Origin: Calditrichota bacterium
GTDB lineage: Bacteria > CLD3
DNA length: 41,202 nt
Direction of reading: 5' to 3'
NCBI GenBank assembly: GCA_008501735.1
Contig: QQUF01000037.1
Coordinates: 1 to 41,202 of the forward strand
Each line of letters starts with the position of its first letter. Position 1 is the first letter of the stretch. Shown here piece after piece: positions 1 through 41,202 of the stretch. The position numbers and the translations under genes were made by a program. A model generated the notes under the pieces. The model was given only the letters and a program-made list of their open reading frames with translations. It did no database searches and was not told the DNA's origin.

Positions 1-1
1 A

Positions 2-211
2 GAGGAGCAAGTTGAAAAGCTAAAGATTATAAAACCCGAAGAGCAAGAGGAAGAAATTGAAGAGGAAACAGAGAATGAATTTGGAGATGTTTTCGGAAAA
101 AAATCTTATGCTGATTTGGAAGACAAAGAAGCAATTAAGAAATTAGTTTTTATTGACGCACTTTTGGTAGCTTTGATTGCTACAACAGTTTATTTTTGGC
201 TTTTTGCGTGA
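2..211 (+). CDS. C-terminal end of an acidic, membrane-anchored protein (partial)
   Basis: An open frame runs from the window edge to a TGA at 209-211, giving the last 69 residues of a gene that starts upstream. The visible part is a very acidic, charge-rich stretch (EEQEEEIEEE type) followed by one hydrophobic segment (about LVFIDALLVALIATTVYFWLF) that ends at the C-terminus. It therefore looks like a tail-anchored or multi-pass protein whose charged region precedes its last membrane helix. I do not recognise the family from this fragment. The stop overlaps the start of the next gene (GTGA), so the two are probably translationally coupled. Confidence 0.6.
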   Translation, partial: EEQVEKLKIIKPEEQEEEIEEETENEFGDVFGKKSYADLEDKEAIKKLVFIDALLVALIATTVYFWLFA

Positions 212-1101
212 AATTAGAATTTGTAAAAAAACTTGCAGATGAAATGCGAAAGGCAATTTTACCACAGTTTGGAAAATTTGCTTCAAAAGCCTCAGAAAAA
301 AATGTTGCCGAAAGTGGCGACACAACCTTCAAACTTGACACAATCGCTGAAGACAAACTCTTTGAATTTCTCGAAACAAATAATTTTCAAGACGCTTACT
401 ACTCCGAAGACAGAGGTTTAGTAAAATTCTCAGAAAATCCAAAATTTGTTTTAGTAGTTGACCCAATTGACGGAACTCGAAGTGCCGTTTGTGGTTTAGA
501 ATCTTCAGTAATTTCGATTGCGGTTGCAAATTGTACCCAAAAGCCCAAGTTCAAAGACTTGATATTGGGAGTCATTCTTGAAATCAAAACAGGCGATATT
601 TTTTGGGCTGAAAAAGGCAAAGGTTCTTTCAAAAATGGAATTCCTTTAAAATCAAATTCACATTCCGACCTCAAAAAAACATTTTGGGCTTTTGAAACTG
701 TTGGAAGACCTTACCTTGAAATCGCAAAAATTCTCGCTCCACTTGTAAAAGTTACTTCAATCGAAGCAGGAGTTTTCTTGTTTTCAAGTTCAGCTTTTTC
801 TTTGACTCGAATCGCAACAGGACAATTTGATGCTTACCTTGACATTTCTGCGAGACTTTTGAAAGAGAATCCAATTTTAGCCGAAAAATTTAGAGATGCA
901 GGAAACGGCAAAATCATCACGGTCTTTCCATACGACATTGTTGCAGCAAAATTGATTTTGGAAGAAGCAGGCGGAATCGTAACTGATGCTTTTGGAAATT
1001 CAATCGAAGAAGAAAAGTTACTCACGAATCCAAATCTTTCGCTTTTAGTAGCTTCAAACAAGGAGTTACACAAAAAAATTTATAACCTTTTAGAATTTTA
1101 A
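208..1101 (+). CDS. Inositol monophosphatase family protein (IMPase / CysQ-like)
   Basis: Mg2+-dependent phosphatase of the inositol monophosphatase/FBPase superfamily, about 297 aa, a normal length for the family. Motifs in order are YSEDRG (the metal-binding Glu-Asp region), DPIDGTRS (the signature DPIDGT), and near the C-terminus PYDIVAAKLILEEAGG followed by VTDAFGN, matching the family's second motif. The substrate (inositol phosphate, 3'-phosphoadenosine 5'-phosphate or a sugar bisphosphate) cannot be told from sequence. A TTG at 196 is in frame, but I prefer GTG at 208: it overlaps the upstream TGA as GTGA and gives the start MKLEFVKKLAD. An ECF-type S component follows 9 bp downstream, so they probably form an operon. 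The family call is firm; the exact activity is open. Confidence 0.88.
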   Translation: MKLEFVKKLADEMRKAILPQFGKFASKASEKNVAESGDTTFKLDTIAEDKLFEFLETNNFQDAYYSEDRGLVKFSENPKFVLVVDPIDGTRSAVCGLESSVISIAVANCTQKPKFKDLILGVILEIKTGDIFWAEKGKGSFKNGIPLKSNSHSDLKKTFWAFETVGRPYLEIAKILAPLVKVTSIEAGVFLFSSSAFSLTRIATGQFDAYLDISARLLKENPILAEKFRDAGNGKIITVFPYDIVAAKLILEEAGGIVTDAFGNSIEEEKLLTNPNLSLLVASNKELHKKIYNLLEF

Positions 1102-1110
1102 GGTCTAGAA

Positions 1111-1635
1111 ATGCAAGATTCAATTACACTAAAATTTGACGGAATTAAAGACTACTTAGCAAATTTTCTGCTTGTTTTTCTTGCAGCAACTTTACCAATT
1201 GTAGCACACATCGCTGGAGCTCCTGTTAGAATTTTACTTCCAATGCACTGGGCAATTTTGCTTGCAGGTTTGGTTTACGGTTGGAAAGGTGGAGCTTTGA
1301 CAGGTCTTTTAGTTCCTGTTGTAAGTCATTTAATTTCTGGCTATCCTTTGCCACACATTTTACCTTCAATGACTGTCGAACTTTTTGCTTACGGATTTCT
1401 TACAGGAACTTTCAAAGAAAAACTCAAACTGAACGCTTTTGTTTCAGTTGCTTTAGCAATTTTGGTTGGAAGAATAATTTTTATCGGAAGCGTTTTTCTT
1501 TTCAAAGCAGTTGAGGGAAGTTATTTAGAGTACTTCCAAATTGCTTTAATTCCTGGAATTTTTGGAGCAGTTGGGCAAATTTTGGTTTTGCCTTTTGTCG
1601 CAAAATGGTGGATTGAGAAAAAAAATAATTCTTAG
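1111..1635 (+). CDS. ECF-type transporter S component family membrane protein
   Basis: A 174-aa integral membrane protein with about five or six hydrophobic helices. The segment PMHWAILLAGLVYGWKGGALTGL followed by PVVSHLISGYPLP is typical of ECF transporter substrate-binding (S) components of the FolT/BioY/HmpT-like superfamily, where the S subunit captures a vitamin or cofactor precursor and docks on a shared EcfAAT energising module. No Ecf ATPase or T component lies in this window, so it would have to use a module encoded elsewhere. The substrate cannot be inferred. It follows the IMPase gene by 9 bp, and its last four bases overlap the 3' end of the convergent MOSC gene. Family assignment is by pattern recognition. 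Confidence 0.7.
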   Translation: MQDSITLKFDGIKDYLANFLLVFLAATLPIVAHIAGAPVRILLPMHWAILLAGLVYGWKGGALTGLLVPVVSHLISGYPLPHILPSMTVELFAYGFLTGTFKEKLKLNAFVSVALAILVGRIIFIGSVFLFKAVEGSYLEYFQIALIPGIFGAVGQILVLPFVAKWWIEKKNNS

Positions 1636-2159
1636 ATTTTTTCTAAAGTATTTCCAACTTCAACAACTCCATCTTCAATAACTTTTGCATAAACTCCTCT
1701 GAGTCTGTATTCTGCTGTTTCTTTTGAATTCACAAATTTTAGAGCTTCGTGTCCAAACCTTCGCGCAAACTTATGACAACCCGTGTGAGCCTTTGAAGTA
1801 ATTTCTAAAGTTGCAGAACCGATTTTGAACTTTGTTCCAACAGGAAACTCTTCAACTCCGACACTTGCTTCAACATAAAGATTATCACCAAACTCAGGAA
1901 TTCTTTCATTTTCAATGGCAATCATTTCAGCAACATCATAGTTCATAATTGTAATTTGAGCTTCAGGATTTTTTGGTTCTGCTAAATTCCATCTATCTCC
2001 TGGTACACCATTTTCTGCCGTTAGCTTTGCTTTGTTCAAAACAAGCCTTTGCTCTTCAGGAAGTCTTGCAACAATTAACTTTAGTTCACCTTGACTGTCA
2101 CTCAAAGTTGAGATTTTAGTAAGATTTTTTTGAAGTTGTTCAGTTGTTAAATGAGTCAT
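1632..2159 (-). CDS. MOSC domain-containing protein
   Basis: A stand-alone 175-aa MOSC (molybdenum cofactor sulfurase C-terminal) domain. Recognisable elements are GVPGDRW near residue 50, a central GDNLYVEASV....FPVGTKFKIGSATLEIT strand region, and TGCHKFARRFG, whose Cys is the conserved family cysteine. The C-terminus reads LRGVYAKVIEDGVVEVGN, as in other MOSC proteins, where the domain is thought to bind or transfer sulfur or to interact with Mo-cofactor. Bacterial stand-alone members (YiiM-type) reduce N-hydroxylated compounds in some species. Whether that applies here is unknown. It lies 15 bp downstream of dsbD on the same strand, so co-transcription is likely. Confidence 0.85.
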   Translation of the reverse strand: MTHLTTEQLQKNLTKISTLSDSQGELKLIVARLPEEQRLVLNKAKLTAENGVPGDRWNLAEPKNPEAQITIMNYDVAEMIAIENERIPEFGDNLYVEASVGVEEFPVGTKFKIGSATLEITSKAHTGCHKFARRFGHEALKFVNSKETAEYRLRGVYAKVIEDGVVEVGNTLEKI

Positions 2160-2174
2160 TTTAGAGTCCTAAAC

Positions 2175-4112
2175 TTATTCTAAAGTTTGTGTAATGTTGC
2201 CTTTGTGTTTTGCGATTGCTTCTTCTAAGAAAATTCTAAATTCATCTGGCTCGTTTGTGTACCCTGGGAAAGTTGCAACTTCAACATCATTTTCATTCAT
2301 AATTGCATAAAATGGCAAGGCAGTTGTTTGAAATCGTTCAATCTGAAATTCTTGTTTTGCCTTGTAATTGTCGCCGCCGTCAGTGTAAAGCTGAACCAAA
2401 ACAAATTCGTCTCTTAAAAGTGGAAAAATGTCAGGAAGTCCCATTACATTTTTTTCCATCAAACGACAATTTGTACAAGTGTAACCAGTGAAATCTATAA
2501 AAATCGGTTTACCTGTTTCTTTAGATTTTTCAATTCCAAGTTCGTATTCTGGTAACCAAGGTAAATCGTGAACAGCAATGTGTTTTTTACCTGATTTTCC
2601 ACCACCGTTTGAAGCTACGACGTGAGTTGCACCATAATTTTCAGGTGGAAGCCAAGAATCAACCCAACCGTGTAAAGGCTCACCAATTAAACCTCTTGCA
2701 AGATAAAGTGAAGCTGTAAAAAAAACGATACTTAAGAAAAGTCTCGGCACTCCAACAATTTCGAGTTTAGAATCGTGTGGAAGTCGAATTTTTCCAAGTA
2801 AATAAAATCCTGCCATTCCGAAAATTATTACCCAAGCAGTTAGCATAATTGGTCGAGTCATAAATTCCCATTGGAAAATCAAATCTGCATTTGAGAAAAA
2901 CTTGAAAGCTGCTGCAAGCTCTACAAAACCCATTACAACTTTAGTTGAGTTTAACCAACCACCACTTTTTGGTAAGTTTGCAATCATTTGGGGGAAAAGT
3001 GCAAGGACAAAGAAAGGTGCTGCAAAGACACTCGCAAAAACTGTCATTCCAATTATCGGCATTATAAAACTACCTTGCGAAACTGCCACCATCAGAATTC
3101 CGATGAACTGAACCGTGCAAGTAAAAGCTGCAAGTGTGAAAGTAAATCCCATCAAAATTACGCCCCAATAACCAGAGGATTCGTTACTCTTGAGATTCAT
3201 ATAATTTACAAGTGACGGAGGAAGTTCAAGCTCAAACATTCCAAAAAGGCTAAGTGCAAAAGCTATAAAAAGTCCCGTTATGAAAATGTTCACCCAAGGA
3301 TTTGCTGCAATTGCGTTCGCTGCTCCGCCTCCCATAAAAACTGAAAGAACAACTCCTAGAATTACATAAGTTCCAATAATTCCAAGACAGTAAGCTGTTG
3401 CAAGTTTTACACTTTTTGCTCTGTCGCCTGCTTGTTTTGTGAAGAAAGAAACCGTAATTGGAATCATTGGGAAAACACAAGGAGTAAGGAGTGCAAGAAG
3501 TCCAGCAGAAATTGCTAAACCGATAAAAGACCAAAAGTCTGTTTCAAGCAATTCGTTCTGGTCTCCGCCTGATTTTCCAGCTTGGGAAATTGAAGCCATC
3601 GCAAATTCTTCTCTTGGCTCACCGTCTTCAACTAAAACATTAAAGGAGAATTCTTTTGTGGTTGGAGGAAGACAAGTTGTTTCATTACAAAGTTGGTAGG
3701 AAACTTCACCACTTAAACTATATTCTCCAGCTTTAATTTCTTCACCCACAGCAAAAGATTTCGAGAAGATTCCTTCTTTCTCAAAAAATTCAACATTAAT
3801 TTCAAAACCTTCGTCCCAAACAACTTTTGGCTTGTTCTGTGAAAAACCACCCTCAATCTTAAAAGGACCTTTTTCCTTAAAAGTAATTTCAGTTGCATTC
3901 GGACCATCATCAGGAGTCGTCAGAGAATAAACGTGCCAATCATCGTGAGGCGTAATCGTATAAGAAAAAGTAACAACTTCTCCTACTCTCGCCTTCTCAG
4001 GAGTAACTTCAACTTTTATATCAACAGGCGAAGGAGGTGCTTGTGCATAAAGATTTAGTGAAAAAATTAGACTTATAAAAATGAGAGAAATTAACGAATT
4101 GAGTCTTGGCAT
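2175..4112 (-). CDS. dsbD: Thiol:disulfide interchange protein DsbD-like (electron conduit)
   Basis: Carries reducing equivalents from cytoplasmic thioredoxin across the inner membrane to periplasmic partners. The 645 aa show the three classic parts. A signal peptide (about 1-23, ending LYAQA) precedes a periplasmic immunoglobulin-like domain with Cys142 and Cys147 (CNETTC). A central domain of about eight helices (roughly 190-475) follows, with LLTPCVFPMIPI (Cys212) and the second membrane Cys332 in AAFTCTVQF. The C-terminal thioredoxin-fold domain carries CTNC (Cys546, Cys549). All six expected redox cysteines are present. CTNC differs from the CVAC of E. coli, as is common in Bacteroidota-type homologues. 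It is divergent from a tetR gene, and a strong palindrome lies between them. Confidence 0.92.
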   Translation of the reverse strand: MPRLNSLISLIFISLIFSLNLYAQAPPSPVDIKVEVTPEKARVGEVVTFSYTITPHDDWHVYSLTTPDDGPNATEITFKEKGPFKIEGGFSQNKPKVVWDEGFEINVEFFEKEGIFSKSFAVGEEIKAGEYSLSGEVSYQLCNETTCLPPTTKEFSFNVLVEDGEPREEFAMASISQAGKSGGDQNELLETDFWSFIGLAISAGLLALLTPCVFPMIPITVSFFTKQAGDRAKSVKLATAYCLGIIGTYVILGVVLSVFMGGGAANAIAANPWVNIFITGLFIAFALSLFGMFELELPPSLVNYMNLKSNESSGYWGVILMGFTFTLAAFTCTVQFIGILMVAVSQGSFIMPIIGMTVFASVFAAPFFVLALFPQMIANLPKSGGWLNSTKVVMGFVELAAAFKFFSNADLIFQWEFMTRPIMLTAWVIIFGMAGFYLLGKIRLPHDSKLEIVGVPRLFLSIVFFTASLYLARGLIGEPLHGWVDSWLPPENYGATHVVASNGGGKSGKKHIAVHDLPWLPEYELGIEKSKETGKPIFIDFTGYTCTNCRLMEKNVMGLPDIFPLLRDEFVLVQLYTDGGDNYKAKQEFQIERFQTTALPFYAIMNENDVEVATFPGYTNEPDEFRIFLEEAIAKHKGNITQTLE

Positions 4113-4230
4113 TATGTTTTCCTTAATGTGAAAGTTTATAACTTTTTAATTTAACAAAAAACAGAATGTTTTATGCCAAAAGTTTTCAGAAAAAGTGAAT
4201 TTTAAAATTGACTTTCAGAATCAATCTTTT

Positions 4231-4259
4231 TAATTTGCTAAACAGTGTTCAGTAAATTA
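4231..4259. promoter_or_regulatory. Palindromic operator, probable TetR-regulator binding site (dsbD/tetR intergenic)
   Basis: A 29-bp palindrome centred at 4245, in which 24 positions are consistent with dyad symmetry (mismatches are two base pairs plus the centre). Its core is CTAAAC-AGT-GTTCAG. It lies about 20 bp upstream of the tetR start and about 120 bp upstream of dsbD, so bound protein could affect both divergent promoters. The same core, CTAAAC-nnn-GTTyAG, recurs upstream of the TonB receptor gene. Confidence 0.65.
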
Positions 4260-4278
4260 ATTTTACGAAGTAAACCCA

Positions 4279-4899
4279 ATGGGAATTTCAGAACGAAGAA
4301 AACGCGAAAAAGAACTTATGCGAAAGCTCATTTTAAGAGCTTCAATGGAGCTTTTTGTAAAAGAAGGCTTTCACAATGTTTCAATTCGCCACATTGCAGA
4401 AAGAATTGAATACAGCCCTGCGACAATCTACCTTTACTTCAAAAACAAAGACGAAATTATTTACAAATTAAATGAAGAGGGATTTCGCGAACTTAACAAA
4501 AGAATGTTGCGGACAAGCTCAGTAAAAGACCCTTTAGAGAGAATCCGAAAAATTGGCGAAGTTTACATTCACTTTGGACTCGAAAACCAAGAATACTACG
4601 AATTAATGTTCATAACCAAAGCTACAATGAAGAATTTAGAAGAGCCTGAATGTGGTTGGGATTGTGGAGAAGAAGCATTTATGACTTTGCAAAACACGGT
4701 TCAGGACTGCATCGATTCAGGAATTATTGACTCACAAAATGTCGTTGCAACAACAATTGGGCTTTGGGCAACTGTTCACGGTTTTGTTTCGTTAATTATC
4801 CGTGAAAGGCTTGAGATTCTTCCCGACGAACACAAACAAGCAATTTTAAACCAAGCACAAAATTTCATTTTAGACTTAATTCAAAGAATAAGAAAATAA
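4279..4899 (+). CDS. TetR/AcrR family transcriptional regulator
   Basis: A 206-aa one-component regulator. The N-terminal TetR helix-turn-helix domain covers about residues 13-60, with the recognition region VSIRHIAERIEYSPATIYLYFKNKDEII split across the turn and third helix in the usual way. The rest is an all-helical ligand-binding domain, with a C-terminal half resembling TetR_C-type domains of AcrR regulators. The segment ECGWDCGEE has two Cys four residues apart, but nothing shows they sense redox. It is divergent from dsbD and 77 bp upstream of the TonB receptor. Matching palindromes at 4231-4259 and 4917-4931 suggest that it represses itself, dsbD and the receptor. Ligand unknown. Confidence 0.9.
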   Translation: MGISERRKREKELMRKLILRASMELFVKEGFHNVSIRHIAERIEYSPATIYLYFKNKDEIIYKLNEEGFRELNKRMLRTSSVKDPLERIRKIGEVYIHFGLENQEYYELMFITKATMKNLEEPECGWDCGEEAFMTLQNTVQDCIDSGIIDSQNVVATTIGLWATVHGFVSLIIRERLEILPDEHKQAILNQAQNFILDLIQRIRK

Positions 4900-4916
4900 A
4901 AAAATTTTAATTATAA

Positions 4917-4931
4917 CTAAACAACGTTTAG
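4917..4931. promoter_or_regulatory. Second palindromic operator upstream of the TonB receptor gene
   Basis: CTAAAC-AAC-GTTTAG is a perfect 6+6 inverted repeat with a 3-bp spacer, the same architecture as the core of the 4231-4259 palindrome. A related sequence, CCAACGTTTAATCA, follows at about 4939-4952 and shares ACGTTTA, so there may be a second, weaker half-overlapping site. It lies about 45 bp upstream of the receptor start. Confidence 0.6.
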
Positions 4932-4976
4932 TAAAAAACCAACGTTTAATCAAATATTTTCAAAGGAATAAGAAAA

Positions 4977-7337
4977 ATGTTCAAATCACTTTTTCTCTTA
5001 CTAATTTTATCAAGTTTTGCATTTTCTGCGAATGAAGGTAGAATTCGCGGAAAAATTATTGACCAACTAACCAAACAACCATTAATCGGAGCTTCGGTTC
5101 TTGTTGTCGGAACTGAAAACGGAGCTTCAACAGACGCTGACGGAAACTTTTTTATCACAAGTATTCCCGAAGATGTTTACCAACTTCAAGTTAGTTATAT
5201 CGGCTACAACTCAACAGTTAGAAATGACGTGAGAGTTGTCCGTAAAAAAACAACAAACGTTTCAATTGGACTTGAAGAGTCAATTTTACAAACAGAAGAA
5301 GTAGTGATTAGTGCAAGAAGTTTTGAAGAAAACACAGATGCTCCTGTTTCAAACTTTACTTACACTTTAGAAGAAATCAAAAAAAATCCAGGTGGTGGAG
5401 CAGATGTTTTTAGAGCAATTAGCTCACTTCCGGGAGTAAGTTCAGGTGGAGCAGAATTTTCAGCTTTTGCAGTTCGTGGTGGAAGCCCGAAAGAAAACAT
5501 AATTTTAATTGACAACATTCCTTTTGACAAAGTAACTCACCTTTCCGGCGGAAATGAAGAAGAGGAAGCTCAAGGTGGAAGATTCAGCATTTTTGCGGCA
5601 GAATTAGTTGATGAAGCAAATTTTCAAGGAGGTGGATTTTCAGCTCGTTACGGAGGAAAAAATGCTTCTTACATTCGATTGAAAATTAAAGAAGGAAACA
5701 AAGACAATTTCACTCTTTCAGGTTACTACGACCTTCTTGGAGGAGGAATTGATTACAGCGGTCCGACTTACCTTAACAAAAATACAAGTTTAATTGTTTC
5801 TGCAAGACGTTTAAACTTTGACAGAGTTTTGGAAATTACAGGACAAGACGATTTGGGACACACAGGATTTGCGGACGTGATTGTGAAATCAACGACTCAA
5901 GTTGACAGAAACAACAAAGTTTCATTCCTTGGAATTTGGGCTCCAGAATATTTTGAAAGAACTGAGAAACACATTTTCAGAAGCGACACAAAAGCCGAAA
6001 CTCAATTGCAAGACTTAGAAACTGACAAAAGTTTACTTGGCTTAAACTGGCAGGTTCTGACAAGTAAAAACAGTTTTTTACAAAATACTTTTTACCACAT
6101 TCGTGAAAAAATTGATTACGAACAAGGAAAACTATTTTTAAATCAAGACCAGACTGAAGAGGTTACAAGGCTTCCGAAATTTGAAAACTCAAACAGGCAA
6201 ACCGAAATCGGCTACAAAGCAGATTTCGTTTACCAGCCAAGTAAAAAATCTGACTTGAAATTAGGTTTTGAACTTAAAAGGCTTAGTGTTGATTACTCTT
6301 ACACAATGCTTGAGCCTTCAGGAGTTGATACACTTTTTACTTTTGACCAAAATGATTTTCGAGTAGACCCAACGAAAAATTATCTTTTGGTCACTCCTGA
6401 AAGTTTTAACCAAGATTTTGATGAAGTAAAAATGAATTACTCTGCTTACTCAGAATATTCTTATACTTTTCTCAAAAAAATTACTCTTACTCCAGGAATT
6501 AGGTTCGATTACAGTGAACTAAACGAAAAAATCTATTTTTCTCCAAGATTCAGTGCAAGTTATTCCTTAAACCAAACAACAAAACTAAACCTCGCAACAG
6601 GAATTTATTATCAAAACCCTGAACTAAACGTTGTGATTTCTTCGCCTTTAAACACTGAACTCGAAAACGAAAAAGCGACTCATTACATCTTTGGACTTAC
6701 AAAATATTTTGCAAGAGATTTCAAATTTACAGCAGAAGCCTACTACAAAAAATTCGATGACTTACTTGTTCAACCTTCACGAACAAGTGCAGAAAGGATT
6801 AACAGCGGTTCGGGTTACTCAAGAGGAATTGACTTCGGAATCGTAAAACAGCTTACAAATGATTACTACGGTCAAGTCAACTATTCTTATTCGCAAAGCA
6901 AAAGAAATGATAATTTGGGAAATGATGGACAAGGCTCTTACAACTCAGATTTCAACCAACCACATATTTTTAACATTTTAGTCGGCTACAACGTGAATAA
7001 AAATTGGTCAGTAAGTGCAAGATGGAAATACGCAACAGGAAGACCAAAAGACGATTACATCAAACACGAAAATATTTTTGAGGATTCAAACAACTTGCAG
7101 TACTCAAAAGAAATTATTTCAAACAACACAAAAAGGCTAAAAGACTACCATTCTTTAAATGTAAGAGTTGACCACCGTTGGCAGTTAAATAATTTTGCGA
7201 TTGTCAGTTTCTTGGACATTCTCAACCTTTACAACCACAAAAATGTTTCCGAGGAGAGATTCCTCGAAAAAACAGGAGAATTTGAAGAACAAGGATTTGG
7301 AATTATTCCAACACTCGGAATGAAAATTGAATTTTAG
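4977..7337 (+). CDS. TonB-dependent receptor with N-terminal carboxypeptidase-regulatory domain
   Basis: Outer-membrane active-transport channel of 786 aa, energised by TonB/ExbBD. A signal peptide (about 1-17, ending AFSA) is followed by a carboxypeptidase-regulatory-like beta-sandwich (about 20-105: GKIIDQLTKQPLIGASVLV...TDADGNFFI...YIGY). The plug domain covers about 110-235 (VFRAISSLPGVSS...AFAVRGGSPKENIILIDNIP). A 22-stranded type barrel then ends in MKIEF, with the expected terminal Phe. The architecture is that of Bacteroidota/Chlorobi CarboxypepD_reg receptors rather than SusC, and no SusD gene is adjacent. The substrate is unknown. AAAGGA at about 4962-4967 is a reasonable ribosome-binding site. 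Control by the upstream TetR protein is likely. Confidence 0.92.
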   Translation: MFKSLFLLLILSSFAFSANEGRIRGKIIDQLTKQPLIGASVLVVGTENGASTDADGNFFITSIPEDVYQLQVSYIGYNSTVRNDVRVVRKKTTNVSIGLEESILQTEEVVISARSFEENTDAPVSNFTYTLEEIKKNPGGGADVFRAISSLPGVSSGGAEFSAFAVRGGSPKENIILIDNIPFDKVTHLSGGNEEEEAQGGRFSIFAAELVDEANFQGGGFSARYGGKNASYIRLKIKEGNKDNFTLSGYYDLLGGGIDYSGPTYLNKNTSLIVSARRLNFDRVLEITGQDDLGHTGFADVIVKSTTQVDRNNKVSFLGIWAPEYFERTEKHIFRSDTKAETQLQDLETDKSLLGLNWQVLTSKNSFLQNTFYHIREKIDYEQGKLFLNQDQTEEVTRLPKFENSNRQTEIGYKADFVYQPSKKSDLKLGFELKRLSVDYSYTMLEPSGVDTLFTFDQNDFRVDPTKNYLLVTPESFNQDFDEVKMNYSAYSEYSYTFLKKITLTPGIRFDYSELNEKIYFSPRFSASYSLNQTTKLNLATGIYYQNPELNVVISSPLNTELENEKATHYIFGLTKYFARDFKFTAEAYYKKFDDLLVQPSRTSAERINSGSGYSRGIDFGIVKQLTNDYYGQVNYSYSQSKRNDNLGNDGQGSYNSDFNQPHIFNILVGYNVNKNWSVSARWKYATGRPKDDYIKHENIFEDSNNLQYSKEIISNNTKRLKDYHSLNVRVDHRWQLNNFAIVSFLDILNLYNHKNVSEERFLEKTGEFEEQGFGIIPTLGMKIEF

Positions 7338-7477
7338 CTGACGTTACGAGAAAAAAGAAAGAGAACCCACAGAGTAACACAAAGAAACCTAAGGGATTTT
7401 GTTTTTGCTTAACATCAAATTTTAATTTTTAGGGAATTTATTTGCCTGCGAAAGACACGAGAAATATTTGTTTCCTA

Positions 7478-7554
7478 TAGAGACGCACATTGTGCGTCTT
7501 AGTAAAAAGCACAAATTTTAATATTATTTTAAGATGCACCGCCGTGCGTCTCTA
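7478..7554. repeat. REP-doublet-like palindromic element (AGAGACGCAC family)
   Basis: Two palindromic units face each other. The left unit (7479-7501) contains AGACGCACA-t-TGTGCGTCT, a perfect hairpin. The right unit (about 7530-7554) reads, on the other strand, TAGAGACGCAC, GGCG and TGCATCTTA, an imperfect copy. About 28 bp of AT-rich sequence separates them. The organisation resembles REP doublets (BIMEs) or a very small MITE. Its right terminus, CTA on the plus strand, supplies the TAG stop of the minus-strand OstA-like gene at 7552-7554. No REP-associated transposase is in the window. Confidence 0.7.
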
Positions 7555-8814
7555 CTCTTTTAATTGAATTTGACTTTGGTATTTTCTTGGGAAGTAAGTT
7601 CCTTCTGAGCCTGTTTGGACTTCAATTTCAACGACTTTCTGTTTGTCGAAATTGATTTTAATGAAGCTTCCTGATACTTGGTTTGCACCACTTTTGTCGT
7701 CCAAGTAATAAACACTTTCGGCATTTTGCTTGATTTGAGATTCGTTTAGTTCGCCATCTTTGAAGACCATCGTAATCTCTTTTCCTTTCATCAAGTTTGT
7801 GTTTCCTGTTTTTTCAGAAAGTGATTTTGCAAACGCTTTTCCTTTGACAAAAACAGAATCTAACTTTTCGTCTTTGAACAAAATTTCAATCAATCTTCCG
7901 TCCAAGTCATTACTTTTTTGTTTAATTCTTGGCTCTGAGCGAAGAACTAACTTTGAGGTTTCGGTGTAGTAAAAGGCGGAATCGCAAAAAGCATCAAACT
8001 CTTCGCTTGTGATTCTAACATCTTCCGTTACCAAAAAGTAACTTGAATCTTGGTAGCCTTCCATTCTTTTCCCAATAACTTTCAATTGTTGTTTTCCTGT
8101 CGAGTCAAATTTAGTAAGAACAGGTTCGCCAAGAGCAACTAAAACTTTGATGTCAGTGTTGTAAATTAAAAGATTACTACTCAAAACAACTTTGTGAGAA
8201 TCATTTGTAACTGTAACATTTCCTTCTGCTCTTGCCTGAAAAAGTTTCTCCGAATGCGTAATTTCATTAGCAAAAACAACTGTGTTTCCGTAGTAAAGTT
8301 CTGCATTTTCGTAAGCACGAATGAACAAATCTTTGCGGAAATAATCTGCTTTATCAGCCCGCAATTCATAACTTGTGTCTTTGTAAACGACATTTCCACG
8401 AAGTGCGTAAGAATCAGAAATTTGTGAATAAACAAGACTATCACAAGTCAAAACTTTTGTGGTGTCAATAATTTCAACATTGTCCCAAAAAGTCGAAATT
8501 TTGATATTTTCGTTGTAGCGTGCAAAATCCGAAGCAATCGAAGACTCACCTTGAGTAAACAAAACATTTCCAATCAAAAATTTCTCATTGATTCCAAACT
8601 TAGTAACATTTTTCAAAGTGTCGGCGTGTTCAAGGTAAAGCAAATCATCCTGAGCAGAACAGTGAACAGTGAACAGTGAACAGTGAACAGTGAAGAGAAA
8701 AAGGATTTGTAGGATTACCGACTTTAGTCGTTTTTTTACCTCAGGACAGACTAAAGTCCGCAATCCTGTTCTCCTGTCTCCTGACTTCTGTCTCCTGACT
8801 TCTTCCCTTCTCAT
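7552..8814 (-). CDS. OstA-like / LptA-family LPS transport protein
   Basis: Periplasmic beta-jellyroll protein of the OstA/LptA superfamily (420 aa, the Bacteroidota OstA-like type, longer than E. coli LptA). The fold's repeating pattern is visible: GNVVYKDTSYELRADKADY, then AEGNVTVTNDSHKVVLSSNLLIYN, then VRITSEEFDAFCDSAFYY. The family forms the bridge that carries LPS from LptC to the outer membrane. Its start overlaps the lptC stop as ATGA, supporting translational coupling. The N-terminus is odd. After the start ATG come about 37 residues encoded by short repeats and an inverted repeat. A hydrophobic core made by five GAACAGT copies (LFTVHCSLFTVHCSA) then acts as the only apparent signal peptide. 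Its stop codon lies in the 7478-7554 palindrome. Confidence 0.82.
   Translation of the reverse strand: MRREEVRRQKSGDRRTGLRTLVCPEVKKRLKSVILQILFLFTVHCSLFTVHCSAQDDLLYLEHADTLKNVTKFGINEKFLIGNVLFTQGESSIASDFARYNENIKISTFWDNVEIIDTTKVLTCDSLVYSQISDSYALRGNVVYKDTSYELRADKADYFRKDLFIRAYENAELYYGNTVVFANEITHSEKLFQARAEGNVTVTNDSHKVVLSSNLLIYNTDIKVLVALGEPVLTKFDSTGKQQLKVIGKRMEGYQDSSYFLVTEDVRITSEEFDAFCDSAFYYTETSKLVLRSEPRIKQKSNDLDGRLIEILFKDEKLDSVFVKGKAFAKSLSEKTGNTNLMKGKEITMVFKDGELNESQIKQNAESVYYLDDKSGANQVSGSFIKINFDKQKVVEIEVQTGSEGTYFPRKYQSQIQLKE
8657..8691. repeat. Five perfect tandem copies of a 7-bp unit (GAACAGT) inside a coding region
   Basis: GAACAGT is repeated five times without error, followed by a partial unit GAAG. 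On the minus strand it codes for the hydrophobic stretch LFTVHCSLFTVHCS of the OstA-like protein's signal peptide. Because the unit is 7 bp, losing or gaining one or two copies shifts the frame, and a change of three restores it. A two-copy relative occurs at 26846-26871. Confidence 0.85.
8711..8766. repeat. Inverted repeat, GACTTTAGTC family, copy 1
   Basis: The left arm AGGATTACCGACTTTAGTC pairs with the right arm GACTAAAGTCCGCAATCCT (two mismatches over 19 bp) around an 18-bp loop. It is clearly related to the perfect hairpin at 11825-11878 (AGATTGCAGACTTTAGTCC arm). This copy lies inside the 5' coding region of the OstA-like gene, next to a tandem 14-bp duplication (CTGTCTCCTGACTT, twice, 8774-8801). 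Confidence 0.75.
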
Positions 8815-9356
8815 TTCAGTTTACTTCTGTCAATTGTTCGTTCTGATTTTCCGTAAGGGTTCTCGATGTGCCAATTTTCAAGTTTTTCGTCGCTTTCAAG
8901 TCCTGTTCCGTAAAGAGTGTCTTCTTCGGTTACAACCATTACTTTTACTTCTGTTTTGAAAATTCTGTCTTTTTGAATCCAGTGCATTTCGTCTGTAAAA
9001 ATCGTAATTCCTGAATCAGAATGAACAACAACGTTTCCGAAAGCATCAACGTCGTTTGTCTTTTCAAAAACGATGCCTGAATCAGCGTCAACAGTTGAAG
9101 AAATTTTCCCATTTTCAAAAATATTTACGCGAATTTTCCCTGTGGCAATAAGTTGCTTTTCAACTTCGAACTTTTGGATTTCACCTGCAAGGATTTTTGA
9201 GGAAAGTTTTCCTTCGTTAAAAACTGAAATTTCGGAAGCCCAAACTTGTTGATTTGGCTTTCCTTCAATGTCAATTTCAGAAGTATAAGGAAGTTCCTCT
9301 TTCTGACAAGAAGTCAAAATGACTAAATAGAAAATTAAGAAGAAATATTTTTTCAT
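8811..9356 (-). CDS. lptC: LptC, LPS export ABC transporter periplasmic protein
   Basis: A 181-aa LptC homologue. It has a short hydrophobic leader ending in a lipobox, LTSC (Cys17), so it is likely a lipoprotein rather than the bitopic form of E. coli. The OstA/LptC jellyroll follows, with typical phrases VFNEGKLSSKILAGEIQKFEVEKQLIATG, FENGKISSTVDADSG, DAFGNVVVHSDSG and LYGTGLESDEKLENWHIENPYG. LptC accepts LPS from the LptB2FG transporter and passes it to the LptA-like bridge, encoded next with an ATGA overlap. It is divergent from hscA across 192 bp. The permease and ATPase genes are not in this window. Confidence 0.88.
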   Translation of the reverse strand: MKKYFFLIFYLVILTSCQKEELPYTSEIDIEGKPNQQVWASEISVFNEGKLSSKILAGEIQKFEVEKQLIATGKIRVNIFENGKISSTVDADSGIVFEKTNDVDAFGNVVVHSDSGITIFTDEMHWIQKDRIFKTEVKVMVVTEEDTLYGTGLESDEKLENWHIENPYGKSERTIDRSKLK

Positions 9357-9439
9357 TCAAAACTACGAGTTGAAATTGTTAGTGTAAAATTGTAGCAGTG
9401 CCAAAAAATTTAACACAAAAACAACAAACTAAAAACTAT

Positions 9440-9469
9440 TAATGATTAATCATTGTTCATTAATCATTA
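9440..9469. repeat. Perfect AT-rich hairpin between lptC and hscA
   Basis: TAATGATTAA and TTAATCATTA form perfect 10-bp arms around a 10-bp loop, and the left arm itself contains the 12-bp palindrome ATGATTAATCAT. It lies in the divergent lptC/hscA promoter region, about 80 bp before each start, so it may be an operator or a member of the local short-repeat family (ATTGTTCATTAATC type). The function cannot be told. Confidence 0.45.
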
Positions 9470-9548
9470 GTTTAGATTTGAGCATAGTTTTTGTTACCTT
9501 TAGAAAATCTAAAATTAGATGACAAAAAAATAGAATTTAGGATAAATT

Positions 9549-11426
9549 ATGCCACTTTTACAGATAGGTTTACCCGGAAAGAAAAAACCAGAACCGAAAA
9601 AAGAACTAATTGTCGGAATTGACCTTGGAACCACAAACAGCTTAATCGCATTTATGGACGGAGAAACCCCAAAAATTATCGCAAGTAAATCTGAAGAAAC
9701 AATTGTTCCTTCAGTAATTTCAATTGACGAGGATTTTAATGTGATTATCGGTCACAAAGCCAAAGAGAAATTACTTTTAGACCCCGAACACACTGTTTAC
9801 TCAGTAAAAAGGTTGATGGGAAAATCTTACCAAGATGTAGAAAACGACACTCATTTAATCAGTTACAAACTCGCTGACGAACAAACAGGTTTGGTGCGTG
9901 TGAAAATCGGTGAAAATTACTACACTCCAATCGAACTTTCAGCAATGATTTTGAGAGACCTCAAAGCTCGTGCTGAAAAATATTTTGGGCAAAAAATTTC
10001 AAAATCAGTGATTACAGTTCCTGCTTACTTCAACGACAGCCAAAGACAAGCAACGAAAGATGCAGGTAAAATCGCAGGACTCGAAGTTTTGAGAATTGTG
10101 AACGAACCAACGGCAGCAGCTTTGTCTTACGGTTTGGATTCTAAAAATCACGAAACAATCGCAGTTTACGACTTTGGTGGTGGAACTTTTGACATTTCAA
10201 TTTTAAAAGTTGAAGATGGAGTTTTTGAAGTTTTGGCAACAAACGGCGACACTTATCTCGGCGGAGATGATTTTGACCAAAAATTAATGGGACTTTTCAG
10301 CAAAGAAATTCAAACTGAAAAAGGTTTTAATGCAGAAAGCACTCCAGAAAAATTACAGAAATTAAGAAATGCCGCAGAAAATGCTAAGAAACTGCTTTCG
10401 AGCCAAAATGAAGTAAGCATCAAAATCGAATTTCCTGAGGAGAACTACACTTACGAAAGAGAAATTACCAAAGATTTTTATGAAGAGTTGATTGCTTCAA
10501 CGGTTGAAAGGACAATGGAAATTTGTAGAAAAGCAATCAAAGATTCAGGTTTAAAAGTTTGCGATATTGACAACATTGTTTTGGTTGGAGGTTCAACCCG
10601 AACTCCTTTGGTTAGAAAAAAAGTTGAAGAGTTTTTTGGAAGAAAACCATTTTCAGACCTTGATCCAGATGAAGTTGTTGCACTTGGAGCAGCAGTTCAA
10701 GCAGACATTCTGTCGGGTCATAGAAAAGACATTTTACTTCTTGACGTAACTCCACTTTCACTTGGAATCGAAACTTTCGGTGGAGTAATGAATGTTTTAA
10801 TTCCACGAAACACAACTATTCCAACCCGTGCAGGAGAAACTTTTACAACTTACGTTGAAAATCAAACAGGAATTGACATCAATGTTTACCAAGGTGAAAG
10901 AGAACTAGTCAAAGACAATCGCCAACTTGCAAGTTTCAAACTTTCAGGAATTGTTCCACAACCTGCAGGAATGCCGAAAATCAATGTAATTTTCACACTT
11001 GACGCTGACGGAATTTTACGAGTTACAGCCAAAGACAAAAACACGGAAGTCGAGGCTTCAATAAAAGTAAAACCAACTTACGGTTTGAAAGACGAAGAAG
11101 TTGAAGGAATGCTTGCAAGTTCATTGGAAAATGCTGAAAAAGATATGGCAGACAGAATGTTAATTGAGGCAAGGACAGAGTCAGATGCAATTATCAAAAG
11201 TACTGAAAAAGCAATTGAAACACACGGACACTTAATTTCAGAAGAACAGAAAGAAACGATTTTAAATACTTTAATTGAGTTGAAAGAAACTCAAAAACAG
11301 ACAAACCATAAAACGATTGTAAATTTGACCGAAAGGTTAAATGAAGAATCAACACCTCTTGCACAGAATATTTTAAATTCAGTTGCAGAGGCAGCTTTAG
11401 AAAATAAAAACATTACAGAAGTTTAG
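9549..11426 (+). CDS. hscA: Fe-S cluster assembly chaperone HscA (Hsp70 family)
   Basis: A 625-aa Hsp70. ATPase-domain motifs are all present: GIDLGTTNS (phosphate 1), [13 protein letters not shown] (connect 1), [10 protein letters not shown] (phosphate 2) and [12 protein letters not shown] (adenosine). The beta substrate domain begins at about 390 with [17 protein letters not shown], followed by a helical lid. The N-terminal extension [19 protein letters not shown] and the directly following ISC-type ferredoxin gene (16 bp away) point to HscA, which releases clusters from the scaffold IscU, rather than to DnaK. No hscB, iscU or iscS is in the window, so the rest of the pathway must lie elsewhere. 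Assignment as HscA rather than a second DnaK rests on the ferredoxin neighbour. Confidence 0.82.
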
Positions 11427-11442
11427 GAAAGAATTTAGAAAA

Positions 11443-11736
11443 ATGCCAAAAATAACATTACTCAAAGACGATAAAGAATACATTTTAGATGCCGAAATTG
11501 GAGAAAACATTCTCGAAATTGCACTTGCTAATGACATTGAAATTCAACACAATTGCGGTGGAGTTTGTGCTTGTTCAACTTGCCACATTCACGTTTTGGA
11601 CGGAATGGAAAACCTTAGCGAGCTTACAGACGAAGAAGAAGAACAACTTGACGAAGCTTGGGATTTGAGCTTGGACTCAAGACTTAGTTGCCAATGCGTT
11701 GTTAGTGGCGATGCGAAGGTTAAAGTGATAAATTAA
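11443..11736 (+). CDS. fdx: 2Fe-2S ferredoxin, ISC type
   Basis: A 97-aa plant/adrenodoxin-fold ferredoxin. The cluster loop is NCGGVCACSTCHIHV, giving the C-x5-C-x2-C spacing of ISC-type ferredoxins, with the fourth ligand in RLSCQC near the C-terminus. An additional Cys (the GGVCAC cysteine) falls inside the loop, also common in this subfamily. The acidic patch LTDEEEEQLDEA before the last ligand is the usual partner-binding region. It supplies electrons for Fe-S assembly on the scaffold. It lies 16 bp behind hscA, and the operon seems to end in the repeat cluster that follows. Confidence 0.9.
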   Translation: MPKITLLKDDKEYILDAEIGENILEIALANDIEIQHNCGGVCACSTCHIHVLDGMENLSELTDEEEEQLDEAWDLSLDSRLSCQCVVSGDAKVKVIN

Positions 11737-11741
11737 AGAAT

Positions 11742-11794
11742 TCAGAAGACAGGAGTCAGAATTCAGAATGGGAGTTTCACTTTGCGTGAAACTC
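11742..11794. repeat. Short-repeat cluster and hairpin after fdx
   Basis: Two copies of GAATTCAGAA flank GACAGGAGTCA, a motif close to the reverse complement of the 14-bp duplication near 8774-8801. A hairpin follows at 11772-11794: GAGTTTCAC-TTTGC-GTGAAACTC, with 9-bp perfect arms. It is non-coding. The hairpin lacks a clear T-run, so I do not call it a terminator. Confidence 0.6.
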
Positions 11795-11824
11795 TTGGTT
11801 CAAACAAAGTAAATAAATAATTTT

Positions 11825-11878
11825 AGATTGCAGACTTTAGTCCGTTTTTAGGCACAAACGGACTAAAGTCTGCAATCT
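11825..11878. repeat. Perfect inverted repeat, GACTTTAGTC family, copy 2
   Basis: Perfect 23-bp arms, from AGATTGCAGACTTTAGTCCG continuing TTT, around an 8-bp loop. The downstream arm runs into TTATTTTTTT, so on the plus strand it could also terminate hscA-fdx transcription. It is the same family as the inverted repeat at 8711-8766, and both copies sit beside GACAGGAGTCAG-type sequence, so the two loci share a composite structure. Confidence 0.75.
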
Positions 11879-11909
11879 TATTTTTTTGACTTTAAAAATC
11901 AAAGTAACA

Positions 11910-12533
11910 ATGAAAATAATTGACATCTCACCAGAAGTAAAAATTGGAAGTCCTGTTTGGCCCGGCGACACGGAATTTTCTTACAAATGGGTTATGGAAA
12001 TGGAAGACGGAATGTCTTGCAATGTTTCTACAATCACAACTTCAGTTCACATCGGAGCTCACACAGATGCTCCTTTTCACTTTGAACCAAACGGGCAAAC
12101 AATTGATGAAGTTCCTCTTGAAAAATACATTGGGAAAGCCTTAGTAATCGAAGTGAATGCAAATGAGAAAGTTAAACCCGAAGACTTTGCACACGTAACT
12201 TTAGATGGAGTTGAAAGAGTTCTTTTCAAAACAAAAAAGTCTCCTCCTATCGAAAATTTTGATACAGATTACATTGCAGTTGCAAACGAAACTGCTGAAC
12301 TTCTAGCAAAAAAAGGAATTGTTTTAGTTGGAATTGACACATATTCAATGGACGATTTCCACAGCAAAGACTTGAAAACTCACCACATTCTTTTGCAAAA
12401 TGGAATTGCGATTTTAGAAGGAATTGACCTTTCTAAAGTAGAAACAGGAACTTACGAATTAATCGCTTTACCTTTAAAACTCAAAGGTCTTGACGCTTCT
12501 CCCGTGAGAGCAATTTTACGCACACTTGATTAA
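11910..12533 (+). CDS. Cyclase family protein, kynurenine formamidase-like (KynB family)
   Basis: A 207-aa protein of the cyclase/arylformamidase family. The metal-binding signature HIGAHTDAPFHF (HxGTHxDxPxH type) is intact, followed by GKALVIEV, a central VGIDTYSMDD and the C-terminal LPLKLKGLDASPVRAIL typical of KynB. Known members hydrolyse N-formylkynurenine or act as cyclases or isatin hydrolases. No other kynurenine pathway gene is adjacent, so the substrate is uncertain. I chose ATG 11910 (MKIIDISPEVKIG, where KynB proteins normally begin) over an in-frame TTG at 11886. An osmC-type gene follows 12 bp downstream, probably in the same operon. Confidence 0.85.
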   Translation: MKIIDISPEVKIGSPVWPGDTEFSYKWVMEMEDGMSCNVSTITTSVHIGAHTDAPFHFEPNGQTIDEVPLEKYIGKALVIEVNANEKVKPEDFAHVTLDGVERVLFKTKKSPPIENFDTDYIAVANETAELLAKKGIVLVGIDTYSMDDFHSKDLKTHHILLQNGIAILEGIDLSKVETGTYELIALPLKLKGLDASPVRAILRTLD

Positions 12534-12545
12534 TTGAGACAATAA

Positions 12546-12956
12546 ATGTCAGACATTAAAATTAAAATTCTCGGAAATGGTTTTTGCGAAGCGACTCACG
12601 AAGAGTTCGGCGAAAAAGTAAAAACTTCAATCTCACCAATTTTTGGTGGTAAAGGTGAAAATTTCTCTTCAACAGACTTGGTTGCCGCTGCTTTGGGAAC
12701 TTGTGTTGCAAGTAGCTTGGAAGGTTTTGCTAAAAGAAGTGATTTGAATTTTAATGAATTTGAAATTATGGTTGAAAAAGAACTTTCCGATTCGCCAAAA
12801 AGAATTTCAGCACTAAAAATCGAAATTGCTTACCCAAAGAAATTAGACGATAAAACCCTACTAAAAATTATAAGAATAATTAATTCTTGTCCCGTAAGAA
12901 AAAGTTTGAATCCTGAAATTATTGTCGAATCAAGGTTTAGAGAAATAAAGAAGTAG
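12546..12956 (+). CDS. OsmC family protein (peroxiredoxin-like)
   Basis: A 136-aa OsmC/Ohr-superfamily protein, which typically reduces organic hydroperoxides using two cysteines. The first is in LGTCVASS on the central helix and the second in NSCPVRKSL; both are present at family positions. The N-terminal strand pair and PIFGGKGENFSSTDLVAAALG agree with the OsmC/YhfA class rather than Ohr. It follows the cyclase gene by 12 bp. Its TAG stop (12954-12956) is the first three bases of the palindromic repeat 12953-12980. Confidence 0.88.
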   Translation: MSDIKIKILGNGFCEATHEEFGEKVKTSISPIFGGKGENFSSTDLVAAALGTCVASSLEGFAKRSDLNFNEFEIMVEKELSDSPKRISALKIEIAYPKKLDDKTLLKIIRIINSCPVRKSLNPEIIVESRFREIKK

Positions 12957-12980
12957 GGAACAAAGATTTTTGTTCCCTAC
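12953..12980. repeat. TAGGGAACAAA hairpin repeat, copy 1 (bidirectional terminator-like)
   Basis: Arms TAGGGAACAAA and TTTGTTCCCTA (11 bp, perfect) flank a GATT loop, plus one more G/C pair outside. It overlaps the osmC stop codon and lies between convergent genes (osmC and the aldehyde dehydrogenase). An almost identical copy is at 22873-22900, also between convergent genes. It could fold as a terminator hairpin from either side, though without a strong T-run. Confidence 0.75.
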
Positions 12981-12998
12981 AAATCGAAAATTGTTTTG

Positions 12999-14537
12999 TT
13001 AGAAATCGAATTTAATTCCTTGAGCAAGTGGTAAATCGTTTCCGAAATTCATTGTGTTCGTTTGACGACGCATATAAATTTTCCACGAATCACTTCCCGA
13101 CTCTCTTCCACCACCAGTTTCTTTTTCTCCACCAAAAGCTCCGCCAATTTCAGCTCCAGAAGTTCCGATGTTCACGTTTGCAATTCCGCAATCTGACCCC
13201 CAATGTGAAAGAAATTGTTCTGCTTCAAGCATATTTTTGGTGAAAATAGCAGATGAAAGTCCTTGTGCAACTCCGTTATGAAGTTCCATTGCTTCGTCTA
13301 AATTTTTGTATTTCATCAAGTATAAAATTGGTGCAAAAGTTTCTTCCTGAACGATTTCATAAGAATTTTCAGCTTCGGCGATACAAGGACGAACATAACA
13401 ACCTGATTCGTAGCCTTCACCTTCCAAAACTTCACCACCGTAAATTACTTTTCCACCTTCTTCTTTGAGTTTGACAATCGCTTCTTGCATTGTGTCAACA
13501 GCAGTTTTGTCGATGAGAGGTCCAACGTGATTTTTCTCGTCTAAAGGGTCTCCGATTGTGAGACTGTTGTAAGCAGAAAGTAAAGATTCTTTCACTTTTT
13601 CATACATTGACTCTTGAATGATTAATCTTCTTGTAGAAGTACAGCGTTGTCCAGCTGTTCCGACTGCTCCGAAAACAGAAGCCATAATTGCCATTTTCAA
13701 ATCAGCTTCTTCACTGATGATAATTGCGTTGTTTCCACCGAGTTCGAGTAAAGAACGTCCGAGTCTTTTTCCGACAACTTCGGCAACCCTTTTTCCCATT
13801 CGAGTCGAGCCTGTTGCAGAAATTAAAGGAATTCGTTTGTCGTTGAGCATTTCTTCACCAACAGTTGCACCACGTCCAATTACTGTACAGAAAAGTCCTT
13901 CTGGAAGGTCTTCGATTTCGTTCATAATATTTTGAACAGCGACGGCACAAAGAGGAGTTTTGCTTGAAGGTTTCCAAACAGTTGGGTCTCCGCAAACTGC
14001 TGCAAGCATTGAATTCCAAGCCCAAACTGCAACAGGGAAATTAAATGCAGAAATTACACCGATAATTCCGAGTGGGTGATATTGCTCGTACATTCTGTGA
14101 GAAGGTCTTTCCGAATGCATTGTCAAACCGTAAAGTTGACGAGAAAGTCCGACTGCGAAATCGCAAATGTCAATCATTTCTTGAACTTCACCAAGACCTT
14201 CTTGAAGGCTTTTTCCCATTTCATAAGAAACAAGCATTCCAAGTTCTTGTTTGTATTCGCGAAGTTTCATTCCAGCTTGACGAACTAATTCGCCACGTTT
14301 TGGTGCAGGAATTTGTCGCCATTCTTTGAAAGCATTTTCAGCTGTTTCAATGATTGCGTTATATTCGTCAGTAGAAACTTGGTTTACTTTTGCAATATAT
14401 TCGCCATTTGTTGGAGAGTAAACTTCAATTACTCCATTGGCTTCACTTCCGTACCATTTTTTACCTGTTGAACCACCAAGATTTGTTTCTGAAATACCTA
14501 ATTTTTTAAGAAAATCTTTCAATTGTTTTATCTCCAT
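12999..14537 (-). CDS. Aldehyde dehydrogenase, ALDH7 (antiquitin / aminoadipate-semialdehyde) type
   Basis: NAD(P)+-dependent aldehyde dehydrogenase of 512 aa. Catalytic residues are Cys299 (GTAGQRCTSTRRL), Glu265 (LLELGGNNA), Asn166 (SAFNFPVAVWAWN) and Lys189 (WKPSSKTP). The phrases GLTMHSERPSHRMYEQYHPLG, ELGGNNAIIIS and TNTMNFGNDLPLAQGIKFD are those of ALDH7 (antiquitin, piperideine-6-carboxylate/alpha-aminoadipic semialdehyde dehydrogenase), which acts in lysine degradation. A GFGGEK-like GGAFGGEKETGGGRESGSD segment near the C-terminus fits too. No other lysine catabolism gene is adjacent. It is monocistronic in appearance. Confidence 0.9.
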   Translation of the reverse strand: MEIKQLKDFLKKLGISETNLGGSTGKKWYGSEANGVIEVYSPTNGEYIAKVNQVSTDEYNAIIETAENAFKEWRQIPAPKRGELVRQAGMKLREYKQELGMLVSYEMGKSLQEGLGEVQEMIDICDFAVGLSRQLYGLTMHSERPSHRMYEQYHPLGIIGVISAFNFPVAVWAWNSMLAAVCGDPTVWKPSSKTPLCAVAVQNIMNEIEDLPEGLFCTVIGRGATVGEEMLNDKRIPLISATGSTRMGKRVAEVVGKRLGRSLLELGGNNAIIISEEADLKMAIMASVFGAVGTAGQRCTSTRRLIIQESMYEKVKESLLSAYNSLTIGDPLDEKNHVGPLIDKTAVDTMQEAIVKLKEEGGKVIYGGEVLEGEGYESGCYVRPCIAEAENSYEIVQEETFAPILYLMKYKNLDEAMELHNGVAQGLSSAIFTKNMLEAEQFLSHWGSDCGIANVNIGTSGAEIGGAFGGEKETGGGRESGSDSWKIYMRRQTNTMNFGNDLPLAQGIKFDF

Positions 14538-14621
14538 AAGTTGTTAATTGTTCAAAATTAAATGGCTCTAAAATTAACAAATTTTGAAGTGGATTGATAG
14601 AAGAAAGATGTGAAGTTAGAA

Positions 14622-15344
14622 TTAGTTTTTACGGGCAAGAATAAATATTGAAGTTGCCATAAAAGGAACTTCTGTTGTGTCAGTGTTAAAAATATTTTCA
14701 GTGAAGAAAGTTTTCAGTGAGCCTTCTTTAAGAACGTCCAAAGGAGCTGTCACGTATTCCATTTGCAAAATTTCAAAACCAACTGATTCAAGTAAATTCT
14801 TAATTCTGTTTTTTGTGTAAATTCTTGCTCTTGAATATTTTTCGTGAATTGGTGTTGGGAGCCAAGAAAAAAGAGGAACTCTGTTCCAAGGAAGTAAAGG
14901 CAAATTTGCTCCGTGAGTTTCAAAAATCCACCATTTATTCGGAACTGTGATTGCCGCCAAACCACCTTTTTTGAGAAATTTGTAAAACTCACTAACACTT
15001 TTGTCATCTGTTAAATGTTCGATAACTTCAAAGCTAATTAGCCTATCAAATTGTCTTTCAAATTTTTCATTTTCAATATCAATTAAAACAAATTCACAGT
15101 TTTCTTTTTGATTTTGCTTTTTGTAATTCTCAAAAGCCTCTTTGTGTCCATCAAAAATTTCAATTCCCGTACAACTTTTCATTTCATCAGAAAGTTTGAA
15201 AAGAGAAGCCCCATTTCCACAACCGACATCAACAAGTTCTAAATCTTTTCGACAAAAGCCTTCAATATTTTTCACTAAATCTACTCTTCGCGTGATGATT
15301 TTGTGGTCAAATTCTGCAGGTTTGCCAAGGTGATGTTTACTCAT
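14622..15344 (-). CDS. Class I SAM-dependent methyltransferase
   Basis: A 240-aa Rossmann methyltransferase. Motif I is LVDVGCGNGASLF (about residues 36-48), followed by an acidic second strand GIEIFDG and ISFEVIEHLTDDKSVSEF (motif post-II/III, with EVIEHL typical of the Methyltransf_11/UbiG group). KKGGLAAITVPN is the strand-5 region. The C-terminal half (HGANLPLLPWNRVPLFSWLP) resembles enzymes that methylate lipids, quinones or glycan precursors, but the substrate is unknown. It stands alone between the ALDH gene and an SBBP gene, with gaps of about 85-90 bp on both sides. Confidence 0.85.
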   Translation of the reverse strand: MSKHHLGKPAEFDHKIITRRVDLVKNIEGFCRKDLELVDVGCGNGASLFKLSDEMKSCTGIEIFDGHKEAFENYKKQNQKENCEFVLIDIENEKFERQFDRLISFEVIEHLTDDKSVSEFYKFLKKGGLAAITVPNKWWIFETHGANLPLLPWNRVPLFSWLPTPIHEKYSRARIYTKNRIKNLLESVGFEILQMEYVTAPLDVLKEGSLKTFFTENIFNTDTTEVPFMATSIFILARKN

Positions 15345-15436
15345 TAAAAACTCTAAAAATTAAAATTGCCAAGCTAAAAATTAACTTGGCAAACTTACGA
15401 TAAAACAAAATTCTTCTCAAGTTCAAAAATTGAAAA

Positions 15437-17539
15437 TCACCTAAGAAAAGACATTTTTTTTGTTTCAGAAAATCCTGTTTCTGTTTCTAATTTGTAAAAG
15501 TAAGTTCCACTTGAAACTAAATTTCCAAAAGAGTCTTTGCTATCCCAAGTTAAAGATTTTAGCCCTTTTTCACTAAAACCGCTAAAAAGTGTTTTTACTA
15601 ATTGCCCTTTAACATTAAAAATGTTCAATGAAATATTTTGTGATTCCTGTAAAGTAAAATCAATTTTTGTGCTTGGGTTAAAAGGATTTGGATAGTTTTG
15701 TAAAAGTTCGATTTTCTCAGGTAATGAGTTTTCTTCGACGGTTGTAACTGTGTCAACTCCTATTCCAGACAAGTAAATCAAATAATTTGGTGTATCCCAA
15801 TCGTTTGTAAAAATTTCGATATAACCTGCTGAGAAACCTAAAAATTGAGGTTCAAAAGTTAGATTGAACTCTAAAGAATCGCCAACAGAAATTGCAGAAG
15901 TGGCTAAATCTACATCAAAACCATCTCCAACTAAATTGTAGTTTGTAACACTCAAAGGAATTTCACCTGTTGAGAAAATCTTTGCTTGCAAAGTCAGAAG
16001 ATTATTTAACTGAACATCACCGAAATTTAAAATTATTGGAGTTGAGTAACCATTAGGTTTCAGAGAAAAAGCAACAAATTTTGTAATAGTTGCATCACTC
16101 GTTCCGTTATGAGAATAATCGTAAGCACCATTTGTAGCTATGAAATCAGGTGAACTTGTGTCACCTCCAATGTAAATATCACCTTGTGGAGAAATTGCAA
16201 TACAACCTCCAATATCTTTTGCACTCCCTCCGAGGAAAGTCGAATAAACTAAAGAATCGCCAAGAGGAGGCAAAATGGTAAAAAAACCGTCATTGTCTCC
16301 ATCCTGCAATGTATCAAAAGCATCAACTGTAGTCGGAAAATCCCCAGAAAAGGTATAACCTGTAACGTAAGTAAAACCAAGAGTATCTGTTTCCAAAACA
16401 TAAACTTGGTCATTTTGACTCCCCCCTAAAAAAGTAGAAAAAATCAAATTATTGCTCATTAAATCAAGCTCGAAAATATAAGTATCCTCTCCGCCACTGT
16501 AAGTATCATCAAATCCTCCTGCTGTTAGTGGAAAATCACTCGAATAAGTGTAACCTGTTCCATAAACACTTGCAAAAGATTCAACTTTAATATCCCTGTT
16601 GTAATCGTTTCCGCTTCCACCAAGAAAAGTTGAATAATCAAAAAGATAATCGTTTGTGCCAGATAGCTGAGTTTCATTTTTTTCGGGGCTAGTATTAAAA
16701 AGCAAAAGTCTCGTAATAAAACAATCAACATTCCCATTCAAAGAAGTGTCGTAAGCATTCCAAGTAGTTATTGGAAAATCATTTGAAGCTGTGTAACCCG
16801 AGATATAAACTGCACCTTCTGCAAAGTTGAATTTAATTCCATCTCCGTCATCATAATTTGAACCACCAAGAAAAGTTGAGTATTCTAAAGCAGTTCCATT
16901 TGGTGCAACTCGGCAAAAAAAAGCGTCATAACTTCCACCATTATAAGTCGTGTCGTAAGAGCTTGAAACTATTGGAAAATTATTTGAGGAAGTCCTTCCT
17001 GTGATGTAAGCTATTCCATTATGAACATCAATCCTCCGACATTTATCTTCTGAGTTTCCACCAATAAAGGTTGAATAAATTAGAGCATTTCCCATTGAAT
17101 TTACTTTTGTTACAAATGCATCATAATTTCCATTATGAGTTTCGTCAAAAGCATTTGTTGTAGTTGGAAAATTATTAGAGAAAGTGTAACCACCGATGTA
17201 AGAATTTTCACTTTCATCTAATTCCATAGTGTAAGTTCTTTCCTCATCATTTCCTCCTAAAAATGTGCTAAAAAGGAGAAAACTGCCAGAAGAATCAATC
17301 TTGGAAATCATTACATCTCTCTGACCTCCATTATAAATTGTTCCATATGAGCCAGAAGTTGTCGGGAAATAGTTTGAAGCACAAAAACCTGCCAACGTAA
17401 CATTAGAACCGTCAGAGTTTACTTTGACTCCTCTATAATAGTCCAAATTGTCACCACCAACAAAAGTAGAAAAACCGATAGTGGTAGCGTTTGCTATTAC
17501 AAAACAGAATAAAATGATTATTGAAACTATTAAGCCCAT
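15437..17539 (-). CDS. Secreted SBBP beta-propeller-repeat protein with Hydin-like domain and C-terminal sorting module
   Basis: A 700-aa exported protein with a signal peptide of about 18 residues. Seven SBBP-type repeats follow, each with a core like YSTFLGGSxxDxxxxI, then the TGYTxSxxFP turn, then a D(T)xYxGGxxDxFxxxL segment. Between about 515 and 610 is an ASPM/SPD-2/Hydin-like beta-sandwich (LNFGDVQL...FTNDWDTPNYLIYLSGIG). The C-terminus is a FlgD-Ig-like sorting module (NYPNPFNPSTKIDFTLQ...GTYFYKLETE...KKMSFLR), which in FCB bacteria directs export by a T9SS-like route to the cell surface. One repeat has an insertion (about SPEKNETQLSGTNDY). A paralogue lies at 19298-21046. No ligand or enzymatic function is evident. 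Confidence 0.88.
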   Translation of the reverse strand: MGLIVSIIILFCFVIANATTIGFSTFVGGDNLDYYRGVKVNSDGSNVTLAGFCASNYFPTTSGSYGTIYNGGQRDVMISKIDSSGSFLLFSTFLGGNDEERTYTMELDESENSYIGGYTFSNNFPTTTNAFDETHNGNYDAFVTKVNSMGNALIYSTFIGGNSEDKCRRIDVHNGIAYITGRTSSNNFPIVSSSYDTTYNGGSYDAFFCRVAPNGTALEYSTFLGGSNYDDGDGIKFNFAEGAVYISGYTASNDFPITTWNAYDTSLNGNVDCFITRLLLFNTSPEKNETQLSGTNDYLFDYSTFLGGSGNDYNRDIKVESFASVYGTGYTYSSDFPLTAGGFDDTYSGGEDTYIFELDLMSNNLIFSTFLGGSQNDQVYVLETDTLGFTYVTGYTFSGDFPTTVDAFDTLQDGDNDGFFTILPPLGDSLVYSTFLGGSAKDIGGCIAISPQGDIYIGGDTSSPDFIATNGAYDYSHNGTSDATITKFVAFSLKPNGYSTPIILNFGDVQLNNLLTLQAKIFSTGEIPLSVTNYNLVGDGFDVDLATSAISVGDSLEFNLTFEPQFLGFSAGYIEIFTNDWDTPNYLIYLSGIGVDTVTTVEENSLPEKIELLQNYPNPFNPSTKIDFTLQESQNISLNIFNVKGQLVKTLFSGFSEKGLKSLTWDSKDSFGNLVSSGTYFYKLETETGFSETKKMSFLR

Positions 17540-17629
17540 TTTATTTATTCCTCAATTTTATTTAGAATTTATTTAACTTTATTAAGTTATTTTCAATAAC
17601 AAAATATACCAAGTATAAATTTATGAATT

Positions 17630-19213
17630 CTAAAAATCCTTTGAAACCAAACCAATTCCCTGTCTAACCGTTCGTCGAATGTGTTTTTGTTTTAAAGGTG
17701 AATTCAAAAATCTATTTAGTGATGCTAACAAATACTTTTTGCCACTTTCCGTTGAAAACTCCAACTCTTCTCTAACAGCAAAGGCAGTTTTAATTAAATG
17801 TGCTGAGAAAATCGGAAGCCCATTCCCGTGGTCTAAAATTTGGTTAAAAGATTTTATAAAAAAGTTCTCCAAGTTTCCAACTTCCCAATCATTCTCAGAA
17901 ACTTCTAAATCCAAGTACCGAATATTCCTGCCACTAAAACAAGCCATTTGCAAAAGTCCGAATTTCCAAAACTCAGGAAATTTTTTACACTGAACTCTAA
18001 CTGCGTTTGCAAAAGTCAAACTATGTGTAAAGCCTAACCAACTAATGTTATCGCCAACAGGTTTATCATAAGCAAATTGATAAGAAGTATCAAACTTTAG
18101 CATCGAAATTGCATTCGATTCCAAAAGAGCATTATAAATTTGTTCCTCACTTGAATTAGAAGATTTTTTAACAACCCAATCCATTGCATTGTTTACATTT
18201 TTCTTAAAGACCTCATCAGAGTTTAGTGGTACAATCGACTTCTCTCCACTAAAGTTGCATTTTTTCAAACACTCTCCAAAGTAACTAAACTCAGGAATTA
18301 AATCTTCTCTTGTGGCATAACAAATTGAACGAACAAGTGAAAGCAAAAGAGGTTTTTCAACTTCTTCACCAAGTAATTCAATCAAAGTTCCAACTTTATA
18401 AACGTAAATCAAACTATGCCCAAAATCATTGTAATGTTTTAGTGCCGTTTCTGTCAGTGCTTTTTCGAAATCTTTAAAATGCATTCCACTTTCTAAACCA
18501 CCACGAATGTAAGAAATGGCTTCACTTTCGTTTTCCTCTTCAACTGCTTGAACTAATTTCTCGTAGTCAAATTTTTGTTTTTTTTCAACAAAAGGATAAG
18601 TTTTATGCCTCAAAGAATCGAAAGCAATGTGGTCAATTGCTTCACTCAAACAAATAATTTGATTTTCAAGATTCTCTTGATTCTCAAAATAAAGACTTAG
18701 CCAATCGGCAGAAGCTGCGTAAGCGTGAGTTGTTCCGTACTCAAATTTATCAAAAGACCATTCAATCGCTTTTTTCAAACCAAGTGTCATTGGAATTTCA
18801 TTGTAGTGGAGCCTTGCAAGTTCACGAGAAATTCTTCCTGTTTCACGTTTTTCAAATGCCTGTTTAAGACCTTTCAAAATGCTTTCAGTAATTTCCTCTT
18901 TTGAAGGTTCAGCTAAATTTACCCACAAAAATTCATCTTCAACTTTAGTCTCATAAACTCTCAAATTATCACCACCAATCACACAGTCGCCATTTTCAAG
19001 ATTAAATTTCCAGTTGTGCCAATTGCAAGTCAAAAAACATTTTCCGTCAGTTGTTCCTTGAGAAAGTGGATAGCCTTCGTGCGGACATCTGTTGTCGCAA
19101 GCAAAGATTTTTTCACCGTCTTTAAGAAGTGCAATTTGCTTAGAACCTTGTTTAAAAACGTGAGAGTTACTAGAGTTTAATTCTTCAATTGAGATTGTTT
19201 TCTGCCAATTCAT
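17630..19213 (-). CDS. Rieske 2Fe-2S protein fused to a large helical domain of unknown function
   Basis: From Met at 19213 the product is 527 aa. The N-terminal 100 residues are a Rieske ferredoxin domain: CPHEGYPLSQG and CNWHNWKF give both Cys-x-His and Cys-x2-His ligand pairs. The remaining about 415 residues are mostly alpha-helical and His-rich (YGTTHAYAASADWLSLYF, DHIAFDSLRHKTYPF, HYNDFGHSLIYVYK). I do not recognise that part with confidence. A distant likeness to questin-oxidase-like proteins is possible but weak. It does not look like the START-type catalytic domain of ring-hydroxylating oxygenases. There is no signal peptide. I chose this start because AGAAAGG precedes it and upstream codons lie in an inverted repeat. 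It is flanked by two SBBP cargo genes on the same strand. Confidence 0.75.
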   Translation of the reverse strand: MNWQKTISIEELNSSNSHVFKQGSKQIALLKDGEKIFACDNRCPHEGYPLSQGTTDGKCFLTCNWHNWKFNLENGDCVIGGDNLRVYETKVEDEFLWVNLAEPSKEEITESILKGLKQAFEKRETGRISRELARLHYNEIPMTLGLKKAIEWSFDKFEYGTTHAYAASADWLSLYFENQENLENQIICLSEAIDHIAFDSLRHKTYPFVEKKQKFDYEKLVQAVEEENESEAISYIRGGLESGMHFKDFEKALTETALKHYNDFGHSLIYVYKVGTLIELLGEEVEKPLLLSLVRSICYATREDLIPEFSYFGECLKKCNFSGEKSIVPLNSDEVFKKNVNNAMDWVVKKSSNSSEEQIYNALLESNAISMLKFDTSYQFAYDKPVGDNISWLGFTHSLTFANAVRVQCKKFPEFWKFGLLQMACFSGRNIRYLDLEVSENDWEVGNLENFFIKSFNQILDHGNGLPIFSAHLIKTAFAVREELEFSTESGKKYLLASLNRFLNSPLKQKHIRRTVRQGIGLVSKDF

Positions 19214-19234
19214 TTTTTGCCTTTCTGTTTCATC

Positions 19235-19290
19235 TGAGATTCTCACTTTCGGTGAGTTTCTCAGTTTCGTGATTTTAAGTGAGAATCTCA
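19235..19290. repeat. 56-bp inverted repeat upstream of the Rieske gene
   Basis: TGAGATTCTCAC and GTGAGAATCTCA are perfect 12-bp ends. Inside the left half a second imperfect hairpin, GAGATTCTCAC-TTTCG-GTGAGTTTCTC, can form. The loop TTTCG between CAC and GTG recalls the TTTGC loop of the hairpin at 11772-11794. It lies 21 bp before the Rieske start, so it occupies the promoter or 5' leader. Confidence 0.65.
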
Positions 19291-19297
19291 CAAAAGT

Positions 19298-21046
19298 TTA
19301 TTTCAAAAATGTCATTTTTCTAACTTCTGATTCATTGTTTGAAGTTAGGATTTTGTAAAAATAAGTTCCACTTGAAACTTGTTTGCCAAAGCTGTCTGTT
19401 CCGTTCCAAGTAACTGAACCTTTACTTTCGGTTAATTTAAACTCTTTCACCTCTTCACCCAAAATATTAAAAATTGCCAATTTTCCAAATTCGTGATTTG
19501 CAATTTCTAATTCATAATTTATTGTTGTAGTTGGATTGAATGGATTCGGGTAATTTTGCGAAAGTGAAAATGTTTGCGGTTTGTTTGTTTCTGACTTTGT
19601 AGAAACAACTTCTAAAGAATCAAACCTTGCAACAAAAGCATCTTCCAAGTCATTCAGAGAAGTGTTGAAGGCGGTTTGAGTAATCGGTAAATCACTTGAA
19701 GTTGTCACTCCAGTTATAAAAACCGTTCCACCAGCAGTAATTTTAATGTCTTCTGCAAACTCGCCGTCATTAGTTGCTCCACCGAAAAAGGAAGAATAAA
19801 GTAAACCATCACCTTCACTACTTAATTTTGTTACAAAAGCATCTTTTCCAACGAAATTATTATCATTAAATGTATTATCGTAAGCATTACTTGTTACAGG
19901 GAAATTGACAGAAGTTGTTTTTCCTGTAATGTAAACACTTCCGCTTGTGTCAACTTTGATTCCTGCTCCCCAATCTTCTCCAAATCCGCCAAGATAAGTT
20001 GAAAAAGCTAAACTACCTCCATCAGCATTCATTTTTGTTACGAACCCGTCTGTTAAATTGATTCCAGTGAGATTTTGGTCGTAAGCTCCGGGAGTTGTTG
20101 GAAAGCCTAAAGATTGAGTTCTTCCTGAAATTAAAGTAGAATTATTCAAACCTTTTGCTATCGAGAATGAATAGTCTAAACTTGTTGACCCTAAATAATT
20201 TGAGAAAACTAAAGCCGTTCCATCAGAATTCAACCTTGTTACAAAGGAATCGTCTGAACCGTTGTAAGTTGTATCAAAAGCACTTGAAGTTGTTGGAAAA
20301 TTGTTAGATTCTGTTCGCCCTGTTACAACAGAAGTACTGTCGTCAAAAACTGCAATTTCAAAACCCGAGTCTTCCGAACCACCTCCAAGAAAAGTTGAGA
20401 ATTCTAAAGCAGTTGCGTCAAGGCTTAGTTTTGTTATAAAAACATCACTTCCACCTGTTTCGTGTTGTTCATCAAAAGCACCTGCGGTAACAGGAAACCC
20501 AAAAGAACCTGCATCTCCGACAACAAAAGAAAATCCGTCTTTTACTTCAAGTTGACGGCTAAAATCAGGCGAAGAAGCACTTGTTCCACCGAGATAAGTT
20601 GAGTAAACCAAAAAACTTCCATCTTGACTTAATTTTACTGCAAATGCTTCCGTTCCTCCATAGTAAGTTTCACCAAAAACTCCTGATGTTGTAGGAAAAT
20701 CATCTGACTCAGTTTCACCAGAAATGTAAGCGAATCCACTGTCAACTTTCACACCATTAGAAATATCAATTCCTATTCCACCAAGTTGTGAAGAGTAAAC
20801 AAGATTTTCTGCAAGTGAATCCAATTTAGTTACGAAAACATTTGGCAAAGTACCTGCAATCAAACCTGTTGTTGTTGGAAAATTTGTAGAGTTTGTTGTT
20901 CCCGAGACGTAAACGGAATTGGTTGAGTCAATATCAATTCCATAAGAATAATCGTCACCTGTTCCACCTAAGTAAGTCGAAAATGTTAGGTTTACAGCGT
21001 AAAGGTTTGTCGATAAAAGTAAAACCGCTAAAGCATTTAATTTCAT
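19298..21046 (-). CDS. Secreted SBBP beta-propeller-repeat protein with C-terminal sorting module
   Basis: A secreted protein of about 582 aa with signal peptide MKLNALAVLLLSTNLYA. Seven SBBP repeats follow, with cores such as FSTYLGGTGDDYSYGI, YSTYLGGTSA and YSSFFGGATND. Each is followed by a TG(K/R)TxSxNFPxT turn and an FVTKL strand. The C-terminal sorting module (QNYPNPFNPTTTINYELE...GTYFYKILTS...VRKMTFLK) closely matches that of the 15437-17539 paralogue, but the Hydin-like domain is absent. GGAG lies 6 bp before the second Met, so I take 21046 rather than the ATG at 21058. Likely cell-surface or secreted through a T9SS-like system, with a structural or binding role at most inferred. Confidence 0.87.
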   Translation of the reverse strand: MKLNALAVLLLSTNLYAVNLTFSTYLGGTGDDYSYGIDIDSTNSVYVSGTTNSTNFPTTTGLIAGTLPNVFVTKLDSLAENLVYSSQLGGIGIDISNGVKVDSGFAYISGETESDDFPTTSGVFGETYYGGTEAFAVKLSQDGSFLVYSTYLGGTSASSPDFSRQLEVKDGFSFVVGDAGSFGFPVTAGAFDEQHETGGSDVFITKLSLDATALEFSTFLGGGSEDSGFEIAVFDDSTSVVTGRTESNNFPTTSSAFDTTYNGSDDSFVTRLNSDGTALVFSNYLGSTSLDYSFSIAKGLNNSTLISGRTQSLGFPTTPGAYDQNLTGINLTDGFVTKMNADGGSLAFSTYLGGFGEDWGAGIKVDTSGSVYITGKTTSVNFPVTSNAYDNTFNDNNFVGKDAFVTKLSSEGDGLLYSSFFGGATNDGEFAEDIKITAGGTVFITGVTTSSDLPITQTAFNTSLNDLEDAFVARFDSLEVVSTKSETNKPQTFSLSQNYPNPFNPTTTINYELEIANHEFGKLAIFNILGEEVKEFKLTESKGSVTWNGTDSFGKQVSSGTYFYKILTSNNESEVRKMTFLK

Positions 21047-21226
21047 TTTAGTCTCCATAATTTTGCTTTAGCTTCTCCCTTTCCAAATTTAATTTAGAAA
21101 CTGAATTTTCTTCAGTAGTTTTTTTGAGTTTTGATAAAAGAGAAGCGAATTAGTTAATTTTTTATTAATTTAAGCACTTAATTTTTAACATCTAATAAGA
21201 ATTTTACTCAAAAAGAAAGTATAAAA

Positions 21227-21718
21227 ATGAAAATCCAAGAATTACCAAACAATGCAACTTTAAAAATTTTTCATTCAAGCCGAAAACTCACTGACTCAGA
21301 AGTAAGTTCAGTTCTTGAAGAATTCGATTCTTTTGAACAAAATTGGCAAGCACACGGAGCGAATGTTTTTTCTGCACGTGAAATGCGTTACAACCAATTC
21401 CTTTTAGTTGGAGTTGACGAAAGCAAAGTCAGGCTTTCAGGTTGCTCAAGAGACAGTCTCATTCACGCAATGGAAGCTATCGAAAGAAAACTTGGTTTGA
21501 CTTTTCTCGACAGCCCACAAGTCGTTTACCGCGAAAATGATAAAATTAAGTGTGCCGAAAGAATGGAGTTCAAAAAAATTGCCTCACAAGGTTTGGTAAA
21601 TGCTGAAACAATTGTTTTTAACAACATCATCGAATCAGTTTCTGACTTAAACAAATGGGAAGTTCCGATGAAAGACAGTTGGCACGCAAGAGCATTTTTA
21701 CCTAAAGAATTAGCTTAA
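21227..21718 (+). CDS. Conserved Bacteroidota-type small protein (often mislabelled 'ABC transporter ATPase')
   Basis: A 163-aa cytoplasmic protein with no membrane segment and no Walker motifs. The pattern W.AHG..........RYN.FLLVGVDE....SGCS.DS, an internal NAETIVFNNII, and the ending EVPMKDSWHARAFL match a protein family widespread in Bacteroidota whose members carry an unsupported 'ABC transporter ATPase' name in databases. The biochemical role is unknown. It lies 24 bp upstream of the TRAP substrate-binding gene on the same strand, which may only reflect a shared promoter. Confidence 0.75.
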   Translation: MKIQELPNNATLKIFHSSRKLTDSEVSSVLEEFDSFEQNWQAHGANVFSAREMRYNQFLLVGVDESKVRLSGCSRDSLIHAMEAIERKLGLTFLDSPQVVYRENDKIKCAERMEFKKIASQGLVNAETIVFNNIIESVSDLNKWEVPMKDSWHARAFLPKELA

Positions 21719-21742
21719 TTTTCAAAATTTTCAGGAAAACCG

Positions 21743-22861
21743 ATGACTTTAAAACGTAGAGATTTTCTCAAAAAAGCTTCGGCAACTGCTGTTGTTGGAG
21801 GTGCAACTTTGGCTGGTTGTGGAACTCAAGACCCAAAAACGAGTGCGAGTTCGCCCGCTGTTCATACAGGCAAAACTTATGAATGGAAAATGGTGACGGC
21901 TTGGCCTCCACATTATCCGATTCTCGGAGAATCAGCAGACAATCTTGCAAAATGGATTGAAGAAATGTCTGGTGGAAGAATGAAAATTCAAGTTTATGGT
22001 GGTGGAGAACTTGTTCCTGCTCTTGAATCTTTCGATGCAGTAACTTCTGGAGTTGCAGAAATGGGACACGGAGCTTCTTACTATTGGGCTGGAAAAGCTC
22101 CTGCGGCACAGTTTTTTGGTTCTGTTCCTTTTGGAATGAATGCTCAACAAGTTAATTCTTGGATTTACAGTGGCGGCGGAATCGAACTTTGGGAAGAACT
22201 TTACAGCCAATTTAACTTAATTCCAATGCCTGCTGGAAGTTCAGGTGTTCAAATGGGCGGTTGGTTCAACAAAGAAATAAAATCTGTTGACGACCTAAAA
22301 GGTTTGAAAATGCGAATTCCTGGGCTTGGTGGAAAAGTGATTTCAAAAGCAGGAGGTTCGGCAATTCTTTCAGCTGGTGGTGAAATTTACACAAATCTTG
22401 AAAGAGGAGTAATTGACGCTTCCGAATGGGTTGGACCTTACCACGACTATTTGATGGGATTTCATAAAATTGCGAAATTCTATTACTATCCAGGTTGGCA
22501 CGAACCAAACGCAACTATTGAACTTTTTATCAACAAGTCTGCTTTTAATGATTTAGAAAAAGATTTGCAGGAAATTATTCGAACTGCTGCAATGCGTTCA
22601 AATATTTGGCTTCTTTCTGAACTTGAAAGCAAAAATAGAATTTATCTGCAAAAATTAATCAATGAACACAACGTTCAATTGAGAAAGTTTCCAGACGATG
22701 TTTTGGTAACTTTGAAAAAATATTCAGATGAGGTTGTTCAAGAATTGGTTGAAAAAGACCCAATGAGCAAAAAGGTTTTTGAATCTTACTCGAAATTTCA
22801 AAAAGAAATAAGAGAGTTCGCAAAAGTTTCTGAAAAAATGTACTACGACAAAATTTCTTAA
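21743..22861 (+). CDS. TRAP transporter solute-binding protein, DctP/TakP-like (Tat lipoprotein)
   Basis: A 372-aa extracytoplasmic solute receptor of the DctP family. The N-terminus carries a twin-arginine motif (KRRDFLKKAS) followed by a hydrophobic stretch ending in the lipobox LAGC, so it is probably exported folded and lipid-anchored. The phrases AWPPHYPILGESADNLAKWIEEMSGGRMKIQVYGGGELVP, MGHGASYYWAGK, LKGLKMRIPGLGGKV and FYYYPGWHEPNATIEL resemble TakP-type receptors for 2-oxo acids or other monocarboxylates. The Arg in KMRIPG is the usual carboxylate contact. No DctQ/DctM membrane genes are nearby. The stop is followed at once by the second TAGGGAACAAA hairpin. Confidence 0.9.
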   Translation: MTLKRRDFLKKASATAVVGGATLAGCGTQDPKTSASSPAVHTGKTYEWKMVTAWPPHYPILGESADNLAKWIEEMSGGRMKIQVYGGGELVPALESFDAVTSGVAEMGHGASYYWAGKAPAAQFFGSVPFGMNAQQVNSWIYSGGGIELWEELYSQFNLIPMPAGSSGVQMGGWFNKEIKSVDDLKGLKMRIPGLGGKVISKAGGSAILSAGGEIYTNLERGVIDASEWVGPYHDYLMGFHKIAKFYYYPGWHEPNATIELFINKSAFNDLEKDLQEIIRTAAMRSNIWLLSELESKNRIYLQKLINEHNVQLRKFPDDVLVTLKKYSDEVVQELVEKDPMSKKVFESYSKFQKEIREFAKVSEKMYYDKIS

Positions 22862-22872
22862 GAAGATATTTT

Positions 22873-22900
22873 GTAGGGAACAAAGATTTTTGTTCCCTAT
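22873..22900. repeat. TAGGGAACAAA hairpin repeat, copy 2
   Basis: Same arms and GATT loop as at 12953-12980, differing only at the last base. It lies between the convergent TRAP receptor and response-regulator genes. Its CTA terminus provides the TAG stop codon (22897-22899) of the response regulator on the minus strand. Confidence 0.8.
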
Positions 22901-23598
22901 TTAGATTTGTTCACAAATTTGTAGCCGACACTTCGGATTGTGTGAAAATAAACAGGTTTTCTTGGGTCTTCTTCAAAGTATTTTCTTAGTGCGAGAATGA
23001 AATTATCAACAGTTCTTGTTGAAGGATAAACATCGTAACCCCAAACTTCTTCCAAAATCAAATCACGCGAAACAACTTGGCTTTCTCGCTCAATCAAAAG
23101 TTTGAGAAGCATCACCTCTTTTTTAGTTAGGAAAAAAGTATTTTCACCTTTAGAAGCCTCAAAAGTCTTAAAATTTACTTTATTTTTGCCAAAAGTAAAA
23201 ATATCTAAATCTTCTTTTGGTTGACTAAAGGGAACACTTCTTTTGAGTAAGATTTTAACTCGAAGTAAAAATTCATCTAAGTTAAATGGCTTGGTTAAGT
23301 AGTCATCAGCACCTTTTTTAAGTCCGATAACAATATCTTCACTTGTATTTTTTGCTGTCAAAAAGAGAATAGGAACTTCAGTATTTTCAAGACGAATTGT
23401 TTCACAAACTTGCAATCCATCAATTTCAGGAAGCATAATATCAAGAATTATTAAATTGAATCTTTCCTCCTTGAAAGCCTTGAGAGCATCAACTCCATCA
23501 GAAACCGCTGTTACAGTAAAACCTTCCATTTTCAAATTTAACGCAATTGCTTCTTGCAAATGCTCTTCATCTTCAACCAATAAAATTCTGTAATTCAT
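22897..23598 (-). CDS. Response regulator, OmpR/PhoB family
   Basis: A 233-aa two-component response regulator. The receiver domain has the acidic pocket (LVEDEE at about 7-12), phosphoacceptor Asp53 in LIILDIMLPEIDGLQ, the switch Thr in FLTAKN, and the conserved Lys in DDYLTKPF. The C-terminal winged-helix DNA-binding domain contains LTKKEVMLLKLLIERE, VSRDLILEEVWG and RTVDNFILALRKYFEEDP...IRSVGYKF. Its start abuts the kinase stop (TAAATG), so they are translated as a pair. Likely targets are the divergent cytochrome operon or the convergent TRAP gene, but no binding site is proven. Confidence 0.95.
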   Translation of the reverse strand: MNYRILLVEDEEHLQEAIALNLKMEGFTVTAVSDGVDALKAFKEERFNLIILDIMLPEIDGLQVCETIRLENTEVPILFLTAKNTSEDIVIGLKKGADDYLTKPFNLDEFLLRVKILLKRSVPFSQPKEDLDIFTFGKNKVNFKTFEASKGENTFFLTKKEVMLLKLLIERESQVVSRDLILEEVWGYDVYPSTRTVDNFILALRKYFEEDPRKPVYFHTIRSVGYKFVNKSK

Positions 23599-24738
23599 TT
23601 AAGTTTCCTTAGAAAAGGTGAGATTAAAAATTGTGCCTTTAGGCTCATTTGGTTCAATTTGGATTTTGCCAGAATGACGTTCAACAACTTCCTTAACGAT
23701 GTAAAGCCCCAAACCTGTTCCCTTTGTAGTTCGTGTTTTTTCATTCCCGATTCGGTAAAATTTGCCAAAAACTTTACTCTGCTCTTTTTCGGGAATTCCA
23801 ACTCCATTGTCTGAGATTTTAATGAAAATATTCGAGCCTAATTGTTCTAAATTAATTTTAATTTCTGCATTTTTCCCAGAATACTTTAGAGCATTTTCAA
23901 GCAAATTTAGAAAAACTATTTTTAGTGTAAAAACATCTCCAAATATTTTTATTCCTTCATCAATCTTAGTTTTTAAAGAAGCTGTTTCTGGTAAAGATTT
24001 TTCAAACTTTTCGATTATTTCTTGTAGGACTACAGAGAGATTAATTTCATTTTTTGGGTAAGTATAAGCCTGATTTTCAATTTTTGTAGCAATCAACATA
24101 TTTTCAACCAAATCATTCAAACGGTCAATATCTTTGACAGAGCTTGTTGCAAATTCTGAAATTTGTTCTTTGCTCAAGTCACGTTTCAAAATTGTTTCAA
24201 GGTAAAGTTTGATTGAAGCCAAAGGAGATTTCAGTTCGTGAGTAATACTTAGTAAGAAATTTTTTTGCTGACTATTCAAGTCAACTTCCGATTTAAAACT
24301 TCTATAAATCTGAAAGATACCGAGTAAAATCATAATCACAAAAAATGAGCTTTCAGAAATGAACATCACCCAACGGCGATGAAGTTTGTCTTCAAATTTT
24401 TCAGTAACAGAAGGCTTTATTTTTAAGTCAATTGAGTTATAAATATTTCCTTCTTCTAAGAAAATGAATTCGAATTTTGGATATTGATTTTCAATAAAAG
24501 CAGTAATTTTAGAAGTATCAATTTTATCAGGTTGTGATTTGAAATGAAATTTTCCTGAGCGAATCAAATCTACAAGTTCATATTTTGCCTTAACTCTTTG
24601 CAACTCAATAATTTCATTTCTGTATTCATAAATTTCAGAGTTTGAATTGATTAACAGAAATGTCCACCAAAGCAATTCAACAAGACAAATTGCTACGAGT
24701 GCGTAAAAGAAAAGAATCGGTTTTTTATTAATTTTCAT
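23599..24738 (-). CDS. Sensor histidine kinase
   Basis: A 379-aa membrane-bound HisKA-type kinase. Two transmembrane helices (about 8-30 and 122-145) enclose a small periplasmic sensor region of roughly 90 residues with no recognised fold. No HAMP domain is obvious. The H-box reads SITHELKSPLASIKLYLET with phosphoacceptor His167. The ATPase domain has an N-box (FLNLLENALKYS), G1 (ISDNGVGIP), F and G2 (GTGLGLYIVKEV). It is divergent from a membrane-protein/octaheme-cytochrome operon across 90 bp, which hints that it senses a respiratory or redox signal, by inference from position only. Confidence 0.93.
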   Translation of the reverse strand: MKINKKPILFFYALVAICLVELLWWTFLLINSNSEIYEYRNEIIELQRVKAKYELVDLIRSGKFHFKSQPDKIDTSKITAFIENQYPKFEFIFLEEGNIYNSIDLKIKPSVTEKFEDKLHRRWVMFISESSFFVIMILLGIFQIYRSFKSEVDLNSQQKNFLLSITHELKSPLASIKLYLETILKRDLSKEQISEFATSSVKDIDRLNDLVENMLIATKIENQAYTYPKNEINLSVVLQEIIEKFEKSLPETASLKTKIDEGIKIFGDVFTLKIVFLNLLENALKYSGKNAEIKINLEQLGSNIFIKISDNGVGIPEKEQSKVFGKFYRIGNEKTRTTKGTGLGLYIVKEVVERHSGKIQIEPNEPKGTIFNLTFSKET

Positions 24739-24828
24739 TAAAATTATTTCTTTTGTTTCAGGGTTTGGAATTTAAAAAGTTTTAGTAATTTCTCTTAGTT
24801 AATTTAAGATTTAAGCGATAAGAAAATT

Positions 24829-25416
24829 ATGCTCATCAAAGTATTGACCATTTTACTAATGTTCGGAGTTTTTATTTTTGCTTTTAGTTTCTTTTCTGAG
24901 TCAGAAACTTTGAAAGAAGTTAGAATTTCAGAGGAATTTAAAGTAAATAAAATCAGTGACTGGAAGCTCCGATTAGTGGAAAATAAAATTTATACATTAA
25001 CAAAAAGCTCAGAGTCTAAAATTAATAAAATAGATTTTTTCACTTTAGACTCTTTGAATTTTGCAAACTCGGCTTCTACCAAAGAGTTAGCAGAAAAAAT
25101 TATTGCAAAAGAAATTTTTGATTACAAAGAAAGTAAATTAGAGTATTCAAATGGATTTTTAGAATATTTAAAAAATCACAAAAGTTTCTCTTTGGAAGAA
25201 GTAAGATTTCTGAAAAAAGATTGGTTTGTTTATTCTTTGCACAACTCTGAAAGACAAACATCTGTTTGGGTAAACGTTTTTACAATTTTAGGAAATCAAA
25301 TTTTTGTATTCAGATTTTTTTACAATATCGACTCTTTAGAAGAAATTATATCGAATGTCGAAATTACCAACCTTTTAAAATTATTTATTGTTGAAAATCA
25401 GGTTGTAAATAAATGA
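24829..25416 (+). CDS. Membrane-anchored protein of unknown function, coupled to octaheme cytochrome
   Basis: A 195-aa protein I do not recognise. One N-terminal hydrophobic helix or uncleaved signal (about 2-20) precedes a Lys/Glu/Phe-rich soluble part with mixed alpha/beta character and no Cys in the mature part, so no heme sites. Its TGA overlaps the start of the cytochrome gene (ATGA), a sign of coupled translation and probably of a joint function such as assembly, anchoring or partner binding. It is divergent from the two-component system. Confidence 0.72.
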   Translation: MLIKVLTILLMFGVFIFAFSFFSESETLKEVRISEEFKVNKISDWKLRLVENKIYTLTKSSESKINKIDFFTLDSLNFANSASTKELAEKIIAKEIFDYKESKLEYSNGFLEYLKNHKSFSLEEVRFLKKDWFVYSLHNSERQTSVWVNVFTILGNQIFVFRFFYNIDSLEEIISNVEITNLLKLFIVENQVVNK

Positions 25417-26864
25417 GAACTAAAATTTTTATAGCAATTTTTTCCCTTTTATCAATAACTGTAATAACCCTTTTCTCTTCTACTACCTACGAATCTTACT
25501 CTTCTCTTTACGATGCTGAATACACAGGAAGCGAATCTTGTAAAGGTTGTCACCCAATAATTTCTGCGGAATGGGAAAATTCGCCTCACGCCAAAATGAC
25601 TCGCGAACCAACTCAAGAAAGTGTTGTAGGCAATTTCAATAACGGCGAATGGTTTTTGCCAGAATATGCTAGAAAAACACCTGTTGATTTTGTCGAACCA
25701 GCTGCCAAAATGTTTGAAAAGAATGGCGAATATTTTATGGCATTGCGTCACCCTTTAAACAACCAATTCATTCCTTTCAAAATCGAATTTGTAATTGGTT
25801 ACCAATACAGACAAACTTACATCACAAGAGAAGCAGGTGGAGTTTTGCGTCGTCTTCCGCTTCAATGGTCAGTTCCGAGACAAGATTTTTTCCCTTATTG
25901 GAATTACCAAGAGAAAAGTGAACCAAGTGTTCAAGATTTGTGGGCTCAAATGCAAACATTGAATTCTGCTTGGAATTTATTTTGTGCAAGATGCCACACA
26001 ACTCATCTTACAGTTGAAGAGAAAAATCCTCAACACACACAAGCTAAAACGCATTGGGTTGACGAAGGAATTGCTTGCGAAGCTTGTCACGGACCAGGAA
26101 GTCAACACAACAATTATTTTGAAGGAAATTATGTAAATCGAGTCGCTGCTTTTGTAAACTCTAAACTTAGAGACCAACCTGTTGCTTACATTGCAAATGC
26201 TCCGAAACTCACAAAAGGACAAGATTTAAGTGTTTGTGGAAGGTGTCACGGAGCAGATATTTTTACGACCTCAACAGATGTTTACAGAATTTATGAACCA
26301 GGTTATTCACGAAAAGGGAGAACTAACGACCTTTCAAAACACTTCCGTGAAGCTCCTTTGCAAGCAGGAAGAACTCAAGCAACAATTGAATGTTGGGAAG
26401 ATTCAAGACCAAAAGGAATTGGAATGCTTTTCCGCTCTTTTGTAGAATCGGACTGCTATCAAAAAGGTGAAGTTCGTTGTTATGATTGCCACCAAGCTCA
26501 CGATAACAAAAAGCCAACGAAAGAAAATATTTTAAAACCTTCAGAAGTTAGTAACGACTACTGTTTGAATTGCCACACGAATTTGAAGAATAAAATTGAA
26601 GAACATTCTTTCCACAGGGCAGGAACTTCTGGTTCGTTTTGTTACGATTGTCATATGCCAAACCACATTTTGAGTATGGTTTCGGGAGTTGACAAACTTT
26701 TGCCAACTCACACAATGAGCTCGATTCCAAATCCTAAAATGTCAGAAAAACTTGGTGTTAAAGGTTCGCCAAATGCTTGTAACGATTGCCACTACAAAGA
26801 ATCAACTTCTTGGGCAATTGAATGGACTGAAAAATGGTGGGGAAAAACAGTGAACAGTGAATAA
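25413..26864 (+). CDS. Octaheme c-type cytochrome (cytochrome c554-like family)
   Basis: A 483-aa exported multiheme cytochrome with a signal or anchor helix at about 4-24. Eight CxxCH heme-binding motifs begin at Cys43, 191, 222, 275, 356, 384, 410 and 456. Family phrases are YTGSESCKGCHPIISAEWENSPHAKM, CEACHGPGSQH, RCYDCHQAH, CYDCHMPNH and SPNACNDCH, as in cytochrome c554/TPR-associated multihemes. These handle electrons in the periplasm and in some cases reduce or oxidise N or S compounds. The Lys-containing or CxxCK active-site heme of NrfA is absent. The substrate is unknown. The last residues KTVNSE and the TGA are encoded by a GAACAGT-type repeat. No quinol oxidase subunit is adjacent, so the electron source is open. 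Confidence 0.9.
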   Translation: MRTKIFIAIFSLLSITVITLFSSTTYESYSSLYDAEYTGSESCKGCHPIISAEWENSPHAKMTREPTQESVVGNFNNGEWFLPEYARKTPVDFVEPAAKMFEKNGEYFMALRHPLNNQFIPFKIEFVIGYQYRQTYITREAGGVLRRLPLQWSVPRQDFFPYWNYQEKSEPSVQDLWAQMQTLNSAWNLFCARCHTTHLTVEEKNPQHTQAKTHWVDEGIACEACHGPGSQHNNYFEGNYVNRVAAFVNSKLRDQPVAYIANAPKLTKGQDLSVCGRCHGADIFTTSTDVYRIYEPGYSRKGRTNDLSKHFREAPLQAGRTQATIECWEDSRPKGIGMLFRSFVESDCYQKGEVRCYDCHQAHDNKKPTKENILKPSEVSNDYCLNCHTNLKNKIEEHSFHRAGTSGSFCYDCHMPNHILSMVSGVDKLLPTHTMSSIPNPKMSEKLGVKGSPNACNDCHYKESTSWAIEWTEKWWGKTVNSE

Positions 26865-26871
26865 TTAACAG
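26846..26871. repeat. Short AACAGTG repeat at the cytochrome stop codon
   Basis: Two units of (G)AACAGT followed by GAATAATTAACAG. It is the same heptamer as the five-copy array at 8657-8691. It encodes the final residues TVNSE and the TGA stop of the cytochrome gene, so it is another case of a short repeat at a gene end. Confidence 0.6.
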
Positions 26872-26881
26872 TCGTAAAGAT

Positions 26882-27292
26882 TTAGACTTTTTCAATAATC
26901 CATTTTTGATTGTCAGTGTCTTTTGCAAAATTTGTTAAAATCGGCGTTCCGTCCCACATTAAACCGAGCTCACTTTCAAGGACTTTTTCTTTAAACCTAC
27001 TTTTGATATAACCGTCATCGGAAAAATCCCAAAGTTGGTGTTCTTCTAAGTCTTCATCTTTTTCAGCTAAAACAATTCTTGAGCCGTTCAAACTTGAAGC
27101 CATATTAATTTCTGCAACAAGCCCGTTTAATTTGCTTTCCAAAAATCCTTCTTCAGTTAGTTTCCAAAGTTGGCTATCTGAACCTGTTTTTACGTGAAGA
27201 GTCAAATAAGCCCCTTCGCCTTGTGCTGGATTATTAATGTCAAAGACACTTCCGTTTTGCTTGCTTTTGATGATAAAATACCCATCTACCAT
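26882..27292 (-). CDS. Ricin-type beta-trefoil (RICIN) domain protein
   Basis: A 136-aa stand-alone beta-trefoil. The three QxW-type repeats are seen as SQLWKL, HQLWDF and NQKWII, spaced about 40-47 residues apart, each ending one trefoil lobe. Such domains usually bind glycans. No signal peptide, anchor or sorting module is present, so either it is cytoplasmic or the ORF has lost an N-terminus. The upstream 60 bp before dlh has no in-frame extension that adds a signal. Function unknown. Convergent with the cytochrome gene, 17 bp apart. Confidence 0.8.
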   Translation of the reverse strand: MVDGYFIIKSKQNGSVFDINNPAQGEGAYLTLHVKTGSDSQLWKLTEEGFLESKLNGLVAEINMASSLNGSRIVLAEKDEDLEEHQLWDFSDDGYIKSRFKEKVLESELGLMWDGTPILTNFAKDTDNQKWIIEKV

Positions 27293-27352
27293 TTTAGTTC
27301 TCCACTATTTAGTCTTTTGATTTCATTCAAGTTAAGAAAAGAATCTATAAAA

Positions 27353-28141
27353 TTATTTAAAAACTTTTTGCAAAAATACTTGCATTGCTTCCCAAGACTC
27401 AACATCAGCTTTTTCACTGTAACCAACTGGAAGTTCAAATCTTTTTGCAGTTTCATCTGCTTGTGGATTTGAAAATGCGTGGGTTGCTCCTTCGTAAGCA
27501 ATAAATTCATAATCAACACTTGCTGAAGCCATTTCATCTTTAAAAGCTACAACTTGCTTTTCAGGAACCAAAGGGTCATCAGCTCCGTGGCAAACTAAAA
27601 TTTTTGTTTTAACAACACCTTCTTTTACAGGGTTTTCCGTAGCTAAATTTCCGTGAAAGCTAACAATTCCATCAATTTCAACTCCAAGTCTTGCCATATT
27701 TATCAAAATTCCACCTCCGAAACAATAACCAACTGCTCCAATTTTTTCTGGGTCTGTCATTCTTTCATTTTTCAAAACTTCAATTGCTGCCTGAAATCTC
27801 ATTTGTGCATTTTCTAAATTACTGTAAACTTCGCCTGCAAGTTTCCCTGCATCTTTTGGATTTTCAGCGATTTTTCCTTCTCCGTACATATCAACTGCAA
27901 AAGCTGTGTAACCTAAACCAGCTAACATTCTTGCTCTTTTTTTGGCGTAATCATTTTGTCCCCACCATTCGTGAACGACTAAAACTCCTGGTCTTTGTCC
28001 ATCAAAAGAATCATCATAAACTAAAAAGCCGCTCATTATCAAATCATTTGCTTCATAACTAACCCGTTTTTCAACTAATTTTGCAGAAGCAACTGTGCAA
28101 AGCATTAATATTAGAATTAAGTTTGTAATTAGAATTTTCAT
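27353..28141 (-). CDS. Exported dienelactone hydrolase family protein
   Basis: A 262-aa alpha/beta hydrolase of the DLH family. A signal peptide (about 1-20, ending VASA) places it in the periplasm, unlike the cytoplasmic Pseudomonas enzyme. Catalytic triad candidates are Cys140 in GAVGYCFGGG, Asp189 in HGADDPLVP and His221 in GATHAFSNP. VVHEWWGQNDYAK is the family's oxyanion or strand-3 region. Cys as nucleophile is characteristic of DLH. The natural substrate is unknown and may be an ester or lactone. It is separated from the ATP synthase operon by a terminator at 28241-28280. Confidence 0.88.
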   Translation of the reverse strand: MKILITNLILILMLCTVASAKLVEKRVSYEANDLIMSGFLVYDDSFDGQRPGVLVVHEWWGQNDYAKKRARMLAGLGYTAFAVDMYGEGKIAENPKDAGKLAGEVYSNLENAQMRFQAAIEVLKNERMTDPEKIGAVGYCFGGGILINMARLGVEIDGIVSFHGNLATENPVKEGVVKTKILVCHGADDPLVPEKQVVAFKDEMASASVDYEFIAYEGATHAFSNPQADETAKRFELPVGYSEKADVESWEAMQVFLQKVFK

Positions 28142-28240
28142 TTTCTTCCTTAGTTAAAGTTTTAAGTTGAAAGAATTTACGAATGAAATTCAGAAAAATG
28201 AAAAAAGTTTGTTCAGTATTATCTAAATAAGTAAGAATAA

Positions 28241-28280
28241 AACAAAAAACCCTCGAATTCTAAGTGAATTTCGAGGGTTT
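28241..28280 (-). terminator. Rho-independent terminator of the atp operon
   Basis: On the minus strand AAACCCTCGAAATTC pairs with GAATTCGAGGGTTT (one bulged A) around a short loop, followed by TTTTTTGTTTTATTC. The stem is GC-containing and the T-run is on the correct (minus) strand, about 38 bp beyond the atpG stop. Confidence 0.85.
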
Positions 28281-28318
28281 AAAATTTATTTGAGGAATTG
28301 TAAAATGGGAAATTAAAT

Positions 28319-29212
28319 CTAAGAAGCAATTGCTTCAGCACCACCAACAATTTCTGAGATTTCTTGCGTAATAGCTGCTTGACGTGAACGGTTATAAATG
28401 AGGTTGAGAGATTTGATTAAATCTTTCGCATTTTCAGTTGCACTTTCCATAGCTGCCATTCTAGCACCTTGTTCAGCTGCATTTGAATCAAGCAAAGCTT
28501 TCCAAATTTGCATAGTAAGATGTTTTGGTAAAAGTGTTTCCAAGATTACTGCAGGTGAAGGTTCAAAAATAAATTCAATTGGAATTCCAGTATTTTCCTC
28601 TTCTTCATCTTTTTGTTCAGGAACAATTGGAAGAAAATCGATATTTTTTTGAACTTGTGCAATTACAGATTTAAATTCGTTGTAAACCAAAACTATTTTA
28701 TCATAAGAGCCATTTACGAAAAGATTTGAAACATAATTTGAAATATTAGATGCTATTTCATATTGAAGGTGATTAAAAATATCTGTGTAACTTTCAATAA
28801 CTTCAAAATCTCTTTTCTTAAAAAAGTCACTTGATTTCTTACCTATACAAACAAATTTTACAGTTTTACCTTCTGCTTTGTATTGATTAGCAATTAAAAG
28901 AGCACTTTTATTTATGTTAGCATTAAAACCACCACAAAGTCCTCTGTCAGCAGCAACCGAAACTATTAAAATATTATTCTCTTCTCTTTGTGTAAAAAGA
29001 GGGCTAAGTAATGCTTCTGAAGTAGAAGTAAGAACTTGTGAAGAAAGATTTTGAATAATTCCGCCGAGTTTATCAGCATAAGGTCTTGCCGCATTAATTG
29101 ATTCTGTGGCTCTTCTCATTTTTGCTGCTGCAACCATTCTCATTGCACCAGTAATTTGCTGAGTTCCTTTTACAGAAGTGATTCTGTTACGTATCGCTTT
29201 TAAATTTGCCAT
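28319..29212 (-). CDS. atpG: ATP synthase gamma subunit
   Basis: Central rotor shaft of F1, 297 aa. The N-terminal coiled-coil helix MANLKAIRNRITSVKGTQQITGAMRMVAAAKMRRA and the C-terminal partner helix LNLIYNRSRQAAITQEISEIVGGAEAI are both typical. The central Rossmann-like region includes LIVSVAADRGLCGGFNANI. Length is normal. It is the last gene of the cluster: atpD and atpC do not follow, so beta and epsilon are encoded elsewhere, as in other Bacteroidota/Chlorobi-type genomes. Confidence 0.96.
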   Translation of the reverse strand: MANLKAIRNRITSVKGTQQITGAMRMVAAAKMRRATESINAARPYADKLGGIIQNLSSQVLTSTSEALLSPLFTQREENNILIVSVAADRGLCGGFNANINKSALLIANQYKAEGKTVKFVCIGKKSSDFFKKRDFEVIESYTDIFNHLQYEIASNISNYVSNLFVNGSYDKIVLVYNEFKSVIAQVQKNIDFLPIVPEQKDEEEENTGIPIEFIFEPSPAVILETLLPKHLTMQIWKALLDSNAAEQGARMAAMESATENAKDLIKSLNLIYNRSRQAAITQEISEIVGGAEAIAS

Positions 29213-29242
29213 TTATTTCATTACTCTGTTTTTAAATTAAAA

Positions 29243-29268
29243 AAGACCCGTTAAAATTAACAGGTCTT
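29243..29268 (-). terminator. Terminator-like hairpin between atpA and atpG
   Basis: On the minus strand AAGACCTGTTAA-TT-TTAACGGGTCTT has a near-perfect 12-bp arm (one mismatch) and is followed by TTTTTTAATTT. It lies 6 bp after the atpA stop and about 30 bp before the atpG start, so it could attenuate transcription into atpG or protect the 3' end of upstream message. Confidence 0.65.
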
Positions 29269-29274
29269 AAAAAT

Positions 29275-30822
29275 TTATGCTTCGAATCCTGCTTTGTAAT
29301 CTTCAATCACTTTTTTCAATTTAGCAGTTGTATCATCATCAAGTTTTTGTTTTGATTTAATCTCGTCTAAAAGAGCACGTTGATTCGTTTTAAGTAAATC
29401 AAGTAAACCATTTTCAAATTTTTTGATTGATTCAAGTGGTAAACTATCTAAGTAACCTTCTTTACCAGCCCAAAGAATTGCGACTTGAAGCTCTACTGGA
29501 TATGGAGTGTATTGAGGTTGTTTCAAAATCTCTACAAGACGACTTCCACGAGTAAGCTGTTGCTGAGTTGCTTTATCAAGGTCAGAGCCAAATTTAGCAA
29601 ATGCTTCAAGTTCACGATATTGTGCAAGATCAAGTTTAAGAGTTCCAGCTACTTGTTTCATCGCTTTAATTTGTGCAGAACCACCAACACGAGAAACCGA
29701 AATCCCAACATTTACCGCAGGACGAACCCCAGAATAGAAAAGATTCGATTCAAGGAAAATTTGTCCATCAGTAATAGAAATTACATTTGTTGGAATGTAT
29801 GCAGAAACATCACCTTCTTGAGTTTCAATAATTGGTAAAGCAGTCAAAGAACCGCCACCTTTAATTTCTGGGTCATTTGGGTCGCTATAATCTTCATTTA
29901 GCTTTGCAGCTCTTTCAAGGAGTCTTGAGTGTAAATAGAAAACATCTCCAGGATAAGCTTCACGTCCAGGAGGTCTTCTAAGAAGAAGAGAAACCTGACG
30001 ATAAGCCCAAGCTTGTTTTGATAAATCATCATAAATAATGAGTGAGTGCATTCCTCTATCACGGAAATATTCGCCCATTGAAACACCAGCATAAGGAGCA
30101 ATAAACTGCATTGGAGCAGGGTCAGATGCGTTTGCAGCAACAACAATTGTGTATTCCATTGCACCTGCATCTTCGAGAGTTTTTACAACTTGTGCTACTG
30201 TTGAGGCTTTTTGTCCAATTGCAACATAAATGCAGTAAACATCAAGACCTTTTTGGTTAATAATTGTATCTATTGCAACAGCAGTTTTACCTGTTTGCCT
30301 GTCACCAATAATTAACTCTCTTTGCCCTCTACCAATCGGAATTAATGAGTCAATTGCTTTAATTCCAGTTTGAAGAGGTTCGTGAACTGACTTACGAGTA
30401 ATTACACCAGGTGCTTTTCTCTCAATCGGAATAGTTCTTTTCGCGTTAATTGGACCTTTACCATCAATTGGTTGTCCAAGCGAATCAACAACTCTTCCAA
30501 GAAGCTCAGGACCCACAGGAACCTCAGCAATTCTTTTAGTTCTTTTTACAGTATCGCCTTCTTTAATTCCACGACTTTCACCGAAAAGTACAATACCTAC
30601 ATTGTCTTCTTCAAGGTTAAGTGTTAAACCAAAAATTTCTTCACCAGCAGAGCTTTCGACGATTACAAGCTCACCTGCTTGTACTTTTTCAAGACCGAAA
30701 ACGCGTGCAATACCATCTCCGACCTCAACGACCTCGCCAATCTCATCTACATTTAAAGAAATATTAAATTTTTCAATTTGGTCTTTAAGAAGTTTTGTTA
30801 TTTCTTGTGTTTTTGTTGCCAT
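29275..30822 (-). CDS. atpA: ATP synthase alpha subunit
   Basis: Non-catalytic nucleotide-binding F1 subunit, 515 aa. The P-loop [15 protein letters not shown] is intact. The N-terminal beta-barrel starts about residue 25 with [27 protein letters not shown]. Downstream motifs include [68 protein letters not shown] and [17 protein letters not shown]. Full length with no lesions. It sits between atpH (37 bp) and atpG (62 bp), with a hairpin in the latter gap. Confidence 0.98.
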
Positions 30823-30859
30823 ACTTTTGTGTAAATCCTATTTTTAACTCAAAAAGGAA

Positions 30860-31402
30860 TTAATTTTCAATTATTAATTTTTCTCTTAATTTTGACAAAC
30901 GCCCTGAAACACTTCCATCATAAACAACATTTCCAATTCTAAGTTTCATTCCACCAAGAATTGAAGAATCCGTATTGACATCAAGAATAACATTTTGTTT
31001 TGTCAAGTCACTAAGAGAAGAGGTTATTGACTTAGCAGTAGAATCATCTAAACCAACAGGAACAGTGATTTTAACATCTAAATCATTTTTATCTATTTTA
31101 TAAAGCCTCTGAAATTCTCTGATTATTCCTTCGAGTTCAATTTGTCTTTTATTTGCAAAGACCGTTGCGAGAAAATTGTGAGTTAATTCGTGGAAATCGG
31201 GAAATGCTTGTTTAAAGACACTAGCTTTTTCTTCAGGAGTAACCTTAAATGAGAAAGTAAAAACTTTTACATCACGGTCGTTTGCTAACAAATCTAAAAA
31301 CGTATTTAAATCTTTATAAATAACTTCCAAAAGATTCTTATCAATTGAAAGTTCAAATAAAGCGTTTCCATATTTCCTAACTACGCTTAAATCAGTTTTC
31401 AT
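30860..31402 (-). CDS. atpH: ATP synthase delta subunit (OSCP)
   Basis: F1 delta/OSCP subunit, the stator link between F1 and subunit b. From Met at 31402 it is 180 aa (MKTDLSVVRKYGNALFELS, the usual OSCP N-terminus). A further in-frame ATG at 31429 exists but would lengthen the overlap with atpF to 38 bp, so I use the shorter start with an 11-bp overlap. The C-terminal signature ILDVNTDSSILGGMKLRIGNVVYDGSVSGRL is clear. Helical N-domain (about 1-105) and C-terminal domain are both present. Confidence 0.93.
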   Translation of the reverse strand: MKTDLSVVRKYGNALFELSIDKNLLEVIYKDLNTFLDLLANDRDVKVFTFSFKVTPEEKASVFKQAFPDFHELTHNFLATVFANKRQIELEGIIREFQRLYKIDKNDLDVKITVPVGLDDSTAKSITSSLSDLTKQNVILDVNTDSSILGGMKLRIGNVVYDGSVSGRLSKLREKLIIEN

Positions 31403-31898
31403 TTTGCATACCGACTTTAATTTCATCAAGAGACTGATTAATTAAATTAATATGGTCTTTTGAATCTAGAGTCTTAGAAATCAACTTGGAAGTAGTGCTT
31501 ATAGTCAATTCAACGACCATATCACGAATTTCTTCTTTTGCTTTTTCTCTTTCTTGTTCAATTTCAATTTTTGCTTTTTCAAGCATAGTTGAGGATTGAC
31601 TTTGTGCGTCAGAGATTATTTCGCTTTTCATTTTGTCAGCGACTTTTTTGCCTTCTTCAATTATTTCTTGTGCTTCGTGGCGTGCTTTAGCAACCATTGA
31701 ATCATATTCTTTCGCAATTCTATCAGCTTCAGCTCTTGCTTTATCGGCTTCAGCGAGTGATTCACGAATTTTCTTTTCTCTTTCATCAAGAGCTCCAACA
31801 ATTGCTGGCCAAGCTGTTTTGCTCAAAACTATGAGCAAAACAATAAATGTAATAATTGTCCAAAGAGTTAAGCCACTATGTACTTCTAGTAAGCCCAT
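31392..31898 (-). CDS. atpF: ATP synthase b subunit
   Basis: Fo stator subunit of 168 aa. One N-terminal membrane helix (about 9-28, LTLWTIITFIVLLIVLSKTAWP) is followed by a long charged coiled-coil region (LDEREKKIRESLAEADKARAEADRIAKEYD and onward), as in all b subunits. The C-terminus interacts with delta. The N-terminal sequence has the usual GLLEVHSGLTLWT form of Bacteroidota/Chlorobi-type b subunits. Its 3' end overlaps atpH by 11 bp. Confidence 0.95.
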   Translation of the reverse strand: MGLLEVHSGLTLWTIITFIVLLIVLSKTAWPAIVGALDEREKKIRESLAEADKARAEADRIAKEYDSMVAKARHEAQEIIEEGKKVADKMKSEIISDAQSQSSTMLEKAKIEIEQEREKAKEEIRDMVVELTISTTSKLISKTLDSKDHINLINQSLDEIKVGMQNEN

Positions 31899-31948
31899 TA
31901 GCTGTCCTACAAGATTTTAAGGGTTTGTTGTAACTTGTTAATTTCGAT

Positions 31949-32170
31949 TTATTTATTGAGAAGGAAGCAAGTTACAGCACAAAAGAGAGCAACACCCTCG
32001 ATAAGAGCCGCAGCAATAATCATTGATGTTCTAATATCTCCAGCTGCTTCAGGTTGACGACCCATTGCTTCCATTGCTTTTCCAGCAATGTTACCAATTC
32101 CGTAACCAGCACCAAGAGTTACTATTCCAGCACCAAAACCTGATGCGATATATGCCATTGAATAATCCAT
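31949..32170 (-). CDS. atpE: ATP synthase c subunit
   Basis: A 73-aa Fo rotor proteolipid with two hairpin helices joined by the polar loop GRQPEAAGDIR. The ion-binding carboxylate is Glu58 in AALIEGVALF. The residue after it is Gly rather than Ser/Thr, and the Gln of Na+-type rings is missing in helix 1, so the ring probably binds protons. N-terminal glycine-rich GFGAGIVTLGAGYGIGN is standard. Confidence 0.96.
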   Translation of the reverse strand: MDYSMAYIASGFGAGIVTLGAGYGIGNIAGKAMEAMGRQPEAAGDIRTSMIIAAALIEGVALFCAVTCFLLNK

Positions 32171-32232
32171 TTGAAAATACCTCCAAAATTGAAGTTTAAT
32201 GTTAAGTTTTTAGTTTATTTATTAATTAAGTA

Positions 32233-33249
32233 TTAATGAGCTTCTTCGTGATGATGTTCTTCTACAGCCGCTCCAATAAACATTGCGGATAACAATGTGA
32301 ATATGTATGACTGTAATAAGGCAACAAATAATTCAAGTCCAAAAATTGCAGCAGCACCAGGAACAGCTCCTAAAGCAACTCCGTAACTTTTGAAGTTAAT
32401 AATCAAACCAATGAGAGCCAAAATGATAACGTGACCAGCAGTCATATTAGCAAAAAGTCTCATTGTTAAAGCAAAAGGCTTAGTGAAAAGTCCCATTACT
32501 TCAACAGGGATCATAATTGGTAAAAGCCAAACAGGAACGCCAGGAGTAGCGAAAACGTGTTTCCAATAATCCTTGTTACCAAAAATCTGTGTTGCAAAAA
32601 AAGTTATCAATGCAAGACCAGCAGTAACATTTACGTTTCCAGTAGCAGTTGCACCGAAAGGAACGAGTCCAAGTAAATTACAAATAAGAATAAAAAAGAA
32701 AATTGTAAGGAGAAGCGGTAAAAATTTGCGACCTTGAACTTCACCCATATTTGGGTAAACAATTTCATCGCGAATAAAGACAACAATTGTCTCCAAGAGA
32801 TTTGAAAAACCTTTTCGGACAACAATTTCGCCTTGTTGAGCTTTTTTAAAAGGAAGTGTAAAAATTAGAAGACAAACTAAAGCTGCAACAAACAAAAAGA
32901 AAACGTGTTTTGTAATTGACATATCAATCACAATTCCGTTTTTCTGTTCCACTTCTTGAGCAAAAACAGTTGGGTTTACTGATTTAGCAACGCTTGTAAA
33001 ATCTATAAAGCCATTTACACCATTCACAATAATTGCTGGAAAAGCAGGAAGATGAACTTTTCCGTGGTCGCCAACAGGAATTGGATAAAAGTCCAAATAA
33101 CTTGCATCTAACATATGATGAATAATTACTTCACCATTTACTTTCTCGTCACCACCGTGACTTTCGCCTTCTGTATTTCCACCTGCAATAGCAGAACTAA
33201 AAAAAGCTAACACTAAAATTAAAAAACTGACTTTTAAATATTTATGCAT
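32233..33249 (-). CDS. atpB: ATP synthase a subunit (long N-terminal extension)
   Basis: Fo ion-channel subunit of 338 aa, longer than the 270 of E. coli because of an N-terminal signal-peptide-like helix (about 1-22, ending SSAIAG) and a His-rich extramembrane region (residues about 25-110). This form is seen in Bacteroidota/Chlorobi-type a subunits. The essential Arg is in FALTMRLFANMTAGHVIILALI. The pre-helix PFKKAQQGEIVVRKGFSNLLETIVVFIRDEIVYPNMG and the C-terminal LELFVALLQSYIFTLLSAMFIGAAVEEHHHE are also conserved. The C-terminus is His-rich (EEHHHEEAH). Confidence 0.96.
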   Translation of the reverse strand: MHKYLKVSFLILVLAFFSSAIAGGNTEGESHGGDEKVNGEVIIHHMLDASYLDFYPIPVGDHGKVHLPAFPAIIVNGVNGFIDFTSVAKSVNPTVFAQEVEQKNGIVIDMSITKHVFFLFVAALVCLLIFTLPFKKAQQGEIVVRKGFSNLLETIVVFIRDEIVYPNMGEVQGRKFLPLLLTIFFFILICNLLGLVPFGATATGNVNVTAGLALITFFATQIFGNKDYWKHVFATPGVPVWLLPIMIPVEVMGLFTKPFALTMRLFANMTAGHVIILALIGLIINFKSYGVALGAVPGAAAIFGLELFVALLQSYIFTLLSAMFIGAAVEEHHHEEAH

Positions 33250-33266
33250 TATCTGAAAATCTCAAC

Positions 33267-33596
33267 TTATTTCTTTTGTTGTTTTTCTTGTTTTCTTAAT
33301 TCTTTCTTTTTTCGTTCACTTGCCAAAACTTTGTTTGAAACAAAAGTTAGCTCGATTGACGTATGGAGAACCGAGAAGCCCATAAGGCTCAAATAAAACG
33401 AAGCGGAATGTACAACAGAAAATCTAATTAACAAAACAGTAATTACACAAACTAACAACATTCTTCCAGTTAACGTCAGAAAAAACATAAAAACGAAGTC
33501 ATTATTGTTCATTGGAGCTGTTATTTCGCAGATTAAGTAGCCAACAGCAGAATTCTTTAAGCTCAAAAACATTGCACCTAAAAGACTGAAAGCCAT
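33267..33596 (-). CDS. AtpI-like membrane protein; probably truncated by a frameshift at an A9 run
   Basis: An open frame of 109 aa with three hydrophobic helices and a Lys-rich C-terminus, in the position of AtpI (ATP synthase I chain, Fo assembly factor). AtpI-type proteins normally have four helices. Reading the same frame upstream of Met gives a further hydrophobic stretch (YLLTATFIAGPSSFLLLYHY) but no ATG, GTG or TTG. An ATG at 33694, 5 bp after the atpZ stop, begins MSNLKKFFF in another frame, and a single-base -1 shift in the nine-T run (33668-33676) would join it to the fourth helix. So the real gene may span 33267-33694 with a sequencing error, programmed slippage, or a genuine truncation. 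Confidence 0.6.
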   Translation of the reverse strand: MAFSLLGAMFLSLKNSAVGYLICEITAPMNNNDFVFMFFLTLTGRMLLVCVITVLLIRFSVVHSASFYLSLMGFSVLHTSIELTFVSNKVLASERKKKELRKQEKQQKK

Positions 33597-33667
33597 AAAA
33601 GAACCTTTATAATGGTAAAGTAAGAGGAAAGAGGAAGGACCAGCGATAAAAGTCGCCGTTAAAAGAT

Positions 33668-33676
33668 AAAAAAAAA
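33668..33676 (-). other. A9/T9 homopolymer at a probable frameshift
   Basis: Nine A on the plus strand (nine T in the gene sense) split the frame between ATG 33694 and the downstream AtpI-like reading frame. One extra T would give MSNLKKFFFYLLTATFIAGP, a normal first helix. Confidence 0.5.
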
Positions 33677-33699
33677 CTTCTTCAAATTTGACATTCTAA

Positions 33700-33933
33700 C
33701 TATTTTTTGGGTTTATTTGTGGTTGTGGTTTTAATTACTGTCCAAATCCCCGCGAACATACCAAAAAAAACTCCGATAAGCAAAAATAAAGGTTTTGTAT
33801 CAAATTTTTCATCAAGCCAAATTCCACCATAAAGTGAAATTAAAAGCGATGCTGCGATTTGGATTCCAAGTCCTGTAAACTTTGCGTAATCGTGTGTCAA
33901 ATTTATTTTCGGTTTCTTATTGGGTTTTTCCAA
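33700..33933 (-). CDS. AtpZ-like protein (ATPase gene 1 family)
   Basis: A 77-aa small membrane protein of the AtpZ/AtpI (ATPase_gene1) family. Two transmembrane helices (about 21-43 and 49-67) are joined by LDEKFDTKPLF, a classical family signature (YGGIWLDEKFDTKPLFLLIG). AtpZ with AtpI forms a Ca2+/Mg2+-transporting or Fo-assembly complex in other bacteria. The start is a TTG (33931-33933), preceded by AGGAAA and lying 2 bp after the upstream stop. No ATG alternative is near. It fits the operon tightly. Confidence 0.82.
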   Translation of the reverse strand: MEKPNKKPKINLTHDYAKFTGLGIQIAASLLISLYGGIWLDEKFDTKPLFLLIGVFFGMFAGIWTVIKTTTTNKPKK

Positions 33934-33935
33934 AA

Positions 33936-34664
33936 TTAATTTCCTACAAAAAGGCTTTCAGGGTTAAAAAATTTATCATTTTGCCAAACTTCAAAATACA
34001 AAAAAGAATTGCTTCTTTTAGCCGAAACTTTTCCGATGCTTTGAGCAAGGTTAATTTTTTCATTTCTTTGCACAAAAATATCATCACAGTTTCCATAAAG
34101 CGAGAAGAAACCTCCAGAATGCTTGAGTAAAATCATTCTACCGTAAGTTTTCGTAGTGTCAACCAAAACCACAGTTCCTTCTCCTGATGCGATAATATTT
34201 CCACTTTCCTTCATTTTAATTTTAATCCCTTTTAAGGCTTTCTCCTCATTAAACTTAGAAATAATTTTTCCGTTAAGTGGTTTCAAACTTGGAATTTTTG
34301 AAAGAGGTAAGTTTTTACCAGAACTTTCAAGTTCTGAGGTTTCAGAAAAAACTTCAATCTGATTTTCAAGAATTCCTCTAATTTTTGTGTTTTGGCGTTT
34401 CAATTTTTCGTGCTCGTAACGAATATTATTTACAATTTGATTTTCTTTTCTGAGTGCTTGGTTTTCGGCAGAGAGTTCTTCGATTTTTAAATAATTTTCA
34501 GAAATTGAGTTGTAGAGCAAAATCATCACAACCACAGAACCTACAAAAATACTTAAGAATAAATATAGGAATCTAAGTTCAAACCGTGTCACTCTAAAGC
34601 TTTTGCGAAGTTCGCCAACATCTCCGAGAATATGGACAATGTAAAATTTAGTTCTGTGTCCCAT
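33936..34664 (-). CDS. Degenerate LytM/M23-fold protein with membrane anchor and coiled coil
   Basis: A 242-aa protein with an N-terminal cytoplasmic segment, one transmembrane helix (about 30-52), a coiled coil (about 55-105, IEELSAENQALRKENQIVNN) and a C-terminal M23/LytM-like domain. The fold landmarks remain (ASGEGTVVLVDTTKTYGRMILLKHSGGFFSLYGN; KVSAKRSNSFLYFEVWQNDKFFNPESL). The zinc ligands are lost: the HxxxD position reads GIKIKMK, and HxH is LYFEVW. It is probably a non-catalytic activator or scaffold, like EnvC/NlpD-type LytM proteins, not an endopeptidase. It sits 1 bp after the SDR gene and 2 bp before atpZ. Confidence 0.82.
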   Translation of the reverse strand: MGHRTKFYIVHILGDVGELRKSFRVTRFELRFLYLFLSIFVGSVVVMILLYNSISENYLKIEELSAENQALRKENQIVNNIRYEHEKLKRQNTKIRGILENQIEVFSETSELESSGKNLPLSKIPSLKPLNGKIISKFNEEKALKGIKIKMKESGNIIASGEGTVVLVDTTKTYGRMILLKHSGGFFSLYGNCDDIFVQRNEKINLAQSIGKVSAKRSNSFLYFEVWQNDKFFNPESLFVGN

Positions 34665-34665
34665 T

Positions 34666-35418
34666 TTAACTGTTCATCACCGAACCGCAATTAATGTCAA
34701 TTGTCTGTCCGGTCATTGATTCTTGATTTAGCAAATAGTTTACAAGTTCAGCGACTTCTTGAGGCTCTGACATTTTTTTCAAAGGAACGTCTTGCATTGC
34801 GATGTTAAAAAATTCGTCTTTAGAAATTCCCATTCCTTCTGAAATTTCTTCCAAACCGTCTTGAGCCATTTTTGTGTTTACCCAACCTGGGCAAATTGCA
34901 TTGACCAAAATTCTTTTAGGTGCAAATTCATTCGCCCAACTTCGCATCAAGCCAAGAAGTCCAGCTTTTGAAGCACAGTAAGCAGAATAATTCGGAACTC
35001 CAAGTCTCGCCAAAACGGAAGACATTAAAATTATATTTTTGTAACCAGATTCACTTTTTAAAAGGTTCGGTAAAAATGCATTAATCGTGTTGTAAGTTCC
35101 ACTTAAGTTTGTGTCAACAATTTCATTCCAGCGGTCTTTTTCGCCTCTGTGATTTTCTCCACCGATTCCTGCATTTGCAATAATTCCGTCAATCGGCTCA
35201 TTTCCAAGGACTTTAGCTTCCCGTTCCAAAGTCTTAAAATGCCTAACGTCGCAAGCTAAAGAAATATGATTTTCTCCGTTAATCTCTTTTAAAGTCTGAC
35301 TTAATTTTTGTGGATTTCTTCCAACCAGAATACATTTATTTCCATTTGAAGCAAGTTTTTGAACAATCGCTTTTCCGATTCCACTTCCTGCTCCAGTAAC
35401 TAAAAATGTTTTGCTCAT
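34666..35418 (-). CDS. Short-chain dehydrogenase/reductase (SDR)
   Basis: Classical SDR of 250 aa. The nucleotide-binding TGAGSGIGKA (Gly-rich loop) is at residues about 8-17, followed by NAG (IANAGIGG). The catalytic residues are Ser in LMSSVLA and Tyr/Lys in YSAYCASK. The C-terminal MTGQTIDINCGSVM is the usual end of 3-oxoacyl-ACP-reductase-like SDRs. Arg in VGRNPQKL at the end of strand 2 suggests NADP preference. Substrate unknown; FabG-like or hydroxyacyl reductions are possible. It abuts the CxxC gene directly (1 bp) and is part of the long co-directional run. Confidence 0.9.
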   Translation of the reverse strand: MSKTFLVTGAGSGIGKAIVQKLASNGNKCILVGRNPQKLSQTLKEINGENHISLACDVRHFKTLEREAKVLGNEPIDGIIANAGIGGENHRGEKDRWNEIVDTNLSGTYNTINAFLPNLLKSESGYKNIILMSSVLARLGVPNYSAYCASKAGLLGLMRSWANEFAPKRILVNAICPGWVNTKMAQDGLEEISEGMGISKDEFFNIAMQDVPLKKMSEPQEVAELVNYLLNQESMTGQTIDINCGSVMNS

Positions 35419-35694
35419 TTATTTACTTTCCTTTGGCAAATTGCCTAAAAAATTACTGTGACATTTTTTGCAAAAAGCAAATTTACGATTTTCGTGAGTA
35501 GAACGTTCTAAAATTTCTCTGTCTGAATTTTTTAATTTGAAAAGTAAAACGTCTCGCTCCTCAGGGTCATCTTTTTTTGAGCCTAAATTCACAATCGAAT
35601 CACCAAAAAGTTTTGGGTAAGTTGCAACATTTACTCTAAAGTAAGTTTCATTTTGTAAAATCACTTCTTTGCACGAATCGCAAATCATTGCCAT
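35419..35694 (-). CDS. Small protein with two CxxC motifs (zinc-ribbon-like), unknown function
   Basis: A protein of about 91 aa that I do not recognise. It starts MAMICDSCKEVILQNETYF and ends ENRKFAFCKKCHSNFLG, so CDSC and CKKC bracket about 70 residues, arranged as a possible four-Cys zinc ribbon or a small protein-protein adapter. The middle is charged with LLFKLKNSDREILERS. I chose the ATG at 35694 rather than an in-frame TTG at 35706. A further ATG at 35688 is possible. It directly precedes the SDR gene (stop abutting its start) and follows the MBL gene by 15 bp. Confidence 0.65.
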   Translation of the reverse strand: MAMICDSCKEVILQNETYFRVNVATYPKLFGDSIVNLGSKKDDPEERDVLLFKLKNSDREILERSTHENRKFAFCKKCHSNFLGNLPKESK

Positions 35695-35709
35695 TGAGAG
35701 TCCCAAAAA

Positions 35710-36777
35710 CTACTCCTCCAAAACTTCCGTTAGCTTTGGTTCTGATAAGAATTCCAAGATTTTAGTTTCTCCGTGCTTCATCACAAAAAAATCTTCATTT
35801 GCAATTTGAAACTTTTCTTTTGCAATTTCCAAGTCTTTTGGCGGTGCTTTCATCGGTTCGTCAGTGAGAATAAAAGTTCCCCAATGCATTCCAACGGATT
35901 TTTTAGAATTTACGTCCAAGTGGATCTTAACTGCTTCATCAGGATTTATGTGCATTGACTTCATAAACCAACGAGGCTCATAAGCTCCAATCGGAATCAT
36001 TGAAAAATCTATTTCACCAAATTTTTCACCAATTTCTGCAAAGTCTTTTGAGTAGCCTGTATCTCCTGCAAAGAAAAATTTCTTTGCATTTTTTACCAAA
36101 ACCCAGCCGCACCAAAGAGTTTCATTTCTATCCCACAAAGTTCTTCCGCTAAAATGTTGTACAGGAACGGAATGAATTTTCCAGTCTGCAAATTTTGATT
36201 CTTCCCACCAATCTAATTCTTCAACATTTTCAATTCCCTGCTTCAAAAACCAGTCTTTAATTTTAAGTGGAACAAAGAATTTCGGCGGATTGTCTTTTTG
36301 AATTTCGTTCAATTTTTTAACTGTATTTTTATCCAAATGGTCGTAGTGGTTGTGCGAAATAATAACAAAATCAATGTGCGGTAAATTTTCAAAAGTAAGT
36401 CCGGGTTTTGTATGTCTTTTCGGACCAGCAAAAGAAACTGGCGAAGCTCTTTTTGTCAAATGAGGGTCAGTTAGAATGTTAATTCCTTCAAACTGTAAAA
36501 GAAAAGTCGAATGACCAACCCAAGTAACTGTCGGTTCACTTTTATTCTCTTTTAAAAAATTTGGGTCATTCTCTGAAAGTTCAAAAGTTATCGCTGCAAC
36601 ACCTTTTCCAAATCTGCTTTTTTGCCATTTCAAGAAATCTCCAAAACCGTGAGTATCGTGTTTAAAATTATTTTTAAAACCATTTTTTGTGTGATGTTTT
36701 GGAGTTTGAGTTTCTTGTGGGTGAGAGTTATTAGTCATTAGTAAAACCAAAGTTAAAATCAAAAGAGGAATTTGCAT
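35710..36777 (-). CDS. Metallo-beta-lactamase-fold hydrolase, NAPE-PLD-like, exported
   Basis: A 355-aa binuclear zinc hydrolase. A hydrophobic N-terminus (about 1-20) suggests export or a lipid anchor. The motif HNHYDHLD (His142, His144, Asp146, His147) is intact, with GHSTFLLQFEGINILTDPHL before it, GDTGYSKDF (Asp ligand) and GMHWGTFILTDEP (His ligand) afterwards. This order and the WxGHxxxL start are typical of the NAPE-PLD/UlaG-like branch, which hydrolyses phosphodiesters including N-acylphosphatidylethanolamine. A phospholipid substrate here is inference. It is the probable first gene of the run that leads into the ATP synthase genes. Confidence 0.87.
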   Translation of the reverse strand: MQIPLLILTLVLLMTNNSHPQETQTPKHHTKNGFKNNFKHDTHGFGDFLKWQKSRFGKGVAAITFELSENDPNFLKENKSEPTVTWVGHSTFLLQFEGINILTDPHLTKRASPVSFAGPKRHTKPGLTFENLPHIDFVIISHNHYDHLDKNTVKKLNEIQKDNPPKFFVPLKIKDWFLKQGIENVEELDWWEESKFADWKIHSVPVQHFSGRTLWDRNETLWCGWVLVKNAKKFFFAGDTGYSKDFAEIGEKFGEIDFSMIPIGAYEPRWFMKSMHINPDEAVKIHLDVNSKKSVGMHWGTFILTDEPMKAPPKDLEIAKEKFQIANEDFFVMKHGETKILEFLSEPKLTEVLEE

Positions 36778-36855
36778 TTGTCAGTCTCTAATTTTTTTAG
36801 AATTTGAGTTTTTAAAATTACCAGAAAAGAAATCAGGCTTGATAAATTATCACGA

Positions 36856-37851
36856 CTACTTAGTTAACAAATGCTTTGTCAAATTGTAGTAAATCTCAAC
36901 TGCTTCGAGAAGTTCTTTTTTTGTAACTTTTTCGTGTAAAGTGTGAGCGTCAAGAATCGAACCTGGACCAATCAGAAGTGGCTTTCCGATTGGACGCAAA
37001 TGAGGAATATCTGTCCCAAAAGCAACTGTGATTTTCTCAAAGCCTTCAACTTCTTCCATTTTTTGCGGACTACTTTTTGTCAAAATTCTCAAATCTGCAT
37101 TTGAATTCACAATTTCTTTGAGTTTTTCTTCCATTTTCGCAACTGGAATTACAGTTCTAAAACAAAGGTCAGCTTGTGCAGAATCAGGAATTACATTCGC
37201 TTGTTTTCCACCTTTTAAAAGACCAATGTTTACTGTCGAATCCCCAAGGATAACGTCTTTTCCCCAATCTGTTTTTCGGACTTCTTCGAGAATGTCGAGA
37301 ATTTTGTCAATCGCACTTTCTCCGATTTCAGGATAAGCCGAATGACCTGCTTTTCCGTGAGTTTCAATTTCACAAGCAAGAACGCCTTTTTGCCCAATTG
37401 CAAGTTTATTTTCTGTTGGTTCACCATTAATAAAGTAGTCGCAAACAAAACCTAATTTTGCAAAATTCTTTGCTCCATCGCTTGTTGTTTCTTCACCAAC
37501 AACGAACAAAAGTGCAAAATCGTTAATTCCTTCCGCACGTAATTTTTCACCTGCAAAAATCATCGCAGCAACAATTCCTTTTGCGTCACAAGTTCCTCTA
37601 CCATAAAGTGTTTCCTCATCTTCCGTGCATTCCATAAAAGGAGGAACTGTGTCAATGTGAGTTGTGAGCATTATTTTTGTACTGTTTGCTGGCATTGCAA
37701 GAATGTTAAAACGATTCGCTGCAACTCCTAACTTTTGAACTTTGTAACCAAGTTCAGTTAAGTAATTTACCAAAAATTCACCAACTTCTTTTTCTTGTTC
37801 AAATAGTGAAGGAATGTTTACTAATGTTTTCGTTAATTCAAAAATATTCAT
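36856..37851 (-). CDS. M20 family peptidase (ArgE/DapE/CPG2-like)
   Basis: Zinc-dependent amidohydrolase of 331 aa. Metal-ligand motifs are HIDTVP (His65, Asp67), GRGTCDAKG (Asp89) and VVGEETTSDGAK (Glu120 catalytic, Glu121 ligand). A lid or dimer domain follows with ETHGKAGHSAYPEIGESAIDKI, and the C-terminal half is consistent with the family. Acetylornithine deacetylase, succinyl-diaminopimelate desuccinylase and carboxypeptidase G2 are all possible. FINGEPTENKLAIGQKG resembles ArgE/LysK more than DapE. No arginine biosynthesis gene is adjacent. The acyl-CoA ligase lies 40 bp upstream on the same strand. Confidence 0.87.
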   Translation of the reverse strand: MNIFELTKTLVNIPSLFEQEKEVGEFLVNYLTELGYKVQKLGVAANRFNILAMPANSTKIMLTTHIDTVPPFMECTEDEETLYGRGTCDAKGIVAAMIFAGEKLRAEGINDFALLFVVGEETTSDGAKNFAKLGFVCDYFINGEPTENKLAIGQKGVLACEIETHGKAGHSAYPEIGESAIDKILDILEEVRKTDWGKDVILGDSTVNIGLLKGGKQANVIPDSAQADLCFRTVIPVAKMEEKLKEIVNSNADLRILTKSSPQKMEEVEGFEKITVAFGTDIPHLRPIGKPLLIGPGSILDAHTLHEKVTKKELLEAVEIYYNLTKHLLTK

Positions 37852-37891
37852 TTATTTCTCATTTTTTTTGAGGGGGTAAACTCGCAAATAT

Positions 37892-39640
37892 CTATTTATA
37901 CATTGCTTCGATTTCATCTTCAAATTTCATTAAAACGACTTTTCTTTTCACCTTTAAAGTCGGAGTAAGTTCACCGTTTTCCATTGTCAAAGGCTCATCA
38001 AGAATGTGAATTTTTTTGACTCTTTCAAAGTTTGCAAAAGATTGTTGACGAGAGTTAATTTCATTGTTCAACAACTCGTAAATATCATCTTTTTGCATTC
38101 CAGCGAATCTTTCGTATTCAGGAACGACCAAAGCACTGATAAATTTTCTTTTATCACCAATCAGAACAATCTCTTGAATGTATTTACTTAATTTAATTTG
38201 TTCTTCTATCGGTTGAGGAGCAACATTTTTTCCATTTGCAGTTACAAGAATATTTTTCTTTCTGTCAGTAATTTTTAGAAAACCTTCTGCGTCGAAGACT
38301 CCAATATCTCCTGTATGCAACCAACCTTGAGAGTCTATTAATTCTTTCGTTGCTTCTGGATTCTTGTAATAACCTTGAGTTATCGAAGGACCTTTTACGA
38401 TTATCTCTCCGTCGTCTGCAATTTTTACCTTTACATTATTAATGGGCTTTCCAACTGTTCCGAACTTGTAATCGTCAAGTCTGTTGCAAGAAATTACTGG
38501 CGAAGTTTCTGTCATTCCATAACCTTCGATGATTAAAATTCCTGCCGAATCAAAAAACTCACCAATTTCTCTTGAAAGTGGTGCTCCTCCTGAAACAAAA
38601 AACTTCAATTCTCCACCCATTTTTTGATGTAGTTTTGAAAAAACAAGTTTGTTAGCAAGTGAGTATTTGAACTTCAAAGAACCTGTTGGAGCTTCTCCTT
38701 TTTGTTTAAGTTCACTGACTTGTTTTCCTACCTCAATTGCCCAGTTGAAAATTTTCTTTTTACCATTTGAGCCTTCATCAACCTGGTTTTTGATTTTGGC
38801 ATAGACTTTTTCGTAAAGTCTTGGAACACTTGCCATTACTGTCGGGTGAACTTCAAGAATATTTTCTGCGACTGTGTCAATACTTTCTGCATAAGCAATA
38901 GTTGCTTGACAATAGATTGCGAGAAAATGCCCAGTCATTCTTTCAAAAATGTGACAAAGTGGTAAAAACGAAAGAAATATATCGTCTTTTCCAAGATCCG
39001 AAATTGCCAATAAAGAATTTTCAATATTTGACAAAATGTTTTCGTGAGTCAACATTACACCTTTTGGATTTCCAGTTGTTCCCGAAGTGTAAACAATGCT
39101 TAGCAAATCTTTCACATCAACTTTTGCGACCGATTCTTTGAATTTTACCTCATCAATTAAATTTTTTCCGTGAGCCAAAAAATCTTTGAATGACAAAATT
39201 TCTTTACCTTCAAAATTTTCTTCATCGTAGGAAAACATTGTAATTATTGTTTTTAGAAGAGGCAAGTTGCTAAGATGAGGATAAATTTCTTTTAGGGTTT
39301 CCTTTTTACTAATCACGAGAATTTCAGAATCTGAATCTTTGAGAATAAAATTGATTTGCCCAGGAGTTAAAGAAGGGTAAATCGGAACAATCACTGCTCC
39401 AAGTGCAAAAGAACCGTAATCTGTAACAGACCATTCAAGACGATTTTCAGAAAGGATTGCAACTTTGGAATTCTTTTTGATTCCGTATTCTTTTAAAGCA
39501 AAATGAAACATCATCACATTTTCGCGAAACTGTTGATAAGAAATCGATTCATATTTTCCATTAACTTTTCTGCGATAAGCTTCCTTGTCAATGAGTGTAC
39601 ATTTATCAAACATATCTGCGATGGATTTGTATTTATACAT
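37892..39640 (-). CDS. Long-chain fatty acid-CoA ligase (AMP-dependent synthetase)
   Basis: ANL-superfamily adenylating enzyme of 582 aa, the FadD15/long-chain acyl-CoA synthetase type. Core motifs are YTSGTTGNPKGVMLTHEN (P-loop), SFLPLCHIFERMTGHFL, GYGMTETSPVIS (A4/A5) and HTGDIGVFDAEGFLKITDRKKNILVTANGKNVAP (A7-A10). The family catalytic Lys for adenylation lies toward the C-terminus in ELTPTLKVKRKVV. It activates fatty acids to acyl-CoA using ATP. Chain length cannot be told. The M20 peptidase gene follows on the same strand after 40 bp. Confidence 0.9.
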   Translation of the reverse strand: MYKYKSIADMFDKCTLIDKEAYRRKVNGKYESISYQQFRENVMMFHFALKEYGIKKNSKVAILSENRLEWSVTDYGSFALGAVIVPIYPSLTPGQINFILKDSDSEILVISKKETLKEIYPHLSNLPLLKTIITMFSYDEENFEGKEILSFKDFLAHGKNLIDEVKFKESVAKVDVKDLLSIVYTSGTTGNPKGVMLTHENILSNIENSLLAISDLGKDDIFLSFLPLCHIFERMTGHFLAIYCQATIAYAESIDTVAENILEVHPTVMASVPRLYEKVYAKIKNQVDEGSNGKKKIFNWAIEVGKQVSELKQKGEAPTGSLKFKYSLANKLVFSKLHQKMGGELKFFVSGGAPLSREIGEFFDSAGILIIEGYGMTETSPVISCNRLDDYKFGTVGKPINNVKVKIADDGEIIVKGPSITQGYYKNPEATKELIDSQGWLHTGDIGVFDAEGFLKITDRKKNILVTANGKNVAPQPIEEQIKLSKYIQEIVLIGDKRKFISALVVPEYERFAGMQKDDIYELLNNEINSRQQSFANFERVKKIHILDEPLTMENGELTPTLKVKRKVVLMKFEDEIEAMYK

Positions 39641-39986
39641 CTTTTGCCTCTAAAATTCGTTTGTGTTAAAGGTAATTCTTAAAAAATTGAATTTGAATAA
39701 AACCAATAAAATATCTTAGCCTTTGGAAGTAAACAATTTAACAATTTTCAAACATAAAGGTAACAGTTTTTGTGTTCTTCAAAATGCCTTGTAGTTCTTT
39801 AATCACAGTTTTCATTTTGGTACGAAGTTTGGTTTAATCCAAAGTGTAAACAATAAAATAAGTAGGTAAAGAGCAATTTTGAGGCTGATTTTAGGCTTAA
39901 CAATTTAATTGCATTCAATTACTGATTTGCTTACATTTTGCGACTTAATGAATAGGTTAAAAAATTAATTTAAAAAGCAATTTCTT
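39641..39986. other. Non-coding stretch between acyl-CoA ligase and terminal lipoprotein gene
   Basis: About 345 bp, very AT-rich, between divergent genes. I see no open frame of interest, no strong hairpin and no member of the repeat families found elsewhere. It must hold both divergent promoters, but I cannot place a convincing -33/-7 or -35/-10 pair. Confidence 0.5.
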
Positions 39987-40001
39987 ATGGAGGAAAGGTT
40001 A

Positions 40002-41202
40002 ATGTCAATTTTTACAACCTGTAAAAGATTCTCTCTTTTCGTTAGTGTCCTTGGTATTTCTGCGGTTTCAATTTCTGGCTGTGGCGATAATCCTGACCCA
40101 ATCGAAAAAACAGCTTCATCTTGCTTTGGCGAATTTGCAACTTACGATGAAGCATCTTTTCCAACAGCAGGTTACGAACTTACATTGAATCTTGAACCTC
40201 TCCAAATTAGTTCAACAGACAACGATAATTTGCCAACGGGTAATGTTGCAAGGGTAGTTAAAACATCAAATCGTTATCAAATTGTTACGATTGTTGATTC
40301 TGTAGAGGTTTTTTATAAACGAGAGATTTTATCGGGTGGTGCTTTAGGACCTAAATCGATAATTTTTTCTGGAGACCCAATTTTGAGTGTCAGCTCGACA
40401 ACAGCTGCTTATTCTCAAAGGGTAATTTCAAACATCAGTAGAACAAGTGTTTTTTATCCATTTACTGATGGAACAAATGCAGATTCTTCTTTTGCTGCAC
40501 CTCAAGACACAATTCAATTTGCACCAAACACAAGATTCCCAAGTATCGGAATCGAAGGTGTTGAAACAAATCCTTTACGTGGTGTTTACGAAGGTTTTGT
40601 GAGTAATGGAACGACAGAAGCCTCTTTTGGTAAGTTTTACTCATCAAGAGAAACCCCTGGAACATTGATTGCTCCTAACGATTCTTTGAAAAAAGACGAG
40701 ACTGTTTCGGACATCTTTTTCCAAGCTCAAGTTGGAAATCAAGACCTTTGGAACTTTAATGAAGTTACAATTTCAATCGAACCTGTTTCAAATTATGGTT
40801 TGCCAGATAACGAAGCCAACACAAAAGAAGGCTCTGATTTTATGGTGACCAATGGAACAAGTTTTGAGATTAGCGTTCAAACTGATTCTACAAATGCTCG
40901 TGCATTCGGCGAAGCAAATGAAACCTTTATAATCGATCCAAGTATTCACGAACCAGCATATTTATTCACAGAAACTGGAACTGAAACTTTAGAAGATACA
41001 GTTGAAACTTCAGGAACAACTTGGCAAATTAGCAAAGTTACTGGTAGAAGAACTGTTGATGAAGATTTCACAAACCACTTTACAAGAACTAAAGTTTTTA
41101 CTTTAAATACTTTTCAAGCTGGTTTTGAATTCACAGGAACTTTGAATGGAACTTTTGATTACGACGCAACCAAATCTGAACCTGAAATCAAGAAGTCTGA
41201 TT
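40002..41202 (+). CDS. Large lipoprotein of unknown function (partial, runs off window)
   Basis: An open frame of at least 400 codons continues past the end of the window. From ATG 40002 the leader is MSIFTTCKRFSLFVSVLGI then SAVSISGC, with lipobox SISGC (Cys at about 27) and Asp/Asn after it, so it is likely an exported lipoprotein. A strong purine-rich ribosome-binding site, GGAGGAAAGG, lies at 39989-39998. An in-frame ATG at 39987 is too close to that site. The mature part is Thr/Ser/Asn/Asp-rich with predicted beta strands and no family motif I can name (for example YQIVTIVDSVEVFYKREI and ETFIIDPSIHEPAYLF). Only a lipoprotein of unknown role can be supported. Confidence 0.78.
   Translation, partial: MSIFTTCKRFSLFVSVLGISAVSISGCGDNPDPIEKTASSCFGEFATYDEASFPTAGYELTLNLEPLQISSTDNDNLPTGNVARVVKTSNRYQIVTIVDSVEVFYKREILSGGALGPKSIIFSGDPILSVSSTTAAYSQRVISNISRTSVFYPFTDGTNADSSFAAPQDTIQFAPNTRFPSIGIEGVETNPLRGVYEGFVSNGTTEASFGKFYSSRETPGTLIAPNDSLKKDETVSDIFFQAQVGNQDLWNFNEVTISIEPVSNYGLPDNEANTKEGSDFMVTNGTSFEISVQTDSTNARAFGEANETFIIDPSIHEPAYLFTETGTETLEDTVETSGTTWQISKVTGRRTVDEDFTNHFTRTKVFTLNTFQAGFEFTGTLNGTFDYDATKSEPEIKKSD

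Follow-up and report, generated by a model that had tools for sequence, protein, structure and literature searches.

The window, by which we mean the whole 41,202-nucleotide stretch analysed here, corresponds to one contig (C26) of a 4.14 Mb genome that has 34% G+C and very few sequenced relatives. Four of its genes are of concern: an OstA-like ORF with a Pfam OstA_2/LptD_N domain, an OsmC-like gene with an OsmC domain, an OmpR/PhoB-type response regulator with Response_reg and Trans_reg_C domains, and a multiheme cytochrome gene (Table 1). All four are members of convergent gene pairs. The sequence-only reading of this DNA held that the first three take their TAG stop codons from the edge of a palindromic repeat and that the cytochrome gene takes a TGA from a GAACAGT-type tandem repeat. 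Direct reading of the sequence bears out all three TAG codons as palindrome edges. The OstA stop is the outer edge of a doublet (7477-7555) composed of two inverted units with their feet outward, a layout called REPIN, and the OsmC and response regulator stops are the feet of two copies of a second element. The cytochrome stop was misread: the 3′ end of the ORF reads GTG AAC AGT GAA TAA, the TGA of the repeat is out of frame, and the TAA that ends the gene lies just outside the repeat, which places this gene outside the phenomenon.

It was further proposed that the palindromes terminate an ORF whichever way they are inserted. This is so in one of the three frames on each strand, and the other two frames through the palindrome are open. 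Other repeats are also present in the window. The GAACAGT heptamer is tandemly repeated close to the 5′ end of the OstA ORF, with a shorter relative before the cytochrome stop at 26864, and palindromes of another type, possibly a further repeat family, occur at two places.

Table 1. Genes, repeats and transposase loci in the window and in other sequences considered here.
Feature	Sequence	Position	Strand	Remarks
Family B REP, first half of doublet	window	7477..7502	+	degenerate foot (ATAG), stem AGACGCAC/GTGCGTCT; from the sequence and the genome-wide family
Family B REP, second half of doublet	window	7529..7555	-	GTAG foot toward OstA, supplies TAG 7552-7554; family B member with 3 mismatches
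OstA/LptD_N-like ORF	window	7552..8814	-	TAG (CTA 7552-7554) within REP; start placed at 8643 by gene caller
GAACAGT tandem repeat	window	8657-8690
Palindromes of another type	window	8711-8767 and 11811-11892		GACTTTAGTC...GACTAAAGTC cores
OsmC-like gene	window	12546..12956	+	stop TAG 12954-12956 is REP left foot
Family A double-foot REP GTAGGGAACAAAGATTTTTGTTCCCTAC	window	12953..12980	.	12-bp hairpin, -18 kcal/mol, z -5.7
Family A REP	window	22873..22900	.	GTAG left, degenerate CTAT right; hairpin z -4.8
OmpR/PhoB-type response regulator	window	22897..23598	-	stop CTA 22897-22899 is REP right foot
Multiheme cytochrome gene	window	25413..26864	+	stop TAA 26862-26864, not repeat-derived
Family A RAYT	L085	10104-10643	-	at contig end
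Family A tandem array	L085	9900-10945		end of C48
Family A tandem array	L095	11120-11280		end of C58
Family B RAYT	L092	9474-10010	+
Y1 transposase-like gene	L030	G000:C44:152497
Y1 transposase-like gene	L031	G000:C52:116651
Kinase paralog with REP	L036	1521-6587	-
Kinase paralog with REP	L047	16170+
Kinase paralog with REP	L055	2-3415	-
Kinase paralogs with REPs	L056	5390-10441 and 14512-19569	+
Kinase paralog with REP	L074	9714+
Kinase paralogs with REPs	L083	3-3188 and 9231-14279	-
REPs with palindrome-extending unique flanks	L133, L134, L135, L157, L170 and others
REPs with palindrome-extending unique flanks, own genome	L032, L042	9923 (L032), 9965 (L042)
REP-donated TAG of PurN-like gene	L151, L190	7163 (L151), 6290 (L190)

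Two GTAG-tagged REP families and their transposases

The palindromes that touch these genes are copies of two GTAG-tagged REP families, mobile repeats of a known type. Family A reads GTAGGGAACAAAN4TTTGTTCCCTAC and family B reads GTAGAGACGCAN6TGCGTCTCTAC. Across the genome the family A pattern TAGGGAACAAA-N4-TTTGTTCCCTA has 37 exact matches and 60 with at most 3 mismatches, compared with 1 for the reversed-pattern control, and the family B pattern TAGAGACGCA-N6-TGCGTCTCTA has 14 and 51, respectively, compared with 0 for its control. The full element is one base longer on each side than these search patterns and runs from GTAG to CTAC, with the two feet present in 44 and 45 of the 47 family A copies and in 20 and 21 of the 23 family B copies. 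Family A is a double-foot element (GTAG...CTAC), and family B mixes double-foot and single-foot copies. Thirteen REP copies lie in coding sequence. Family A units are also densely arrayed in tandem at the ends of contigs C48 and C58, and the two arrays are probably one locus split by assembly. The TA present at both edges of perfect copies would be expected of MITEs belonging to a DDE or Tc1/mariner-like transposon with a TA target duplication (TA-GGGAAC...GTTCCC-TA). However, the conserved edge is GTAG/CTAC and so extends beyond a bare TA, and the transposase linked to the repeats is a Y1 HUH enzyme rather than a DDE enzyme, which makes such an origin extremely improbable.

Each family is accompanied by the gene of a REP-associated tyrosine transposase (RAYT) that has REPs of the same family both around and inside the ORF, and the family B RAYT gene has its own TAG donated by a B REP. 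The two proteins match the NCBIfam model NF047646 (REP_Tyr_transpos) at 64.4 and 67.0 bits (E 1e-17 to 2e-18), short of its curated cut-off of 80 bits, and the model name is to be taken as resemblance only. The family A RAYT carries the motifs PNHIH, AWQKSF and YIRNNP, and the family B RAYT carries PNHIH, VWQTRF and YILENP, the last being one residue off YIxNNP. In both genes an in-frame REP of the gene's own family follows shortly after the HUH motif, between HUH and Y. An in-gene REP is also found in most of the RAYT homologs from Patescibacteria, as a rule 42-66 nt downstream of the HUH motif. Searching the genome with Pfam PF01797 returned two other Y1 proteins, whose flanking palindromes are different, and missed both the A and B RAYTs. 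Y1 transposase-like genes flanked by quite different palindromic repeats lie at L030 and L031.

The tag, the dispersed copies, their downstream placement and a REP-flanked RAYT, which are marks of the GTAG REP super-family, are all found here. The accessible text of Di Nocera et al. 2013 (PMC3733652) describes GTAG-tagged palindromes of 20-40 bp in many copies, located ≤20 bp from the 3′ ends of convergent genes, with in-frame intragenic copies and RAYT association, and reports that REP termini, through the TAG of the tag, supply stops to flanking ORFs. Stop donation by GTAG REPs has been described before, and the present genome adds a further example. The repeats documented here differ from those in that account in that many of the palindromes are symmetric and carry a foot on each side, and neither this host lineage nor the A and B sequences were found in the accessible portion of the paper. 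The A and B RAYTs with their REPs fit TnpAREP subclass 2.4, whose REPs are of the 'double foot' type (Quentin et al. 2018, PMC6006769; Bertels group 4). As far as the accessible text of that study describes the subclass, the likeness extends to the GTAG...CTAC double-foot REPs, the NH[IFV]H (here NHIH), WQ and YIxNNP motifs, the in-frame REP between HUH and Y within the tnpAREP gene, and a patchy distribution across phyla. The YILENP motif of family B departs from the subclass, and candidate phyla are unmentioned in the accessible text. In-frame palindromes within protein genes are also a feature of Rickettsia palindromic elements; however, RPE-4 and RPE-6 are CGTC-tagged and without known transposase according to the accessible text of PMC3733652, whereas A and B are GTAG-tagged and have a RAYT. 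Each REP family is probably copied by its own RAYT of subclass 2.4. The case for mobility is built on the number of copies, their identity in sequence and the presence of RAYTs alongside them, and from these we infer the movement itself.

Placement relative to gene ends

Placement was scored in 1.58 Mb of sequence comprising the surroundings of the copies and 14 other stretches, with genes called by a home-made hexamer model. Among the 89 intergenic copies that have both neighbours, 42 lie in convergent, 45 in co-directional and 2 in divergent spacers. Convergent spacers account for 8% of the intergenic sequence by length and divergent ones for 30%; in a binomial test the surplus in the former has P ~1e-22 and the shortage in the latter 7e-12. 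There are 111 TAG-bearing edges that face a gene end, and 78 of these are located at -3 to +20 nt. Plain intrinsic terminators that share sequence by chance would likewise be found at 3′ ends, and several copies in the window match a loose terminator pattern. Such terminators are not expected to be identical 28-mers across unrelated loci and phyla, to have fixed GTAG feet and a RAYT association, or to occur within coding sequence as 13 copies do. In addition, T-runs after the hairpins show no excess (0.38 compared with 0.36 in REP-free 3′ spacers), a result that also gives no sign of terminator specialisation among the REPs. We consider a chance resemblance among ordinary terminators very unlikely.

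The sequence-only reading predicted an excess of repeats at exact stop positions, and this excess is observed. Twelve of the 111 facing edges donate the stop, compared with 2.9-4.3 expected. Uniform placement within the same spacers yields a mean of 2.9 donors and a maximum of 11 in 20,000 runs. From the local density near gene ends, 3.7-4.3 edges are expected at any one position (P values of 5e-4 to 2e-3), with the figure of 3.7 obtained from gaps of 0-14 nt (Poisson P ~5e-4). The enrichment at stop positions is real but modest. The facing edges that donate no stop mostly lie 3-20 nt beyond an existing one. Copies near gene 3′ ends that are read through are limited to one in each transposase gene, 237-240 nt from the end, and their near-absence elsewhere agrees with a loss of insertions that are read through.

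The same reading supposed that the elements are kept precisely because they sit at, or create, gene ends, and it named stops older than the repeats as evidence to the contrary. Both genes tested in relatives have such stops. A repeat-free ortholog of the response regulator (76% identity) ends within 1-2 codons of it (...KFTAS-stop versus ...KFVNKSK-stop), and a repeat-free ortholog of the OstA ORF (56% identity) ends one codon later (...IKLETH-stop versus ...IQLKE-stop). Since the repeat-free orthologs terminate almost at the same residue, the gene ends are older than the repeats. At least three further donor genes (AroA, DUF493/HP0495 and NudE-like) stop at the position normal for their families. 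For OsmC no match was found in the same family and class, and only distant homologs elsewhere were recovered; A- or B-like patterns were likewise not found in the same family and class.

A selected function in ending genes, whether by stop donation or as a fail-safe stop combined with a terminator, would account for the exact-stop excess, the strong 3′-end bias and the stable RNA hairpins formed by the elements. It would also accord with the TAG that a family A REP supplies to orthologous PurN-like formyltransferase genes in two Roizmanbacteria species, where a donated stop common to both shows long persistence. Yet only 11% of facing edges donate and 89% do not, in the Patescibacteria sample 2 of 66 facing ends have a donor, the ancestral gene ends predate the repeats, and the T-run excess that a terminator role would predict is absent. 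Retention for ending genes is thus unsupported, and we judge it unlikely.

Hairpins and a shared site in kinase genes

Some copies lie exactly in the middle of longer palindromes of unique, unrelated sequence. Among 78 Patescibacteria copies, 12 have 6-14 more paired bases beyond the feet, compared with a mean of 0.36 copies and a maximum of 4 for shuffled flanks. In the genome studied here, 5 of 47 copies have a perfect inverted repeat of 6-10 bp beyond GTAG/CTAC, also far above shuffled flanks. These flanks raise the possibility, which we put forward tentatively, that double-foot REPs prefer to insert precisely at the dyad centre of hairpins already in place, for example terminators, and that they target the hairpin and not the stop codon. 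A preference of this kind would cause REPs to land just behind genes. Template-switch correction that extends the palindrome outward after insertion could produce the same picture.

Eight paralogous kinase-AAA-TPR-GAF-sigma54-activator genes (~1,685 aa where complete) contain in-frame A or B REPs at a single site in the kinase domain. In each gene the site lies in the same stretch of codons, past the kinase hinge, B-B and B-A doublets also occur there, and the encoded peptides are VGNKNFCSLQ or VETQNLASLQ. In a small tree of the paralogs, one row of which is partial, element type departs from the tree, with three changes needed for the A label and two for B. This pattern suggests that REPs have probably entered the kinase site, or replaced one another there, several times.

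A transposase tag that reads as a stop

Taken together, these observations very probably describe non-autonomous GTAG-tagged REPs for which stop donation follows incidentally from the transposase tag and from selection against read-through, and is not the reason for their retention. Because the TAG belongs to the GTAG tag recognised by REP transposases, its presence at the edge of the palindrome needs no explanation in terms of stop codons; GTAG-dependent cleavage and joining of single-stranded REP has been demonstrated for other RAYTs (PMC8266576). In the mechanism we propose, the RAYT would nick and paste the single-stranded REP hairpin by means of its GTAG foot, and insertions just past genes would be tolerated. 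An insertion in the last codons would survive only with the TAG of the foot in frame, whereupon that TAG would become the stop near the old position. An insertion in either remaining frame would let translation run on through it and would be lost by selection. A gap of -3 would then pool all last-codon insertions that have the TAG in frame, and so would represent several insertion positions. A tolerated loss of ~2 codons may suffice to lift the number of donors from ~4 to 12. Selection for donation might, in principle, contribute to the donor excess (12 compared with ~4).

The identical family A 28-mer is widespread in Patescibacteria, several genomes of which carry A repeats together with A-type RAYT homologs that are 57-65% identical. 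A relative from the same family as the host (G001) is without an A-type RAYT and without such repeats. The shared 28-mer and the similarity of the transposases point to a putative transfer between phyla in which enzyme and substrate moved together. With this genome, the range of double-foot REPs and of their RAYTs comes to include a sparsely sampled lineage. In sum, a transposase tag that spells a stop codon makes insertion at a gene end nearly harmless, and the link between repeat and stop needs no function.

Follow-up and report, generated by a model that had tools for sequence, protein, structure and literature searches.

The lptC-ostA junction

The window, by which we mean the whole stretch of 41,202 nucleotides that was analysed (contig QQUF01000037.1 of the Calditrichota bacterium assembly GCA_008501735.1), carries on its minus strand a gene whose product matches the Pfam families OstA_2 (1.1e-11) and LptD_N (3.2e-10). 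This gene adjoins an LptC gene, a pairing that identifies it as LptA/OstA-like, and it is called ostA here. A preliminary description of this DNA had reported that the lptC stop and the ostA start overlap as ATGA, which is seen at 8811-8814, and that the 5' end of ostA consists of repeats. From the ATG, the coding strand runs through the repeated 14-mer (MRREEVRRQKSGDRRTG), then a palindromic element, a 16-nt spacer and a heptamer array to AQDDLLYLEHAD, the point where similarity to the relative G001 sets in. The features are the following:

7552-8814, minus strand: LptA/OstA-like gene, intact, 420 aa when opened from the ATG
8811-9356, minus strand: lptC-like lipoprotein gene (Pfam LptC, 9.4e-13; LPAM_1)
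8812-8814, minus strand: ATG start of the ostA open frame
8774-8803, minus strand: tandemly repeated 14-mer, read as AAGTCAGGAGACAG on the coding strand and present 2.1 times; it codes for RRQKSGD.. and holds AGGAG motifs
8711-8767, minus strand: palindromic (hairpin) element of 57 bp, LRTLVCPEVKKRLKSVI on the coding strand, coding for the basic n-region
8761-8763, minus strand: in-frame TTG, a candidate start codon, in an arm of the element and behind the AGGAG of the 14-mer repeat
8695-8710, minus strand: spacer of 16 nt, with which the hydrophobic core begins (roughly LQILFL)
8657-8694, minus strand: array of 5.4 heptamers, reading TTCACTG in the coding direction; it encodes LFTVHCSLFTVHCS, the latter half of the hydrophobic core followed by the c-region
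11824-11880, no strand assigned: second copy of the palindromic element, between a ferredoxin-like gene and the next gene

All the repeats described for the ostA 5' end are present at the places named, with differences of one base. The duplicated 14-mer exists as 2.1 perfect copies (8774-8803), and the inverted repeat has arms at 8711-8729 and 8749-8767 that are 89% complementary and spans 57 bp, one base above the earlier figure. The heptamer, described as GAACAGT, forms 5.4 perfect copies (8657-8694), and no tandem repeat of the window scores higher; base composition by itself would produce a perfect period-7 run of such length about 1e-13 times per window. Stretches of the same genome totalling 426 kb, mostly picked for palindromes rather than sampled at random, contain just three perfect period-7 runs, so the genome is not heptamer-rich, and the tandem GAACAGTGAACAGT is unique in it to the ostA site. 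As a side observation, four copies of TCGTAAT lie within a 790-aa ORF of this genome (L074:17802-17830), another non-triplet coding heptamer. No RNA family of Rfam matched in the window at gathering thresholds, and a search for ostA in viral contigs gave no match.

Homologues of OstA were sought in 60 genomes, 18 of which had a match; the single match in its own genome was the gene itself, and the only match from the same family was G001, whose contig is also that of the MAG SJ803 (JADZEA010000179.1) and for which a contig scan gave no further relative. The two proteins are 55% identical, and their mature parts can be aligned from AQ on, directly after the array. The preliminary description had proposed looking for a normal signal peptide at this position in relatives, and G001 does have one: its OstA starts with MKFIFLLSFVFCKVLFAQNDLIYLEHAD, an ordinary short signal peptide without repeats, and the place equivalent to the repeats reads MKFIFLLSFVFCKVLFAQND.. 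there. OstA homologues of the same class with readable printed N-termini also have ordinary-looking hydrophobic starts. Since G001 has a normal signal peptide without repeats, the N-terminus of OstA in the window is derived; the signal peptide of G001 is nevertheless very different from that of the window, so that the exact empty site is not discernible. In G001, ostA is followed by an lptB-like ABC gene (L035); beside the window's gene pair (7552-9356), the gene that comes next is TonB-receptor-like and has the opposite orientation.

Because the genome is a draft in 59 contigs, one could suspect that the contig is wrong here or that the true start of ostA is elsewhere. We hold such an artefact to be very improbable: the 38-nt array is shorter than a read, the frame is intact over 420 codons, the mature part aligns straight after the array, and translation of the gene revealed no in-frame signal peptide downstream of it.

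The predicted signal peptide and its reading frame

By sequence and hydropathy, the N-terminus of OstA has what is expected of a Sec signal peptide, namely a basic n-region, a hydrophobic core and a small residue at -1. The labour is divided among the repeats: the hairpin element provides the n-region, the spacer opens the core, and the heptamer, which in the ostA frame reads LFTVHCSLFTVHCSA, finishes the core and leads to HCSA|Q, where cleavage is plausible. The preliminary description had taken the heptamer for the sole hydrophobic export signal, which is wrong. Most of the most hydrophobic 11-mer, VILQILFLFTV, is encoded ahead of the array, by the last part of the inverted repeat and by the 16-nt spacer, and the mean hydropathy of LFTVHCS is only 1.23, so the array lengthens the core but is not the whole of it. 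The notion of a repeat-built signal peptide holds insofar as the peptide consists largely of repeats; the strongest part of the core lies outside the array. Judging from hydropathy, this N-terminus would export the protein, with cleavage predicted at A|Q.

A 7-bp unit passes through every frame, and the array therefore encodes LFTVHCS in all three. The hydrophobic core of a signal peptide is about 10 residues long. Heptamer arrays of this kind suit a role in signal peptides because they read LFTVHCS in all three frames, have no stop on the coding strand and reach about 10 residues with 4-5 copies.

The same arithmetic underlies the suggestion, made in the preliminary description, that ostA behaves like a phase-variable contingency locus. 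At such a locus, slipped-strand mispairing would alter the number of heptamers, and OstA would be exported with 2, 5 or 8 copies but not with other numbers. When the copy number was varied in silico from 0 to 10, only 2, 5 and 8 copies connected the start to mature OstA, and in the other frames no ATG, GTG or TTG lies between the last stop and the array; copy number would thus decide the reading frame of ostA. The model for such a locus is Neisseria opa, where the copy number of CTCTT repeats in the region coding for the signal sequence sets the frame and leads to switching (for the comparisons with opa, Haemophilus, Yersinia and Rickettsia we relied on the accessible sections of PMC3960869, PMC3899988, PMC13183285, PMC2651432, PMC8262952 and PMC2229807). 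Like opa, ostA encodes an envelope protein and has a perfect non-triplet tandem repeat near its 5' terminus, within the part that codes for the signal peptide; a change of copy number moves it in or out of frame, at least in silico. As far as these sections go, however, opa has a pentamer, belongs to a multigene family of surface adhesins and is proven to switch, whereas ostA has a heptamer in few copies and is a single LPS-transport gene. Its array has just five copies, compared with mostly more (6-38) in the phase-variable heptamers of Haemophilus covered there. Furthermore, ostA is the single match in its genome, so an off state would mean loss of the function. We therefore retain from the suggestion that a 7-bp unit would shift the frame, and regard switching at this locus as unlikely; the five copies and the single-match gene argue against it, as does the stability of orthologous arrays described below.

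The dispersed palindromic element

The hairpin element in ostA is one of many copies. With the non-heptamer part as BLAST query, its own genome yielded 59 matches, and a 21-base arm pattern with at most 3 mismatches gave 63 matches, against 0 for the reversed control. These 63 arm matches correspond to about 39 elements when paired by hand, 24 of them with both arms, and such a number of dispersed hairpin-forming copies is in keeping with small palindromic mobile elements of the MITE/REP/RPE type. The consensus of 19 aligned copies is one long hairpin, in which 5 of 19 pairs show changes on both sides that preserve the pairing, mainly a swap of C-G to G-C. The positions of 18 elements were compared with those of ORFs: 16 fall between genes and 2 within ORFs. 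Of these 2, one is a partial copy at L032 and the other lies on contig 29.

A second protein bears the element at its N-terminus, a product of 502 aa with FG-GAP and Big_5 domains encoded on contig 29 (L081:1868-3376; C29:1868-3376). There, too, the element codes for the n-region of a signal peptide, in the same frame and with the same TTG as in ostA (MRTLVRSYSTNGLKSAIPILNLLVCFSSLLTA versus MRTLVCPEVKKRLKSVILQILFLFTVHCS), and upstream of it both genes read RRQKSG from purine-rich repeats. An AGGAG stands 7 nt ahead of the TTG in ostA and is absent before that of the contig-29 gene; AGGA/GGAG-type motifs lie ahead of 74 of 259 long ORFs, versus 12 of 259 in the control stretch. The ostA hairpin, at -25.3 kcal/mol, could impede initiation at the TTG.

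Two known families of elements resemble this one in the sections of the sources that were available. In Yersinia, the MITE YPAL/RU-2 partly forms the signal peptide of an exported protein, YPO1552 (Delihas 2007, PMC2759123), so that a small palindromic element contributes to a signal peptide as in ostA; that element, however, is 168 bp long and hydrophobic, whereas the one in ostA has 57 bp, codes for the basic n-region and leaves part of the core to a separate heptamer. Rickettsia palindromic elements are dispersed hairpins, open in one frame and inserted in frame within conserved genes, and the ostA element is likewise a dispersed hairpin with one open frame, lying in frame in a gene. They differ in that those of Rickettsia measure 105-146 bp and occur anywhere in genes, and the 57-bp element is found here at the N-termini of two exported proteins.

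According to these sections, genes of Rickettsia carry such elements in frame and are little affected by them, which would be compatible with yet another reading of the ostA 5' end, namely that the repeats are neutral debris which drifted in and is tolerated by the protein, export resting on the spacer VILQILFLF alone. That the most hydrophobic 11-mer mostly precedes the array fits this reading too. The n-regions of signal peptides tolerate insertions. We nonetheless find neutral debris quite improbable, since removing the array loses both the cleavage region and the frame, and since the same heptamer recurs in the signal peptides of unrelated genomes, whereas none of the 25 degenerate G101 sites described below is a signal peptide, a pattern that points to selection for the peptide. 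Conceivably, the array might also be bound by a regulator or have a role at the RNA level.

Heptamers in other genomes and probable recruitment of the repeats

The exact trimer (TTCACTG)3 was first sought in 386 spread genomes, 5 of which were positive, and the phyla of three positive genomes were then searched, for a total of 398 distinct genomes; as those phyla were picked for their hits, the counts give no estimate of prevalence. The search yielded 14 sites in 8 of the 398 genomes, with few genomes added by further members of the G158 and G378 phyla. Half of the sites (7 of 14) read as cores of N-terminal signal peptides: that of the window, four in G101 (L063, L065, L067, L071) and one each in G386 (L120) and G158 (L062). 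If L065, which has no clear start, and L062, which has no known domain, are dropped, 5 of 14 remain. The other seven (L060, L061, L121, L159, L160, L162, L163) are not signal peptides; arrays without this role occur in G113, G378, G393 and G394, and there is one in G386. By chance, 7 of 14 would have a probability of 2e-9 and 5 of 14 one of 4e-6, rough figures that take as yardstick a generous target fraction of 1.8% from the window's genome and concern sites that are not independent. In G101, 30 sites with at most 2 mismatches were translated: signal peptides were found at 4 of the 5 sites with the exact 17-mer versus 0 of the 25 others (Fisher, 2e-4), the four lying in a single genome and two of them being neighbours. 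The domains found with heptamer signal peptides are the TonB-dependent receptor, M23 peptidase, SLT transglycosylase (L148, a 17-nt array in G239) and Big_5; L071 has a weak match to OmpP1/FadL, under its cut-off, and L067 matches OB-fold families, its one envelope match being weak.

The stability of such arrays could be followed for the TonB receptor of G101. Its N-terminus served as query against six genomes of the family, and four of the five that matched have the N-terminus within the match. This family belongs to another phylum than the window, and it is there, not for the window's ostA, that stability is shown. In the orthologues L164-L167, from three genera, there are five heptamers in 4 of 4, the distance from the ATG to the anchor is 87 nt in 4 of 4, and the alignment of the signal peptides is gapless. 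The unit itself varies, being GTTCACT in G101, GGTCACT in G387 and mixed in G386 and G239. As the number of heptamers and the length are the same and the units differ, copy number and frame must be old and have been kept in this family. Identity within the arrays is 94, 80, 83 and 71%, and between orthologues 86-91%, which suggests that units may have been homogenised in the G101 array alone.

These data weigh on both sides of phase variation. The within-array identity of up to 94% in G101 suggests homogenised units and so some slippage or conversion, and many of the comparison heptamer genes encode surface proteins. Orthologous arrays nevertheless keep length and frame in 4 of 4 cases across three genera, and among the sites translated by eye no array in an OFF state before an out-of-frame exported ORF was recognised, such cases being easily missed.

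We consider it probable that the 5' end of ostA was rebuilt from repeats which now act as an ordinary Sec signal peptide, and this recruitment is the best-supported account when set against phase variation. In the scenario we propose, the 57-bp hairpin element and the 14-mer repeat would have come to separate the lptC end from the hydrophobic core; the element, with 19 codons and open in one frame, would give the basic n-region, perhaps together with a TTG start preceded by AGGAG, and the five-copy heptamer array would complete the core and add the cleavage region. Once installed, the array would have been kept for its protein sequence and its frame. The repeats appear to have been inserted into ostA rather than to have grown in place, the 16-nt spacer is possibly a remnant of the ancestral ostA signal peptide, and ostA presumably does not switch.

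More tentatively, and with somewhat less than even confidence, we propose that non-triplet tandem repeats are a recurrent source of bacterial signal peptides. An array near a start would give a core in any frame, selection would fix its length, slippage or conversion would keep its units alike, and at least two phyla would have taken up the same heptamer independently, one of the genes concerned serving LPS transport. Intergenic heptamer repeats have been described in unrelated lineages, TAACTGA in Beggiatoaceae, cyanobacteria and Bacteroidetes and GGGNATC in Xanthomonas and Nostoc (PMC4679880, PMC4692102). From the sections available, they too are scattered arrays of 2 to tens of copies, common to unrelated lineages and sometimes within ORF ends; they differ in being mostly intergenic and read as regulatory, and the sections of PMC4679880 that were available do not mention signal peptides. 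In our search of the open-access literature we found no description of heptamer arrays that serve as the core of a signal peptide, and the peptide and the DNA repeat themselves brought up only unrelated papers. Such a use would join intergenic heptamer arrays of unknown use with the loose sequence requirements of signal peptides, and would offer a testable route from repeats to coding sequence. It also calls for caution, in that a non-triplet repeat in a 5' coding end need not be a phase-variation switch, orthologous arrays keeping their frame across genera.

Two minor observations concern heptamers elsewhere. Well inside ORFs lie 5 of the 25 degenerate sites of G101. At L115, L123, L124, L131 and L137 of this genome, degenerate heptamers, mostly TTCACCG (PFTVHRS), look like in-frame inserts in longer ORFs. 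In G158 (L062:1435-1560), the GLTGSRAHGLT upstream of the heptamer also comes from a short GGCTCACGG-like repeat, so that two repeats seem to build that N-terminus.
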